From positions 1 through 46,906 of IMG/VR virus record IMGVR_UViG_3300048838_000698: DNA of 46,906 bases; one strand, written 5' to 3'. Source of the DNA: a virus. Below the pieces are notes generated by a model. That model was not told where the DNA came from and ran no database searches. It saw nothing but the letters and a program-made list of their open reading frames with translations. Below are positions 1 to 46,906 of the stretch, piece by piece. The position numbers and the translations under genes were made by a program. The number at the start of each line of letters is the position of its first letter. Positions within the stretch are counted from its first letter, which is position 1.

Positions 1-300
1 GGCCTCGGTCAGGTTGGCCTCGTACAGGTTGGCCTCGGTCAGGTTGGCCTCGGTCAGGTTGGCCTCGGTCAGGTTGGCCTCGTACAGGTTGGCCTCGGTC
101 AGGTTGGCCTCGGTCAGGTTGGCCTCGGTCAGGTTGGCCTCGTACAGGTTGGCCTCGGTCAGGTTGGCCTCGGTCAGGTTGGCCTCGGTCAGGTTGGCCT
201 CGTACAGGTTGGCCTCGGTCAGGTTGGCCCCGGTCAGGTTGGCCCCGGTCAGGTTGGCCCCGGTCAGGTTGGCCCCGGTCAGGTTGGCCCCGCGCAGGTT
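1..300. repeat. 15-bp coding tandem repeat with a 60-bp super-period
   Basis: Twenty consecutive 15-bp units (plus strand GGCCTCGGTCAGGTT and variants) encode the pentapeptides on the minus strand. The variant with GTA in place of GGT, which gives NLYEA, occurs at 16, 76, 136 and 196, exactly 60 bp apart. Units at 226-285 carry GGCCCC in place of GGCCTC (NLTGA), and the unit at 286-300 is GGCCCCGCGCAGGTT (NLRGA). The array runs to the edge of the window. Confidence 0.97.
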
Positions 301-396
301 GGCGGCCCGGCGCTCCACCATGCGGCGCGTAGTGGCAATGTGCCAATCGCGCCGGACAGCGTAGCTCTGGATTTCGCGAAGTGATTTACGGTTCAT
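1..396 (-). CDS. Pentapeptide-repeat protein, C-terminus cut by window edge
   Basis: The gene starts with ATG at 396 and overlaps the stop of the upstream gene in an ATGA junction, so it is probably translationally coupled. Residues 1-32 are a basic non-repeat head (MNRKSLREIQ...). From about residue 32 the protein is a run of A-N-L-x-x pentapeptides: one NLRGA, four NLTGA, then NLTEA with NLYEA at every fourth unit. Pentapeptide-repeat proteins fold into a right-handed four-sided beta-helix with four pentapeptides per turn; some mimic DNA and bind gyrase, but no function is assignable here. At least 132 codons are present and the gene runs off the left edge. The nearly identical codons suggest recent repeat expansion. 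Confidence 0.9.
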   Translation of the reverse strand, partial: MNRKSLREIQSYAVRRDWHIATTRRMVERRAANLRGANLTGANLTGANLTGANLTGANLTEANLYEANLTEANLTEANLTEANLYEANLTEANLTEANLTEANLYEANLTEANLTEANLTEANLYEANLTEA

Positions 397-584
397 CGTT
401 TATTGCCTTTCGGTGCCTCGTCCGCGACCTCAGCCTCTGGCGGCACGGGCATGGGGCGCATGGTGGCGCGCTTGCCCTGCTCCAGCGCAGCGATGACGCG
501 GCGTGCCTCGACGCTGATGGCAGGATCGGGATGCTGCGCGCGCTGGCGCAACATTTGTTGCACGAAACGAGTGAATGGGTTCAT
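393..584 (-). CDS. Small hypothetical protein (63 aa)
   Basis: The ATG at 584 is preceded by GGAGG about nine bases upstream, and the stop overlaps the start of the pentapeptide gene by one base. The product is helical and charged at the N-terminus (FVQQMLRQR) with a Pro/Glu-rich tail. It lies in the minus-strand operon below the Sak4-like ATPase. No family is recognised. The codons for QQML coincide with one copy of the dispersed dyad (546-563). Confidence 0.7.
   Translation of the reverse strand: MNPFTRFVQQMLRQRAQHPDPAISVEARRVIAALEQGKRATMRPMPVPPEAEVADEAPKGNKR
546..563 (-). promoter_or_regulatory. Dispersed dyad site, copy A
   Basis: The minus strand reads GTGCAACAAATGTTGCGC, 15 of 18 matches to the consensus ATGCAACAAATGTTGCAT, with both 6-base arms (GCAACA and TGTTGC) perfect. 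It lies inside the coding region of the 63-aa protein. The role is inferred from recurrence only. Confidence 0.5.
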
Positions 585-621
585 TGGCGGCCACCTCCAT
601 TGGCCGTGTCAAAAAGGCGGG

Positions 622-942
622 TCATGCGGCACCGCCCACCCATACCCAGCTACCGCCGGGCGTGTGCTGAACGTGCGTCGGGTTGACGCGGGCGGCGTCG
701 AGCTTGGGGCCGCCCACAATGCGCTGGCGGCAGACGGAGACATCCGTCCACAGGTACGGGATCAGACGCCCGTCGGGGTGGCGCAGCAGGCCCTTGCGGG
801 CCGTGCGGGTGCGGCGGTAGATCGGGTCAGCGTCGAAGTGCAGCGCGCCGATGCAGACGATGACGCCGTGCGGCACCACATCGCCGGCGGCCAGGTCGAG
901 CACGCTGACCTCAAGCCATTGCAGGCCGGTGGGCAGGGTCAT
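622..942 (-). CDS. Hypothetical protein (106 aa)
   Basis: The start at 942 (MTLPTGLQWLEV) is chosen because GGAGGG stands eight bases upstream; an in-frame ATG at 957 would contain that ribosome-binding site. Start and ATPase stop nearly touch (942 and 944), so the genes are probably coupled. The protein looks like a small beta-rich domain (LDLAAGDVVPHGVIVCIGAL) followed by a basic segment. No family is recognised. By position it may assist recombination or replication, which is inference only. Confidence 0.7.
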   Translation of the reverse strand: MTLPTGLQWLEVSVLDLAAGDVVPHGVIVCIGALHFDADPIYRRTRTARKGLLRHPDGRLIPYLWTDVSVCRQRIVGGPKLDAARVNPTHVQHTPGGSWVWVGGAA

Positions 943-943
943 G

Positions 944-1858
944 TCAGCGCCCTCCATTCGCGCCACTGGCGACAGCGGGCGGCATGTCAATCTGCGCGGC
1001 GATGTAGGCTTCGACGGCCTTGTCGGCCTTAGCGCGCCCCTGCGTCCACTCGCTAAAGCGCGTGACGTTGAGCGCGGCCAGCATCTCCAGGTCGCTGAGG
1101 GACTTCGCGCGCCAGTGGCGCACAAACTCCTCAGCGTTGGAGCGATTGCGCAGGTCATCAGCTTCTGCCTCTGCCTCGCCAGTCTCGTCGGTTGTGGTCA
1201 CAGTTTCGCCGGTCGCAAAACCAGCGGCGACGCTCTCGAACTCTGCCCAGGTCACTCTCGGCAGCGCGCCCGCCTTGCCCAGCACAACACCGCGCGACTT
1301 TTCGACGACGGCGCTGTGATCGTTGTTGAAGTGGACGACGAAATCCATCATGTAGATGAGCTTCTTGTCGGCATCAGGCTTGACGCCCACTCGCTCCAGA
1401 CCACTGCCGCGCGTGGCGTATTCCGGGGCCTCGCGGGCGATGAGGATCACGTGCGCGGGCAGATTGGTCAGAGAGGTGTAGAGCGCGCTCATGCGGTTGT
1501 TGATGCGCGCCCACTCGCGGAAGCCGAGGTCTTTGGAGTTGTTGGCCGACTCCGCCGTCTTTTCGACATCGTAGGCGACGGTGATCGGGTCAATGACCAG
1601 CGTGTCGTAGGTCTTGCCGCCGTCGGCCTGGATGAAGCGCACGGCCTGTTCGACCTCGCTGAGACGCTTGGCGTGCAGGACGCTGAAAGGCGGGATGCCG
1701 GGACGCCCGGCGTAGAGGTCGCTGCCGTTCTCGGCGTCAATCAGAGCGACGCGCGGGAACGTGAGCGCGGCCCAGGTCTTGCCAGAGCCGGACGGCCCGT
1801 AGAACAGCAGCTTGAGCTTTTTGCTGATGGGGGTTGCCGGCTTGAAGGGGTCGTTCAT
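944..1858 (-). CDS. RecA-like AAA ATPase, Sak4-type recombinase
   Basis: A 304-residue P-loop ATPase. Walker A is GPSGSGKT near residue 23, the segment RVALIDAENG follows, and a Walker-B-like strand TLVIDPITV lies near residue 88. The architecture matches phage AAA proteins of the Sak4 group, which bind single-stranded DNA and work with phage SSB in strand annealing. The acidic C-terminal part (TGEAEAEADD) is a linker to a small helical tail. Start ATG 1858 has AAGGA eight bases upstream; longer in-frame extension to 1981 would cross the promoter region. It is the first gene of the minus-strand operon. An SSB gene is present at 39599-40003. Confidence 0.85.
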   Translation of the reverse strand: MNDPFKPATPISKKLKLLFYGPSGSGKTWAALTFPRVALIDAENGSDLYAGRPGIPPFSVLHAKRLSEVEQAVRFIQADGGKTYDTLVIDPITVAYDVEKTAESANNSKDLGFREWARINNRMSALYTSLTNLPAHVILIAREAPEYATRGSGLERVGVKPDADKKLIYMMDFVVHFNNDHSAVVEKSRGVVLGKAGALPRVTWAEFESVAAGFATGETVTTTDETGEAEAEADDLRNRSNAEEFVRHWRAKSLSDLEMLAALNVTRFSEWTQGRAKADKAVEAYIAAQIDMPPAVASGANGGR

Positions 1859-1877
1859 CGCTAATTCCTTTATGCTA

Positions 1878-1912
1878 ATTGTCCGACAGACTGACCGACT
1901 TAGCGGCAATAA
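1878..1912 (-). promoter_or_regulatory. Putative promoter of the Sak4 operon (TTATTGCCGCTAA element)
   Basis: The minus strand carries TTATTGCCGCTAA (1912 to 1900). A GACAAT hexamer follows at 1883-1878, 20 bases after TTGCCG, and the gene start is 20 bases further on. The same 13-base element with the same 20-base gap recurs at 9808 and 32154. The promoter role is inferred from this shared position and geometry. Confidence 0.45.
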
Positions 1913-1971
1913 CGTGCTTCCAACCTGACAAGGTGTACAATGGATGTGGCACGGTTCGCCGTGTTGTTCGG

Positions 1972-2012
1972 GGGTTGCCACCCTTGCCTCGTAAGCTTTG
2001 GGGTGGCAACCC
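1972..2012. repeat. 12-bp perfect inverted repeat in the divergent intergenic region
   Basis: GGGTTGCCACCC (1972-1983) and its complement GGGTGGCAACCC (2001-2012) are separated by 17 bases. No T-tract follows on either strand, so a terminator is unlikely. It lies in the 316-base gap between the Sak4 gene and the HTH regulator and could be an operator or an RNA hairpin. The gap otherwise holds the two putative promoters and no gene. Confidence 0.6.
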
Positions 2013-2111
2013 TTCCTAAATGAGGTGACAGCGAAGCTGCTATCACTGCTTTTATTATGCGCTTATTCCGTCAGAATGTCAAGTCAAGGTTTACTCTTTC
2101 GCGCAAGCCTA

Positions 2112-2140
2112 TTGCGTACTAACAATTTGTGTGGTAACGT
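2112..2140 (+). promoter_or_regulatory. Putative promoter of the HTH regulator
   Basis: TTGCGT at 2112-2117 and TAACGT at 2135-2140 are separated by exactly 17 bases and lie 35 bases before the regulator start. The region is much more AT-rich than its neighbours. The hexamers match sigma-70 consensus only moderately. Confidence 0.4.
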
Positions 2141-2174
2141 ATTGGCAGGTGTAACCATGATAACGAGGCGGTTT

Positions 2175-2411
2175 ATGGTGAGGATAAAGCTGGTCGAGTC
2201 TATGGCCCTGAAGCAGATACGCGACAATCGGCGACTTTCGATTGCGGATGTGTCGCGCGGTACAGGTTTATCACGCCAGACGATCTCGCGAATGGTCAAC
2301 CAGCCCGAACTGGAACGCATTGACGTGGATACCGTCAACACGCTCTGTGAGTATTTCGGGTGCGGGTTCTACGATCTGATCGAGGTTGTCGAGATCGAGC
2401 GCGCGTCGTAG
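2175..2411 (+). CDS. Small Cro/C1-type HTH transcription regulator (78 aa)
   Basis: The product carries a compact Cro/C1-type DNA-binding domain: LKQIRDNRRLSIADVSRG, then GLSRQTISRMV as recognition helix, then DTVNTLCEYFGCGFYDL. This matches the single-domain HTH family of Cro-like regulators in which the second helix pair ends in LxxYFxCxxxDLI. ATG 2175 is preferred, with GAGG upstream; ATG 2157 (MITRRFM...) is an alternative. It is divergent from the Sak4 operon and close to the integrase, so it may control lysogeny or the early operon. Confidence 0.85.
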   Translation: MVRIKLVESMALKQIRDNRRLSIADVSRGTGLSRQTISRMVNQPELERIDVDTVNTLCEYFGCGFYDLIEVVEIERAS

Positions 2412-2427
2412 CAGGCAGGAGCGCCCG

Positions 2428-2646
2428 ATGGACGAACGCGACCAAGTGCGCCTGGCGCTGGTGCTGATGGTGCTGGCGCTGTTGATCGTCGGGATGCGCG
2501 CCAGCAGCCCGCCGCCCACACCGGATTACCCACGCCCGCGCAACTGCGCGACGGCGACGGCTTACGGGCTGGGAGAGGCAGAGATTGCGCAGCGCTGGTC
2601 GCACCTGGACCGGGACAAGGACGGGGTGGCGTGCTACGGTGACTGA
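2428..2646 (+). CDS. Membrane-anchored excalibur-domain protein (72 aa)
   Basis: A hydrophobic helix at about residues 7-24 (VRLALVLMVLALLIVGM) is followed by a Pro-rich linker and an excalibur calcium-binding motif. NCATATAYG and DRDKDGVACYGD give the two cysteines and the DxDxDG loop. Excalibur domains are small extracellular calcium-binding modules, so the domain probably sits outside the membrane. AGGAG lies about seven bases before ATG 2428. The gene follows the HTH regulator by 16 bases and may share its transcript. It could act in superinfection exclusion or envelope interaction, which is not shown by sequence. Confidence 0.8.
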   Translation: MDERDQVRLALVLMVLALLIVGMRASSPPPTPDYPRPRNCATATAYGLGEAEIAQRWSHLDRDKDGVACYGD

Positions 2647-2698
2647 CACGTTGGTAATAAGGCCGGGCGTACATTGGTTACAACTCGGTTATAAATGG

Positions 2699-2728
2699 TT
2701 GCGCCCGGTAGAACACTTGTTGTACACT
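2699..2728 (+). promoter_or_regulatory. Putative promoter of the 14-codon ORF
   Basis: TTGCGC (2699-2704) and TACACT (2723-2728) are 18 bases apart. The -35 overlaps the right arm of an inverted repeat, CCGGGCG (2663-2669) with CGCCCGG (2702-2708), which could be an operator. Predicted transcription starts near 2735. Confidence 0.45.
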
Positions 2729-2748
2729 GTGGGGTGTGGGAGCTAAAG

Positions 2749-2766
2749 ATGCAACATTTCTTGCAG
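2749..2766 (-). promoter_or_regulatory. Dispersed dyad site, copy B
   Basis: ATGCAACATTTCTTGCAG on the plus strand matches the reverse orientation of the 18-bp consensus at 16 positions. It begins at the start codon of the 14-codon ORF. Confidence 0.4.
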
Positions 2767-2793
2767 ACTGCCGACAAAACTGTAATTAACTAA
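2749..2793 (+). CDS. Micro-ORF, 14 residues (MQHFLQTADKTVIN)
   Basis: ATG 2749 is preceded by GGGAG at 2738-2742 with a six-base spacer, a normal ribosome-binding site. The stop TAA abuts a strong terminator, and a promoter lies just upstream, so the ORF would be alone on an RNA of about 105 bases. The first codons overlap a degenerate copy of the dispersed dyad. No homologue is recognised. The transcript could instead be a small RNA in which the ORF is accidental. Confidence 0.4.
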   Translation: MQHFLQTADKTVIN

Positions 2794-2840
2794 AAGCCCC
2801 TCGCGCCCTCCGAGATGAGGAATTAGCGCGTGGGGCTTTT
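2792..2840. terminator. Strong bidirectional terminator
   Basis: AAAAGCCCC (2792-2800) pairs with GGGGCTTTT (2832-2840). CGCGC (2802-2806) pairs with GCGCG (2826-2830), and CCTC (2807-2810) with GAGG (2817-2820). The outer A/T arms provide a T-tract in both directions, so it can end the micro-ORF transcript and, from the other side, the minus-strand integrase message. Confidence 0.85.
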
Positions 2841-2951
2841 ACATCCAAGAGGACATGCTGAGCATGTCCGCGCAGCTTAACATACGATATGCCCTTTCAA
2901 CCGTGAGCACACGGGGAGGTGTGTTCGTCGGTCAAAATGACACCCGGCAAG

Positions 2952-2985
2952 TCGGGGCGACGGGATTCGAACCCATGACCTCTTG
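2952..2985 (-). other. Attachment-site core: 3' end of a tRNA gene (attP-like)
   Basis: The minus strand carries the 3' part of a tRNA: a variable-loop-like AGGTC, a T-arm with stem ATGGG/CCCGT and loop TTCGAAT (2960-2976), the 3' acceptor strand CGCCCCG (2953-2959) and a discriminator A. There is no CCA and no D-arm or complete anticodon arm, so it is a fragment and not a gene. Tyrosine integrases commonly use the 3' half of tRNA genes as att sites, and the integrase stop lies 29 bases away. The expected partner acceptor strand CGGGGCG hints at a proline-type tRNA, with low certainty. Confidence 0.8.
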
Positions 2986-3013
2986 TTGTGGCTGCCCATA
3001 AATACCGCGCACC

Positions 3014-3913
3014 TTACTCCCCTTTCCGCAGACGAAACCTGAGAATATTAGCAGGCTGCGGATCACTGGTATAGGCCAGTTTCTCCACCTCAGCGCGGAC
3101 ACGATCCCAATCCTGGGGGTAATAGTAGGTCAGGGTTGTGACCGGGCTTCCGTGGCCGAGCGCAACGGCGGCCAGACTGGGCGCAACGTGGGCATCGGCA
3201 AACTGGTGGCCTTTGCGGTGGCGCAGCGAGTGCGGCCCGTAGGCGCCGATGCCGGCACGACGGCACAGCTTCTCGAACAACTGGCCCAGGCTGTCGTTGA
3301 GCATCCGCCGGCCATGCCGCTGAAAGACGTAGTCGCCGTCGCGCAGGGTGTGCTCCAGGCGCCAGCGGGACAACGCATAGGCGCATTCCCGGCCAAACCA
3401 CACCGGGCGCGGCTCACCGCCCTTCTCGGTCACAATGGCCCGGCGCTCAGCGAAGTTGATCTCTGACCAGCGCAACCCGGCAGCGCCGCCAATGCGGCAG
3501 CCGGTATCGCCCAGGAACAGCACCAGCGCCAGGTAGCGGGGCCGGCGCTGCGCGTAATCGACGAGCTGGCGGTAGTGCTCATCAGGCATGGCCTTGGCGC
3601 GGGGGACAGACTGCGGTTGACGGACGCAGCGCAGGCCGGACGCGGGCGATTGAGTAATTAAACCTGTTTTGACACACCAGTTAAAAAAAGTGCGGATGGT
3701 TTTGATGTGTTTGTTGATGCTGACCGGGCTGGTGATGGTGGGGCGCTCGCGGACAACCTGCGAGTACTCCAGCAGCAGGGCCGGGTCGATGGCAGCAAGA
3801 GGGCGCGCCGGGCCGACATAGTTCTGCATGGCGCGCAGGACGTAGAAGTAGGAGCGGGCGGTGGACGCGGTTTGCTCACCCAGAAAGAGTTCGATGGCTT
3901 GAGAGAGTTGCAC
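3014..3913 (-). CDS. int: Tyrosine recombinase / integrase
   Basis: A 299-residue phage integrase with an N-terminal SAM-like core-binding domain and a C-terminal catalytic domain. The catalytic set is visible: Arg in GDTGCRIGGAAGL, HSLRHRKGHQ (H-x-x-R), LGHGSPVTT and a tyrosine in TLTYYYPQDW. GTG 3913 is chosen because AAAGGA precedes it by nine bases. An in-frame ATG at 4027 would add 38 Cys-rich residues and overlap the divergent replication gene and an inverted repeat. The att-like tRNA fragment lies immediately downstream. It would catalyse integration and excision of the phage. Confidence 0.93.
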   Translation of the reverse strand: MQLSQAIELFLGEQTASTARSYFYVLRAMQNYVGPARPLAAIDPALLLEYSQVVRERPTITSPVSINKHIKTIRTFFNWCVKTGLITQSPASGLRCVRQPQSVPRAKAMPDEHYRQLVDYAQRRPRYLALVLFLGDTGCRIGGAAGLRWSEINFAERRAIVTEKGGEPRPVWFGRECAYALSRWRLEHTLRDGDYVFQRHGRRMLNDSLGQLFEKLCRRAGIGAYGPHSLRHRKGHQFADAHVAPSLAAVALGHGSPVTTLTYYYPQDWDRVRAEVEKLAYTSDPQPANILRFRLRKGE

Positions 3914-3952
3914 GGGTGTCAATCCTTTCACCTGAATTGTACCGAAATTTCT

Positions 3953-3976
3953 GGCGGCAAACGACAAATTGCCGCC
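3953..3976. promoter_or_regulatory. Inverted repeat between divergent integrase and replication genes
   Basis: GGCGGCAA (3953-3960) and TTGCCGCC (3969-3976) form a perfect 8-bp dyad with an 8-base spacer, midway between the two divergent starts. It is well placed to be an operator acting on both genes. The right arm shares TTGCCGC with the promoter-like elements elsewhere in the window. Confidence 0.5.
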
Positions 3977-3997
3977 GTTGATGAGCCGGAAAGGACG

Positions 3998-5185
3998 ATG
4001 CAGCAGATGGCAGACCGGACAATTCAAACGTCACAGGTGGCAAGCGACTGGTTGGAGCTGGGTAGTCTCAGGCTCATTCTGAACGCTGTCTACGCCGGGC
4101 GGCGAGACGCGCCTGATCTGCACCGTGTGTTTCTCACGATGTCAGGCGGCAGTCACGCGACAGCGGTGATGCTGGCGATGGTGGTCAAGTGGGACGCCCG
4201 AATGCGAGATCGTGGCGACGGGTGGTGGTACAAAAGTGATTCGTCCTGGCAGGACGAAGCTGGGCTGTCGCCGTACGAGGCACGAACCGCCCGTGCGCTG
4301 CTGGTGAAGTGCGGACTACGTTTCGACAGTCGCCCAGCATTGGACGGTCGCAAGACATGGCATTACGCACTCGATCAGGATGCATTCTGGGCGCAATTTG
4401 CGGCGGCACTGGGGCTGCCTGCTACAGCCATTCAGTGGTGTGTTTACACTCTAAAAACCTCGAATGGGCAGGTGAAAACTTTTGAATGGATCGTTCAAGA
4501 TATTGCAACTGACCCTTCAAAAATTTTGAATGGTACGTTGAAAAAAGTTGAACGTACCCTTCAACAGAGTGCAGAGGTATTACAACCGGTATCAACCGTA
4601 ACCACATCCGAACACTCAACCGAAGAACAGTCGTCGTCGCGCGCACGCGCGCACGAAGGCGCGCACGACGAGCGACCGGAGACGACGACGACAAATGCGC
4701 CGGTGAACATGCAACAAATGTTGCGCGAAACCGGCCAGGGCAACAGCGGGGAAGACCCGCGCGACCTTCCGGGGAACACGCCGGACGCGCCCGAAGCCCC
4801 TCCCCCCAGTTCCGCGCCGCCCCCCTCCCCGGCAGCGCTGGCGGGCGATGCGCTGTGGCGGGCGTATGTGGCGGGTGGCGGGGTGGACGCGGTGCCGCTT
4901 AAAGCCTTCGGCCTGTACGCGGGTGCGTGGAGGCGCCTGGCCGATGCCGGGGCCAGCGCTGAGGAGGTCGAGCGCATGACGCGCGACAAACTGGACGGGC
5001 GCGCGCCGGACAAACCGTACCGGTTCACCTTCCTGGCCGATGATCTGGCGGAATGGCGGCGGGGCAAGCGCCGCCCGGTGGACGTGATGCGCGATGAGGG
5101 GCGGCGGTATGCGTCGGGGATATATGCGAGCTTCATCCAAACAGGGGCAGTGAGTCAAACCGCCCAGGCTTCACTGGGCGGGTGA
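3998..5185 (+). CDS. Winged-helix replication-initiator-like protein
   Basis: About 395 residues. The N-terminal 150 residues contain GWWYKSDSSWQDEAGLSPYEARTARA and LLVKCGL..., the winged-helix pattern of phage and plasmid replication proteins (conditional helix, aromatic run, then a second strand ending in TWHYAL). A long low-complexity linker (residues about 200-290, rich in S, T, E, P and A) leads to a C-terminal helical domain (AWRRLADAGASAEEVERMTRD), which could recruit a helicase or loader. AAAGGA stands two bases before ATG 3998 and eleven bases before ATG 4007, so the exact start is uncertain. It heads the rightward early operon with parA. Confidence 0.65.
   Translation: MQQMADRTIQTSQVASDWLELGSLRLILNAVYAGRRDAPDLHRVFLTMSGGSHATAVMLAMVVKWDARMRDRGDGWWYKSDSSWQDEAGLSPYEARTARALLVKCGLRFDSRPALDGRKTWHYALDQDAFWAQFAAALGLPATAIQWCVYTLKTSNGQVKTFEWIVQDIATDPSKILNGTLKKVERTLQQSAEVLQPVSTVTTSEHSTEEQSSSRARAHEGAHDERPETTTTNAPVNMQQMLRETGQGNSGEDPRDLPGNTPDAPEAPPPSSAPPPSPAALAGDALWRAYVAGGGVDAVPLKAFGLYAGAWRRLADAGASAEEVERMTRDKLDGRAPDKPYRFTFLADDLAEWRRGKRRPVDVMRDEGRRYASGIYASFIQTGAVSQTAQASLGG
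4709..4726 (+). promoter_or_regulatory. Dispersed dyad site, copy C
   Basis: ATGCAACAAATGTTGCGC matches the 18-bp consensus at 16 positions. It lies in the linker-coding part of the replication gene and uses the codons CAA CAA ATG TTG, although CAG and CTG dominate in the rest of the gene. Confidence 0.5.
5160..5181 (+). other. Hairpin at the 3' end of the replication gene
   Basis: CCGCCCAG (5160-5167) pairs perfectly with CTGGGCGG (5174-5181) across a six-base loop, just before the stop codon. No T-tract follows, so it may slow ribosomes or protect the mRNA but is not a clear terminator. In the 93 bases before parA there is also a direct repeat GCGAGGTCGAA at 5198-5208 and 5266-5276; the second copy contains the parA ribosome-binding site. 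Confidence 0.45.
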
Positions 5186-5278
5186 CGGCGGGCCGGTGCG
5201 AGGTCGAACGAACCGACCGCCGGCGCAGAGTATAGCGCGCGATTGATTGCACGTACAGAGAGTGAGCGAGGTCGAAAC

Positions 5279-6079
5279 ATGAAAGTCATTACGCTGTTGA
5301 ACGAAAAAGGCGGTGTTGGGAAGACGACTGCCTCAACGACGCTGGCCGCATGGCTGGCAATCCAGGGGCGGCGCGTGCTGCTGATTGACGCTGACGCCCA
5401 GGGCAACGCCACGCGCGCCTTCGGGGTGGACAAGGCACCCTGCTTTCACGACTGGGTGCTGCGCAGCGCGCCGGTTGCGGACATGGTGCAGGCCGTTCCG
5501 CCGGCGATTTACACCGTGCCGGATGAGGAACCGCGCGGCGGCTCACTGCTGGTGATGCCCAGCAATGCCGAAACGCGCGTGATCCCGATGGGCACGGACA
5601 ACGGGATGATTATCCTCCAGCGCGTGCTGGAACTGAGAGACGTTTTCGATTACGTTATTTTCGACACGTCCCCTACCCCGTCGATGCTGCATCTAATGAT
5701 CTACCTGGCAACCGACGGGATTATCTACCCCACGACGCTGGAGGAATGGGCGTTCGACGGGCTGCGCGCCAGCATGACGCACCGCGAACAGGTGGACATG
5801 TTTCGCCAGACGCGGGGACTGCCACCTGTGGCGATGTTGGGCATTGTGCCGATGATGTATCGCCCCAAGACCATCGAGCACGCCGAAAACCTGAAGATGC
5901 TGAGACACCGTTTCGGGGACGCCGTGTGGGAACCCTTCCCGCAGCGGATCATTTGGGCGGAGGCTGCCGGGTTGTGCCGCAGCATCTTTGCGGTCGCGCC
6001 GTCGTCACGGGCGGCTGAGGATGCGCGGCGAATGGGCGCGCGGTTCGAGCGGGAGGCCAGCCATGCCTTCAGCGCGTGA
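5279..6079 (+). CDS. parA: ParA-family partition ATPase
   Basis: A 266-residue Walker-type ATPase. The deviant Walker A motif KGGVGKTT is near residue 10, Walker A' VLLIDADAQGNAT near residue 37, and the switch strand YVIFDTSPTPS near residue 125. GAGG lies seven bases before ATG 5279. ParA proteins segregate low-copy replicons by ATP-dependent DNA binding with a ParB partner. The following gene overlaps by 17 bases and may be that partner. ParA in an integrase-bearing phage suggests possible plasmid-like maintenance; some ParA-like proteins act only as regulators. Confidence 0.92.
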   Translation: MKVITLLNEKGGVGKTTASTTLAAWLAIQGRRVLLIDADAQGNATRAFGVDKAPCFHDWVLRSAPVADMVQAVPPAIYTVPDEEPRGGSLLVMPSNAETRVIPMGTDNGMIILQRVLELRDVFDYVIFDTSPTPSMLHLMIYLATDGIIYPTTLEEWAFDGLRASMTHREQVDMFRQTRGLPPVAMLGIVPMMYRPKTIEHAENLKMLRHRFGDAVWEPFPQRIIWAEAAGLCRSIFAVAPSSRAAEDARRMGARFEREASHAFSA

Positions 6080-6821
6080 TCGACGGCAGCACCGCCCGAT
6101 GGGGTGGGAAGATGACGGTGACGACGGCGGCGATCCGGGGTGGTCGCTGTCGGAGATGGACAGGCAGGTGTTCGGCGCGCTGAAGGAAATTAACACCGGC
6201 GTCATGACACCAGAGCGCGCGATTGTTGCCAAGCGCGGCGACGCCATTGATCTCGGCGGCAAATTCCGGCTGACGCCGGTGGGGTTGGAAATCACCGGCG
6301 AAGTTTCCGAGTCAGAGTGGGGTGATTTTTTCCAGCTCATTCAGCGGGTGCAATCCAGCCTGCAATGGCTGATTGGCGACTGGATTGCCTACGGCGAAAT
6401 GACGTTGGGAAAAACGTATGAAAATATGGCAGAAATCACCGGCTTCAGCGCGAAAACGCTGCGAAATATGGTGTATGTGGCCCGCGCGATACCCATGTCC
6501 TTACGTAAGGACACGCTCACTTTTGGGCATCATAACGTGGTTGCCGGGCTGCCCGCACCGCGCCAACAGCAGTGGCTGGAGTACGCGGAAGTGAACAACC
6601 TGAGCGTGGCCGCGCTGACCAAAGCGATTAAGGGAACGCCTGATCCAGGCGAACCGCCAGCGAAGTTGTTCCAGCGTGACGCGGCAGCTATTGCTCGAAT
6701 CAGCATGTCAAGGAAGATGCCGCGCGGCAAAAAGCGCGCCGATGCGCTGGCGAAAGTGCGGAACATGCGTGCCTGGCTTGACGATGTTGAGCGCTGGTTG
6801 GAGGGAGGCGACAATGGGTAA
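6063..6821 (+). CDS. Putative ParB-like DNA-binding protein
   Basis: A 252-residue protein starting at ATG 6063 with GGGAGG upstream and overlapping the end of parA. After an acidic head (WEDDGDDGGDPGW), a central region holds LQWLIGDWIAYGEMTLGKTY and then ENMAEITGFSAKTLRNMVYVA, a helix-turn-helix-like pair, followed by LTFGHHNVVAGLP. This layout occurs in phage and plasmid proteins that bind DNA. The classical ParB N-terminal motif is not visible, so the call rests on position next to parA plus the HTH. The C-terminus is basic and helical. Confidence 0.55.
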   Translation: MPSARDRRQHRPMGWEDDGDDGGDPGWSLSEMDRQVFGALKEINTGVMTPERAIVAKRGDAIDLGGKFRLTPVGLEITGEVSESEWGDFFQLIQRVQSSLQWLIGDWIAYGEMTLGKTYENMAEITGFSAKTLRNMVYVARAIPMSLRKDTLTFGHHNVVAGLPAPRQQQWLEYAEVNNLSVAALTKAIKGTPDPGEPPAKLFQRDAAAIARISMSRKMPRGKKRADALAKVRNMRAWLDDVERWLEGGDNG

Positions 6822-7599
6822 GACAACTATCGAATGGGCATCGCACACCTGGAACCCGTACACCTGGGCGTGCCGCAAGGTCTCGCCGGGCTGCGCCAAC
6901 TGCTACGCCGAATTTCTGGCCGAACGCCGCAACGGGCCAGGCGCGTTCAACCGCGCACCGGAATGGCGTGGGGCGCGGGCGATGCAGGAGATCAGGCGGA
7001 TGCCGCGCGGCGCGGTTGTGTTCGTCAACAGCATGAGCGACACGTATCACGAACAGGCGCGCGTGTCGTGGATACACAGCATCCACAACATCGCGGCGTA
7101 TCTGCGCCCGGACGTGACGTTTCTGCTGCTGACCAAGCGCCCGGAGCGCGCACTGGCGCTGGCGCGCACGCTGACCTACCCGCCGAACCTGTGGGTAGGC
7201 ACGAGTGTCGAGAACGCCGACTACCTGTGGCGGTTGGACTACCTGCTGCGCATCCCGGCGGCGGGGCATTTCGTGAGCGCTGAACCGCTGCTGGGGCCGC
7301 TGCCGGGCCTGCGCCAATATGTGCAGTCTGGACTGAAGTGGGTGATTGTCGGCGCGGAGAGCGGCGCGAAACGGCGGCCTTTCGACAAAGCCTGGGCGCG
7401 CGACATCCGCGATATGTGCGGGCGCGCGGGCGTGGCGTATATGTTCAAGCAGGGCGGCGCCTACGCCAGCGGGCAGGACAGGCTGCTCGACGGGCGCACC
7501 TGGGATGAGACGCCGTTCACACCGCGCGCGCAAGCGGTGCCGGCGGTTCCAATGCCAATGCTGCCGGTGCAAATGGGCTTGTGGGGTGAACAGCGATGA
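6814..7599 (+). CDS. Phage Gp37/Gp68 family protein (DUF5131)
   Basis: A 261-residue protein with the family signature near the N-terminus: TIEWASHTWNPYTWAC, then VSPGCANCYAE, giving Cys20, Cys27 and Cys30. Later motifs FVNSMSDTYHE, LLLTKRPER, LWVGTSVEN, FVSAEPLLG and WVIVGAESG are characteristic. The family resembles radical-SAM-type barrels with a metal-binding cysteine cluster, but no reaction is established. Start ATG 6814 overlaps the previous stop. It is in the rightward operon between the ParB-like gene and three small genes. Confidence 0.88.
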   Translation: MGKTTIEWASHTWNPYTWACRKVSPGCANCYAEFLAERRNGPGAFNRAPEWRGARAMQEIRRMPRGAVVFVNSMSDTYHEQARVSWIHSIHNIAAYLRPDVTFLLLTKRPERALALARTLTYPPNLWVGTSVENADYLWRLDYLLRIPAAGHFVSAEPLLGPLPGLRQYVQSGLKWVIVGAESGAKRRPFDKAWARDIRDMCGRAGVAYMFKQGGAYASGQDRLLDGRTWDETPFTPRAQAVPAVPMPMLPVQMGLWGEQR

Positions 7600-8060
7600 G
7601 CGCGCCGACGCTGTTTTACACCGTGCACGCCATCAACCCGTATCGGTACCTGCTGGACCATCTGCGGATGCTGCCTGGCGGCGGTGACGTAGGCGGTGTG
7701 GTGCGGCACGTGTTCGCGTGGTCTGAGGCGGCGGAGAGTTTACGGAAGGCTGAGGAAACGCTGGCGACGGTAGGGCGTGACTATGGGCGTGAGCTGAGCC
7801 GGGAACGCAAGGCGCTGGCGGCGCTGCGCCCCACTGACCCGGCACGGCGCGACCATGAGCGCGCGCTGGCCCACCTGGAGCGCGGCGGGTACGAGACGCT
7901 GACGTGGCGGTTGCAGGTGGCGGCACGTGAAGTGGCCCGTCAGCAGGCACGCCTGGACGAGATTGACGCCATGCTGCGCCAGGTGGCGGCAGTCGACGAG
8001 TCGGTACGGCTGGCGCTGAGCGAGGGAGCGCGCGAGCATGTCGAGACGACGACCGGTTGA
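7596..8060 (+). CDS. Hypothetical coiled-coil protein (154 aa)
   Basis: The start overlaps the DUF5131 stop by four bases (ATGA), implying coupling. Residues about 45-140 are predominantly charged helix (SLRKAEETLATVGRDYG, RRDHERALAHLERG, ARQQARLDEIDAMLRQV), a probable coiled coil. The first 40 residues are a short globular head. No family is recognised. Confidence 0.7.
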   Translation: MSAPTLFYTVHAINPYRYLLDHLRMLPGGGDVGGVVRHVFAWSEAAESLRKAEETLATVGRDYGRELSRERKALAALRPTDPARRDHERALAHLERGGYETLTWRLQVAAREVARQQARLDEIDAMLRQVAAVDESVRLALSEGAREHVETTTG

Positions 8061-8313
8061 CCCGCGCCAACTGGCGCTGCCGCTGTACTGGGCACCTGAC
8101 CCGACGCCCTACGAGCTGTACGTGGCACACGTGGTGCAGGACTTGTGCCGGCGCAGCGGCGGCCCGGTGCCGGCAACAGTGGTGGCGGGGCACCTGGGGA
8201 AAGCAGACCGGACGGCGCGCCTGTATCTGCGCCGGTTGGAGCGGGCACGAGTGGCGATGCGCCCGAAGGGGCCGCGCAGTGGGTGGATGGTCACGAGAGG
8301 AATGGTGCAGTGA
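8038..8313 (+). CDS. Small winged-helix-like protein (91 aa)
   Basis: ATG 8038 has GAGGGAG upstream and overlaps the preceding gene by 23 bases. After LALPLYWAP, the segment ELYVAHVVQDLCRR, VPATVVAGHLGKADRTARL, YLRRLERARV and the wing-like SGWMVTRG resembles a small winged helix that could bind DNA. A relative of MarR-like modules is possible but unproven. Confidence 0.65.
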   Translation: MSRRRPVDPRQLALPLYWAPDPTPYELYVAHVVQDLCRRSGGPVPATVVAGHLGKADRTARLYLRRLERARVAMRPKGPRSGWMVTRGMVQ

Positions 8314-8762
8314 ATAACGACAACGGCGACATGGGGGGACTACCCGTGTTGAGGCTCACTACCAAACAATGGACTGATGCGGTTAGGTTTCTTGCGTGTG
8401 ATGCGACGATGCGTGCGATGGTTGGAAAAGTCAGTCAGGAATTAAAAACCATCATTGACGCACAGGCGGATGTAACTAGGCAGAAGGGAAATGACGCAAT
8501 GAGCGATGCGAAAAAGACTGGAATCTATGTGATTCAGGAGAGCGGGTGGGACCCATATTTGATTGAAATATTGGAAGGGCCAGCAGACCAGGATGTTGGC
8601 GATCTGTTCGACCTTTTCCTCGACGAGACTGGATATACCGGTAAGCCACTGGGATTGGGAGATTATTTGGGTGAACGGAGGGATGCGTTTATAGAGTGGC
8701 TGGGGCAGAGGGCGGGGTGGCGTGTTGTTGATTACGATAGCATATACATCGGCGGCAAATAG
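8310..8762 (+). CDS. Hypothetical protein, last gene of the rightward operon (150 aa)
   Basis: GTG 8310 overlaps the previous stop in a GTGA junction, with AGAGG about nine bases upstream. The N-terminal half is helical (QWTDAVRFLACDATMRAMVG), the C-terminal half acidic and aromatic (DVGDLFDLFLDETGY, IEWLGQRAGWRVVDYDS). Base use is visibly more AT-rich than the genes before it. A strong terminator follows immediately. No family recognised. A shorter product from ATG 8331 (GLPVLRL) cannot be excluded. Confidence 0.65.
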   Translation: MNNDNGDMGGLPVLRLTTKQWTDAVRFLACDATMRAMVGKVSQELKTIIDAQADVTRQKGNDAMSDAKKTGIYVIQESGWDPYLIEILEGPADQDVGDLFDLFLDETGYTGKPLGLGDYLGERRDAFIEWLGQRAGWRVVDYDSIYIGGK

Positions 8763-8770
8763 TCGTACTG

Positions 8771-8810
8771 CAACAACAGAAAGCCGGGCCGAGAGGCCCG
8801 GCTTTTGTTG
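8771..8810. terminator. Bidirectional terminator between convergent genes
   Basis: AAAGCCGGGCC (8780-8790) pairs with GGCCCGGCTTT (8795-8805) across a GAGA loop, and outer CAACA (8771-8775) pairs with TGTTG (8806-8810). A T-tract follows the stem on the plus strand. It separates the rightward early operon from the leftward genes at 8821-9707. Confidence 0.9.
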
Positions 8811-8820
8811 GGGGTAGGCG

Positions 8821-8880
8821 CTACTCCGACTCGTAGAGCGCAATAACGAGTTCTTTCGGCGTTTGGCGTTTATCAACCAT
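8821..8880 (-). CDS. Possible micro-ORF, 19 residues
   Basis: ATG 8880 has a clean GGAGG eight bases upstream and overlaps the stop of the preceding gene by eight bases, so coupled translation is plausible. The 19-residue product (MVDKRQTPKELVIALYESE) is helical and acidic at its end. Nothing else supports it, and it may be a chance ORF. Confidence 0.3.
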   Translation of the reverse strand: MVDKRQTPKELVIALYESE

Positions 8881-9415
8881 TGCGCAGCGCCTCCACTTGC
8901 TGACGACTGACCCGGCCCGCGCGCTGCGGGTTCGATTCGCTGGGATCGAGGTAGCGCGTGAGTTTTCCGCGCGCGATGAGGTCGTTGACGTAGACCAGAT
9001 CGCGCGTTTCGGCGCTGCCACGCAGGACGCGCGCTGCCTCGGTGAGTGTGACGAGTTCGTCGCCGCGCGCCCACAACTGCGCTTGCATGACGAGCTGCCC
9101 CAACTCACTCGTCCAAAACGTATCTGGGATGGTATAGCTGGGTTCCAGCGGAGACGCATAGAGCGTCTCCATGATGGACTGTGTCATGCCCATCACCTCA
9201 AACGTCAGCATGTCGTCACGTTTAGGCTGGTCATTGACGACCCGGCATAGCGTCTCGATCATCTCGCGCAGTGGAGATTGTTCTGCTGGGTGTGGTTGGC
9301 CGGACGTGCCCAGCACATCCGGCGGGGCAAACCAGAGTTGTCCCAAATAGCGCCACTGCAGATGGTAGAGCAGATTTGAGACTATCTCGACTGTGATTTT
9401 GTTTACATCAAACAA
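8873..9415 (-). CDS. Hypothetical protein with C-terminal HTH-like domain (180 aa)
   Basis: The start is assigned to TTG 9415 because GGAGG lies seven bases upstream; GTG 9421 is too close to it. The N-terminal region is helical (VEIVSNLLYHLQWRYLGQLWF). The C-terminal 60 residues (DELVTLTEAARVLRGSAETRDLVYVN, DLIARGKLTRYLD, then SRQQVEAL) resemble a MerR/excisionase-type HTH. It could be a regulator or excisionase partner, but distance from int is 5 kb. It forms a short leftward operon with the gene at 9477-9707. Confidence 0.6.
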   Translation of the reverse strand: MFDVNKITVEIVSNLLYHLQWRYLGQLWFAPPDVLGTSGQPHPAEQSPLREMIETLCRVVNDQPKRDDMLTFEVMGMTQSIMETLYASPLEPSYTIPDTFWTSELGQLVMQAQLWARGDELVTLTEAARVLRGSAETRDLVYVNDLIARGKLTRYLDPSESNPQRAGRVSRQQVEALRNG

Positions 9416-9434
9416 AGTTACACCTCCAATACGA

Positions 9435-9455
9435 AGGCCCGCGCTGCGCGGGCCT
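9435..9455. other. GC-rich hairpin between two leftward genes
   Basis: AGGCCCGCGC (9435-9444) is complementary to GCGCGGGCCT (9446-9455). The loop must open a few pairs to close. It stands between the stop of the 76-aa gene and the ribosome-binding site of the next. There is no strong T-tract, so it may be an attenuator or mRNA-stabilising hairpin. Confidence 0.4.
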
Positions 9456-9476
9456 GTTTGCGATAAAAGGCGTTGA

Positions 9477-9707
9477 TTACTCCGGCGCTTCGACCTTGCG
9501 CCACCGGCGCAGGTCAGGCTGCCACTTGCGCATCTCAGCGACGGCTTCCGCCGCCGTCTCGACGGTGATGATCCCGTCGAGGCTTCCGATGTCGTACCCG
9601 CCGTCGGGGTTTTCAAACACCGTTACTTCTATCGAATAGCGGGTCTGCTCATTCTTAACCTCAGCCTTGAGGCCGTCCCACCCACTTACCATTTCGATCT
9701 TCTTCAT
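9477..9707 (-). CDS. Small hypothetical protein (76 aa)
   Basis: ATG 9707 follows AAAGGG. The sequence alternates beta-like and helical parts (TRYSIEVTVFENPDGGYDIG, VETAAEAVAEMRKW). It is the first gene of a leftward two-gene unit. The AT-rich dyad at 9727-9766 immediately upstream probably contains its promoter. No family recognised. Confidence 0.65.
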   Translation of the reverse strand: MKKIEMVSGWDGLKAEVKNEQTRYSIEVTVFENPDGGYDIGSLDGIITVETAAEAVAEMRKWQPDLRRWRKVEAPE

Positions 9708-9726
9708 TTCAGTGCCCTTTCTTGAT

Positions 9727-9766
9727 AACTTAGCTTAGTTATAGTATATGACAATTTAGCTAAGTT
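9727..9766 (-). promoter_or_regulatory. AT-rich dyad, probable promoter/operator of the leftward unit
   Basis: AACTTAGCT (9727-9735) and AGCTAAGTT (9758-9766) are perfect inverted repeats with a 22-base spacer containing TATACTATAA on the minus strand, a good -10 candidate. Each arm contains TTAGCT, itself near-palindromic. This is the most AT-rich spot in the area. The architecture suggests a repressor covering the -10. Confidence 0.5.
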
Positions 9767-9807
9767 GAAACCCCTAATTGGTGGGGGTACGACTGTTTAG
9801 CGCGTTG

Positions 9808-9839
9808 TTGCCGCTAATTCAGAACCCCCGTGCTATGCT
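9808..9839 (+). promoter_or_regulatory. TTGTTGCCGCTAAT element, candidate promoter
   Basis: GTTGTTGCCGCTAAT begins at 9804 and TATGCT lies at 9834-9839, 20 bases after TTGCCG, followed by GAGG. The same element with identical spacing precedes the gene cluster at 32288 and, in a slightly different form, the Sak4 gene. A 20-base gap is unlike the usual 17 of sigma-70, so another factor may be involved. Confidence 0.4.
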
Positions 9840-10341
9840 GAGGGCAGCGAAGGGGAGGTGGCATCTGGCGATTGACATCGCACGACTGAAGCGCGAGTAT
9901 CGCGCAGTATGCAACAAATGCTGCATCAATCCAGATGACGGCCCGGCCAGCAGCTTCGAGGTAGCGCTGGCACGCGGCGAACTGGCGAAGCTGCGCCAAG
10001 CGACGGCTCGCTACGATTACCGCGACTGGCGCGAACTGCGCGATGTGAGCGTCTACTGGATGAGCGTGCTGTCGTACATGTCGCCGGGCGGGTGGTGCTG
10101 GACGGAGGCACGTCTGTGGGCGCGCGTGGTGGCGGAGGTGCGGCGGCGCTGCCCGCAGACGGCGGCAGAGGTGGTCGAGGCGTACACTGCCAGCGCGGTC
10201 GAGGACGCCTTTAGCGCTGCGCTGCGCGAGGTGCTGCGCGAACTGCGTGCGGACATGCCGCTGCGCGAACTGCACCGGAGGCAGGCCGCCAAGGGTTACG
10301 CCGTCAACCCGCTGCGTTTCAAGCAGTCGCCCGCGTCGTAA
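9835..10341 (+). CDS. Hypothetical protein (about 168 aa)
   Basis: The reading frame is open and codon use is GC-rich like the neighbours. The first ATG (9835) has no ribosome-binding site and overlaps the putative -10. GGGGAGG at 9852-9858 instead points to a start near CTG 9865 or ATT 9871. The product is rich in Arg and Glu helices (IARLKREYRAVCNKCCI, EDAFSAALREVLRELRADM) with a CxxCC motif near the N-terminus. No family recognised. Codons 26-31 contain a copy of the dispersed dyad. Confidence 0.6.
   Translation: MLRAAKGRWHLAIDIARLKREYRAVCNKCCINPDDGPASSFEVALARGELAKLRQATARYDYRDWRELRDVSVYWMSVLSYMSPGGWCWTEARLWARVVAEVRRRCPQTAAEVVEAYTASAVEDAFSAALREVLRELRADMPLRELHRRQAAKGYAVNPLRFKQSPAS
9909..9926 (+). 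promoter_or_regulatory. Dispersed dyad site, copy D
   Basis: ATGCAACAAATGCTGCAT matches the 18-bp consensus at 17 positions. It is read here in a frame giving CNKCC, unlike the QQML frame of copies A, C and E, which argues for conservation at DNA level. Confidence 0.5.
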
Positions 10342-10384
10342 GGTTAAGATGCCGTTTGCTTGTAAGATTGTCGTAATAGTAATG

Positions 10385-10393
10385 TGGTATAAT
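10385..10393 (+). promoter_or_regulatory. Extended -10 promoter
   Basis: TGGTATAAT is a perfect -10 hexamer with the upstream TG of an extended -10 promoter, in a short AT-rich stretch. The -35 is poor. Transcription would start near 10400 and lead into the gene-free region up to 10763. Confidence 0.6.
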
Positions 10394-10399
10394 AGTTAT

Positions 10400-10750
10400 T
10401 GAAACAGGTGTGCGTTTTTCGCAGGGGCGGCAGTGTTTGACCGGATGCCGGGCGGCGCACACCTGAGCAGCACCGGTGCAATACAGCGAGCGCGGCGATG
10501 ATCGGCGCGGGTGCAGGCACCTTCGGACAGGCCTGCGGGCGTGCAAGGCGGCGGGCACGCGGCAACACCTCGATCTGCCTATCGACAAAGGCAGGGGCAC
10601 GCGAAGCCCGGCTGGATAAGGCGCGGCGAAACCTGGGAGGGGGACGCGGCGCAGGAAGAAGCCTACTCGCACACCTGGCCGCTACAACCTGGGAGGGCGC
10701 GCCGGTTCAAGGACGGGCGCGGGCGGTTCGATCCCGCCAGCGGCACATGC
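10400..10750 (+). ncRNA. Candidate structured RNA in a gene-free 420-base stretch
   Basis: Downstream of the promoter there is no ORF with a convincing start; two overlapping frames (from 10498 and 10511) stay open but look like GC-rich chance frames. Several helices can form: CAGGTGTGCG (10405-10414) with CGCACACCTG (10456-10465), GCGTGC (10539-10544) with GCACGC (10555-10560), CTGCC (10575-10579) with GGCAG (10590-10594), and a tRNA-like end in which GGCCGCT (10677-10683) faces AGCGGC (10739-10744) and GGCGG/CCGCC closes a TTCGATC loop (10722-10738). Class unknown. GC-rich DNA forms helices easily, so this is tentative. Confidence 0.35.
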
Positions 10751-10763
10751 CATATGTGAGCGG

Positions 10764-10958
10764 ATGAACATGCAAGCAACGCTAGATTACCTGAAGCACC
10801 TGCGCGACACCGATCTACCGCAATACTTCGCGGTGTCAACGGCTGTGCTGCTGCTGCTGCTGGAAGGCACATGCGGCCCGGGCGAAGCGGCCATGCGCGC
10901 GACGTTGCAGGCGGCACGCAGACTATTGGGGCAGGAGCGCGCGGGGGAACTGGCATGA
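10764..10958 (+). CDS. Small hypothetical protein (64 aa)
   Basis: ATG 10764 (with a second ATG at 10770) starts a helical protein with a hydrophobic stretch AVSTAVLLLLLEG and an amphipathic C-terminus (AAMRATLQAARRLLG). GAGCGG upstream is a weak ribosome-binding site. The stop overlaps the next start in ATGA. No family recognised. Confidence 0.6.
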   Translation: MNMQATLDYLKHLRDTDLPQYFAVSTAVLLLLLEGTCGPGEAAMRATLQAARRLLGQERAGELA

Positions 10959-11146
10959 CAGGATGGCGCGTTGAACTGTGGAGCTATCGCTTAGGGGTAT
11001 TTGTGCTGGGCGTGCTGATCTATCGCATGGTGGACATGCGCGGCGAATTGCTGCTGGCGCAAATGACGCTCGTGATCGTGATCTGCGTCCGGTTGTGGCA
11101 GCGTTGGCGCACCCAAGACGGTGGCACGGCATATTCCCCTAGATAA
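10955..11146 (+). CDS. Small membrane protein (63 aa)
   Basis: ATG 10955 overlaps the previous stop (ATGA). Two hydrophobic segments are visible, LGVFVLGVLIYRMV and MTLVIVICVRLW, separated by a charged turn, with a basic C-terminus. It sits directly before the terminase genes. Holin-like function cannot be excluded, but the lysis cluster lies elsewhere. Confidence 0.65.
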   Translation: MTGWRVELWSYRLGVFVLGVLIYRMVDMRGELLLAQMTLVIVICVRLWQRWRTQDGGTAYSPR

Positions 11147-11159
11147 CAGGTGGTAACGA

Positions 11160-11633
11160 ATGGCAAAGCGCAAGCGCTACGATGACAAGTTCAGGGCGTC
11201 CGCTGTTGTCATGTTGGAAGCGGCTGGATATACGGGCGACGAACACAGCAGGCTCGGCTCGCTGACGGAAGTATCACGTGAAATAGGCGTGCCAATGCCT
11301 ACGCTAAGCAATTGGTTTAAGGGTGTGAATAACCCGCCACCTTCAGAGATCGTAACCGAAAAAAAGGCGGACTTAGCCGTCGTCTTCGAGGACATCGCTT
11401 ACAAGATGCTGGCACACGCTGGCAACCCTGATGTTATCGACAGTATGTCAGGCAAGGATGCGGTGATCGCCGCGGCAACGGCAACGGACAAAATGCGCTT
11501 ACTGCGTGGCTTGCCGACAGAGATTGTGCAGATCATTCCCGACCTAGTCGCAGCAATCGAAAGCATGGGGCAGTCACCGGCTGATGTTTTCAACCGCATT
11601 ATCCAACGCGCACGAGAAAACGCCCGGTCTTGA
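11160..11633 (+). CDS. terS: Terminase small subunit
   Basis: A 157-residue protein with an N-terminal HTH (FRASAVVMLEAAGY, then SLTEVSREIGVPMPTLSNWFKGV), the recognition part of small terminases and related transposase-like HTHs. Central helices (MLAHAGNPDVIDS, DAVIAAATATDKMRLLRG) would form the oligomer. It lies immediately before TerL and overlaps it by 50 bases, which is the usual order. Its role is recognition of the packaging site on phage DNA. Confidence 0.85.
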   Translation: MAKRKRYDDKFRASAVVMLEAAGYTGDEHSRLGSLTEVSREIGVPMPTLSNWFKGVNNPPPSEIVTEKKADLAVVFEDIAYKMLAHAGNPDVIDSMSGKDAVIAAATATDKMRLLRGLPTEIVQIIPDLVAAIESMGQSPADVFNRIIQRARENARS

Positions 11634-13095
11634 CGCCCTTGTCGATTACGCGCTAGGGCTTGACGGTGACGCCGGTGCTATCGCGGCGACGTCGCTGGCG
11701 GACTTCTGCGAACAATACCTCTGGATACAAGATAAGCAAGATCAGCTTATCCCGCTGCGCCTGAATCGTGCCCAGCGTCACTTCGCCGAACACGTCACCG
11801 GTCGCGACCTGATCCTGAAGGCGCGACAGCTTGGCTTCAGTACCGTGATTGCGGCGCTGATGTTTAAAACCACTGTCGAACGTTCGGCGCGTTCGGTGTC
11901 TATGGCACATGATGACGACACCACGCAAAAACTGCGCCGCATGGCGAAACTGTTCTATGACAACCTACGCGGCGACACGTGGATTACACGCACCCAGGAC
12001 AACGCCGCAGTCACCAGCTACAGCAACGGCAGCGAAGTCACGATCAAGACAGCGGGTAGCAAGCAGGGCGGGCGCGGCGGCACTTACGGCGGCGTGTTTC
12101 ACGGCTCGGAAGTGGCCTTCTGGACGGACGCGAAAGCGATTATCGCAGGCGCTATGCAAGGCGTTTCGCGTGGCGGCATTGTGATCCTGGAGAGCACGCC
12201 GAACGGCACGCAAGGGCTGTTTTACGAAGAAGTGCAGAAAGCCAAGATAGGCGAGAGCGATTACACGCTGCACTTCTATCCGTGGTGGTGGGACGATACC
12301 TACTGCGTACCGCTTGAACAAGGCGAAACGCTGCGCTACAGCGACGACGAGCAGGTGCTGGTTGACCGGCACGGACTGACGCCGGAACAGATTAAGTGGC
12401 GGCGTAAGAAGCTCAACGAGCCGGGTATGCGGGACATCTTCAAGCAGGAGTATCCCGAAGATACGGACACCTGCTTCCTGACCAGCGGCGATAGCGCGTT
12501 TGCTGACGTGCATTTGGCGCTGCGTAACGTGTCACAATCCGCACCTATTCCCGGCCATGAGTACGTTGCGGGCCTCGACTGGGGGCAGGACAACGACTAC
12601 ACCACACTGTCGATTATTGACCGTGTGACACATGAGGAAGTGGCGCTGCAACGCTGGCGGCGTGAGCCTTACGCGGTCATTCGCCAGCACGTCGTGCAGA
12701 CGTGTAAAGCGTGGAACGTGTCGCAGATTACGCCAGAGCGTAACAGCATGAGCAGCAACGTAGAAGCGCTGATTGACGATTTTAGCGCCGCGGGCCTGCG
12801 CGTGAGTGTGTATCCGCTGGTCATGACAAATCTGGTCAAGCATGAGCTTGTGACGCTGTTCAAGACCGGCTATCAGGCTGACGGCCTAACGCTGCTGGAC
12901 ATCCCATACGCGACACAAGAGCTAAATACTTTTGTCAAAAAGCAGACGGCTTCGATGCTGTGGACGTATGCGGCAGAGGGTGACGGACACGACGACACGG
13001 TGATCGCCCGGCTGCTGGCATGGCATTGTATGTTTAACCAGCGCGAGCTAATTGTGGACTATGCGCCGCCTACATTGCGGGACTATCGGGGGTAG
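11584..13095 (+). CDS. terL: Terminase large subunit
   Basis: A 503-residue packaging motor. The ATPase part has a Walker A-like KARQLGFST (residues 79-87), a form common in phage terminases, and Walker B with catalytic Glu in GIVILESTP near residue 200. The C-terminal RNase-H-like nuclease is marked by AGLDWGQDNDYT near residue 330, the segment ITPERNSMSSN and GHDDTVIA near residue 470. These acidic residues cut the concatemer. The ATG at 11584 lies in the end of terS. Confidence 0.95.
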   Translation: MFSTALSNAHEKTPGLDALVDYALGLDGDAGAIAATSLADFCEQYLWIQDKQDQLIPLRLNRAQRHFAEHVTGRDLILKARQLGFSTVIAALMFKTTVERSARSVSMAHDDDTTQKLRRMAKLFYDNLRGDTWITRTQDNAAVTSYSNGSEVTIKTAGSKQGGRGGTYGGVFHGSEVAFWTDAKAIIAGAMQGVSRGGIVILESTPNGTQGLFYEEVQKAKIGESDYTLHFYPWWWDDTYCVPLEQGETLRYSDDEQVLVDRHGLTPEQIKWRRKKLNEPGMRDIFKQEYPEDTDTCFLTSGDSAFADVHLALRNVSQSAPIPGHEYVAGLDWGQDNDYTTLSIIDRVTHEEVALQRWRREPYAVIRQHVVQTCKAWNVSQITPERNSMSSNVEALIDDFSAAGLRVSVYPLVMTNLVKHELVTLFKTGYQADGLTLLDIPYATQELNTFVKKQTASMLWTYAAEGDGHDDTVIARLLAWHCMFNQRELIVDYAPPTLRDYRG

Positions 13096-13098
13096 CAT

Positions 13099-14679
13099 GT
13101 GGCTAATTTATGGGGGCGCGTTATGAGATCGGTGCGCGCGGGCTGGTATGTATTCAACGAGAAGGCGCTCATACCGTCTGATGAGTTCCCCTGGGACGCC
13201 TACGAATCGTGCCTGTTTCGCTACGCTATGTACGAAGCCTACGACACAAACACCGCGTACGATAGCGTGCAGCGGTTCAGCACGGAACTGAAGCGCGCCG
13301 GGAAGCTGTACAATCACGTTCGTGGTGTCTACAACCCTGTTTCCCGTCTCAAGGAAAGTTACGTCGATAAAATCTACGGCGGCGCGCTGGACTTTGAGAC
13401 ACTCGAAACCGGCGCTATCCCGCTGGTGTTTGTGGACGATGCGAACGCGGATGTGCTGCGCGATGCGCTGCGCAACGTGTGGCTGGGGTCTAATCTGCGC
13501 CTGAACAAAGACTTGTACGTGCGTCAGGGCGCGCTGCTGGGTGATGTGGCGTGGAAGGTCGTAGACGACCCCCAGCGTGGTAAGGTGCGCATGGAGATAT
13601 TGCACCCCGGCAAGATTAAAGAGTTTGATGTGGACGCGGTGCATAACGTCAAGCGTATCGTGATTGAATACGAACGCGATGATCCTGAGACCGGACGTAG
13701 CTACCTTTACACTGAGGAAATCGACAAGGAGCGCTTTACCACCTACAAGGACGGTGTGCCGTTCGCGTTCGAGGAAGATCGGGAGGGGCGGCGGTTAGCG
13801 TCCTGGCCGAATGTTTATGGCTTCGTGCCGGTGGTGCTGGTGCAACACCGCAACGTGGGGCGAAAACGCGGGGCAAACGCCTTCTATGCACAAATCGGAA
13901 AGATTGACGAACTAAACGACAGCGCCAGCCTGTTAGGGGACGCGGTGCGCAAGGGTGTCAATCCCATGTTGCGCGCAACCGGATTAAGGCCGGGTACGAA
14001 GGTCGAAATTAACGACACTGAACGCGACGAAGTTCCAATTCTGTACATACCCGAAGGCGCAACGCTCGAACCGCTCGCGCCGCAGCTAGACGCGGCCTCA
14101 GCAGGTGTGAATATCGACCGCCTGCTGTTGGAGCTTGAGCGCGACCTGCCAGAGCTGGCGCTGCACCGGTTGCGCGAAGGCGGCAACCTGACCGCGCCGG
14201 GCGTGCGGTCAGCCTACAGCGACGCCGTTGGACGTTTCCGTAGCGCCATGTCTGCGTATGACGACGGGCTGATTCGCGCGCAGAAAATGGCGCTGTCGAT
14301 TGGTGGCTTCCGTGGGTATGAAGGCTTCGCCGGCATAACACTGGAAAGCTACGCGGCGGGCGAACTGGAACACTACATCAAAGATCGACCGATTATCGAG
14401 GATGCGCTGAGTAAGCTGGATCGAATTACGATCCTGTCGAGCCTGTCTGACCGGCCTGAAGTGGCGCGCCTGGTGCTGGAGGAATTGAGCTTCAGCCAAC
14501 AGCAGATTGACGACATACTGGCGACGATGACGGAGACGGCGGAACGGCAGACGCGGGCGGCTGTTCGCGGCATGGCGGACGCATGGTTTGGTGGCGCGCG
14601 TGAGGAAGGTGACGATGGCGACGAACAGCCCGAACCCGAAACCGAAGCGGCCCCGGAAACACCTACCGTCGCTGCCTGA
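13099..14679 (+). CDS. Portal protein
   Basis: A 526-residue protein of the SPP1 gp6-like portal type, judged by length, position after TerL and features such as RLKESYVDKIYGG, LYVRQGALLGDVAWKV and a helical stem region rich in ELERDLPELALHRLREGGN. GTG 13099 follows a GGGGGT ribosome-binding site; ATG 13123 is an alternative. The acidic Pro/Glu-rich tail after residue 500 is likely disordered. The portal forms the dodecameric DNA channel at one capsid vertex. Confidence 0.88.
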   Translation: MANLWGRVMRSVRAGWYVFNEKALIPSDEFPWDAYESCLFRYAMYEAYDTNTAYDSVQRFSTELKRAGKLYNHVRGVYNPVSRLKESYVDKIYGGALDFETLETGAIPLVFVDDANADVLRDALRNVWLGSNLRLNKDLYVRQGALLGDVAWKVVDDPQRGKVRMEILHPGKIKEFDVDAVHNVKRIVIEYERDDPETGRSYLYTEEIDKERFTTYKDGVPFAFEEDREGRRLASWPNVYGFVPVVLVQHRNVGRKRGANAFYAQIGKIDELNDSASLLGDAVRKGVNPMLRATGLRPGTKVEINDTERDEVPILYIPEGATLEPLAPQLDAASAGVNIDRLLLELERDLPELALHRLREGGNLTAPGVRSAYSDAVGRFRSAMSAYDDGLIRAQKMALSIGGFRGYEGFAGITLESYAAGELEHYIKDRPIIEDALSKLDRITILSSLSDRPEVARLVLEELSFSQQQIDDILATMTETAERQTRAAVRGMADAWFGGAREEGDDGDEQPEPETEAAPETPTVAA

Positions 14680-14956
14680 CAAACAGCGTGCCGCGATTAT
14701 CGAACAGATCAACAGCACGGCGTTGCCGTCTGCCACTAAGCGGCAGCTAATCGCCATGCTAGAAGCGGCGGCGAACCCGGACGCGGAAGCGCCGGAAGTC
14801 GTGATCCAGGCACTAGAGGCTGAACGCCGCGACAACATCCTGGCGACAGTAGACACGCTAAACCGCTTCACCGGCGGGCTGGCAGCACGCGGCAAGGCGG
14901 GTCTACTGGAGATGACAGATGACGAGTTTGACGCGCTGACAGCGGGCGAACCATGA
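14615..14956 (+). CDS. Hypothetical head-region protein (113 aa)
   Basis: ATG 14615 has GAGGAAGG upstream and lies within the portal tail in another frame, overlapping by 65 bases. A basic Pro/Lys head (NPKPKRPRKHLP) is followed by helices (DKQRAAIIEQINS, ATKRQLIAMLEAA, EMTDDEFDALTAG). The acidic end resembles protein-protein docking peptides. Function unknown. Confidence 0.65.
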   Translation: MATNSPNPKPKRPRKHLPSLPDKQRAAIIEQINSTALPSATKRQLIAMLEAAANPDAEAPEVVIQALEAERRDNILATVDTLNRFTGGLAARGKAGLLEMTDDEFDALTAGEP

Positions 14957-15561
14957 GCAGCCTGCTAACCGTTCTGGGGCTGCTGTACCAGATGCAGGAA
15001 GCGGATATTCGCGCCCTGGCAGACGAACTACTTGAACGGCGCAAAGCCGAATGGCGCACAGCGCTCACGGAACTGGCGCGGCAGCACGGGTGCAACCGTA
15101 CCGGCGAAAGCCCGCGCCTGGGCGACCTGGACATGCTGCGGCGGATGTCGCTCGACGACGCGCGGCAGATTGCCCAGACGTGGAATAAGGACGTTAGAGG
15201 CCAGCTGCGCACGCTATACGACAGCAACCCGCGCGGCAACCGCTTCTACTACTACAGCAACATGGAGAAGTGGGCGACAGCGCGGGCGGGCTGGAAAAAT
15301 CCGCAGATCGCCATACAGACGGCACAAACTACGCGGTGGCTGGCACAGAACCGCTTCAGGGAGCTAAACAGCATCCGGGCATATTACGTGTTCACCGGCC
15401 CGCCGCCCGTGTGCGCGGTGTGCGTAAAACACTTTGGGGCGGGGGTGGTGAGTGAGCGCTACATACAAGCGAACGCATCTCCGGTTCACCCTAATTGTCC
15501 GCATGAATGGCAGGAAGTTCGACCGGAACGGATACCCTGTTCCGAATTGTGGGTCGGGTAA
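14953..15561 (+). CDS. Minor head / head morphogenesis protein (Mu gpF-like)
   Basis: A 202-residue protein whose start overlaps the upstream stop by four bases. Its C-terminal half shows the gpF-like pattern: WLAQNRFRELNSIRAYYVFTG, PPVCAVCVKHFGAG and PVHPNCPHEWQEV. The cysteines and histidine probably bind metal. It is shorter than Mu gpF, and the N-terminal half is a helical region. It probably sits on the inner face of the portal vertex. Confidence 0.8.
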   Translation: MSSLLTVLGLLYQMQEADIRALADELLERRKAEWRTALTELARQHGCNRTGESPRLGDLDMLRRMSLDDARQIAQTWNKDVRGQLRTLYDSNPRGNRFYYYSNMEKWATARAGWKNPQIAIQTAQTTRWLAQNRFRELNSIRAYYVFTGPPPVCAVCVKHFGAGVVSERYIQANASPVHPNCPHEWQEVRPERIPCSELWVG

Positions 15562-15600
15562 TTTAACGCGACATGCGCGGTAAAGCATGGGGAGACTAGT

Positions 15601-16221
15601 ATGACCGAAGAACTGAAGCAGCCCGAAACGACGGAAACCGCACCGGATAAAGGCGGGGTTGGTGGGGCTGACATACGGACGTTCACGCAGGATGAGGTGA
15701 ACGCCTTAATGGGGGAACGGGCGCGGCGTGCCAGTGAGAGCGCAATCGCAGACCTGCTAAAGTCGATGGGCTTTGAGAAGCCCGACGACCTGAAGGCCGT
15801 GATTGCCGAAGCGCAAGCGCGCAAAGAAGCGGATATGACCGAGGCGGACAAGGCGAAGGCCGAAGCTGAAAAAGCACGCAAGGAGACGGATGCGCTCAAA
15901 GCGGCGCTCGAAGCTGAGCGCGCGGCACGTCTGGCTGACAAGCGTGATGCGGCTATTCGCGCGGCCCTGAAACAGGCGGACGATCCCGCCGCTGTACTGA
16001 CGCTGCTCCAGGCCAATTTCGCTGCGGATGTCGCAGAAGCAATTGACGCTGAGGGCGCGATCAGTGATAAGGCGGTGTCCAAACTGGTGACAGAGGCCGC
16101 GAAGAAATGGCCAGGCATGTTCAAGTCGAACGCGCCCGGTTCCCCAAGCAACGCCGGTGGACGTATACCGCAGCCAGATGTCAGCAAGGCGCTGGCCAAT
16201 CTGCCCAAGCTGCGGTTGTAA
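15601..16221 (+). CDS. Capsid scaffolding protein
   Basis: A 206-residue acidic protein with a long central coiled coil (DDLKAVIAEAQARKEADMTE, ADKAKAEAEKARKETDALKA) and a Gly/Pro-containing C-terminal tail ending in a basic motif (NLPKLRL). Length, charge and position just before the decoration and major capsid genes match phage scaffold proteins of the DUF4355 type. It assembles the procapsid and leaves before DNA filling. Confidence 0.85.
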   Translation: MTEELKQPETTETAPDKGGVGGADIRTFTQDEVNALMGERARRASESAIADLLKSMGFEKPDDLKAVIAEAQARKEADMTEADKAKAEAEKARKETDALKAALEAERAARLADKRDAAIRAALKQADDPAAVLTLLQANFAADVAEAIDAEGAISDKAVSKLVTEAAKKWPGMFKSNAPGSPSNAGGRIPQPDVSKALANLPKLRL

Positions 16222-16236
16222 TCAGGAGAAAATGAA

Positions 16237-16647
16237 GTGACTGACATTGCATTGACTGCGGCCAATATCGCGCGGGTATTCCCGCAGGCCGACGAGGTTT
16301 TTACCGTGACACTGACCGAAACCGTCACCAAAGGTCAGATTCTGTATCAGCTGACAACCGGCTTGTTCGGTGTAGCTGATGCCAATGCTTCGGGCAAGCA
16401 ACAGGCGCGCGGCGTGGCACTGGAAGGTGGCGGCGCGGGGCAGGCTATCCCGATGCTCAAGCGCGGCGTTGTCGAGGGCTTCACTGTGTCGGGACTGGAC
16501 GGCGATGTGCCGGTGTATCTGTCTGATACGGCTGGCGCGCTGGGCGATGACGTTGGCACGATGACGGTCGTCTGTGGGCGCGTGTTTGTTCACGCCGGGC
16601 GCAAGCTGGTTCATTTCGACTTCGACTGGCTGCGGGCCTGGTCATAG
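16237..16647 (+). CDS. Capsid decoration protein
   Basis: A 136-residue beta-rich protein beginning at GTG 16237 with AGGAG upstream. The pattern TETVTKGQILYQLTTGLFG, ARGVALEGGGAGQ and GRVFVHAGRKLVHFD resembles DUF2190-type capsid decoration proteins. It lies directly before the major capsid gene. It probably stabilises the expanded capsid. Confidence 0.75.
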   Translation: MTDIALTAANIARVFPQADEVFTVTLTETVTKGQILYQLTTGLFGVADANASGKQQARGVALEGGGAGQAIPMLKRGVVEGFTVSGLDGDVPVYLSDTAGALGDDVGTMTVVCGRVFVHAGRKLVHFDFDWLRAWS

Positions 16648-16666
16648 GTAAAGGAGAACAAGCACA

Positions 16667-17749
16667 ATGAGCGCAATCTTTGGTCTGGCGCAGATGAGCG
16701 CCGCCGATTACCAGTACGTGCGCAATGCGGATCAGCGCGCGATCTACGATGCAACTGTGTTCTATGCGCAGGCGCGTATGGCGGACATGCTGGCATCGAG
16801 CCGCATCTTTATCAGCGGCACTACAGAAGCCGCGAAAGAGCGCTACTACCTGCCGGGCACGGGCATCATGTCCCGGCGCGCAGACGGTGTGCGCGGGCCA
16901 GCGGTGCGCCCGTCCGGTTCGTGGGACGTGGGCTACACCCTGGAAGATTTCGCGGAGCAGGTGGCGGGCACGGATGTGGACTTCGCCTACATGACGCCGG
17001 ACGCCTACCAGCGCAACGTGGACACCATCGTCAATCGTCACGTTGGGCGCTATCGTCAGATGATCCTGTACTATCTGCTGAACAACAGCCAGAAAACATA
17101 CGTGGATCAGCGCCTGGGTTCGATCACAGTCGAACCGCTGGCAAATGGTGATGCTGTGGTGTATCCGCCCGTGCTGGGCAGCGATACGGACGCGACCGAC
17201 AATCACTACATCGAAACTAACTACCTGTCTGCGAACGTCAGCGACAGCAACAACCCGTACATCACGGCGCGCGACGAAATGGAAGAGCATTTCGGCGCGC
17301 CCACGGGCGGCAGCAATATCGCCTGTTTCATCAACAACGCCGAGCGCGGCGTTACTGAAAACCTCACCGACTTCACGCCGGTGGAGGATGTGTTCGTTCG
17401 CGCGGGCGGCAACGTTGATGTGCCGGTGAACCTGCCTTCCGCGCCGGGCCGTATCCTGGGCCGTGTCAATGGCGTGTGGGTGATCGAGTGGCGCTACATC
17501 CCGGCCAACTACATCCTGGGCGTGCATCTGGAAGCGGAACCCCCGCTGAAAGAGCGTGTCGATCCGACTGAGACCGGCCTGCCGCGCGGCCTTACGCCCG
17601 TGGTAAATGACCCGGCCTACCCGATCCAGAGCCTGGAAATGCGCGCCCGCTACGGCATGGGCGTGGCCAACCGGCTCAACGGTGTGGTGCTCGAGCTGGG
17701 CACGGGTGGCACGTACAGCATCCCGTCCGCTTTCGCCAGCATTCCGTAA
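16667..17749 (+). CDS. Major capsid protein
   Basis: A 360-residue protein after scaffold and decoration genes, as in HK97-fold phages. Recognisable parts are an N-terminal helix (DQRAIYDATVFYAQARMADML), an E-loop-like region, TLEDFAEQVAGTDVDFAYMT and a beta-rich C-terminus (WRYIPANYILGVHLEAEPP). A strong ribosome-binding site (AAAGGAG) precedes ATG 16667. The HK97 fold is inferred from context. Confidence 0.9.
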   Translation: MSAIFGLAQMSAADYQYVRNADQRAIYDATVFYAQARMADMLASSRIFISGTTEAAKERYYLPGTGIMSRRADGVRGPAVRPSGSWDVGYTLEDFAEQVAGTDVDFAYMTPDAYQRNVDTIVNRHVGRYRQMILYYLLNNSQKTYVDQRLGSITVEPLANGDAVVYPPVLGSDTDATDNHYIETNYLSANVSDSNNPYITARDEMEEHFGAPTGGSNIACFINNAERGVTENLTDFTPVEDVFVRAGGNVDVPVNLPSAPGRILGRVNGVWVIEWRYIPANYILGVHLEAEPPLKERVDPTETGLPRGLTPVVNDPAYPIQSLEMRARYGMGVANRLNGVVLELGTGGTYSIPSAFASIP

Positions 17750-17769
17750 CCGTAACGACTGCACACGAT

Positions 17770-17795
17770 AGGGGCGGGTAATACCGCCCCTGTTT
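17770..17795 (+). terminator. Hairpin terminator after the major capsid gene
   Basis: AGGGGCGG (17770-17777) pairs with CCGCCCCT (17784-17791) over GTAATA and is followed by GTTT. The short T-tract suggests partial termination, which would set the high capsid to low downstream ratio. Confidence 0.6.
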
Positions 17796-17809
17796 ACTGA
17801 GAGGGAAAA

Positions 17810-18385
17810 ATGGGCGCAACACGAGAGAAGAGGATCATCGTCAAAGACCTCCAGGTGCGCAACTCCTGGACGTTCACGGGCGATATTGATGCACAGCAGG
17901 ACGCTGCCGTTGGTGGCGATACGGAAATGACCGGCGATCTGGCAGTGGGCGGCGACGTCGAAATCACTGGCACGCTAGACGTTACCGGCGATGTGACTGT
18001 TGCTGACATGGAAGCGACCGGCGCGGCGGTGTTCGCGGCGCTGAGCGCGACGGCGGGTCAGGTACGGCAGGCGGTTGCTGCGCTGACGGAGACGGGCGCA
18101 ATTGGTATCAGCAGCGGCCTCGTGACACTGTCACACGCGGAAACGCCTATCCTGGCGACGAAGGCCGCGCCGACCGCGGGCGACATGCTGATTATTGTCA
18201 ACACCAGCGCCAGCGGCACAGAAGCGCACACCGTGACTCTGGCGGACGGCGTGACCTGGAACGGCACGAACCGCGTTGCCACCCTGGACGCACCGGGCGA
18301 TACACTGTTCGCAATCGCTACCAGCGCCACCCGCTTCTTGGTGGTGGTGAACATCGGCAGCGTTGGCTTCAGCAACCCGGCGTAA
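17810..18385 (+). CDS. Head fibre / decoration-like protein
   Basis: A 191-residue protein. Residues about 20-65 form a repetitive beta-helix-like stretch of Gly-Asp turns (GDIDAQQDAAVGGDTEMTGD, LAVGGDVEITGTLDVTGD). A C-terminal beta domain follows (HTVTLADGVTWNGTNR and FLVVVNIGSVGFS), as in phage capsid fibre and tail-fibre knobs. It follows the major capsid gene after a partial terminator. Binding to capsid or host surface is inferred. Confidence 0.6.
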   Translation: MGATREKRIIVKDLQVRNSWTFTGDIDAQQDAAVGGDTEMTGDLAVGGDVEITGTLDVTGDVTVADMEATGAAVFAALSATAGQVRQAVAALTETGAIGISSGLVTLSHAETPILATKAAPTAGDMLIIVNTSASGTEAHTVTLADGVTWNGTNRVATLDAPGDTLFAIATSATRFLVVVNIGSVGFSNPA

Positions 18386-18396
18386 GGGGGTGACGT

Positions 18397-18579
18397 ATGG
18401 CAGTACCGCATGTAATGGCGGCGCGTGCAGCAAAGGCGCAAGAGGACATCGCGGCGAAACAGGTGGCGATTGACGCCAAGTTAGACCGCGTGCTTGTGCT
18501 CCTCGAAGCGCTGATGACTGAGACATCGCCACCCAAGACCGCTGCACGAAAGGCGGCAGTCAATGACGCAGACGATTAA
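18397..18579 (+). CDS. Small coiled-coil protein (60 aa)
   Basis: ATG 18397 has AAGGGGG upstream. The product is helical and Ala/Lys-rich (ARAAKAQEDIAAKQVAIDAK, LDRVLVLLEALM), probably a short coiled coil. It overlaps the next gene by 17 bases. Function unknown. Confidence 0.6.
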   Translation: MAVPHVMAARAAKAQEDIAAKQVAIDAKLDRVLVLLEALMTETSPPKTAARKAAVNDADD

Positions 18580-18952
18580 CGCAGTCTACTTGAAACTCAC
18601 GACAACAGGCAGCGACGGAACGGCAACCGCCACAGCGACAACGGCTATGCCGGTTCAAGGCTTCCTGTATGCGATCTATGTCAAGCCGCTGGTAGCAGGG
18701 TGGGCGGCAGGCACGGACATCACCATCACCGAAACTGGCACGCATACACCGCAGCGCACCATCCTGACGCTCACTAACAAAAGCAGCGCAGCGGCCAGCT
18801 ACCCGGTACGGATAGCCGAAACCGGCACGACCGGCACGGCGCTCACGTCGTATGTCCCGATGGCATTCGACGGCGCGAAGTTTACGGTGACGATGGCGGA
18901 AGCGAATGTCGATACCGACGCGCTCGAAGTGTGGTTCTACTTGATGAGGTAA
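18563..18952 (+). CDS. Virion structural protein, beta-sandwich type (129 aa)
   Basis: A Thr/Ala-rich beta protein (GSDGTATATATTAMPVQGF, TDITITETGTHTPQRTIL, YVPMAFDGAKFTVTMAEAN) ending in VWFYLMR. The pattern is that of small capsid-decoration or connector-associated proteins. Position between fibre-like and connector genes supports a virion role. Confidence 0.55.
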   Translation: MTQTINAVYLKLTTTGSDGTATATATTAMPVQGFLYAIYVKPLVAGWAAGTDITITETGTHTPQRTILTLTNKSSAAASYPVRIAETGTTGTALTSYVPMAFDGAKFTVTMAEANVDTDALEVWFYLMR

Positions 18953-18958
18953 TGTGCA

Positions 18959-19318
18959 ATGGCGCTGAGTGCAACACAGTTAACGCGCCTGCGGAAGCTC
19001 ACCGGCGGCGTGGTGGCAACGTCTGAGGCCGACTATCTGACGGATACGGAGCTTCAGGCCGAATACACCGAAGCCGCTGACAGTTGGGATACAACCATCG
19101 TGTACGTGCTGCGCCTGCGCGTGGCAATGACGGCGGCGTTGACAGACCGCAGCTACAACAGCGAACAGACCAGCGAAAGCCTCTCGCAGCGACACGCGCA
19201 CCTGAGGGCGCTGCTACGCGATGCAGAACAGCGCGCCGGGTTGTCCGGCTCCACATTCAGCGTGGGTGTGCTGGATATGGATATGGACAGCGAAGACGAC
19301 GACCTCGACGATGATTAA
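18959..19318 (+). CDS. Head-tail connector protein (119 aa)
   Basis: The N-terminal helical region (LSATQLTRLRKLTGGVVATS, YLTDTELQAEYTEAADSW) and the middle helix with a long acidic C-terminus (MDMDSEDDDLDDD) resemble gp6/gp15-type adaptors. These link portal to stopper. Order in the operon agrees. Confidence 0.65.
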   Translation: MALSATQLTRLRKLTGGVVATSEADYLTDTELQAEYTEAADSWDTTIVYVLRLRVAMTAALTDRSYNSEQTSESLSQRHAHLRALLRDAEQRAGLSGSTFSVGVLDMDMDSEDDDLDDD

Positions 19319-19730
19319 CGTCAAAGTCACCGTAGACGCGGACGTGTTCAAGGCGCTGCAGGACGCTTACACAAAAAGCCCGCGCACCATCAAAACGTTT
19401 CTTAACCGGTCACTGCTGCCACAATACCTGAAACGGATGCAGCAGCAATGGACGCCGTACCCGCAGCCGAGGCCGGGCAGCACCTACCTGCGCACGCGCC
19501 ATCTGCAGCAATCATGGGTATTCGCTATTGAAGATTACCCTTCCGGCGCGGAAATAAGCGCAGGTAACAATGCGGCTTATGCGCGCTGGGTAATCGGCAA
19601 ACAGCAACGATGGTTCCACGCAGAAACCGGCTGGCTGCGCGTTGATGACGAGGCGGCAGCGCTCACAGGTGAATTGACCGACGATGTGATAGACCTGTAC
19701 TTCCAGATTATGGACGGGCGGTTCGCATAA
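19311..19730 (+). CDS. Head closure / tail-completion protein (HK97 gp10-like position)
   Basis: A 139-residue protein from ATG 19311, overlapping the connector stop. VTVDADVFKALQDAYTKSP, LLPQYLKRMQQQW and AAYARWVIGKQQRW follow the pattern of HK97-gp10-like tail completion proteins (basic helix, then an A/YARW element). No motif is decisive. Confidence 0.6.
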   Translation: MINVKVTVDADVFKALQDAYTKSPRTIKTFLNRSLLPQYLKRMQQQWTPYPQPRPGSTYLRTRHLQQSWVFAIEDYPSGAEISAGNNAAYARWVIGKQQRWFHAETGWLRVDDEAAALTGELTDDVIDLYFQIMDGRFA

Positions 19731-20197
19731 TGGCACAGCCGACGGTATCTCAAATCAAGGCACGTATCGCCGCGCTGTGCGCCACAATCCCGTCAATCGT
19801 CACAGTGGTAGACGCTTACCCGGACGACGAGACACCGTTCACTGCCACACAGCTACCGGCGGTTATCGTGCGCGTCTCATGGCAGGCCACGAACACGCGT
19901 GAAAGCAACGACGCCTATCTGATGACCATGCCCTACATTCTGGAGGTGTGTATCGCCATATCCGCCAGCAGTACCGCGCTGGTGAATGAAGCGGCGCTCG
20001 AAGCAACGGAACCCTGGATTGTCACCATTCCGGCGTTCTTCGGCAAGCGCCGCCGCCTGGAGCTGAATGATCGCGGGCTAGCGGCTGACTGTGGTATAGC
20101 GCAGTTGGTGGCAAGTTCGCGCAGTGTGCGCAACAGCGTCAGCTATGCGCGCTTGTTCTTTCGTCTGCCGGTAACGACCCGGCATAGCCTTACGTAA
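19730..20197 (+). CDS. Tail terminator protein
   Basis: A 155-residue protein whose ATG overlaps the previous stop by one base. Alternating helix and strands (IKARIAALCATIPSIVTVVD, ATQLPAVIVRVSW, YILEVCIAISASSTAL) and its place directly before the tail tube gene match phage tail terminators. These cap the tube and join it to the head. Confidence 0.6.
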   Translation: MAQPTVSQIKARIAALCATIPSIVTVVDAYPDDETPFTATQLPAVIVRVSWQATNTRESNDAYLMTMPYILEVCIAISASSTALVNEAALEATEPWIVTIPAFFGKRRRLELNDRGLAADCGIAQLVASSRSVRNSVSYARLFFRLPVTTRHSLT

Positions 20198-20206
20198 GGG
20201 GGCACA

Positions 20207-21079
20207 ATGGCTACAACAGCAACAGTCGGGCATATCGCAGGCGCATACTATGCACAGGTTGCGTTTCGCGATAGCGCCGGTTATCCGATGGGGGCTGACA
20301 GCAGCCCAAACACTGTCGCAGCGGGCGAGACGAAACACGCCTACAAGTTGACGGGCATGGTGGAAGTCACCGCGCCGCAGGTTACGCGCGAGATCGCAAC
20401 GTTTCGCGGCGGGCAGGTTATCTTGGGGCAGCGGGCCATGGGCGTGTCGGACTTCGGTACGTTCGACCTGACGCTGAGCGCGTACGATGAAACGTTTAAT
20501 GCCTATATCAGCGGTTCAACCGTTGACGTGACGACGCTCACTGACGTGGCAATGGGCGCGCCCAACAGCCTCAACCCGGCGCTGCCGCAGTTTATCCTGA
20601 TGCTGACAATGGGATTCCAGAACCTCGCGGGTGCAAACGACTACGTGACCTACGTGTATCCAAATGTGCAGATCAGCCCGGCAATCCCCGGCGTGACGCA
20701 GGACGGCGGCGAGAACCCCGGTGCAGTTACCTACACCGTGATCCCCAGCGCCAGCACACGCGGCGTAACCGGCCACCTATTCAGCGCTATGGGCATGAAC
20801 GTCACCGACAATCGCGAAATCTGCCACTGGGCACGCACCAGCTACCCGTTGGCCCTGACCACCTACATCCAAGAGACGGCGGCCACGACTTTCACGCTGG
20901 GCTATCGGCCCGCCAGCACCGAACATGCGGGCGCGTTCAACAGCTTTACCACCAATGGCGTGACTTCACACTCGAACGTCAGCGGCGTGGACGGCACGAC
21001 TGGCGCGGTGACGATTACCGCAGCGACCGCGCTGGATAAGTGGGTTGTGCTGTATCCGACGAACTTCACGGCAATCTGA
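20207..21079 (+). CDS. Major tail (tube) protein
   Basis: A 290-residue protein preceded by AAGGGGG. Motifs such as GMVEVTAPQVTREIATFRGG, GTFDLTLSAYDETFNAYISG and TYTVIPSASTRGVTG are typical of siphovirus tube proteins. A C-terminal Ig-like part (GVDGTTGAVTITAATALDKW) may be a surface domain. Position before tail chaperones and tape measure supports the call. Confidence 0.85.
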   Translation: MATTATVGHIAGAYYAQVAFRDSAGYPMGADSSPNTVAAGETKHAYKLTGMVEVTAPQVTREIATFRGGQVILGQRAMGVSDFGTFDLTLSAYDETFNAYISGSTVDVTTLTDVAMGAPNSLNPALPQFILMLTMGFQNLAGANDYVTYVYPNVQISPAIPGVTQDGGENPGAVTYTVIPSASTRGVTGHLFSAMGMNVTDNREICHWARTSYPLALTTYIQETAATTFTLGYRPASTEHAGAFNSFTTNGVTSHSNVSGVDGTTGAVTITAATALDKWVVLYPTNFTAI

Positions 21080-21081
21080 CC

Positions 21082-21342
21082 ATGAATAACCGCATTGGCT
21101 CCATCAATGCGGACGGCGCGCGCACCTGGCCGGAGCGTACCATTTCCGGCCAGGTGTACACGCGGCCCGCGCACACGCTCGACATCGGGGCAGGGGCGTT
21201 CATCGTTTACGACGCCTTCCCGCTAGCCAATACCGCACAGCTTATTGATGAGGCGCGCGCCTTGATTGCGCCCAAACCGAAACGGACGGCAGTCGTACAT
21301 GAACGTACTCGCGACACTGACGAAACAGCATCAGACGAGTGA
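21082..21342 (+). CDS. Small tail-region protein (86 aa)
   Basis: ATG 21082 follows the tube stop by two bases. The N-terminal beta part (RTWPERTISGQVYTRPAHTL) and helical middle (NTAQLIDEARALIAPKPK) end in a charged tail. It overlaps the following chaperone gene by 44 bases. Role unknown. Confidence 0.6.
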   Translation: MNNRIGSINADGARTWPERTISGQVYTRPAHTLDIGAGAFIVYDAFPLANTAQLIDEARALIAPKPKRTAVVHERTRDTDETASDE

Positions 21343-21706
21343 CGGCGCAATCACGTTCCACCTGCTGCCTTACCTGACGCTGGCCTTCGACATCGCGGCA
21401 ACGGAACTTGAAACCGAGCGCCCGCGCGATAAGTGGCAGAATGGCGAATACGTGTTCTGTCTGTGCGATACGCTGACGACGGACATCACGTTCGCTGAGG
21501 AACTGCCCGCCGCGCTGGAACCGCTGCGCGTGTACTGGCAGGCGCGACCGGTGGGCATCGTGGAGCGCTGGCGCTTGTTTGCCAGCGTCATGTCACCGAA
21601 GGCAATTGAGGTATGGTGGGCAGCGTATGAGACCACGCGTGACCCGCTGTTTAATGTGGCGGACGAAACCGACCCGGAAGCCGTAAGCGCCGCGCAGACC
21701 GCTTAA
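21299..21706 (+). CDS. Tail assembly chaperone (first frame)
   Basis: A 135-residue protein located between tube and tape measure genes, where siphoviruses encode their tail chaperones. It is helical with Trp-rich segments (RPRDKWQNGEYVFCLCDTL, YWQARPVGIVERWRLFASV). The reading frame of the next ORF is -1 relative to this one and is open across its last 50 bases, which fits the programmed frameshift usual for this pair. Confidence 0.7.
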   Translation: MNVLATLTKQHQTSDGAITFHLLPYLTLAFDIAATELETERPRDKWQNGEYVFCLCDTLTTDITFAEELPAALEPLRVYWQARPVGIVERWRLFASVMSPKAIEVWWAAYETTRDPLFNVADETDPEAVSAAQTA

Positions 21707-21711
21707 ACGAT

Positions 21712-21987
21712 TTGTGGCGGCGCATGGCTGAGGGCATCAAACGGCGCGAATACGCCAGCAAAAATAACACGCTGGTGATGGAGCGCCCGGACACGTCCAC
21801 CTTTACGACCAATCCCGAACTGCTGCGCTTGTGTTATCTGCTGTGGGATATGAGCGACGGTAAATACGTGCCAAACCCGCTGGAAGTGCTCGCCATGCCC
21901 AAGGGGTACGTTGACGACCTGTTTAAATGGCACACCGGCGTACAGTTTTACGTGGACTATGACAAACGTCCGAAGGAAATGAAGTAG
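21712..21987 (+). CDS. Tail assembly chaperone extension, probably made by -1 frameshift
   Basis: The frame encodes RLNDLWRRMAEGIKRREYAS and continues with NPELLRLCYLLWDMSDGKYV. It has only a TTG at 21712 or ATG 21724, both without a ribosome-binding site. The frame stays open back to 21655, inside the upstream gene. Programmed -1 frameshift from the upstream ORF, as for lambda G/GT, is the simplest reading. No classical slippery heptamer is obvious. Confidence 0.6.
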   Translation: MWRRMAEGIKRREYASKNNTLVMERPDTSTFTTNPELLRLCYLLWDMSDGKYVPNPLEVLAMPKGYVDDLFKWHTGVQFYVDYDKRPKEMK

Positions 21988-21989
21988 CG

Positions 21990-24224
21990 ATGGCAAACGA
22001 ACGCATAGCCAGCGTCAAGCTGCGCTTCGAAACCGATAAGGCCGCGTTTGCCAATGTTCGGGCGAATACGCAAGCGCTGCAACAGGAACTATCCAAGCTT
22101 GACCGCCAGCGAGCAATGTCGCAGGTGGCAGCGGACACGGCCAAGTTTGCGGCAGAGGGTGGCAACGCGCGCGTGGCGGTTGCGCGCCTGAATGCCGAAA
22201 TGACCAAGCTGGATGCCAACGCCGCCGAGGTGCGACAGGTGGCACGGGAATTTGACCGACTGCGAGACAGCGCAGAAAAAGCGGCAGCGGCGGCGAACAA
22301 CACAGGTAGGGGTGGCAAAAAGAGCAACGCTATTACCACCATTGGCCGGGAAATCCGCGCCTTGCCCGCCGTGCCCATTAGTGGCAATCTGTCAACGGAC
22401 GTGTTCGGTAAGCTGATTGCCATTATGGGCGGCTTAAACCCGGTTGTGCTGGGTGTCATTGTGACGCTGGGCGGTCTGATTGTCGGTTTAAACCGTCTGG
22501 CGGCAGAGGGTGGCAAGGCCATTCAGTCCATTATCAATTCACAGGAAGAATACTTTCGCGCGCTGAAAACCGGCACGTCTGAAAGCATTCAGGCAGCGAT
22601 TGACACCAAACGAATTGAAGTGGACATTCTGCGTGCGCGCGTGGATGAGTACCAGCGCCTGTTTTCGCAGTTCGAGGCAGAGGCGGGCGGCGTAGGGCGC
22701 GCCATTGCGGACGCGCTGAATATCGGCAACGTGGGCACGCTGCGTAAGGAATTGCAAGACCTGGAGGCCAAGCTGCGCGATGAGGAATTCGCATTATCAC
22801 GGCTGAATAACGCGCTGGGCGATACCGAAATTGCTACTCGTGATGCAACCGCCGCACAAGAAGCAATGACAAAACAGCTACAGTCCATCATGGACTTGAC
22901 GATAGACGCGGGTGTGCAAGCGCGCCTGGCGGCGTCTACACTAGACAGCACGAAAGCGCTTGACGAACGTATTGAGGCGCTGCGGAACGAACAGGACATC
23001 CTTGAAACACAGATTAAGTTAGGCACCGTCAGCGACGAACAGTCGGAAAAGTATCAGCAGCGCATATACCAGATTATCGGCGCGATTGAAGCGCTGAATA
23101 CCATTACGCGCTACGAAGTCGAACAACGCGAGCGCGAACGGCACGCGATTGAAGCGGCCACAAAAGCGCGCGAACGGAACGTAGCGCAGCAGGAAGCGCT
23201 TGCCAAGGCGCAGGACGACGCGGCGAAGGCCACCGACAGCTTTAACGCCAGCCTCGAAAAGATCGCCAGCGACGCGCGCAACAAACTAGCCGACGCCGCC
23301 CGCGACCGTGAAAAGGCGCTGGTGGATGCGGAAATTGACGCGCAGAAGGCACGCGCGGAAGCCAGTCGCGACCGCGAAACGTCTATCATAGAAGTCGCGC
23401 GCAAGGCCGGGATTGACCGCGAAAAGCAGGAGCGCGAACACCTCAAGCGCCTGACGGAAATCAACCGCCGTTTCCAGATAGACGAGGCGACGGCCATTCA
23501 GGATAGGGATTCGGTGGCGCTGGACACGGCGCGCCGTACCCGTGACGAGGCCGTGCAGTCGGAAACCGACAACTACGCCGAACAGCGCGCCGAAGTTGAT
23601 CGCAACCTCCAGGAACAAACGCGCACCATCAGTATGCGCTACGCCGAACAGGCGGCCAGCATCAACGCGCGCCTGAACGAACAGACCGCCGCGATTAACG
23701 CGCGCTACACCGAACAGGTGCAGCAAATTTACGCCGCCGCCAACGCTGCCCGGCAAGCGGAGATCACCAGCTACCAACAGCGGTTAGCGTCGCTGGCGCG
23801 GTTCGTGCAGCAGGAAGTCGGCATTGAGGCTCAGCGGGCGGCGGCTATGTTGGGTGTACAGCAACAGTACTGGCAGGCGGCGCTATCTATGGCGTCTAGT
23901 GCACTCCAGAGTATCCGCGCCACACAAGCGCAGGGCACGCAGTTCAGAGGTAACACGCAAACCCTGACACGCTCGACGCAAGCGCTGGCGCGCGGGAATG
24001 TGCGCGGCATGGTGTCCTTCGACACCGGCGGCTACATCACGCGCACGGGCGCGGCAATGGTGCATGAGGGTGAGTACATCATGAACCCGCGCCGAGGCCA
24101 GTATCCGGTCAATTTCGCACCGACTGTTAACATGTCGGGGCAGGGCGGGGCGGAACAGATACGCGCGGTGCTCATGCAGGAAGTCGACCGCTTTGTGGGG
24201 CAGCTTGAACGGGGGATGATGTAA
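21990..24224 (+). CDS. Tail tape measure protein
   Basis: A 744-residue protein, one of the longest in the tail module. The N-terminal coiled coil (FANVRANTQALQQELSKLD) is followed by a hydrophobic segment (PVVLGVIVTLGGLIVGLN, near residue 155) and a very long charged coiled coil around residues 370-620 (ARDREKALVDAEIDAQKARA). Residues about 545-575 contain an 11-residue repeat (YAEQAASINAR, LNEQTAAINAR, YTEQVQQI). The C-terminus has GGYITRTGAAMVHEGEYIMN, a common tape-measure end. It fixes tail length, which should be modest. Confidence 0.9.
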   Translation: MANERIASVKLRFETDKAAFANVRANTQALQQELSKLDRQRAMSQVAADTAKFAAEGGNARVAVARLNAEMTKLDANAAEVRQVAREFDRLRDSAEKAAAAANNTGRGGKKSNAITTIGREIRALPAVPISGNLSTDVFGKLIAIMGGLNPVVLGVIVTLGGLIVGLNRLAAEGGKAIQSIINSQEEYFRALKTGTSESIQAAIDTKRIEVDILRARVDEYQRLFSQFEAEAGGVGRAIADALNIGNVGTLRKELQDLEAKLRDEEFALSRLNNALGDTEIATRDATAAQEAMTKQLQSIMDLTIDAGVQARLAASTLDSTKALDERIEALRNEQDILETQIKLGTVSDEQSEKYQQRIYQIIGAIEALNTITRYEVEQRERERHAIEAATKARERNVAQQEALAKAQDDAAKATDSFNASLEKIASDARNKLADAARDREKALVDAEIDAQKARAEASRDRETSIIEVARKAGIDREKQEREHLKRLTEINRRFQIDEATAIQDRDSVALDTARRTRDEAVQSETDNYAEQRAEVDRNLQEQTRTISMRYAEQAASINARLNEQTAAINARYTEQVQQIYAAANAARQAEITSYQQRLASLARFVQQEVGIEAQRAAAMLGVQQQYWQAALSMASSALQSIRATQAQGTQFRGNTQTLTRSTQALARGNVRGMVSFDTGGYITRTGAAMVHEGEYIMNPRRGQYPVNFAPTVNMSGQGGAEQIRAVLMQEVDRFVGQLERGMM

Positions 24225-24901
24225 TGCCAGATGCCTATTTTGCCCTCGGCACAACGCTGGCCGCGCTTGCCAATGTGGAGACAATCACCGAATACGCGCC
24301 GCACGTCCTGCCCACGCAGACCATTCCGCTGCAAGGGCCGGTCGCGCGGCGCGTTTTGTCTGGCGCGGTGGCGCGTAATGGCGCGGTTGTCATGCCCATG
24401 CAATGGGACATTATGAAGCTGTCGGCGCTGCGTTCGCTGCTCACGACCTACTGGAGCTACACGACCGCCAGCGCCAGCCTCTACGCCTCATGGCTTGATG
24501 AGACGGGGCACTACAGCCCGTTCTCCGTCACGGTTTCGCGGCCTTATCCCGGTGACGATTATCAGATCAATGACCAGACGTGGGCGAAACAGATCAGCCT
24601 GACGGCCTACAATTGGACGCTGCAAAGTGTCACCAAGACGGGCGATTACACCGTGACGACCAGCGACCGGCTTGTATACGCCAACACAGCGGGCGGCAAT
24701 ATCGTGCTGACGTTACCGGCAGCGAATGCCGTCAACGCGAACACCGTGTTTTCAGCCGCTAAGACGGCGGCGGGGAACACGCTCACCGTGCAGCGCGCCG
24801 GGGCCGATACCGTCAACGGCGGCACGAACACGACCGCAACCGCGCTGAATGCGCGTATTGACCTCATCAGCAACGGCGTAAGTGCCTGGGTGACGATCTA
24901 A
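24224..24901 (+). CDS. Tail tip protein (distal-tail-like)
   Basis: A 225-residue protein with its ATG overlapping the tape measure stop. The first half resembles distal tail proteins in its position and beta pattern (TQTIPLQGPVARRVLSGAVA, WDIMKLSALRSLLTTYW). The second half (TGDYTVTTSDRLVYANTAGG, NIVLTLPAANAVN, ISNGVSAWVTI) is a fibre-type beta domain like that in other virion proteins of this window. Confidence 0.6.
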   Translation: MPDAYFALGTTLAALANVETITEYAPHVLPTQTIPLQGPVARRVLSGAVARNGAVVMPMQWDIMKLSALRSLLTTYWSYTTASASLYASWLDETGHYSPFSVTVSRPYPGDDYQINDQTWAKQISLTAYNWTLQSVTKTGDYTVTTSDRLVYANTAGGNIVLTLPAANAVNANTVFSAAKTAAGNTLTVQRAGADTVNGGTNTTATALNARIDLISNGVSAWVTI

Positions 24902-24903
24902 CC

Positions 24904-27900
24904 ATGCCTGACCTGACCGGACAAGCGGCAACCTTCCGCGCCGGGAAATACGCTTACACCGGCTATCTGGCGATCATCCCGCAGACGGTGGTATGCGCCG
25001 CAACCGTAGACAGCACGCCGACGTTTCCGGCCATGTCGCTCACGATGACCGTGACGGCTGGCGACGCGGCGGACATCGAGCGCGGTATGACCGTGCGCGT
25101 GGAAAGCGCCGCCGGTGCGTTCAAGGGCCTGCTGCGCGTGGCGTCTACCGGCACGCTCAACGCGACCACGCTGCCCATAAATGAGGTGGCAGCGGGAACC
25201 GTCAATATCGCAGGTACGGACGTGCTGAAGATCGTCAGTGAGTGGCGCATTTGGGATAAACTCGTATCCGCGACGGCGGCGCTGAACAAAGACAGTCGCC
25301 TCGCCTACACCGACCAGCTTGCCGACCCGCCGCCGGTTGCCAACGCGGGCGGCGCGGCGGTAGGGTGGGGCGCAACGGCGAATATTGCGTTTGACGCCTC
25401 CACCTCTTACGCTGTCGACCCCGACAACACCGGCGGCCTGACATACGCCTGGGACTTTGACGACGGCACGCCGTCCACCAGCGCCACCGCGACCGAGACG
25501 GTATCATTCCCGGCGGGCTTCCGTTGGGTGAAGCTGACGGTGACGGACGCCGACAACAGTACCACAACGGAAAAGTTTGTCCCCGTGTGGGTATACGACA
25601 ACAGCACGCTGTCGCCCGTGCCCGTGATTATGTCCTCATTGGAAGGTGACGCCCGCACCGGCTGGCGCGCGTCGTTCGAGTTGGTTGACGCAGACGCCGC
25701 CGTAAGCACGTTACCTGACGGCGCGCTGGTGGTGTATGTGGAGCGCGAAACCTACGCGGGTACTGAGGCATCGTATGGCAGCAACGCCGCCGCGCGCAGC
25801 AACATTAAGTTTATCGGCTACCTGACACGCGACAGCATCAGCATTGAGCCGGATAACGACACCGTGCGCTTTGACGCCGAGGGGCCGCTGGGCATCCTGG
25901 AGCGCACGCCCGCGCTGACGCAGTTGATGATTAGCGATGCCACGCCCGCCAATTGGCAGGAAGTCAAGACGCTGACGGTGCAGCGCGCGCTGTGGTATCT
26001 GTGGCATTGGCAGACGACCGTTGGCACGCTGTTCGACACGCTGGCGATTAACGGCGGCAGCCTGGGCAATTTGTCCCTACTGCGTATTGCCGTCACCGAC
26101 GTGAGCAGCGCGGCGGGGCAGTTGCGCGACGTTGCCAGCGCTACGAACCTGATGGTGTCCGCCGATAGGTTGGGCCGCTTAACGTTCGTGCGGGAGTTCG
26201 ACTACCTCGACAGCACCGACCGGACGGCGCGCACCAAAACGTATGACCTGACGACGGCGGATGCGCTGAGCGTGGAACTGACACGCGAGCACCGGGGCAC
26301 GACGAAATTTGTGCGCGGCGAGGGCATCACGACGGCAGGCGCGCCAGTATTCAGCAACGCGCCGGGCAACGCGCCGTCACCGCTGGGCGCGGCCTCGGAG
26401 ACGTTCAGCCGCCAGATCGTCAGCACTCAGGCCGACCTGAACACACGCACGGGCTTACAGTTCGCGCGCGTCAACAGCCTGTATGACGGGCAGATCGTGC
26501 CGCGCGGCGTACAGTTGAACCTGCCGGACGGCTACGACGTGTTCGACCCGGCGTATGGGGAGGCTGTTACGCTGACGCTGGCGGCGGCCACCAACAAGCG
26601 CGGCGTGTCGTTTGGTACGGGTACGCGCTGGACAATCCCGCGTGTAAGCATCAGCCATGACGCTGACCGGGGCGCGAAGACCGTCCGGTTGACGTTAGAC
26701 CACGAGACAAACGGCGTGGCAGGCGTGACGTATGTGCCGCCAGTGGCGGCGGATATTGGGCTGAGCATTCCGTCGTTTGACTTCAGCTATGAGTTTCCCG
26801 GTTTCGCGATTGACTACGACACAAGCCGGGGGACACTCGTTAGCGGCACGCTGGCGATCTTCGGCACAAACGGCTACTTGTACACGACGGGCGACTTTGG
26901 CACAGCGTCAGGATCAGGCGGCCCAACTTGGACGGGCACAGACTTGACCGGACTTACCAACTGGGACGGCACGATCATTCAGTTTGTGGTCGACGCCTAC
27001 AGCCCCGGCTATGTGGGCGGCGGAACAGCCGTCAACGGCTGGATACTGACGACAACCAGCATCTTGAGGATAACGGACATTTTCGGCACGCCTGCGCTGG
27101 CGCTGCGCCACACGTTCGCCGTCGTCAGCAGCGCGCGCCATATCAGCGCCACGCGCGGCGTGCAGAACCATGTTGTTGCCAGCGGGAACTATGTCAACGA
27201 CGGCACGTATCCCGGCGTGTATGTCACGTACACGACCGACGACAGCACCTATACCGAGGTGGAAGTCACCGCGCACTACAACACGCAGCCGCGCAGTGAC
27301 GTGCCCTGGGTGCATATCAGCGAGCGGGAAACGGGCGTCGTCTATGTGCCCGCCTACACGAACACCAGTTCGTTTAATTCGTCCGTCGTGGAGCTGCACA
27401 AGAGCACCGACTACGGCGCAACGTGGGCTGTATCGTCGGGCAATCTGGTATTCACGACGCAGTATGTGTTGCCGCACCTTTTCATGCCGTACAGCATTGG
27501 CACGGCCAATATTATGTACCGGGGTGACGTAATTCGCGTCGGTATTAATGATGCATATGCCACATATCGGGTATCAGGCAGCACGAATACCGATATTACC
27601 CCGTCGGGCGGAGGCAACATCGGATGGATGCGTATTGATGACGCCAACGCCAACAACGCCGCGTTTGATTCATACAACGGCGCTGGAACTAAAATGTTCT
27701 CCACGCAGTCACTTGGATTTCCCACGCCAACCTATACGGATTTCACATCTATAAATCTGGGCGGATTACTAGCGCTGAACGCCAATCGTATATACGCAAA
27801 TAACAGCTCAGTTGGGGCTGACATCATGTATTCTGATGATTTCGGCGCTACCTTCGACAGTCGCAAAGGTAACATCACCGGCACGCATTATTACATCGGA

Positions 27901-27915
27901 CTGTGCGGAGGTTAA
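24904..27915 (+). CDS. Large tail-tip / adhesin protein with PKD and BNR-like parts
   Basis: The largest gene of the window, 1003 residues. Residues about 140-235 form a PKD-like domain (PPPVANAGGAAVGWGATANI then LTYAWDFDDGTPSTSATAT and FRWVKLTVTDAD). The middle (about 240-620) resembles a baseplate hub segment. The last third has repeats of BNR/sialidase type (STDYGATWAVSSGN and SDDFGATFDSRKGN), suggesting a beta-propeller. PKD and BNR parts often bind glycans or proteins. Receptor binding is inferred; no catalytic set was identified. Confidence 0.75.
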   Translation: MPDLTGQAATFRAGKYAYTGYLAIIPQTVVCAATVDSTPTFPAMSLTMTVTAGDAADIERGMTVRVESAAGAFKGLLRVASTGTLNATTLPINEVAAGTVNIAGTDVLKIVSEWRIWDKLVSATAALNKDSRLAYTDQLADPPPVANAGGAAVGWGATANIAFDASTSYAVDPDNTGGLTYAWDFDDGTPSTSATATETVSFPAGFRWVKLTVTDADNSTTTEKFVPVWVYDNSTLSPVPVIMSSLEGDARTGWRASFELVDADAAVSTLPDGALVVYVERETYAGTEASYGSNAAARSNIKFIGYLTRDSISIEPDNDTVRFDAEGPLGILERTPALTQLMISDATPANWQEVKTLTVQRALWYLWHWQTTVGTLFDTLAINGGSLGNLSLLRIAVTDVSSAAGQLRDVASATNLMVSADRLGRLTFVREFDYLDSTDRTARTKTYDLTTADALSVELTREHRGTTKFVRGEGITTAGAPVFSNAPGNAPSPLGAASETFSRQIVSTQADLNTRTGLQFARVNSLYDGQIVPRGVQLNLPDGYDVFDPAYGEAVTLTLAAATNKRGVSFGTGTRWTIPRVSISHDADRGAKTVRLTLDHETNGVAGVTYVPPVAADIGLSIPSFDFSYEFPGFAIDYDTSRGTLVSGTLAIFGTNGYLYTTGDFGTASGSGGPTWTGTDLTGLTNWDGTIIQFVVDAYSPGYVGGGTAVNGWILTTTSILRITDIFGTPALALRHTFAVVSSARHISATRGVQNHVVASGNYVNDGTYPGVYVTYTTDDSTYTEVEVTAHYNTQPRSDVPWVHISERETGVVYVPAYTNTSSFNSSVVELHKSTDYGATWAVSSGNLVFTTQYVLPHLFMPYSIGTANIMYRGDVIRVGINDAYATYRVSGSTNTDITPSGGGNIGWMRIDDANANNAAFDSYNGAGTKMFSTQSLGFPTPTYTDFTSINLGGLLALNANRIYANNSSVGADIMYSDDFGATFDSRKGNITGTHYYIGLCGG

Positions 27916-27916
27916 C

Positions 27917-28837
27917 ATGGTATTCGATCCGCTTGTGCCAGCAATCCAAAACGCCATCCGTGCCAAAGCCGAAGGGGTATACGCGCGCATAGGAAAGTTG
28001 AACACCGACGGCACGTTTACGCTGCCTGTACCCAACCGAACAAACTTTATTTACGTCCGGCTCAACGGTGAAACGCAGAACGTCCAGGAGGCGCTAAACC
28101 TCAAAACACAATCGCGGCCTGACATGCCCGTGCGCGTCCGGCGCAATGAGGCGGGCACATGGGAAGTGATTGACGTGTACCCGCAGGAAACCAGCGCTGC
28201 GCTGGGCAATGCCGCGCCAGCGATGAACCGTCCGCCGTCGAATGGCGAAGGCGTGCAGGAAACGGTATCAGGGCGCAGTTTCAAGCCGGGCCGCGTCAAG
28301 CTGTCCGGTACGGATAACCTCACCGTGCGCGTAGAGGCGTTCGACTACTGGTACAGGGGCGCGCGTGTAGCCTACACCGGCGGCACGCTTGACCTTGCCA
28401 GCAACCGGCCCAGCACCAGCGGCCAGTATGCGTGGGTACAGATTTACGTAGACCCAGCCACCAACGCGCTGGCGGCCACGACGGGCACAGAATACGCGCT
28501 GAAATCGCTACTGACGGCGGCAGAACGCGCGTCCATAGACATCGGCGACGGTATCCCGGTAGACGCGGTGATCCTGCGTAACGCCCAAACGACCGCGCCA
28601 GTGGAAACGGATTTCGCCCTGTCGCGTGTGCTGCTGTCCGGACGCAGCCATAACTACAGCGACGACAACGTGACGACGCCAACAGACGCGGAACTCGACA
28701 CGGCATTCGGCACACCGGCCACTGTGGGTGCGGGCTTCGTGGGCGTGTTGGATGACGCCGGGGCAGGGGCGAACGTGTGGCTGGTGGCTTCAGACGGTAC
28801 AAACTGGTGGTATGTGGCGATGACGCAGGCCACGTAA
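27917..28837 (+). CDS. Tail / baseplate protein (306 aa)
   Basis: ATG 27917 follows GGAGG by five bases and starts two bases after the adhesin stop. An N-terminal helix (DPLVPAIQNAIRAKAEGVYA), beta strands (RTNFIYVRLNGETQNVQEAL) and the segment FDYWYRGARVAYTGGTLDL suggest a trimeric beta-rich tail component. The C-terminus (VLDDAGAGANVWLVASDG, NWWYVAMTQAT) has the look of a fibre head domain. No family recognised with certainty. Confidence 0.6.
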   Translation: MVFDPLVPAIQNAIRAKAEGVYARIGKLNTDGTFTLPVPNRTNFIYVRLNGETQNVQEALNLKTQSRPDMPVRVRRNEAGTWEVIDVYPQETSAALGNAAPAMNRPPSNGEGVQETVSGRSFKPGRVKLSGTDNLTVRVEAFDYWYRGARVAYTGGTLDLASNRPSTSGQYAWVQIYVDPATNALAATTGTEYALKSLLTAAERASIDIGDGIPVDAVILRNAQTTAPVETDFALSRVLLSGRSHNYSDDNVTTPTDAELDTAFGTPATVGAGFVGVLDDAGAGANVWLVASDGTNWWYVAMTQAT

Positions 28838-28848
28838 GGGGGCAGGGC

Positions 28849-29142
28849 ATGTATCGCGGGCTGATGATATTGGCATGGGCGTATCGCATTCTGGCGCTGG
28901 TGGTGGCTGTGTTCACGCCCGTGCTGGCGCTGCTGGGCATTCGCACGGCGGAAGTGTACGCGCGCCTGCTGGCGGAACGCGGCCTGGTGGCCGAACCCTA
29001 TAACCCGCTCCTGACGATTGGCGCGGGCCTGCTCATCGCGCTGGCGCTGTACACGGCTGGCGCGCTGCTGGCGCTCCTGGTGGACATGGCAATCGCGCAG
29101 CGTGAGACAGCCGACGCGCTGGCACGCATACGGAGGCGGTAA
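28849..29142 (+). CDS. Small membrane protein with two transmembrane helices (97 aa)
   Basis: ATG 28849 has GGGGGC upstream. Two hydrophobic helices are clear (ALVVAVFTPVLALLGI and TIGAGLLIALALYTAGALLA), with a charged C-terminal helix (AQRETADALARIRRR). It may be a holin or a tail-module membrane protein; position among tail genes does not decide. Confidence 0.65.
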   Translation: MYRGLMILAWAYRILALVVAVFTPVLALLGIRTAEVYARLLAERGLVAEPYNPLLTIGAGLLIALALYTAGALLALLVDMAIAQRETADALARIRRR

Positions 29143-30305
29143 TGGCAAGCACGGCGGCGAAGTACGTAGTGTTACTCAGCGGGGGCGGCCCGAATGTGGT
29201 GTACCTGCTGCGCGACGAGTTCCTGACCGATCAGGCCGCGCCGATGGGCACAAGCCCCATCACGCGCACCTGTGAGCCGGGGCCGGGCACGCTTTATCTA
29301 GCGCAGCAGAACGGCGTGGCAGAATGGCGCATTGTCGGCGGCGTGCTGGAAACGTCTGCGGCAAGCACAACATCAGCGTTTGTCACAGCCACGCTAAACG
29401 GCACAACCGGCTATACGCGCACGCCGGGGCTGGCGTTCAAGCACCGCACAGCAGCCAACCCCATCGGGGCGGGGCCGAACGAAACGATTAGTCCGGCGTG
29501 CGGGTGGGCAACTGGCGCAAACCTGACAGCGGCTTCAACGCTGTCCGGCATGTATTGGTGGACATCACTAGCGCAGTTTGCGATTATTGACCGAGACAAT
29601 AGCCCCTATTACGGCCTGGACAGCAACGTCGCCAACACGTTCTACACCCTCACGCATGTCCTGCGTTCTGTCGGCAGCTTCGTAATTGTCGGTGATCGGC
29701 TGGCAGGTATTCTGACGCGCGGCAATGAAAGCCCGACATTTCCGGTTGTGGGGCAGGCAGCAGCAAATCGCAATCCATCCAAAAGCGCTTCCATGCGCGT
29801 GACACAACTTGGCGGCCCCTGGGCGTCGGACTACGGCATCGCCACCACGCGCTTAGCCGGTGCGCGCAGCGTCAATGACACCTTCACGCACGAAGCAGGC
29901 GCAATGTGGATTGATTTCATGCTGACGACACTGCCAAGCAGCGGCAACATTACCATTGACTTCCGCAAGCAAGACGCGAACAACTATTGGCAGCTAAACG
30001 TATCCAGTGCAGGCGTGTTTGCGCTGGTTGAAGTGGTGGCAGGCGCACCCACCACGCGCGCGAGTACCACCAGCGTCGCCAATGGCGACCGGCTGCTGTG
30101 CGTGATGGATGGCGCGCAAGCGCGATTGGTGCGCTATCGCACGGGTGCAGCCGCAAATTCAACCGTATACGACTCCGTCGCCACCTTCACGACGCAGACC
30201 AGCGGCGTGGTTTCCTCACTCGGCACAGGCGGCGCGATCAGCGACCTCGTGGCATGGCCGCGCGTGCTGTCGGGTGACGCGTTGGCGTGGGTGAACGCGC
30301 TGTGA
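29142..30305 (+). CDS. Tail protein with concanavalin/LamG-like domain (387 aa)
   Basis: The start overlaps the previous stop by one base. Residues about 250-370 show a lectin-like beta-sandwich pattern (FTHEAGAMWIDFMLTTLPSS, FRKQDANNYWQLNVSSAGVF, DRLLCVMDGAQARLVRYRTG), as in LamG/concanavalin domains of phage fibres. The N-terminal half has no recognised fold. It is probably a host-surface or accessory adhesin. Confidence 0.6.
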   Translation: MASTAAKYVVLLSGGGPNVVYLLRDEFLTDQAAPMGTSPITRTCEPGPGTLYLAQQNGVAEWRIVGGVLETSAASTTSAFVTATLNGTTGYTRTPGLAFKHRTAANPIGAGPNETISPACGWATGANLTAASTLSGMYWWTSLAQFAIIDRDNSPYYGLDSNVANTFYTLTHVLRSVGSFVIVGDRLAGILTRGNESPTFPVVGQAAANRNPSKSASMRVTQLGGPWASDYGIATTRLAGARSVNDTFTHEAGAMWIDFMLTTLPSSGNITIDFRKQDANNYWQLNVSSAGVFALVEVVAGAPTTRASTTSVANGDRLLCVMDGAQARLVRYRTGAAANSTVYDSVATFTTQTSGVVSSLGTGGAISDLVAWPRVLSGDALAWVNAL

Positions 30306-30469
30306 CCCCCGAACACCTCGACTACCTGCGGCACGGCATCAGCGTCCACGCGCTCCTGTGCGAGGCGTGGCTGCTGGCCGATAACGTGGCGCGCATGTTC
30401 GGTGTGAGTGTGGCGAACAGCGCGTACCTGTCGTGGTGGCTGCTGCGAGGTTCCGCATGTTTGCCGTAA
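30302..30469 (+). CDS. Small hypothetical protein (55 aa)
   Basis: GTG 30302 overlaps the previous stop (GTGA). The helical product (TPEHLDYLRHGISVHALLCE, WLLADNVARMFGVSVA) ends with WWLLRGSACLP. It overlaps the next gene by 13 bases. No clear ribosome-binding site is seen, so coupling is needed. Confidence 0.5.
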   Translation: MTPEHLDYLRHGISVHALLCEAWLLADNVARMFGVSVANSAYLSWWLLRGSACLP

Positions 30470-30816
30470 TCGTGGCGCTGCTGCTGCTGGCGCTGCAACC
30501 CGCGCAGACGACGGTTGCCGACTGCCTCACGCGCAGCGGCTACAGCGCCAGCGTACCCGTCACGCCCGTCACGACGCTGGCGGGTACGGACGCCTGGGCC
30601 GACGGCTACGGCGAACTGGTGCTGACCGACGGCGCGCTGATCGGCCTGACGTATCTTGACGACGACGCAGGCGCGCGGCGGATGCTGAGCTTCCATGTGT
30701 ACGCGGGCGACGTGTTCGTGTTCGTGTACAAACACCCGGACGATCCGGGGCGCAGGCTGCCCGGTGAAGCGGCGGGTACGTGGCATGGGGATTGTTTGCT
30801 TCGGATTGGCGCATAA
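30457..30816 (+). CDS. Exported small protein with signal peptide (119 aa)
   Basis: ATG 30457 with GAGG upstream. A signal peptide is evident (MFAVIVALLLLALQPAQT, cleavage near residue 18-22), followed by a Cys-containing beta domain (DCLTRSGYSASV, LVLTDGALIGLTYLDDDAG, VFVFVYKHPDDPG) with a second cysteine near the end (GDCLLRIG), perhaps a disulphide. Function unknown; exported phage proteins often alter the host envelope. Confidence 0.65.
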   Translation: MFAVIVALLLLALQPAQTTVADCLTRSGYSASVPVTPVTTLAGTDAWADGYGELVLTDGALIGLTYLDDDAGARRMLSFHVYAGDVFVFVYKHPDDPGRRLPGEAAGTWHGDCLLRIGA

Positions 30817-30830
30817 ATGCGTTTAGCACG

Positions 30831-30848
30831 TGATAAGAACTCTTATCA
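30831..30848. promoter_or_regulatory. Palindrome upstream of the moron promoter
   Basis: TGATAAG (30831-30837) and CTTATCA (30842-30848) flank AACT. It lies 90 bases before the moron -35, in AT-rich DNA unlike the flanking genes. Operator-like, role unproven. Confidence 0.45.
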
Positions 30849-30870
30849 TGCGTTATTTGCATTTGTGTAA

Positions 30871-30886
30871 TATCCCAATTGGGATA
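30871..30886. promoter_or_regulatory. Perfect 16-bp palindrome
   Basis: TATCCCAATTGGGATA is an uninterrupted palindrome 53 bases before the moron -35. With the palindrome at 30831 it forms a likely regulatory region. Confidence 0.5.
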
Positions 30887-30938
30887 AAACAAAAGGGATA
30901 TAGGGCAGTTAGAATAGTCATACCGCGTGCATTTTAAC

Positions 30939-30967
30939 TTGCTGCGATTGTACGCAGGTGCTATAAT
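30939..30967 (+). promoter_or_regulatory. Moron promoter
   Basis: TTGCTG (30939-30944) and TATAAT (30962-30967) are exactly 17 bases apart, with TG one base before the -10 (extended -10). This is one of the best sigma-70-type promoters in the window. It would start transcription near 30974, ahead of the nuclease gene. Confidence 0.75.
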
Positions 30968-30984
30968 AGGGGATAGAAAAGGTT

Positions 30985-31039
30985 GTTCCGGCGCTGCGAC
31001 TAACAGCCCGGAACGTGAGCTATCACTCTGGAGGTGATA
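30985..31039 (+). promoter_or_regulatory. Structured 5' leader of the moron nuclease
   Basis: GTTCCGG (30985-30991) pairs with CCGGAAC (31008-31014). A second hairpin pairs TATCAC (31021-31026) with GTGATA (31034-31039) and so hides part of an unusually complete Shine-Dalgarno sequence, GGAGGTGAT (31030-31038). Translation of the following GTG start may therefore be controlled by RNA folding. Confidence 0.5.
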
Positions 31040-31042
31040 ACT

Positions 31043-31741
31043 GTGAACAATCATACCCCCCTGCCCCACTTTAAGCAATGCAAAAATGGAGATAAGTGTC
31101 TCCACCCGGACGGCCCGTATTTACCTATCACTGAGTTCTACCGGCATCCTGCTACGCGGGACGGCTATCTGAATCAATGTAAAGCGTGCCAACGGGAACG
31201 AATGAAACAGTACAGCCCTCAGGATGCTAAACCGCATATCATTGAAACACTTGCGGTTCAGCGCTTGAACGCAGCAAGCATTGTCGCTGCAACCGGGCGT
31301 GAATATCGCGACTATAATTATACAGATATAGTCGCATGGGGTTGTATCCCGATAGAAGTAAAAAGCTCTGAAATGGTCGACGGTCAGTGTGTGTTCAAGA
31401 TTGCATCAGCTACAACAAAGGGTATACGCGGTGATTTCGTGATACTCGTGCCATTGAAAGATGGCCAGCCCGAAAGCTGGCATGTGTTCCCGAAGTGGCA
31501 TCCGGTATTCATGAAGCATGGCCGGTGCAAGTCTGGACTTTCGTATGACCGTTACACACAGCAGAGGCAGAACGCATTACCCGGCACAATCCTAAGCCCG
31601 GCGCTCATGGCACAGTATCAGGACGCATGGCACTTGATTAATGCCCGACGGGATGAGATCGGTGAACAACTTCGCTTGTACGGTGAAATCAGGGAAAGCG
31701 CCTTGTTTCATGAGCCTTCTCAACAGCCCAACTTACTCTAG
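31043..31741 (+). CDS. Moron: zinc-finger plus PD-(D/E)XK-type nuclease-like protein
   Basis: A 232-residue protein starting at GTG 31043. Cys13, Cys19, Cys46 and Cys49 in an ITEFYRHPATRDGYLNQCKA context form the zinc finger seen in HNH-type and phage nuclease families. Downstream, YNYTDIVAWGCIPIEVKSSE gives Asp95, Glu105 and Lys107, the pattern of a PD-(D/E)XK nuclease active site. It has its own promoter, structured leader and terminator, and is more AT-rich than the neighbouring tail and lysis genes: a moron acquired separately. Homing, defence or DNA-processing roles are possible. The nuclease fold is inferred from motifs only. Confidence 0.65.
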   Translation: MNNHTPLPHFKQCKNGDKCLHPDGPYLPITEFYRHPATRDGYLNQCKACQRERMKQYSPQDAKPHIIETLAVQRLNAASIVAATGREYRDYNYTDIVAWGCIPIEVKSSEMVDGQCVFKIASATTKGIRGDFVILVPLKDGQPESWHVFPKWHPVFMKHGRCKSGLSYDRYTQQRQNALPGTILSPALMAQYQDAWHLINARRDEIGEQLRLYGEIRESALFHEPSQQPNLL

Positions 31742-31889
31742 CACAAGCGCCCTTCGGGGCGCTTTCCATACGCCCAAGCTGCTGCCCCTATTCGACCGCT
31801 ACGGGCACGCGCGCATTGTCCTGGCACAGCGGACGGGCGACGGCTGGCGCGTAATCGACGAACGGCCCCGACTGGCGCGGGCGGCATAA
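31710..31889 (+). CDS. Small protein overlapping the moron terminator (59 aa)
   Basis: ATG 31710 lies inside the end of the moron gene, with only a distant AGGGAAAG as ribosome-binding site. The frame is read through the terminator stem. The segment KLLPLFDRYGHARIVLAQRT and GWRVIDERPRLARAA looks like a real protein end. A likely history is that the moron was inserted upstream and replaced the original start. Confidence 0.4.
   Translation: MSLLNSPTYSSTSALRGAFHTPKLLPLFDRYGHARIVLAQRTGDGWRVIDERPRLARAA
31745..31764 (+). terminator. Moron terminator
   Basis: AAGCGCCC (31745-31752) pairs with GGGCGCTT (31757-31764) over the stable tetraloop TTCG, followed by TCC. It closes the moron transcription unit. 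Confidence 0.75.
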
Positions 31890-31897
31890 GGAGGCTT

Positions 31898-32119
31898 ATG
31901 AACGAGGCGCTGTATTACGCGCAGATCGCGCGCACGGACTACCCTGAGGAATACGCCGACATCATTGTGTCGTATGGAGCGGACGGCCCGCAGATCGCGG
32001 CAGAGACGGTGTACGTGTACGAGCATGGCGTCGTGCCCGCGTGGGCGCTGCACATTGAAGCGTTCGAAATGGTGGGCGACAGCTACCTGTTCATTCACCG
32101 CGACAATGTGACCAGCTAG
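31898..32119 (+). CDS. Small hypothetical protein (73 aa)
   Basis: ATG 31898 follows AAGGAGG. The product is acidic (YAQIARTDYPEEYADIIVSY, WALHIEAFEMVGDSYLFIHR) and probably alpha/beta. No family is recognised. It ends before the lysis region promoter-like element. Confidence 0.65.
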   Translation: MNEALYYAQIARTDYPEEYADIIVSYGADGPQIAAETVYVYEHGVVPAWALHIEAFEMVGDSYLFIHRDNVTS

Positions 32120-32153
32120 ACGGCGGTGCTGCGCTGAGGTTTGTACACGGTTG

Positions 32154-32185
32154 TTGCCGCTAATCTGTTCTATTAGCGGTAGACT
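32154..32185 (+). promoter_or_regulatory. TTGTTGCCGCTAAT element with dyad, candidate lysis-region promoter
   Basis: TTGCCG at 32154-32159 and TAGACT at 32180-32185 have the same 20-base spacing as the element at 9808. CCGCTAAT (32157-32164) and ATTAGCGG (32172-32179) form a perfect dyad across the spacer. It precedes the membrane/lysin cluster. Confidence 0.45.
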
Positions 32186-32199
32186 GAGGAAAGCTAAAA

Positions 32200-32228
32200 C
32201 GCGCCGGAACGGAGCACGCCCCGGCGCG
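32200..32228 (+). other. Leader hairpin
   Basis: CGCGCCGG (32200-32207) pairs with CCGGCGCG (32221-32228) over a 13-base loop. It lies between the promoter-like element and the 12-codon ORF, with no T-tract. Possibly a stabilising or attenuating leader structure. Confidence 0.45.
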
Positions 32229-32258
32229 CCGGGCACACCCGATGGAGGCGGGCTACCC

Positions 32259-32297
32259 ATGACCATCATAACACGAGAGCGGCGCGAATGCCGATAG
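32259..32297 (+). CDS. Leader micro-ORF, 12 residues
   Basis: ATG 32259 has GGAGG ten bases upstream. The peptide MTIITRERRECR ends at TAG 32297, overlapping the start of the next gene by ten bases. It may couple translation of that gene, which lacks a good ribosome-binding site of its own. Confidence 0.35.
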   Translation: MTIITRERRECR

Positions 32298-32986
32298 ACA
32301 TTGGCACGATCACAGATGCATTTGAGCAGGCGGTAGCCACCACCAACAGCAGTATGCTGTCGGTGCTGGTCGTGCTTGTGATTCTCATGGTGCTGTCGTT
32401 CACCGGGGTTTCGTGGCTGTTTTTCCGCAGCCAGGGCGGCAAGGACAAGAGTAATGGCAGCGCGATTATGGCGCTGGCAGAGACGCTAAGCGATACGTCA
32501 AAAGCGCAGCGCGAGGCGGCAGCCAGCCAACAGATGCTGGCGGTAGCCCAGGCGACGCTGGTCGAGCAACTGGGCGCGATGGTGACGGCGGTACGCGAAA
32601 ACACTGAGGCGGATGTCCGGCGCATGGGTGAGCTGCGCGATGGCATTAAGCGCATGGCCGACAACGGTGATCGGCAGGTGGCGATGCTGGCGGAGCTGCG
32701 CAACGATTTCCAGGGGGTCAGTGGTCTGGGAGCCAAGATTGACGCAATCCAAAAGACGATTGAGGCCATGAAGGCGAACGTCGAAACGCTGATGAACGAA
32801 ACGGGCAATCCGTCCGTCAGCAGCATACTGGAGCGGATTGAGGCGCAGTTCAACCTGCTGGCGCACGAGATGAGCGAAACCCGGCACGACATCAACGAGG
32901 CGCTGGAACTGATCGCGCGGGCGACCAAGCCGCCCGAAAGCGCGCCCGGCGACGGCGTGGTCGCGGGGGGACGCGATGGCCGGTAA
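32288..32986 (+). CDS. Membrane-anchored coiled-coil protein (232 aa)
   Basis: A hydrophobic helix at residues 23-47 (SMLSVLVVLVILMVLSFTG) is followed by a long coiled coil (ATLVEQLGAMVTAVRENTEA, LAELRNDFQGVSGLGAKIDA). A linker-like C-terminus follows. It precedes the lysin and could be a spanin-like or lysis-accessory protein, or a membrane organiser. It overlaps the lysin start by 11 bases. Confidence 0.7.
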   Translation: MPIDIGTITDAFEQAVATTNSSMLSVLVVLVILMVLSFTGVSWLFFRSQGGKDKSNGSAIMALAETLSDTSKAQREAAASQQMLAVAQATLVEQLGAMVTAVRENTEADVRRMGELRDGIKRMADNGDRQVAMLAELRNDFQGVSGLGAKIDAIQKTIEAMKANVETLMNETGNPSVSSILERIEAQFNLLAHEMSETRHDINEALELIARATKPPESAPGDGVVAGGRDGR

Positions 32987-34433
32987 CACGCGCATCGGCT
33001 ACAACGTCCACAACCTCATGACCTACGGGCGGGGGTGGAGCGCGGCGGAAAAGACCGCCTTTATCGCGCATGTCGAGCGCGTGCAACCCTCGACCCTGCT
33101 GTTTCTCAACGACGTGGACATGGCGCGGGACATCAAACGACGTCTGCCGGACTGCGCGGTCGTGTATCGCCAGCACCGGCAGGATGACGCCGGGATGCAC
33201 CGCACGATGACGCCGCAGCAGGCGTACGACTACTTCGCGCCCTACGCGGCGGGCGGGCTGATCCTCAACATCCTCAATGAGCCAAACGGCTACGCGCCAG
33301 CGGATGACCCGCGCCTGCTGAGCGACCTGGCGGAGTGGTGCGCGGACGTGATGAGGTTGTTCGACCGGGCAGGCATTTCGTTGGTGTTACCGAATTGGGG
33401 CGTCGGACACCCGGACGATAAGCGCTTTGACGATCTCAAACCACTGTGGCAGGCGTTCGGCGAGATGCCCCGGCACTACTACGGTATCCACGAGTACTGG
33501 ACGTGGCGCGGGGTCGAGCCGGGCAACGGGCGCGTGGCGCGTTATCTGTGGTGGGAGGATTACATGCGGCGCAGCGGCTACACGCTGCCGCGCGTGATCG
33601 TCACCGAGTGGGGCATTGACAGCGCGCTGGACGGCACACCGCAGCGCGGGTACAAGGACAGCCGCGACGGGGCGGCTTACGCGGCGGAGTGCATCCGGGC
33701 GATTGAGCTGTACCGGCCCGGCCTGGTGGTGGGCACGTGTATCTTCTCGTGGGGCAACACGGGACGGCAGCATCACGCGGAGGATTGGGTGACGTTCGAC
33801 GTGGCTGGCGATGCGGATTTTCAGCGCGCGATGGAGGATCATGCCTTGCAAAACGTGGTAGTGGATGTCAATCCGGGGGTGGCTGATGCGCGCTGGGTGG
33901 CAGCCCGGCTGACGCCGCACGCGGGCAACGTGAGCGTGAACGTGCGCACGTCACCGACGACCAGCAGCAACCCGGTGATTGGCAGCATCCCGGCGGCAGG
34001 CGTGCAGGCCCATGTTATCCAGGTGGATAAAATGGAGCCGGGCGAACAGGCCCGCGCGCGACGGCCAGAGGGCCTGTGGCAGTTGGTGAAGCTGCCCAAC
34101 AACATCGTGGGCTGGTATGCCACATGGGTGACGACCACGACGCTGACCGTTGAGCCGCCTGCCCCGGAGCCGGAGCCAGAGGAACCCACGCCGGAACCGC
34201 CGCCGGTGGGCGATTACGTATCGCGGGCGGAGTTCAACGCGCTGCTGCACAAACACATGGAGTTACAGGCCGCGCTGATCGCCCTGGAGTCGCGCCTGGT
34301 CGCGCTGGTGGCGCGCGAGGTACAGGTCAATGAGCAGGGCCTGCTGACGGCGATGGCGCGGGGTATGGTCAGATTGATTGATGAGCGCGAGGCGGCGGCA
34401 CAGCCGGCGCTGGTCACAGTTGTCGAGGCGTAG
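32976..34433 (+). CDS. Glycoside-hydrolase-like lysin with SH3-like domain
   Basis: A 485-residue protein. Residues 1-290 resemble a TIM-barrel glycoside hydrolase, with LILNILNEPNG near residue 100 (probable acid/base Glu), YYGIHEYW, and VTEWGIDSA near residue 210 (probable nucleophile Glu). An SH3-like domain follows (VSVNVRTSPTTSSN, WQLVKLPNNIVGWYA), then a Pro/Glu linker (PPAPEPEPEEPTPEPPP) and a coiled-coil end. It is probably the endolysin or a tail-associated wall hydrolase. ATG 32976 overlaps the previous gene. Confidence 0.75.
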   Translation: MAGNTRIGYNVHNLMTYGRGWSAAEKTAFIAHVERVQPSTLLFLNDVDMARDIKRRLPDCAVVYRQHRQDDAGMHRTMTPQQAYDYFAPYAAGGLILNILNEPNGYAPADDPRLLSDLAEWCADVMRLFDRAGISLVLPNWGVGHPDDKRFDDLKPLWQAFGEMPRHYYGIHEYWTWRGVEPGNGRVARYLWWEDYMRRSGYTLPRVIVTEWGIDSALDGTPQRGYKDSRDGAAYAAECIRAIELYRPGLVVGTCIFSWGNTGRQHHAEDWVTFDVAGDADFQRAMEDHALQNVVVDVNPGVADARWVAARLTPHAGNVSVNVRTSPTTSSNPVIGSIPAAGVQAHVIQVDKMEPGEQARARRPEGLWQLVKLPNNIVGWYATWVTTTTLTVEPPAPEPEPEEPTPEPPPVGDYVSRAEFNALLHKHMELQAALIALESRLVALVAREVQVNEQGLLTAMARGMVRLIDEREAAAQPALVTVVEA

Positions 34434-34451
34434 ATGCAACAAATGTTGCAT
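34434..34451 (+). promoter_or_regulatory. Dispersed dyad site, copy E (perfect)
   Basis: ATGCAACAAATGTTGCAT matches itself across an 8-bp dyad with central AA, and defines the consensus. It lies between the lysin and the holin-like gene and is the only perfect 18-bp copy. Confidence 0.6.
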
Positions 34452-34463
34452 GAAAGGGAATGA
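34434..34463 (+). CDS. Micro-ORF, 9 residues (MQQMLHERE)
   Basis: ATG 34434 follows the lysin stop immediately and GAGG precedes it by five bases. The ORF ends one base before the holin-like gene. It consists largely of the dispersed dyad, so the ORF may be only a by-product of the DNA site. Confidence 0.25.
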   Translation: MQQMLHERE

Positions 34464-34464
34464 G

Positions 34465-34965
34465 ATGCGTACGCGCAATTTCGTGGTGATGCTGCTGGTG
34501 CTGTTCGCGCTGCTGGCGCTGCCGCTGGGCGTGCTGGCGCAGGACGCACCGCCGGACGTGGCGCCGGTGGTGGGCGAACTGACCGGCGGGATTGAGGCGT
34601 TTCTGACCAGCGCAGGGCTGGTCATGGGATTGGTGAGCTTCGTGGTCATCCAGGCGCTGAAGTGGGCGCTGCCGGGGCACGTGGTCGAGACGCGCACAAT
34701 TTACGTGGTGGTGGTGGGGCTGTTTGCGATTGGCTATGTGGCGGCAGGCTGGGCCGGGTTCACCGACAAGTTGCAGGAAGGTGTGGGGCTGCTCGACGCG
34801 CTGGCGGGGCCAGTGTGGCAGATTATCCTGCTGCTGGCATCCGGGCCGCTGGCGTATGAGGTGTTCCGAGCGGCAAAGAACCCGGTGTTCGGGGCCGGCC
34901 AGGGCGCGCAGGCGTTCCGATTGAAACGCAATGAGGAACCCTCCCCTACCGGCGCACCGTTTTAG
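34465..34965 (+). CDS. Holin-like membrane protein (166 aa)
   Basis: ATG 34465 has AAAGGG upstream. The N-terminus looks like a signal peptide or first helix (NFVVMLLVLFALLALPLGVLA). Three further hydrophobic segments follow (VMGLVSFVVIQALKWAL, IYVVVVGLFAIGYVAAGWAG, VWQIILLLASGPLAYEV), with a basic C-terminus. Size, topology and position next to the lysin fit a holin. Confidence 0.65.
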   Translation: MRTRNFVVMLLVLFALLALPLGVLAQDAPPDVAPVVGELTGGIEAFLTSAGLVMGLVSFVVIQALKWALPGHVVETRTIYVVVVGLFAIGYVAAGWAGFTDKLQEGVGLLDALAGPVWQIILLLASGPLAYEVFRAAKNPVFGAGQGAQAFRLKRNEEPSPTGAPF

Positions 34966-34994
34966 GGCCGCGCGGCGGCTGATGGAGGCGGCTG

Positions 34995-35918
34995 ATGCGC
35001 ACACTGCACCACACGATCTACTACGCGAGCCGGGGTACGGTGTTCACGCTGTACCACCTGACCGATCTGCACGTGGGGGCGCGGGCGTGCGCAGAGGAAC
35101 TACTCAAGGCCGACATCGCCGCGATTGCCGCTGACCCGCAGGCGCTGTGGATTGGCGGCGGGGACTATATTGACGCCATCTGCCAGGTGGGCGACCGTCG
35201 TTACCAGCCCAGCGCGCTGGCGAAATGGGCACTGGGCGAAGATGACGTGATGGGCGTGCAGATCGACCATGTGGTCAACCTGCTGGCGCCGATTGCGGAA
35301 AAGTGCCTGGGGCTGGTGAAGGGCAACCACGAATGGGGCGCGGAGACGTTCTACGCGCGCAACGTGTACTGGGAGATCGTACTGGGGCTGGCGGCGGCGG
35401 CGGGCAAGCAGCCGGAACAACTGGCGCTGGGCGCGCAGGGCTTTGTCGTGTCGAACTTCCGGCGCGGCGATGAAACGAAGTGGGGCGGCTCGTGGCGACA
35501 CGTCTCGTATCTGCATCACGGGTTTGGCGGCGGAAGATTGCCCGGCGGTCATGCGCTGGCGGTGGGGCGCGTGCTGGGCGACTATGAGTGCGACCTGGCG
35601 CTCATGGGACACCGACACACGCAGGTGTACCTACCGAAGCAGGTGGTGGCGACCGACGGCAAAAGCAGCGGCGTGACCTACCGGACGCGCATCGGCATGT
35701 TCACGCCGAGCTACCTGGAGTCGTATGTCATCCCCAGCGGCGAGAAGCGGCCTTTTGACACGTATGCCGAAAAGATCGGACTGCCGCCGCAGCAGATCGG
35801 CACGTGCCCGATTCATATCCAGCCGGACATCCGGCAGATGAGCGTGGTCTTGAGCAGCGTGCCGGGAATCCGGTCGACGCTGGTGCAGCGGCGCGGGGAT
35901 ATGGAGATGGTGCACTAG
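34995..35918 (+). CDS. Calcineurin-like metallophosphoesterase
   Basis: A 307-residue protein with the standard metal-binding motifs: LTDLHVGA (DxH), IGGGDYID (GD), VKGNHEWG (GNHE), LHHGFGGG (H) and LMGHRHTQVY (GHxH). These bind two metal ions and hydrolyse phosphoesters. GGAGG precedes ATG 34995. It is the last gene of the rightward late block, before a strong terminator. Substrate is unknown: nucleotides or nucleic acid from the host are possible. Confidence 0.9.
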   Translation: MRTLHHTIYYASRGTVFTLYHLTDLHVGARACAEELLKADIAAIAADPQALWIGGGDYIDAICQVGDRRYQPSALAKWALGEDDVMGVQIDHVVNLLAPIAEKCLGLVKGNHEWGAETFYARNVYWEIVLGLAAAAGKQPEQLALGAQGFVVSNFRRGDETKWGGSWRHVSYLHHGFGGGRLPGGHALAVGRVLGDYECDLALMGHRHTQVYLPKQVVATDGKSSGVTYRTRIGMFTPSYLESYVIPSGEKRPFDTYAEKIGLPPQQIGTCPIHIQPDIRQMSVVLSSVPGIRSTLVQRRGDMEMVH

Positions 35919-35937
35919 GTTACAACAAGACGAACGC

Positions 35938-35965
35938 AAACCGCCCCCAACCGGGGGCGGTTTTT
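35938..35965. terminator. Strong bidirectional terminator
   Basis: AAACCGCCCCC (35938-35948) pairs with GGGGGCGGTTT (35953-35963) over AACC, with a T-tract on both strands. It ends the late operon and the convergent gene at 35984. The sequence just after it, TTTTTGATTCGGG, also follows the terminator at 37600. Confidence 0.95.
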
Positions 35966-35983
35966 GATTCGGGGGGGGAGGGA

Positions 35984-37000
35984 TCAGATAGACTTGACGC
36001 TGCTGGTGCGCTTCTGGTAGCCATAGGCTACCACTTCCACTTTATCTACGGGCAGGTTGTAGATGCTGATCTGCCCGTTGCTCTGGAGGTTCATGGACAG
36101 AACCTCCTCGACGGTGGCCGGAACGTCAGCCGCGCCGCCGCGCTGCGACCAGCGCAGCCACACACGGCTGGCCGGGTCGGGCACCAGCTTGATAACGTCC
36201 TGGACACCCTTGCGCCCGCACTTAACGGCCTTGACGCCCGGCAGGACTTTGTCCAGGCCGTAGGACGTGGCGCGTGCCACGTCTTGGCTGGTGACGCCGG
36301 GGAGAGGGCTGTCGATGATGACACCCCACTTCCCGGACTGGGACAGGACGCTTAGGCGCTGAACGTCCAGCGCGCCCAGCAGGGCTTCGTGGGCGTCGCG
36401 CGCGGCGGCGTCCAGAGTTTTACTGAACGGGGCGCCGTAACGCGGCTTGCCCGCCCACACGGGCGCCCCACGCCCAACGCCCCACTTTGCCGCAAACGCG
36501 GCGTCTGAAATGCAAGGCTCCACCGCCTCGCGGCAAAGGCTCACCCACTTTTCAGTGGGCACCTCGGCGGTGGCCGCGACGGTGGGCGGCGTGTCGGTGG
36601 CCGGTTCGCTGGCGGGCGCGGGCGGGGTCGCCAGCGCCCGCGCCCCGGCGGGTGTGGTGTCGAAGGCGCGGCAACCGACGACCCGCCCCGCCCCGTCGCG
36701 CACGGGGCGCGCGGGGGCAAGCAGGTCGGGGCGATCCGGGGCGGCGGCCAGCACCAGCCCCGACACGACAAGCCACGTCCCCGCGACCGGGGCCGGCAGG
36801 CCCTCGACCGCGCCGAAGACGGACGTGCCCACCGGCACGCCGTCGATTTCGCCCACGTCTGCGCGCGTCTGCGCGGCGCGGGCGACAACGCCCGACGGGG
36901 CGATGGTGCGATCCGGCGCGGGGGCCGGGTCGGGCAGCGTGTCCGGGGTGTCAGCGACATAAATATTAATTGCATGGGGTGTTGCGTTAATAATGTCCAT
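35984..37000 (-). CDS. Two-domain hypothetical protein (338 aa)
   Basis: ATG 37000 is preceded by AAGGAGG with a five-base spacer; ATG 37003 is the alternative. The N-terminal 115 residues (INATPHAINIYVA, TIAPSGVVARAAQT, VFGAVEGLPAPVAGTWLVVS, VRDGAGRVVGCRAF) belong to a recognisable small beta domain found in phage and bacterial proteins. A Pro/Ala-rich linker (residues about 120-150) follows, then an unrecognised C-terminal domain of about 185 residues with a Cys cluster (SLCREAVEPC). It stands alone between two related terminators. Confidence 0.7.
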   Translation of the reverse strand: MDIINATPHAINIYVADTPDTLPDPAPAPDRTIAPSGVVARAAQTRADVGEIDGVPVGTSVFGAVEGLPAPVAGTWLVVSGLVLAAAPDRPDLLAPARPVRDGAGRVVGCRAFDTTPAGARALATPPAPASEPATDTPPTVAATAEVPTEKWVSLCREAVEPCISDAAFAAKWGVGRGAPVWAGKPRYGAPFSKTLDAAARDAHEALLGALDVQRLSVLSQSGKWGVIIDSPLPGVTSQDVARATSYGLDKVLPGVKAVKCGRKGVQDVIKLVPDPASRVWLRWSQRGGAADVPATVEEVLSMNLQSNGQISIYNLPVDKVEVVAYGYQKRTSSVKSI

Positions 37001-37299
37001 CATGCCCTCCTTAGGGCAAATAGTTGCTTGTAAGTGCGCGTGTTTATCGTGATTGCGCGCCCCCACTTCCGTATAGGGTGTCTCCCCGCGCTGTCTGGCT
37101 CCGCGCCCTCCCCGGTTCGCAATCTGCCATTTTAAGGCGGCTACCGGCCCCGCCCCCTGCCCTTTATATCGCGGTCAGGGTTCCCGCGCTGGTCAGTTGA
37201 CTACCCTGACCATTACTTGTATAATAAGGGTAAATGCTTAAACTGTCAAGCAAATTCAGGGTTTACCCTGAACTTTACCCTAATTACGGGGGGGGTGAC
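37001..37299. promoter_or_regulatory. Divergent regulatory region with TTGACT/TATAAT promoter and operator array
   Basis: TTGACT (37197-37202) and TATAAT (37220-37225) are exactly 17 bases apart, the best -35/-10 pair of the window. Around it are repeated TACCCTGA-type half-sites: GGTCAG with CTGACC bracketing the -35 (37191-37211), AGGGTAAA just after the -10, the near-palindrome TTCAGGGTTTACCCTGAA (37255-37272) and CTTTACCCTAA (37273-37283). This is the layout of an autoregulated operator, here ahead of an HTH gene. The remainder of the gap holds no gene. Confidence 0.75.
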
Positions 37300-37596
37300 A
37301 TGAAACCAACAGACGAACAGCTCAGCACCTTGCACCGGCGCGCGGCGCGCGCGCTTATCCTGATTTTGCGTTACCCGCTGGCGAGCGACGCGGCATTGGC
37401 GGCAATCGCGGGCGTCAGTGAGCGCACCATGCAGTCGCAGGTGCGGGCGCTGAGACTGGCGTTTGGCTGGCCGCAGGGTCAGGTCAAAAAGCGCGTGCTG
37501 ATGTGTGGATTGACCGAGGCGGACGTGGTGCGCGCCTACCGGCTGCCAGCCGTCCACGCGCATGTGGACAAGCTCGATTACATCATGCGTCGGTGA
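37300..37596 (+). CDS. HTH DNA-binding regulator (98 aa)
   Basis: ATG 37300 is chosen because GGGGGGTGAC precedes it; an upstream in-frame ATG at 37234 lies inside the operator region. The helix-turn-helix is visible (LASDAALAAIAGVSERTMQSQ, then VRALRLAFGW). The C-terminal half (GLTEADVVRAYRLPAVHAHV) may be a dimerisation part. It probably represses its own TTGACT promoter by binding the TACCCTGA half-sites and may control the opposite early operon. A terminator follows at once. Confidence 0.75.
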   Translation: MKPTDEQLSTLHRRAARALILILRYPLASDAALAAIAGVSERTMQSQVRALRLAFGWPQGQVKKRVLMCGLTEADVVRAYRLPAVHAHVDKLDYIMRR

Positions 37597-37599
37597 TGC

Positions 37600-37627
37600 A
37601 AGACGCCCCCGGTTGGGGGCGTCTTTT
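37600..37627. terminator. Strong bidirectional terminator
   Basis: AAGACGCCCCC (37600-37610) pairs with GGGGGCGTCTT (37615-37625) over GGTT, followed by a T-tract. It ends the HTH gene and the long leftward operon from the right edge. Confidence 0.95.
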
Positions 37628-37659
37628 TGATTCGGGCTGAGAAGGTGTGTTATCGGGCC

Positions 37660-37977
37660 TTAGTTAATGATGTTGTAGTATTTCCAGACTGTTTCGCCGC
37701 AGCGGGGGCAGTTCCAATGCCAACCTCGCCGCCCGGCAAGGTGCTGCCAACTGCGGCCCCCGCTGTCATATTGTTCGCATGGGCAATCCAGCATCGTGCC
37801 GCGCCATCCACAGACGCAGACCGCCAGCATTGCACGCTCGTCTTTTACGTCAATGCTGCCCAACAGCGCACGCGCTAACTGCGCCCGGCTATGCTTATCG
37901 TTGGGATAGTCGAAATCAGGTTCGACACTTTTCAACATTTCAGCGATACGATTAAACTCGTCAGTTCTGTCTACCAT
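37660..37977 (-). CDS. Small zinc-ribbon-like protein (105 aa)
   Basis: ATG 37977 overlaps the previous stop (TGATG). The N-terminal half is helical (TDEFNRIAEMLKSVEPDFDY). The C-terminal half has cysteines in VCVCGWRGTMLDCPC and WNCPRCGETVW, which look like a zinc ribbon. It is the last gene of the leftward operon. Function unknown. Confidence 0.65.
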   Translation of the reverse strand: MVDRTDEFNRIAEMLKSVEPDFDYPNDKHSRAQLARALLGSIDVKDERAMLAVCVCGWRGTMLDCPCEQYDSGGRSWQHLAGRRGWHWNCPRCGETVWKYYNIIN

Positions 37978-38207
37978 CACTCACCCCCGGCCTCGCGACC
38001 TTCGTTCATGCGTCGCAGCGCTTCAGCGCGCAATAACGCTATCGTTCGCTCTGCGTTTTCCAAACGCAAACGGTACTTCTTTACCTTTTCGGCATAGTTA
38101 GCCACTATCAGCAACGTCTCCTGATTCTCGGCTACGTTGTCTGCCCATTCTACGATCTCATCCAACAGGAGATCATCCGACAGCGCCTTGATTTGTTCCG
38201 GTGTCAT
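37977..38207 (-). CDS. Small coiled-coil protein (76 aa)
   Basis: ATG 38207 is used, with GTGAGG upstream; a GTG at 38216 is possible. MTPEQIKALSDDLLLDEIVEWA is followed by a charged coiled coil (YRLRLENAERTIALLRAEAL). No family recognised. Confidence 0.6.
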   Translation of the reverse strand: MTPEQIKALSDDLLLDEIVEWADNVAENQETLLIVANYAEKVKKYRLRLENAERTIALLRAEALRRMNEGREAGGE

Positions 38208-38231
38208 ATGCCTCACCCCTCAGAATAGCGC

Positions 38232-39389
38232 TTATCGTGCCTCGATCAATAAAGGCTGGACTACCAACTCATGGTCGCCGACGGTGCGAATTGAATCAAT
38301 CATCACGTCGGCGTTGATTTCATCGCCCGTCCAACCGTCCGGCCAGGTGTTGAGCGTCCACAGTTGGCGAATGCGAGACGCCTCATCAGCGTTGATGAGG
38401 TCAACGCGCGCCCGGCGCTGGATGTCGAGCACGCGCTCTAACCCGTAGGCGCGGGCTTCCATCGTGAGCGGCCCCATGCGCTGCGCGTTCTTCTGATACG
38501 CGCCATCCTTACGCCGCCCGGCCTCATGTTTGCGCTTGCGCCACTTCGGGCGCTGCAATTCCTGATACAGTGGCTTCAGTTCGAGCAGCGGCGACAGGTG
38601 CGCCCACGCTGCTGTGCGCACCAGATTTTCGAGCGCCGTATCTTTGCTGGCTAGATTGCAGCCCACGCAGCCGGTGCGCGCTTCCTCATCGCCATAAACC
38701 AGCGCAATATCGGCCAGCATGTCGAAGTCATGTTCTCCCAGGAACAGCCAATCCCACACGAAGCACAAGCGCCAGTGCAGCAGCGGGGCCAGTGTGTCGC
38801 TAACCGCTTCGCCGGGGCTGGTCTGGAACCAGCCCTGACCGCACTCACCGCTGTCCTTGCTGCACGAAAGCGCGATGCGCTGATCTCGCGCGGCACTCTC
38901 GCCCATGCGCACGCCGGTAAGCATAAGGAACTTCTCGCCCACCTCGGCGCGCCGGGCCGCCAGGGCGTGCTGCATTGGCTCCACCTTGAGCTGCGGTGTG
39001 CACCAGCGGAACCTGTTCTTTGGGGGTGGCACGCCGCGCCCGAATATATACACGTAGAAGCGATCATCTAGCGGCGGCAGCACCACGCGCGCCTCATGAC
39101 CAGCGGTGCGCAGCGCGTCCATAAAAAGCATGGCCGTCGATTGCAGGGGTGGTAATTCCATGCGCGTGTCGGCATACAGGATGGTGAGCGTCTCTGGCGC
39201 AGGGACTTTGCCCGTGCGGATAGCCCACACCACAAACGCCGCTGTCGCGCTGGAGTCCTTGCCGCCACTGTAGGCAATGCACCAGTGCCGGTAGTGCTGC
39301 CCATACTCACGCAGGCTGGCGAGGGACAGGTCGAGCGCAGCATCGAAGGACATGCGCAGATCGTCAAATAACGTTGGTTGTGCTCGCAT
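38232..39389 (-). CDS. DndC / PAPS-reductase-like ATP-pyrophosphatase
   Basis: A 385-residue protein of the adenine-nucleotide alpha-hydrolase superfamily. The PP-loop SGGKDS lies at residues 41-46, followed by TILYADTRMELP, RFRWCTPQLK (Cys130), GVRMGESAARDQR and TGCVGCNLASKDTALE (Cys241 and Cys244), with Cys176 and Cys183 between. This combination of motifs is that of DndC-like and PAPS-reductase-like proteins, the Cys positions being compatible with an Fe-S cluster. DndC takes part in DNA phosphorothioation. No dndB, D or E is seen, so a complete Dnd system is not shown; sulphur transfer to DNA or tRNA, or a PAPS reductase role, remains open. Confidence 0.75.
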   Translation of the reverse strand: MRAQPTLFDDLRMSFDAALDLSLASLREYGQHYRHWCIAYSGGKDSSATAAFVVWAIRTGKVPAPETLTILYADTRMELPPLQSTAMLFMDALRTAGHEARVVLPPLDDRFYVYIFGRGVPPPKNRFRWCTPQLKVEPMQHALAARRAEVGEKFLMLTGVRMGESAARDQRIALSCSKDSGECGQGWFQTSPGEAVSDTLAPLLHWRLCFVWDWLFLGEHDFDMLADIALVYGDEEARTGCVGCNLASKDTALENLVRTAAWAHLSPLLELKPLYQELQRPKWRKRKHEAGRRKDGAYQKNAQRMGPLTMEARAYGLERVLDIQRRARVDLINADEASRIRQLWTLNTWPDGWTGDEINADVMIDSIRTVGDHELVVQPLLIEAR

Positions 39390-39395
39390 TACTGT

Positions 39396-39599
39396 TTACC
39401 CCCCAGAATCCAGATTATTAGACCTGTTCATCCTCAACTGCCGCCCAAGGACGACGTAGCGCCGCCCCTGAGCATCTTCGACCAGCATGTTGCCGTTCTT
39501 TCCCCGGACGCACTTCCCGTCGCCGCGGCGCACCGGGTCGCACTGGAGGCCGCGCAGGGAATCATCGGTGAGACGGTCGCCGCGATAGGTGTAGCGCAT
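39396..39599 (-). CDS. Small hypothetical protein (67 aa)
   Basis: ATG 39599 overlaps the ssb stop (TGATG). Basic and Gly-rich, with a beta-like middle (DGKCVRGKNGNMLVEDAQGR, RYVVLGRQLRM). It is encoded between ssb and the DndC-like gene. Role unknown. Confidence 0.6.
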   Translation of the reverse strand: MRYTYRGDRLTDDSLRGLQCDPVRRGDGKCVRGKNGNMLVEDAQGRRYVVLGRQLRMNRSNNLDSGG

Positions 39600-40003
39600 C
39601 AGAACGGAATCTCGTTCACGCCATCCGGCGGCGGCGGGAAATCGTCCGCGCCGTCACGCGGGTCTGCGCTGTCGGTGCGAGCGCCCAGCAATTGCAGCGC
39701 GGAGGCCGTCAGGTCGAGCGAGGCGGCGGGCTGGCCGCTTTTGTCCATATAGGCGGACGCCTCGACCGTGCCGACGATCATGACCTGGCCGCCCTTGCGG
39801 ACGTAGCTGGTGGCGATGTCGGCAAGCTGCTCCCAGCACGTCACGCGGTACCAAACAGTACGCTCCTGGCGCTGGTCGCCGGTGCCGAATTTGCGCGTGA
39901 CGGCCACCGAAAAATCGCAGACGGATTTGCCCGCCTGGGTTGTGCGCGCGACAGGGTCACGCCCGACATTGCCTACGATGATCGTTTGTGCCCAGCCAGC
40001 CAT
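39599..40003 (-). CDS. ssb: Single-stranded DNA-binding protein
   Basis: A 134-residue OB-fold protein starting at ATG 40003, with GGAGGG upstream. Typical elements are IIVGNVGRDPVARTTQAGKS, CDFSVAVTRKF, RTVWYRVTCWEQLADIATSY, VRKGGQVMIVGTVEASAY. The C-terminal tail (DDFPPPPDGVNEIPF) ends in the IPF tip that recruits partner proteins. It would coat ssDNA for replication and for the Sak4-type ATPase. Confidence 0.95.
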   Translation of the reverse strand: MAGWAQTIIVGNVGRDPVARTTQAGKSVCDFSVAVTRKFGTGDQRQERTVWYRVTCWEQLADIATSYVRKGGQVMIVGTVEASAYMDKSGQPAASLDLTASALQLLGARTDSADPRDGADDFPPPPDGVNEIPF

Positions 40004-40005
40004 GC

Positions 40006-40269
40006 TTATAGCCCTCCCCACTCGAACAGGTCGCAGATGTAGCGCGCTGCGCCGTCGTCCGTAATGCGGCGCACGCAGTAAAACGGAAGCTGATACACGT
40101 CGCCGTCGTGCAGAATGAGCACGAGGCCCTGGATGAAGTCAATCGCTTCGAGCGTGCCGCGCTCGACGCCCAGATCGTAGGCGACGTTAGGGTCATCAAT
40201 CGCCACCGGGTCACCGTAGAGCCAACCGCGCTTGTCCTGCGGGTGGAGGGGTGTGAGGGCGTCAGGCAT
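40006..40269 (-). CDS. Small hypothetical protein (87 aa)
   Basis: ATG 40269 has AAGGA seven bases upstream and overlaps the methyltransferase stop. The beta-rich sequence (LEAIDFIQGLVLILHDGDVY, QLPFYCVRRITDDGAARYIC) looks like a small SH3-like or regulatory domain. It stops two bases before ssb. Confidence 0.6.
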   Translation of the reverse strand: MPDALTPLHPQDKRGWLYGDPVAIDDPNVAYDLGVERGTLEAIDFIQGLVLILHDGDVYQLPFYCVRRITDDGAARYICDLFEWGGL

Positions 40270-41653
40270 TGGGGGTTCCTTCCAGAGATTCAATGCAGCG
40301 GGCAACAATCCACTGCGCGACGTTGCAGGCGACGGCGTTGCCCACCTGCCGCACCTGGTCACGCTTACTGCCGAGAATGATGTAGCTATCGGGAAAGCTC
40401 ATGCCGAGCTTCAATTCGCGTGGTTCGAGCATTCTGAAACCGCAGTTCTCGACCACCTCATCGGCGTCTGGCTCGATGAGTGCCTGATGCTGGAGCGTGC
40501 GCTGCGTGGGCAGCGGCTCGAATACTGATTTATAGACTGAGTTGCCACCGTAATAGGACATAATGAGCGCGTGATGATTGGCCGGGGCGTGCGTCTGGAT
40601 AAGAAGTGGCGGCACAACCAGCGCATGGCGCTTCTCGGTGGTAATCACCGGCAGCGGTTCGGCGGTGCTCGACTGCGCGTTGTCGCGCGTGTAGTATGAC
40701 ATAATGAACGGCTCGATCAGGGCCAGTGTCTGACGTGTGGTCTGTGTGGGCAGCGGTGAGATGGTCGCGCTGACCTTGTGCGCGTCAGAGGCCTGCGAGT
40801 ATGCCAGAACAACCGGCGTCGGTTGCCGGGCGAATTTGCGCAATCCCACCCGCACACGCTCGATAGTCTTGGGTTTCAGCGGGCGCTGGCGATCACCGAT
40901 GCGTGGCGCGGGAAGTGACCAGTTAATCACGCTGGCGGCGGGCTTCGTTTGCGGCTGCACTTCCCTGCCACAGTGCGGGCAGCGGTAGACGTACTGGCCC
41001 TTTTTGCCGTAGCCTCCCCACTGCTTTTCAGGATGCTTCCATGTCTGGACTGATGCAACCAAACCGTGCTCAACACACAGCGCGTCAGGGTGGAAATCGA
41101 GCACTGGAGCACGGTTGCCTCGCTTCCAGAACACCGTGTACCAGCGGTCGCGTGACTGAGGTACGTCGAAAAACATGGCGTTGAGATAGAGCGTCCGACT
41201 GGTATAACCGAGATGGTGCATGGCGGTGAGCCAGTCGGTGTAATACTGCCAGTGATGAATGTCCACCACGTTTTCGACAATGACAACCTCATACTGATGA
41301 AACTCTGAGAACTCGACCACCTCGCGCATGGTGGCTCGACTGCGTTCTTCTGCGGGGTCAATCTTGTGTTCGCCCCACAGATCGAGCTGCGCGATATTCT
41401 TGCGCTGGCGGCCTTTGGCTACGCTGTGGTTGGTGCATTCCGGCGAGAACCACGCGATGTCGGTGCCCGGATAGCGCGACGGATGTGTCGCCTGGATGTC
41501 ATCCAGATAGTGGTCTGTGCCGGGATGGTTGGTGTTGTGTGTCTCGATGGCGAGCGCCCAGTGATTGGCCGCACCGCGCACTTCCAGGCCGGCAGCCACC
41601 ATGCCGGTGCTGCTGCCACCTGCCCCGCAAAAGAAATCAAAGGCTGTGACCAT
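40262..41653 (-). CDS. DNA C5-cytosine methyltransferase
   Basis: A 463-residue enzyme with the C5-MTase motifs in order: I FDFFCGAGGSSTG (residues 5-17), IV FSPECTNHS (Cys73, PEC in place of PPC, a known variant), VI ENV (127-129), VIII QSRDR (166-170) and X QVGNAV near the end. A zinc-ribbon (YRCPHCGREV) is inserted near residue 226, upstream of the target-recognition part, which contains two similar segments (IMSYYTRDNAQSSTAEPLPV and IMSYYGGNSVYKSVFEPLPT). ATG 41653 is preferred, with GAGG six bases upstream. It methylates cytosine in an unknown sequence, protecting phage DNA from restriction. Confidence 0.93.
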   Translation of the reverse strand: MVTAFDFFCGAGGSSTGMVAAGLEVRGAANHWALAIETHNTNHPGTDHYLDDIQATHPSRYPGTDIAWFSPECTNHSVAKGRQRKNIAQLDLWGEHKIDPAEERSRATMREVVEFSEFHQYEVVIVENVVDIHHWQYYTDWLTAMHHLGYTSRTLYLNAMFFDVPQSRDRWYTVFWKRGNRAPVLDFHPDALCVEHGLVASVQTWKHPEKQWGGYGKKGQYVYRCPHCGREVQPQTKPAASVINWSLPAPRIGDRQRPLKPKTIERVRVGLRKFARQPTPVVLAYSQASDAHKVSATISPLPTQTTRQTLALIEPFIMSYYTRDNAQSSTAEPLPVITTEKRHALVVPPLLIQTHAPANHHALIMSYYGGNSVYKSVFEPLPTQRTLQHQALIEPDADEVVENCGFRMLEPRELKLGMSFPDSYIILGSKRDQVRQVGNAVACNVAQWIVARCIESLEGTPNA

Positions 41654-41837
41654 CATCCACCTCACGGTACTTCATGGCGCGCTGGTAGAGGCGCACGTGG
41701 CGGGCCAGGCGTTCGCGGCGCGTGGGCGGATACAACGCGTTGTCGAGGCGCCGGCGGGACATCTGGATCAGCGCGACATAGCGCGGGGAGATGCCCAGCG
41801 AGTCCAGCAGCGCAGAGGTGTCGAGGTGGGTGGTCAT
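41637..41837 (-). CDS. Small hypothetical protein (66 aa)
   Basis: ATG 41837 overlaps the helicase-MTase stop (ATGA) and the product overlaps the methyltransferase start by 17 bases. It is basic and helical (ALIQMSRRRLDNALYPPTRR, ERLARHVRLYQRAMKYR), perhaps an HTH-containing protein. No family recognised. Confidence 0.6.
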   Translation of the reverse strand: MTTHLDTSALLDSLGISPRYVALIQMSRRRLDNALYPPTRRERLARHVRLYQRAMKYREVDDGHSL

Positions 41838-44182
41838 GAGGCGTTCCCTTCTACTTCTACTCCAGCATGGGCGAATAGATCGATCTGGCTAATCTGACGT
41901 TCCGCTTCTGTCAGATTAGCGCACGCGATGTCGTAGTATTCCTGCTTCAGTTCAACACCGACGAACTTACGACCGCGCTTGATAGCCTCATAACCCTCGC
42001 TGCCGATGCCGGCAAACGGTGACAGCACCACATCGCCGGGCGCGCTCCATAAATCAATCGCGCGTGCAATCACATCCAGTTGCAGCGGGCAGATGTGTTT
42101 ACTGTCCTGATCGGTTTTGGCGATCAGGTAATTCAGCACGTTCGTTTGATCAATGTCGTACCAGACCGGAGAGGCGTAGCGCTGCCATACCGCGATGCTG
42201 TAGTTCTGTTCTCTGGTGCGCCCGCGCGGGCTGATTTCCGCTTCAGTGGGCGGCTCAGTGCCCACGTAGTCACCGACCACGCGCCGCTGCTTGATTTCGC
42301 GCCCGCCCTCAATCGGCCACTTGCGGAACACCAGCAGATAATCAGGCATGCCCTGACGGCAGGCCTCTGAGCGATCTGTAAAATTCTTGTGCAGCAGACC
42401 GTGATTTTTTGTGCGCTGCATTTCGATTACCGGGTCTTTCCAGATGGTGACGCGGCTGTGATACTGCCAGCCGTAACGCTCATGCGCGCGAACGATGTCG
42501 CCGGGGAAATCGCGCAGACCAGCGCTGCCGTCACGGTTCATGTAGGCTGGCAGGTCTTTGCAGTGCACGGCGGTCAAACGGCCCGGCAACGTTACGCGAT
42601 ACAGCTCGCGGATGAGGTATTCGTAATGGGCAAAAAACTCATCGCTGTCAGAGCTATTGCCCATATCCGCCTCGCTGTCAGAGTAGATATACAGGTTCGC
42701 GAACGGCGGCGAGTACACTGAGAAATCCACGCTGTTTTCTTCGAATGTGGCGACGGTTGTTACGCAGTCGCCCAGGTGCATCGTCCAGTTGTCACCCTTT
42801 GTGCTTGCATGCCCTGGCAATGTTAATTCCAATCGTTTGCCGTCACGGAACAGGCCATATTGGTGCATGGCCTCATTCATGCTGCGCTGCATCTGCTCAA
42901 ACCCTGCCTGCTTTTCAGTCAGCGCGCTGCGAACGTTGCCTTCGGTTTCGGCGTAAATCAAATGCGTTTCGACCGGCTGAGTCTGGCCGTAGCGGTGTGT
43001 ACGCTTTAGCGACTGATAGAGCTTCTCAAAACTGAAGCCTACACCCGCGTAAATCACCTGGTGACAGTGCTGCCAGTTGAGGCCGAAGCCCGCAATATCC
43101 GGCTTGGTGATGATGATTCGAGCATCTCCACGAGTGAAGGCGCGCAACTTTTCCTCTTTAGCGCTGGTGCTGTCACTGCCGCGCACCTCTGCCGCCAGTG
43201 GCAGCGCCGCGCGCAGCGCATCGGCTTCATAGTTCGTATCGCACCAGATAATAATCGCGTCATCTGGCGGGATGGAGTCGACCAATTCCACGACCTTATC
43301 AACACGATCATCTAAACTTTCGCGCTTGACCTTGTGCAGCGTCGTCGATGATGGATTAGTGTCAGGGAACAGCATGCCCTCAGATTGTGCCCGCTGGATA
43401 CTGGCCGCATTCGCTGCCAGTTGATGCTCATGGATTCTCAGTTCTGGTAGATCGAAACCGGGCATATCATACATTTCGCCCAGGTCGCCCGGCCTGCTGA
43501 TGCACACGGCCCACGTGGTCAACCAGCGCCAGAAGTCTTTTTCCGCATGTCCCTTCAGGCGGTAATCGCCGGCGCTCATCGTGTCGTTGATGAACCAGCG
43601 GCTAATCATTTCGTTTGAGGCCATGATGTTGAGGAAGTCGGCGTGATTGCCAAGCTCCAGATGGTCATTCGGTGCAGGGGTCGCGGTACAGGCCAACTTG
43701 TAAGGTGTGGCCTGAAATAAGTCGATGATCTGGCGTTTTGTTTTGCCGGTGAAGGCCTTCAGGATTGAGCTTTCGTCCAGCACAATGCCCGTAAAGGCGC
43801 TGGCATCCATCAGATGAAGGCGCTCGTAGTTCGTGATGACAATCTGCGCGCCGTTCAGGTCGTCCTTGCTGTAGACATGCTCAACGGGAATGTCGAATTT
43901 CTGACCTTCACGAACGGTCTGTTCAGCCACTGCCAGCGGCGCCAGTATCAGCACTTTCCCGCCCGTGTGAAGCGCGACGTGGTGCGCCCATTCGAGTTGC
44001 ATGGCCGTTTTACCCATGCCACACTCTGCGAATATGGCAGCCTTGCCCAGCCGCAGCGCCCAGCGCACGATGTCACGCTGGAACAAAAACAGCTTAGGGT
44101 TAATGGCGTCCGGGGCAACAGTAAAACCGGACAGCGCGACATCGGCGCGTTTCGATGCAAGGAATGTTGCATAATCAGTCAT
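41834..44182 (-). CDS. SNF2-type helicase fused to DNA methyltransferase
   Basis: A 782-residue fusion. The N-terminal 460 residues are an SF2 (SNF2-like) helicase: Walker A AECGMGKT (52-59), LDES (135-138), TATPAPND, and motifs V-VI in ITKPDIAGFGLNWQHC and LKRTHRYGQT. From about residue 465, a beta-class DNA methyltransferase follows: WTMHLGDCV, SPPF (491-494, motif IV, in the N4-cytosine/N6-adenine group) and SPFAGIGSEG near residue 730 (motif I). The order helicase-then-methylase is unusual but known in phages. The start ATG 44182 overlaps the HTH gene (ATGA). Confidence 0.9.
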   Translation of the reverse strand: MTDYATFLASKRADVALSGFTVAPDAINPKLFLFQRDIVRWALRLGKAAIFAECGMGKTAMQLEWAHHVALHTGGKVLILAPLAVAEQTVREGQKFDIPVEHVYSKDDLNGAQIVITNYERLHLMDASAFTGIVLDESSILKAFTGKTKRQIIDLFQATPYKLACTATPAPNDHLELGNHADFLNIMASNEMISRWFINDTMSAGDYRLKGHAEKDFWRWLTTWAVCISRPGDLGEMYDMPGFDLPELRIHEHQLAANAASIQRAQSEGMLFPDTNPSSTTLHKVKRESLDDRVDKVVELVDSIPPDDAIIIWCDTNYEADALRAALPLAAEVRGSDSTSAKEEKLRAFTRGDARIIITKPDIAGFGLNWQHCHQVIYAGVGFSFEKLYQSLKRTHRYGQTQPVETHLIYAETEGNVRSALTEKQAGFEQMQRSMNEAMHQYGLFRDGKRLELTLPGHASTKGDNWTMHLGDCVTTVATFEENSVDFSVYSPPFANLYIYSDSEADMGNSSDSDEFFAHYEYLIRELYRVTLPGRLTAVHCKDLPAYMNRDGSAGLRDFPGDIVRAHERYGWQYHSRVTIWKDPVIEMQRTKNHGLLHKNFTDRSEACRQGMPDYLLVFRKWPIEGGREIKQRRVVGDYVGTEPPTEAEISPRGRTREQNYSIAVWQRYASPVWYDIDQTNVLNYLIAKTDQDSKHICPLQLDVIARAIDLWSAPGDVVLSPFAGIGSEGYEAIKRGRKFVGVELKQEYYDIACANLTEAERQISQIDLFAHAGVEVEGNAS
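44155..44172 (+). promoter_or_regulatory. Dispersed dyad site, copy F
   Basis: ATGCAAGGAATGTTGCAT matches the consensus at 16 of 18 positions, in codons 4-9 of the helicase-methyltransferase gene. Both outer arms (ATGCAA and TTGCAT) are perfect. Confidence 0.4.
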
Positions 44183-44577
44183 CTACGGTTTCTCCTCGAC
44201 TTCGGCGCGGGCCGGTGCAGGCTGTACGCGGCGATCAGCGGGCGCTTGCCGGGGCCTTCGACCAATTCAAAATGACCGGCAGCCACCCAGCGCGACACGG
44301 TGGCCGGGTGCACGCCCAGGATGCGGGCGGCCTCGGCCTGGTTGACGGCGCTCACCGTGTCCCCTGCCCCGGCGGGGCGGGCGGCAAGCTGCGCTTCGAG
44401 CGCGCGCACGCGCTCACGGGCCACGCGCAACAAATGTTGCAGCTTCTCATTCTCAGCGCGCAGTTCGACGATGATCTGGTCGGTGCGGGCCGTGTCGCTG
44501 GCCGGGCCGTTGGCGCGGTCGAGGGCGGCGATGGTGCCCTTTGCCCAGGCGTTAAGGGTGTGTCGGGGCAGGCTCAT
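44179..44577 (-). CDS. Coiled-coil plus HTH excisionase-like protein (132 aa)
   Basis: ATG 44577 follows the previous gene. A helical N-terminal coil (DQIIVELRAENEKLQHLLRV, ARERVRALEAQLAARPA) leads to a C-terminal HTH (VNQAEAARILGVHPATVSRWV), of the MerR/excisionase type. The coil codons around LQHLL contain copy G of the dispersed dyad. It could be the regulator of the operon. Confidence 0.7.
   Translation of the reverse strand: MSLPRHTLNAWAKGTIAALDRANGPASDTARTDQIIVELRAENEKLQHLLRVARERVRALEAQLAARPAGAGDTVSAVNQAEAARILGVHPATVSRWVAAGHFELVEGPGKRPLIAAYSLHRPAPKSRRNRR
44425..44442 (+). promoter_or_regulatory. Dispersed dyad site, copy G
   Basis: GCGCAACAAATGTTGCAG carries the full 14-bp GCAACAAATGTTGC core. 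It lies within the coiled-coil coding part of the HTH gene and is read there in the opposite strand, as LQHLL. Confidence 0.5.
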
Positions 44578-45179
44578 CCGGCACGCTCCAGTTGGCGCAG
44601 CACGGGCACCAGCGGCGCGGCCTGGGGGACGGACGCCAGCGCGGCCAGGTCAACCGTGCGCAGCGTGTCCTTGAGGCGCGCCAGCAGCGCCAGTTCGTGC
44701 GCCAGTGACGGCGCGGGGCCGACGGGCAGCGGCGGCAGGGCGCGGGCGGCGGCGGCCAGGGACGAGACTTCCGGCACGTCGGGCGCGGGGGGGGTGTAGT
44801 CCGGGTCAGGGCGCAGGTCGCGCTCCGGCGACGTGGCGATGACGGCGGACAGGTAGATGCGCCCGACGGTCGTGATGCGCACACGGTTGCGGTCTGCGTC
44901 AAACTCCGCGAACCCCCGGCGCACCAGTGAGTGCGCGGTGGACGGGTGCACGTTGGTGGCGGTGCCGGATGAGGGGGCATTGGTCACGGTGGCCCACTCG
45001 TGGTCGAGCAGCAGGCCCAGGGCCGCGCGGCAGTTGCGCTCCTCAGGCGGCAGGGCCGATTGATTGCGTTTGCGATTGTACGCCTGGGTATGGGCGGTGC
45101 AATAGGTTCGCACCGCGCCGGTGCGCGTGATGTGGCGGGGCTGGTTGCACCCCGGCACCGCGCAGGTCAGGTCAGTCAT
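44574..45179 (-). CDS. Zinc-finger / winged-helix-like hypothetical protein (201 aa)
   Basis: ATG 45179 (MTDLTCAVPGCNQPRHITRT) starts a protein with a Cys/His cluster (C6, C11, then TYCTAHTQAY). Next comes a winged-helix-like segment (ATNVHPSTAHSLVRRGFAEF, DADRNRVRITTVGRIYLS). A Pro/Ala-rich helical C-terminus follows. The stop overlaps the next start by four bases. Regulatory or DNA-binding role is inferred. Confidence 0.65.
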   Translation of the reverse strand: MTDLTCAVPGCNQPRHITRTGAVRTYCTAHTQAYNRKRNQSALPPEERNCRAALGLLLDHEWATVTNAPSSGTATNVHPSTAHSLVRRGFAEFDADRNRVRITTVGRIYLSAVIATSPERDLRPDPDYTPPAPDVPEVSSLAAAARALPPLPVGPAPSLAHELALLARLKDTLRTVDLAALASVPQAAPLVPVLRQLERAG

Positions 45180-45393
45180 TGATGTGCTCCATCTGCGCCA
45201 GGGTTGCGCGAATGAGCGCACAGGCGCGGTCGGCAGCGTCGGGCGCGCCAGACCGCAGCAGGTCGCCCAGGTAGGCGAGCGTGCCGGCCAGTTGGCACAG
45301 GTCGACCTGCTGGCGGGCGGTCTGATCGGTCAGTGTGACCAGATCAGCCTGCATCCGGGACACCAGGGCCAGTTCGGAACGATCCATCATCAT
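45172..45393 (-). CDS. Small helical protein (73 aa)
   Basis: The first of three ATGs (45393) overlaps the preceding stop (ATGA), with GAGGAAGG upstream. The product (MDRSELALVSRMQADLVTLT, ARQQVDLCQLAGTLAYLGDL) is helical. It overlaps the next gene by eight bases. Function unknown. Confidence 0.6.
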   Translation of the reverse strand: MMMDRSELALVSRMQADLVTLTDQTARQQVDLCQLAGTLAYLGDLLRSGAPDAADRACALIRATLAQMEHIND

Positions 45394-46052
45394 AAGCCTT
45401 CCTCGCTCAGGCTGTCGCAGAACATGGCGAGCCACTCGGCCTGTTCGGGGTTTATTTCGATGTTGCCTTCGAGCAGGTCGAGCAGGCAGTGGACATGCCG
45501 GGCGCGCAGGCCGTACTGCGCCAGCGTCTCGAACATGACGTTGTAGCGTTCTTCGGAGGCGATCTCGTCCGCTTCCTCGACCGCGTTGTCGTAAGCGGCC
45601 TCGTAAGCGTCCGCCTGAAGGTCGGCGGCGAAATCGGCCAGACGCGCGTCGTGCGTGTCGCAGATTTCGATGGCGCGGGTGAGGCTTTCCAGTTCGCGCG
45701 CCAGGTCAATGCGCTGGTGATTGAGGGTTTTGATCGTCTCGCCGGCGCCGGCGACGGCAGCGTCGAGTTCGGCGAGGGTGCCGTAGAGCTGCTGGGCACG
45801 CCCCCAGGCGTCGCTGATCTGCTGGAGCGCGTCGGTGTCGCGGCGTGCTTCGGCTTCCTGATAGAGCACGCCCAGGTTGCGTTCCAACCGCTCCATATAG
45901 ACCGATGCATCGCGGGCGGCACCGTGCAGCGCGCGGGCGGTGGCGCGCCAACTGGCGAGCGCGCTTTCCGGCGTGGTGTTGTCGTCCTCGTGCGCGTAGT
46001 AGTCGCTGTGCGCGCGTGGGTCATCAGGACGCTGGTACGGGACTGCGTTCAT
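45390..46052 (-). CDS. Hypothetical coiled-coil protein (220 aa)
   Basis: A largely helical, acidic protein (GRAQQLYGTLAELDAAVAGA, HQRIDLARELESLTRAIEIC, AYDNAVEEADEIASEERYNV). Coils could mediate protein interaction. It overlaps both neighbours by four bases, showing tight coupling. No family recognised. Confidence 0.65.
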   Translation of the reverse strand: MNAVPYQRPDDPRAHSDYYAHEDDNTTPESALASWRATARALHGAARDASVYMERLERNLGVLYQEAEARRDTDALQQISDAWGRAQQLYGTLAELDAAVAGAGETIKTLNHQRIDLARELESLTRAIEICDTHDARLADFAADLQADAYEAAYDNAVEEADEIASEERYNVMFETLAQYGLRARHVHCLLDLLEGNIEINPEQAEWLAMFCDSLSEEGL

Positions 46053-46735
46053 GCGTCGCTCCTTCCGGGCAGGCCGGGACGGCGCGTGAAAATGCGCCGG
46101 GTCTGGCTGAGGCGGTACTGCGCAGCGTCCAGCCCGCGCCGGTAGGCGTCGGCGTTGAGGGCCTCAATGGTGGCCTCGACGCCGTGCTCGCGGATACTGC
46201 GCGCCAGTGGCAGGTTGGCCAGCGGGTCAACGAACACGCGCTGGTGGCGGCGCGGCTGCGCCGGAGCGCCGGTGGTGGGCACAGGGATCACTTCCTCGCG
46301 CGTGAGCGTGGCGACGCGCTGGATTTCGGCGCCGCACCAGACCACGTCAACCGACGCAGTCTCCCAACCGGCGCTGAGGTGCTGCGCCAACTCGCAGTCA
46401 CTGGCTGCGACCTGCTGCGGCAGACTGATGTTGTGCACCAGCGTCTTGACGCGGCGCACGCGGCGCTCGATGACGCGCTGGAGCGCCACCGGGATTTCGA
46501 CCGTGTCATCGTCATCCAGCGGCGGCTCGACAATGACGGGCTGATCGTCCACCATTGCGGTGTGCAGCAGCTCGGCCAGCGTGGTGCTGGCCCACTGGCG
46601 CACGGTGGCACCGGTGGCCGCGTCGGTGAACTCGACCTCGATGGAGTCGCCCTCCACCTTGACCACGCGCGCGGCGTGGTGCCCGAACAGCACCTGATCG
46701 CCCGGCTTGATGTCGGGGGTGTCGTCAGCGGCCAT
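46049..46735 (-). CDS. Hypothetical protein with N-terminal KOW-like segment (228 aa)
   Basis: The N-terminus (DIKPGDQVLFGHHAARVVKV, EGDSIEVEFTDAATG) is beta-rich and resembles a KOW/SH3-like barrel. The C-terminal half is helical and basic (EHGVEATIEALNADAYRRGL, DAAQYRLSQTRRIFTRRPGL). The ATG overlaps the preceding stop (TGATG). Function unknown. Confidence 0.6.
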   Translation of the reverse strand: MAADDTPDIKPGDQVLFGHHAARVVKVEGDSIEVEFTDAATGATVRQWASTTLAELLHTAMVDDQPVIVEPPLDDDDTVEIPVALQRVIERRVRRVKTLVHNISLPQQVAASDCELAQHLSAGWETASVDVVWCGAEIQRVATLTREEVIPVPTTGAPAQPRRHQRVFVDPLANLPLARSIREHGVEATIEALNADAYRRGLDAAQYRLSQTRRIFTRRPGLPGRSDA

Positions 46736-46906
46736 CAGAACTCGATCTCCTGCGCGTCGTCAAAGATCGACACGTCGGTGCGCCAGGCGCTGGCGTCTGG
46801 CAGGGTGAGGCGCAGCACGCGCGGATAACCGCGCCGGTCGCGGTCGAGCACGCCCACCAGCGGCGGGTCGAAGTCGATGGTGTAATCGGGCTGATACCAG
46901 TCGGAC
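46735..46906 (-). CDS. Partial hypothetical protein, N-terminus off the right edge
   Basis: The C-terminal 56 residues are present (SDWYQPDYTIDFDPPLVGVL, then DRDRRGYPRVLRLTLPDASA, ending DDAQEIEF). The stop overlaps the next start. It belongs to the leftward operon, so more of that operon lies outside the window. No family recognised. Confidence 0.6.
   Translation of the reverse strand, partial: SDWYQPDYTIDFDPPLVGVLDRDRRGYPRVLRLTLPDASAWRTDVSIFDDAQEIEF

Follow-up and report, generated by a model that had tools for sequence, protein, structure and literature searches.

A candidate free-standing homing-type endonuclease gene between phage tail and lysis genes

Why would a tailed phage carry, between its tail and lysis genes, a single nuclease gene equipped with its own promoter? 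We address this question in one IMG/VR virus record of 46.9 kb, the whole of which we call the window. The initial annotation read the locus as a moron, a self-contained unit with a role in defence or lysogenic conversion. Our answer is different. The unit is probably a free-standing homing-type endonuclease gene, most likely a selfish element that moves from phage to phage and not a defence of the host.

An AT-richer insert with its own signals

The unit occupies an AT-richer stretch of about 0.95 kb. On one side lies a 127-aa gene, whose stop ends at 30815/30816, and on the other a 73-aa gene (31898). The stop codon of the upstream gene is adjoined by an orphan ATG (30816). After this ATG come two palindromes, an extended -10, two leader hairpins, a Shine-Dalgarno (SD) sequence, a gene with a GTG start and a TTCG-loop hairpin (Table 1). 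The nuclease gene has a GC content of 0.50 and a GC3 of 0.53, compared to a GC3 of 0.69-0.84 in the surrounding genes and two core phage genes, those for the tape measure and the terminase. Its GC3 marks the gene as foreign. The AT-richer composition described in the initial annotation is thus borne out, and the position between tail and lysis genes agrees with the neighbouring genes. The claim that the unit is self-contained is supported as well: its promoter and leader layout is seen again in the closest relative, whose phage also has it before two nuclease genes of unrelated kinds.

Both palindromes noted earlier are perfect and lie within 56 nt. This exceeds chance density, since the whole 46.9 kb holds only about 10 distinct palindromic sites of equal quality. 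The first is a possible operator or end of the upstream transcript, the second a possible operator.

The insert may have split a small gene. The frame behind the TTCG-loop hairpin, with a GC3 of 0.78, would then be the 3' part of that gene. A search for homologues of the possible split gene found none and so gave no base-exact empty site. Homologue search and gene-level comparison, the two approaches used, found no near-identical phage with an empty site. With no Rfam match to a group I intron at the gathering threshold in the window, and with its own promoter and stop as bounds, the gene lies outside any intron or intein. The record itself starts in a tandem repeat (14-364; read as LASVRLASYR on the + strand), which makes a fragment boundary possible at this end of it.

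Table 1. Features of the window, relatives of the nuclease and nuclease genes of G001, the phage of the closest relative.
Feature	Sequence	Position	Strand	Remarks
Palindrome TGATAAGA-AC-TCTTATCA	window	30831..30848	.	perfect; from the sequence
Palindrome TATCCCAATTGGGATA	window	30871..30886	.	perfect, 16 bp; from the sequence
Promoter	window	30939..30967	+	weak -35 TTGCTG, 17-nt spacer, extended -10 TGC-TATAAT (30959-30967); from the sequence
Leader hairpin 1, GTTCCGG...CCGGAAC	window	30985..31014	+	predicted fold; equivalent large hairpin in the L005 leader
Leader hairpin 2, TATCACT-CTGGA-GGTGATA	window	31021..31039	+	predicted fold; spans the SD GGAGG (31030-31034)
Gene, finger and PD-(D/E)XK-like protein, 232 aa	window	31043..31741	+	GTG start, TAG stop; ahead of the lysis cassette; relatives P0002, P0003, P0004
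Terminator-like TTCG-loop hairpin	window	31745..31764	+	from the sequence; short U-tract
Putative 3' remnant of a split small gene	window	31767..31889	+	no own start codon; TAA end, then SD
Relative P0002	L005			38% identical to the window protein; keeps E68, D95, E105, K107; adjoins a glycosyltransferase gene, an AP2 gene and further head/tail genes
Relative P0004	L120/L139	5962-6639 (L139)		33% identical; keeps E68, D95, E105, K107; fourth Cys missing, His nearby; in L139 between probable tail chaperone and tape measure
Relative P0003	L007/L008			27% identical; keeps D95 and the finger; E68, E105, K107 lost; flanked by a Mu-F-like head gene and a large downstream gene
AP2 genes	G001	1562, 20652		
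PD-(D/E)XK-like gene	G001	3145		
GIY-YIG genes	G001	7570, 22208		
HNH gene	G001	47601		

The promoter is confirmed. Its extended -10 is present, with a poor -35, and because of this -35 a consensus promoter scan passed over the site. The TTCG-loop terminator is less clear-cut than first described. It is present as an 8-bp cUUCGg stem-loop, but it is followed by the tail TCC, a poor U-tract, and a consensus terminator scan did not call it.

The leader is indeed structured. Its folding z-score is -2.97 for 30970-31060, and in a comparison of the 93 genes of the window and G001 it is -3.03, which places it at rank 5. The leader had also been thought to mask the SD, but such masking is weak here. 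In the predicted hairpin 2 three of the five SD bases are looped and two are paired, and the mean SD accessibility of the nuclease gene (0.61) lies above the median of the 93 genes (0.40); on this accessibility we rejected the masked reading. Control of the nuclease by the leader hairpin is possible, and T4 homing endonucleases give a precedent (PMC2988022), though with so little SD masking. We also considered the leader as a conserved RNA and rejected this: an exact scan with GCGACTAACAGCCCGG gave three chance matches, and there was no Rfam match at the gathering threshold.

Two other places in the window have related structures. At 32195-32290 a GC-rich hairpin is again present, together with a hairpin across the SD (ACCCGATGGAGGCGGGCT); both stand ahead of a 232-aa membrane coiled-coil gene (32288), whose start is overlapped by a 12-codon ORF that follows the ACCCGATGGAGGCGGGCT hairpin. 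At 10385-10500 a second TGGTATAATA promoter-like site, upstream of small ORFs preceding the terminase genes, has behind it a hairpin of very high stability (CAGGTGTGCG...CGCACACCTG).

A finger joined to a PD-(D/E)XK-like core

The program-made ORF begins at GTG 31034, a codon overlapping the SD. Counted from GTG 31043 the motifs are a Cys finger at residues 13-49, E68, D95 and E105-x-K107, and the residue numbers of the initial annotation (C13/C19/C46/C49, D95, E105-x-K107) are right. The finger region (residues about 27-86) matches the PHROG endonuclease VII/HNH families 1035, 2340, 2255 and 2633; profile libraries recognise this finger only and leave the rest of the protein unmatched. Fingers of the same type are fused to HNH nucleases in related phages. 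The 232-aa protein has no HNH match in Pfam and no His-Me/HNH catalytic motif. Judged by its residues, a PD-(D/E)XK-like core stands in place of the HNH domain behind an HNH-type finger. Searching phages and plasmids with the protein or its core by tblastn returned finger matches only, or nothing convincing.

Scanning IMG/VR with degenerate motifs turned up three relatives, all distinct and full-length. E68, D95, E105 and K107 are present in three of the four divergent family members. The D/E/K residues had been expected to persist in homologues; P0002 and P0004 keep all of them, while P0003 lacks E105 and K107. Because E68 is gone together with these two, the three residues appear to work together, and P0003 looks like a decayed copy of the kind that a homing life cycle would produce. 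No comparable protein was found in 50,697 phage records, plasmids and GTDB species genomes under the motifs tried; the GTDB scans used short motifs, which divergent members may escape. A second genome scan, with alignment A2, found no member, and a scan for the motif HVF..D.P found already known members only.

Is the core a PD-(D/E)XK domain? We consider this likely. D...(D/E)-x-K and a helix Glu stand in the expected order in the window protein, P0002 and P0004. In a profile alignment of these three intact members to archaeal Hjc, with sequences drawn from PDB matches, the register of helix E, D and E-x-K is exact. Of 200 column shuffles 1 reaches the score of this alignment; once the decayed member is included, 2 of 60 do. 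The predicted order of helix, strand hairpin, strand and strand fits a PD-(D/E)XK core, in an AF2 model of low confidence built with four sequences (pLDDT 48; a model without an alignment had 34).

Library searches give a different picture. Sequence searches of Pfam, NCBIfam, PHROGs and PDB found no PD-(D/E)XK family match to the core, PF11645 (PDDEXK_5) had no match anywhere in the window, and a PDB sequence search with alignment A3 returned nothing relevant. Foldseek, queried with the low-confidence model, found no match in PDB or viral fold libraries. The initial annotation suggested a profile search for both motifs; the finger was matched and no named PD-(D/E)XK family was found. Hence its description of a zinc finger joined to a PD-(D/E)XK-like domain is supported by the residues kept in two of three relatives and by the Hjc register, but not by profile-library, PDB-sequence and fold searches.

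These negative searches would also suit a protein that is not a nuclease at all, but a DNA-binding regulator or a decayed protein whose E/D/E-x-K resemblance is coincidental. The L007/L008 frame, which stays open without E68, E105 and K107, points the same way. However, all four catalytic-type residues occur together in three divergent members, and the fourth member has lost E68, E105 and K107 jointly. The predicted secondary-structure order is compatible with a PD-(D/E)XK core, if at low confidence, and the Hjc alignment is better than 199 of 200 shuffles. Coincidence is improbable in our judgement, and as far as the sequence can tell the protein is likely a nuclease.

Scattered positions and recurring leaders

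Each of the four family members has a place of its own within structural or lysis gene clusters, so that their position between the conserved genes of related phages is sporadic and variable. The closest relative lies in G001 (IMGVR_UViG_3300011443_000017, 53 kb; the L005 contig, with loci L081, L141 and L142), which carries glycosidase-like and holin-like genes of the window type. The lysis cassette of G001 has no nuclease at the junction that is occupied in the window; its copy lies 10 kb away.

One interval is occupied in two phages. Between probable tail chaperone and tape measure there is a GIY-YIG gene in G001 (7570-8340) and a PD-(D/E)XK relative in L139, as if this were a shared landing site.

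Variable positions bear on the question whether the protein serves the phage's own DNA metabolism, as a recombination or repair enzyme of the Holliday-junction resolvase type with an Hjc-like or endonuclease VII role. Its finger resembles that of proteins annotated as endonuclease VII, and its catalytic residues can be aligned with those of archaeal Hjc (PDB 1gef), in which helix E, D and E-x-K follow in the same order. The window protein differs from Hjc in its added finger and C-terminal region and in its scatter among phages, and the hhalign probability is just 2-7%. Moreover, the gene is missing from the terminase relatives searched, the members already found excepted, and the closest terminase relative, G003, has none. 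Its location differs in each phage and is away from replication genes, and one member is inactive by sequence. We give a resolvase role little credence.

G001 carries six homing-type nuclease genes: two GIY-YIG, two AP2 (one of them scoring under the Pfam cut-off), one HNH, whose finger is of the same type as that of the window protein, and one PD-(D/E)XK. The six span four or five catalytic kinds, and those with a listed GC content are mostly AT-richer than their neighbours.

TGnTATAATA and a hairpin leader precede the PD-(D/E)XK gene, one GIY-YIG gene and the HNH gene of G001. The window and L005 leaders are near-identical from the -10 through GAAAAG (TGnTATAATA, then GGGGA(T)AGAAAAG) and have a small SD-crossing hairpin in common. 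Ranked by fold z-score, the four nuclease leaders take places 1, 5, 9 and 21 among the 93 genes of the window and G001 (P 0.0005). This promoter and leader style is enriched before nucleases but not exclusive to them, because some non-nuclease genes, for example G001 13794, also have structured leaders. Within the family the leader hairpin is conserved in part: L005 has equivalent hairpins, but a promoter and leader of the window type are absent at L007 and L120, two of the four members.

How does the moron fare? A true moron would express the nuclease alone, in the prophage or early in infection, to attack competing phages or foreign DNA. The unit's own promoter, terminator-like hairpin and AT-rich island agree with this, and a ParA-like gene in the phage could fit a plasmid-like prophage. 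However, PADLOC gave no match for the four family members (E up to 1), and no cognate methylase or immunity gene adjoins the nuclease gene. The relatives lie in structural gene clusters at different sites, one of them without active-site residues, and GIY-YIG and HNH homing-type genes bear the same promoter and leader style. A moron function in defence or lysogenic conversion is unlikely, with a probability that we put quite low. Scatter between structural genes points instead to a homing-type gene.

We favour a homing-type mobile gene. The four-Cys N-terminal finger would aid DNA binding, and the PD-(D/E)XK core, with E68, D95 and E105-x-K107, would cleave a cognate site in phages without the gene. 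The break would then be repaired from the carrier genome, by which the recipient would acquire the gene together with its flanks. The gene's own extended -10 promoter and structured leader would allow expression at any landing place. In this sequence of events we infer the PD-(D/E)XK fold, the cutting of DNA, its target and the homing.

A broader idea is that of a class of mobile cassettes, in which unrelated cores (PD-(D/E)XK, GIY-YIG and HNH) stand behind a common extended -10 and a structured, SD-overlapping leader, with the finger also shared by PD-(D/E)XK and HNH. The exchanged part would then be the finger or leader, not the nuclease. We offer this as a speculation that is more likely wrong than right by some distance.

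Comparison with known homing genes

If the homing explanation is right, the PD-(D/E)XK homing enzymes gain a branch that is rare, free-standing and equipped with a finger, and an HNH/endonuclease VII-type finger is seen joined to another catalytic core. It would also be a small case of a mobile nuclease gene that brings its own expression control. A self-contained insert, then, need not be a defence or conversion moron.

The homing endonuclease I-Ssp6803I is borne by an intron in a cyanobacterium. It belongs to the PD-(D/E)XK type (Zhao et al. 2007, as described in PMC3943268 and PMC10448857), which counts among the six homing families now recognised (PMC6083498, PMC3943268). The window gene, probably mobile as well, likewise has compact PD-(D/E)XK-type catalytic residues, but it is free-standing in a phage, has a promoter of its own and codes for a Cys finger at the N terminus. 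The PDB sequence search, the sole sequence comparison with I-Ssp6803I, did not return it. PD-(D/E)XK homing enzymes are thus already known; new would be the joining of such a core to an HNH-type finger.

Free-standing homing genes cleave the allele without the gene and are then copied in by repair (PMC6083498). T4 has twelve intergenic ones, some with their own promoters and several under hairpins at the ribosome-binding site (PMC2988022). As in the window, I-TevI, segB and mobE of T4 have a promoter directly upstream and an SD-spanning hairpin (PMC2988022). The late transcript of I-TevI lacks the hairpin, whereas the window promoter stands ahead of the hairpin and gives a transcript that includes it. 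Predicted SD masking by the window hairpin is weak, unlike in T4-type regulation. The phage HNH/endonuclease VII-type homing genes, such as the T4 mob genes and F-CphI, are alike in finger type, intergenic site and variable location. Compared to these, the window protein appears to have exchanged the HNH/His-Me domain for a PD-(D/E)XK-like core.
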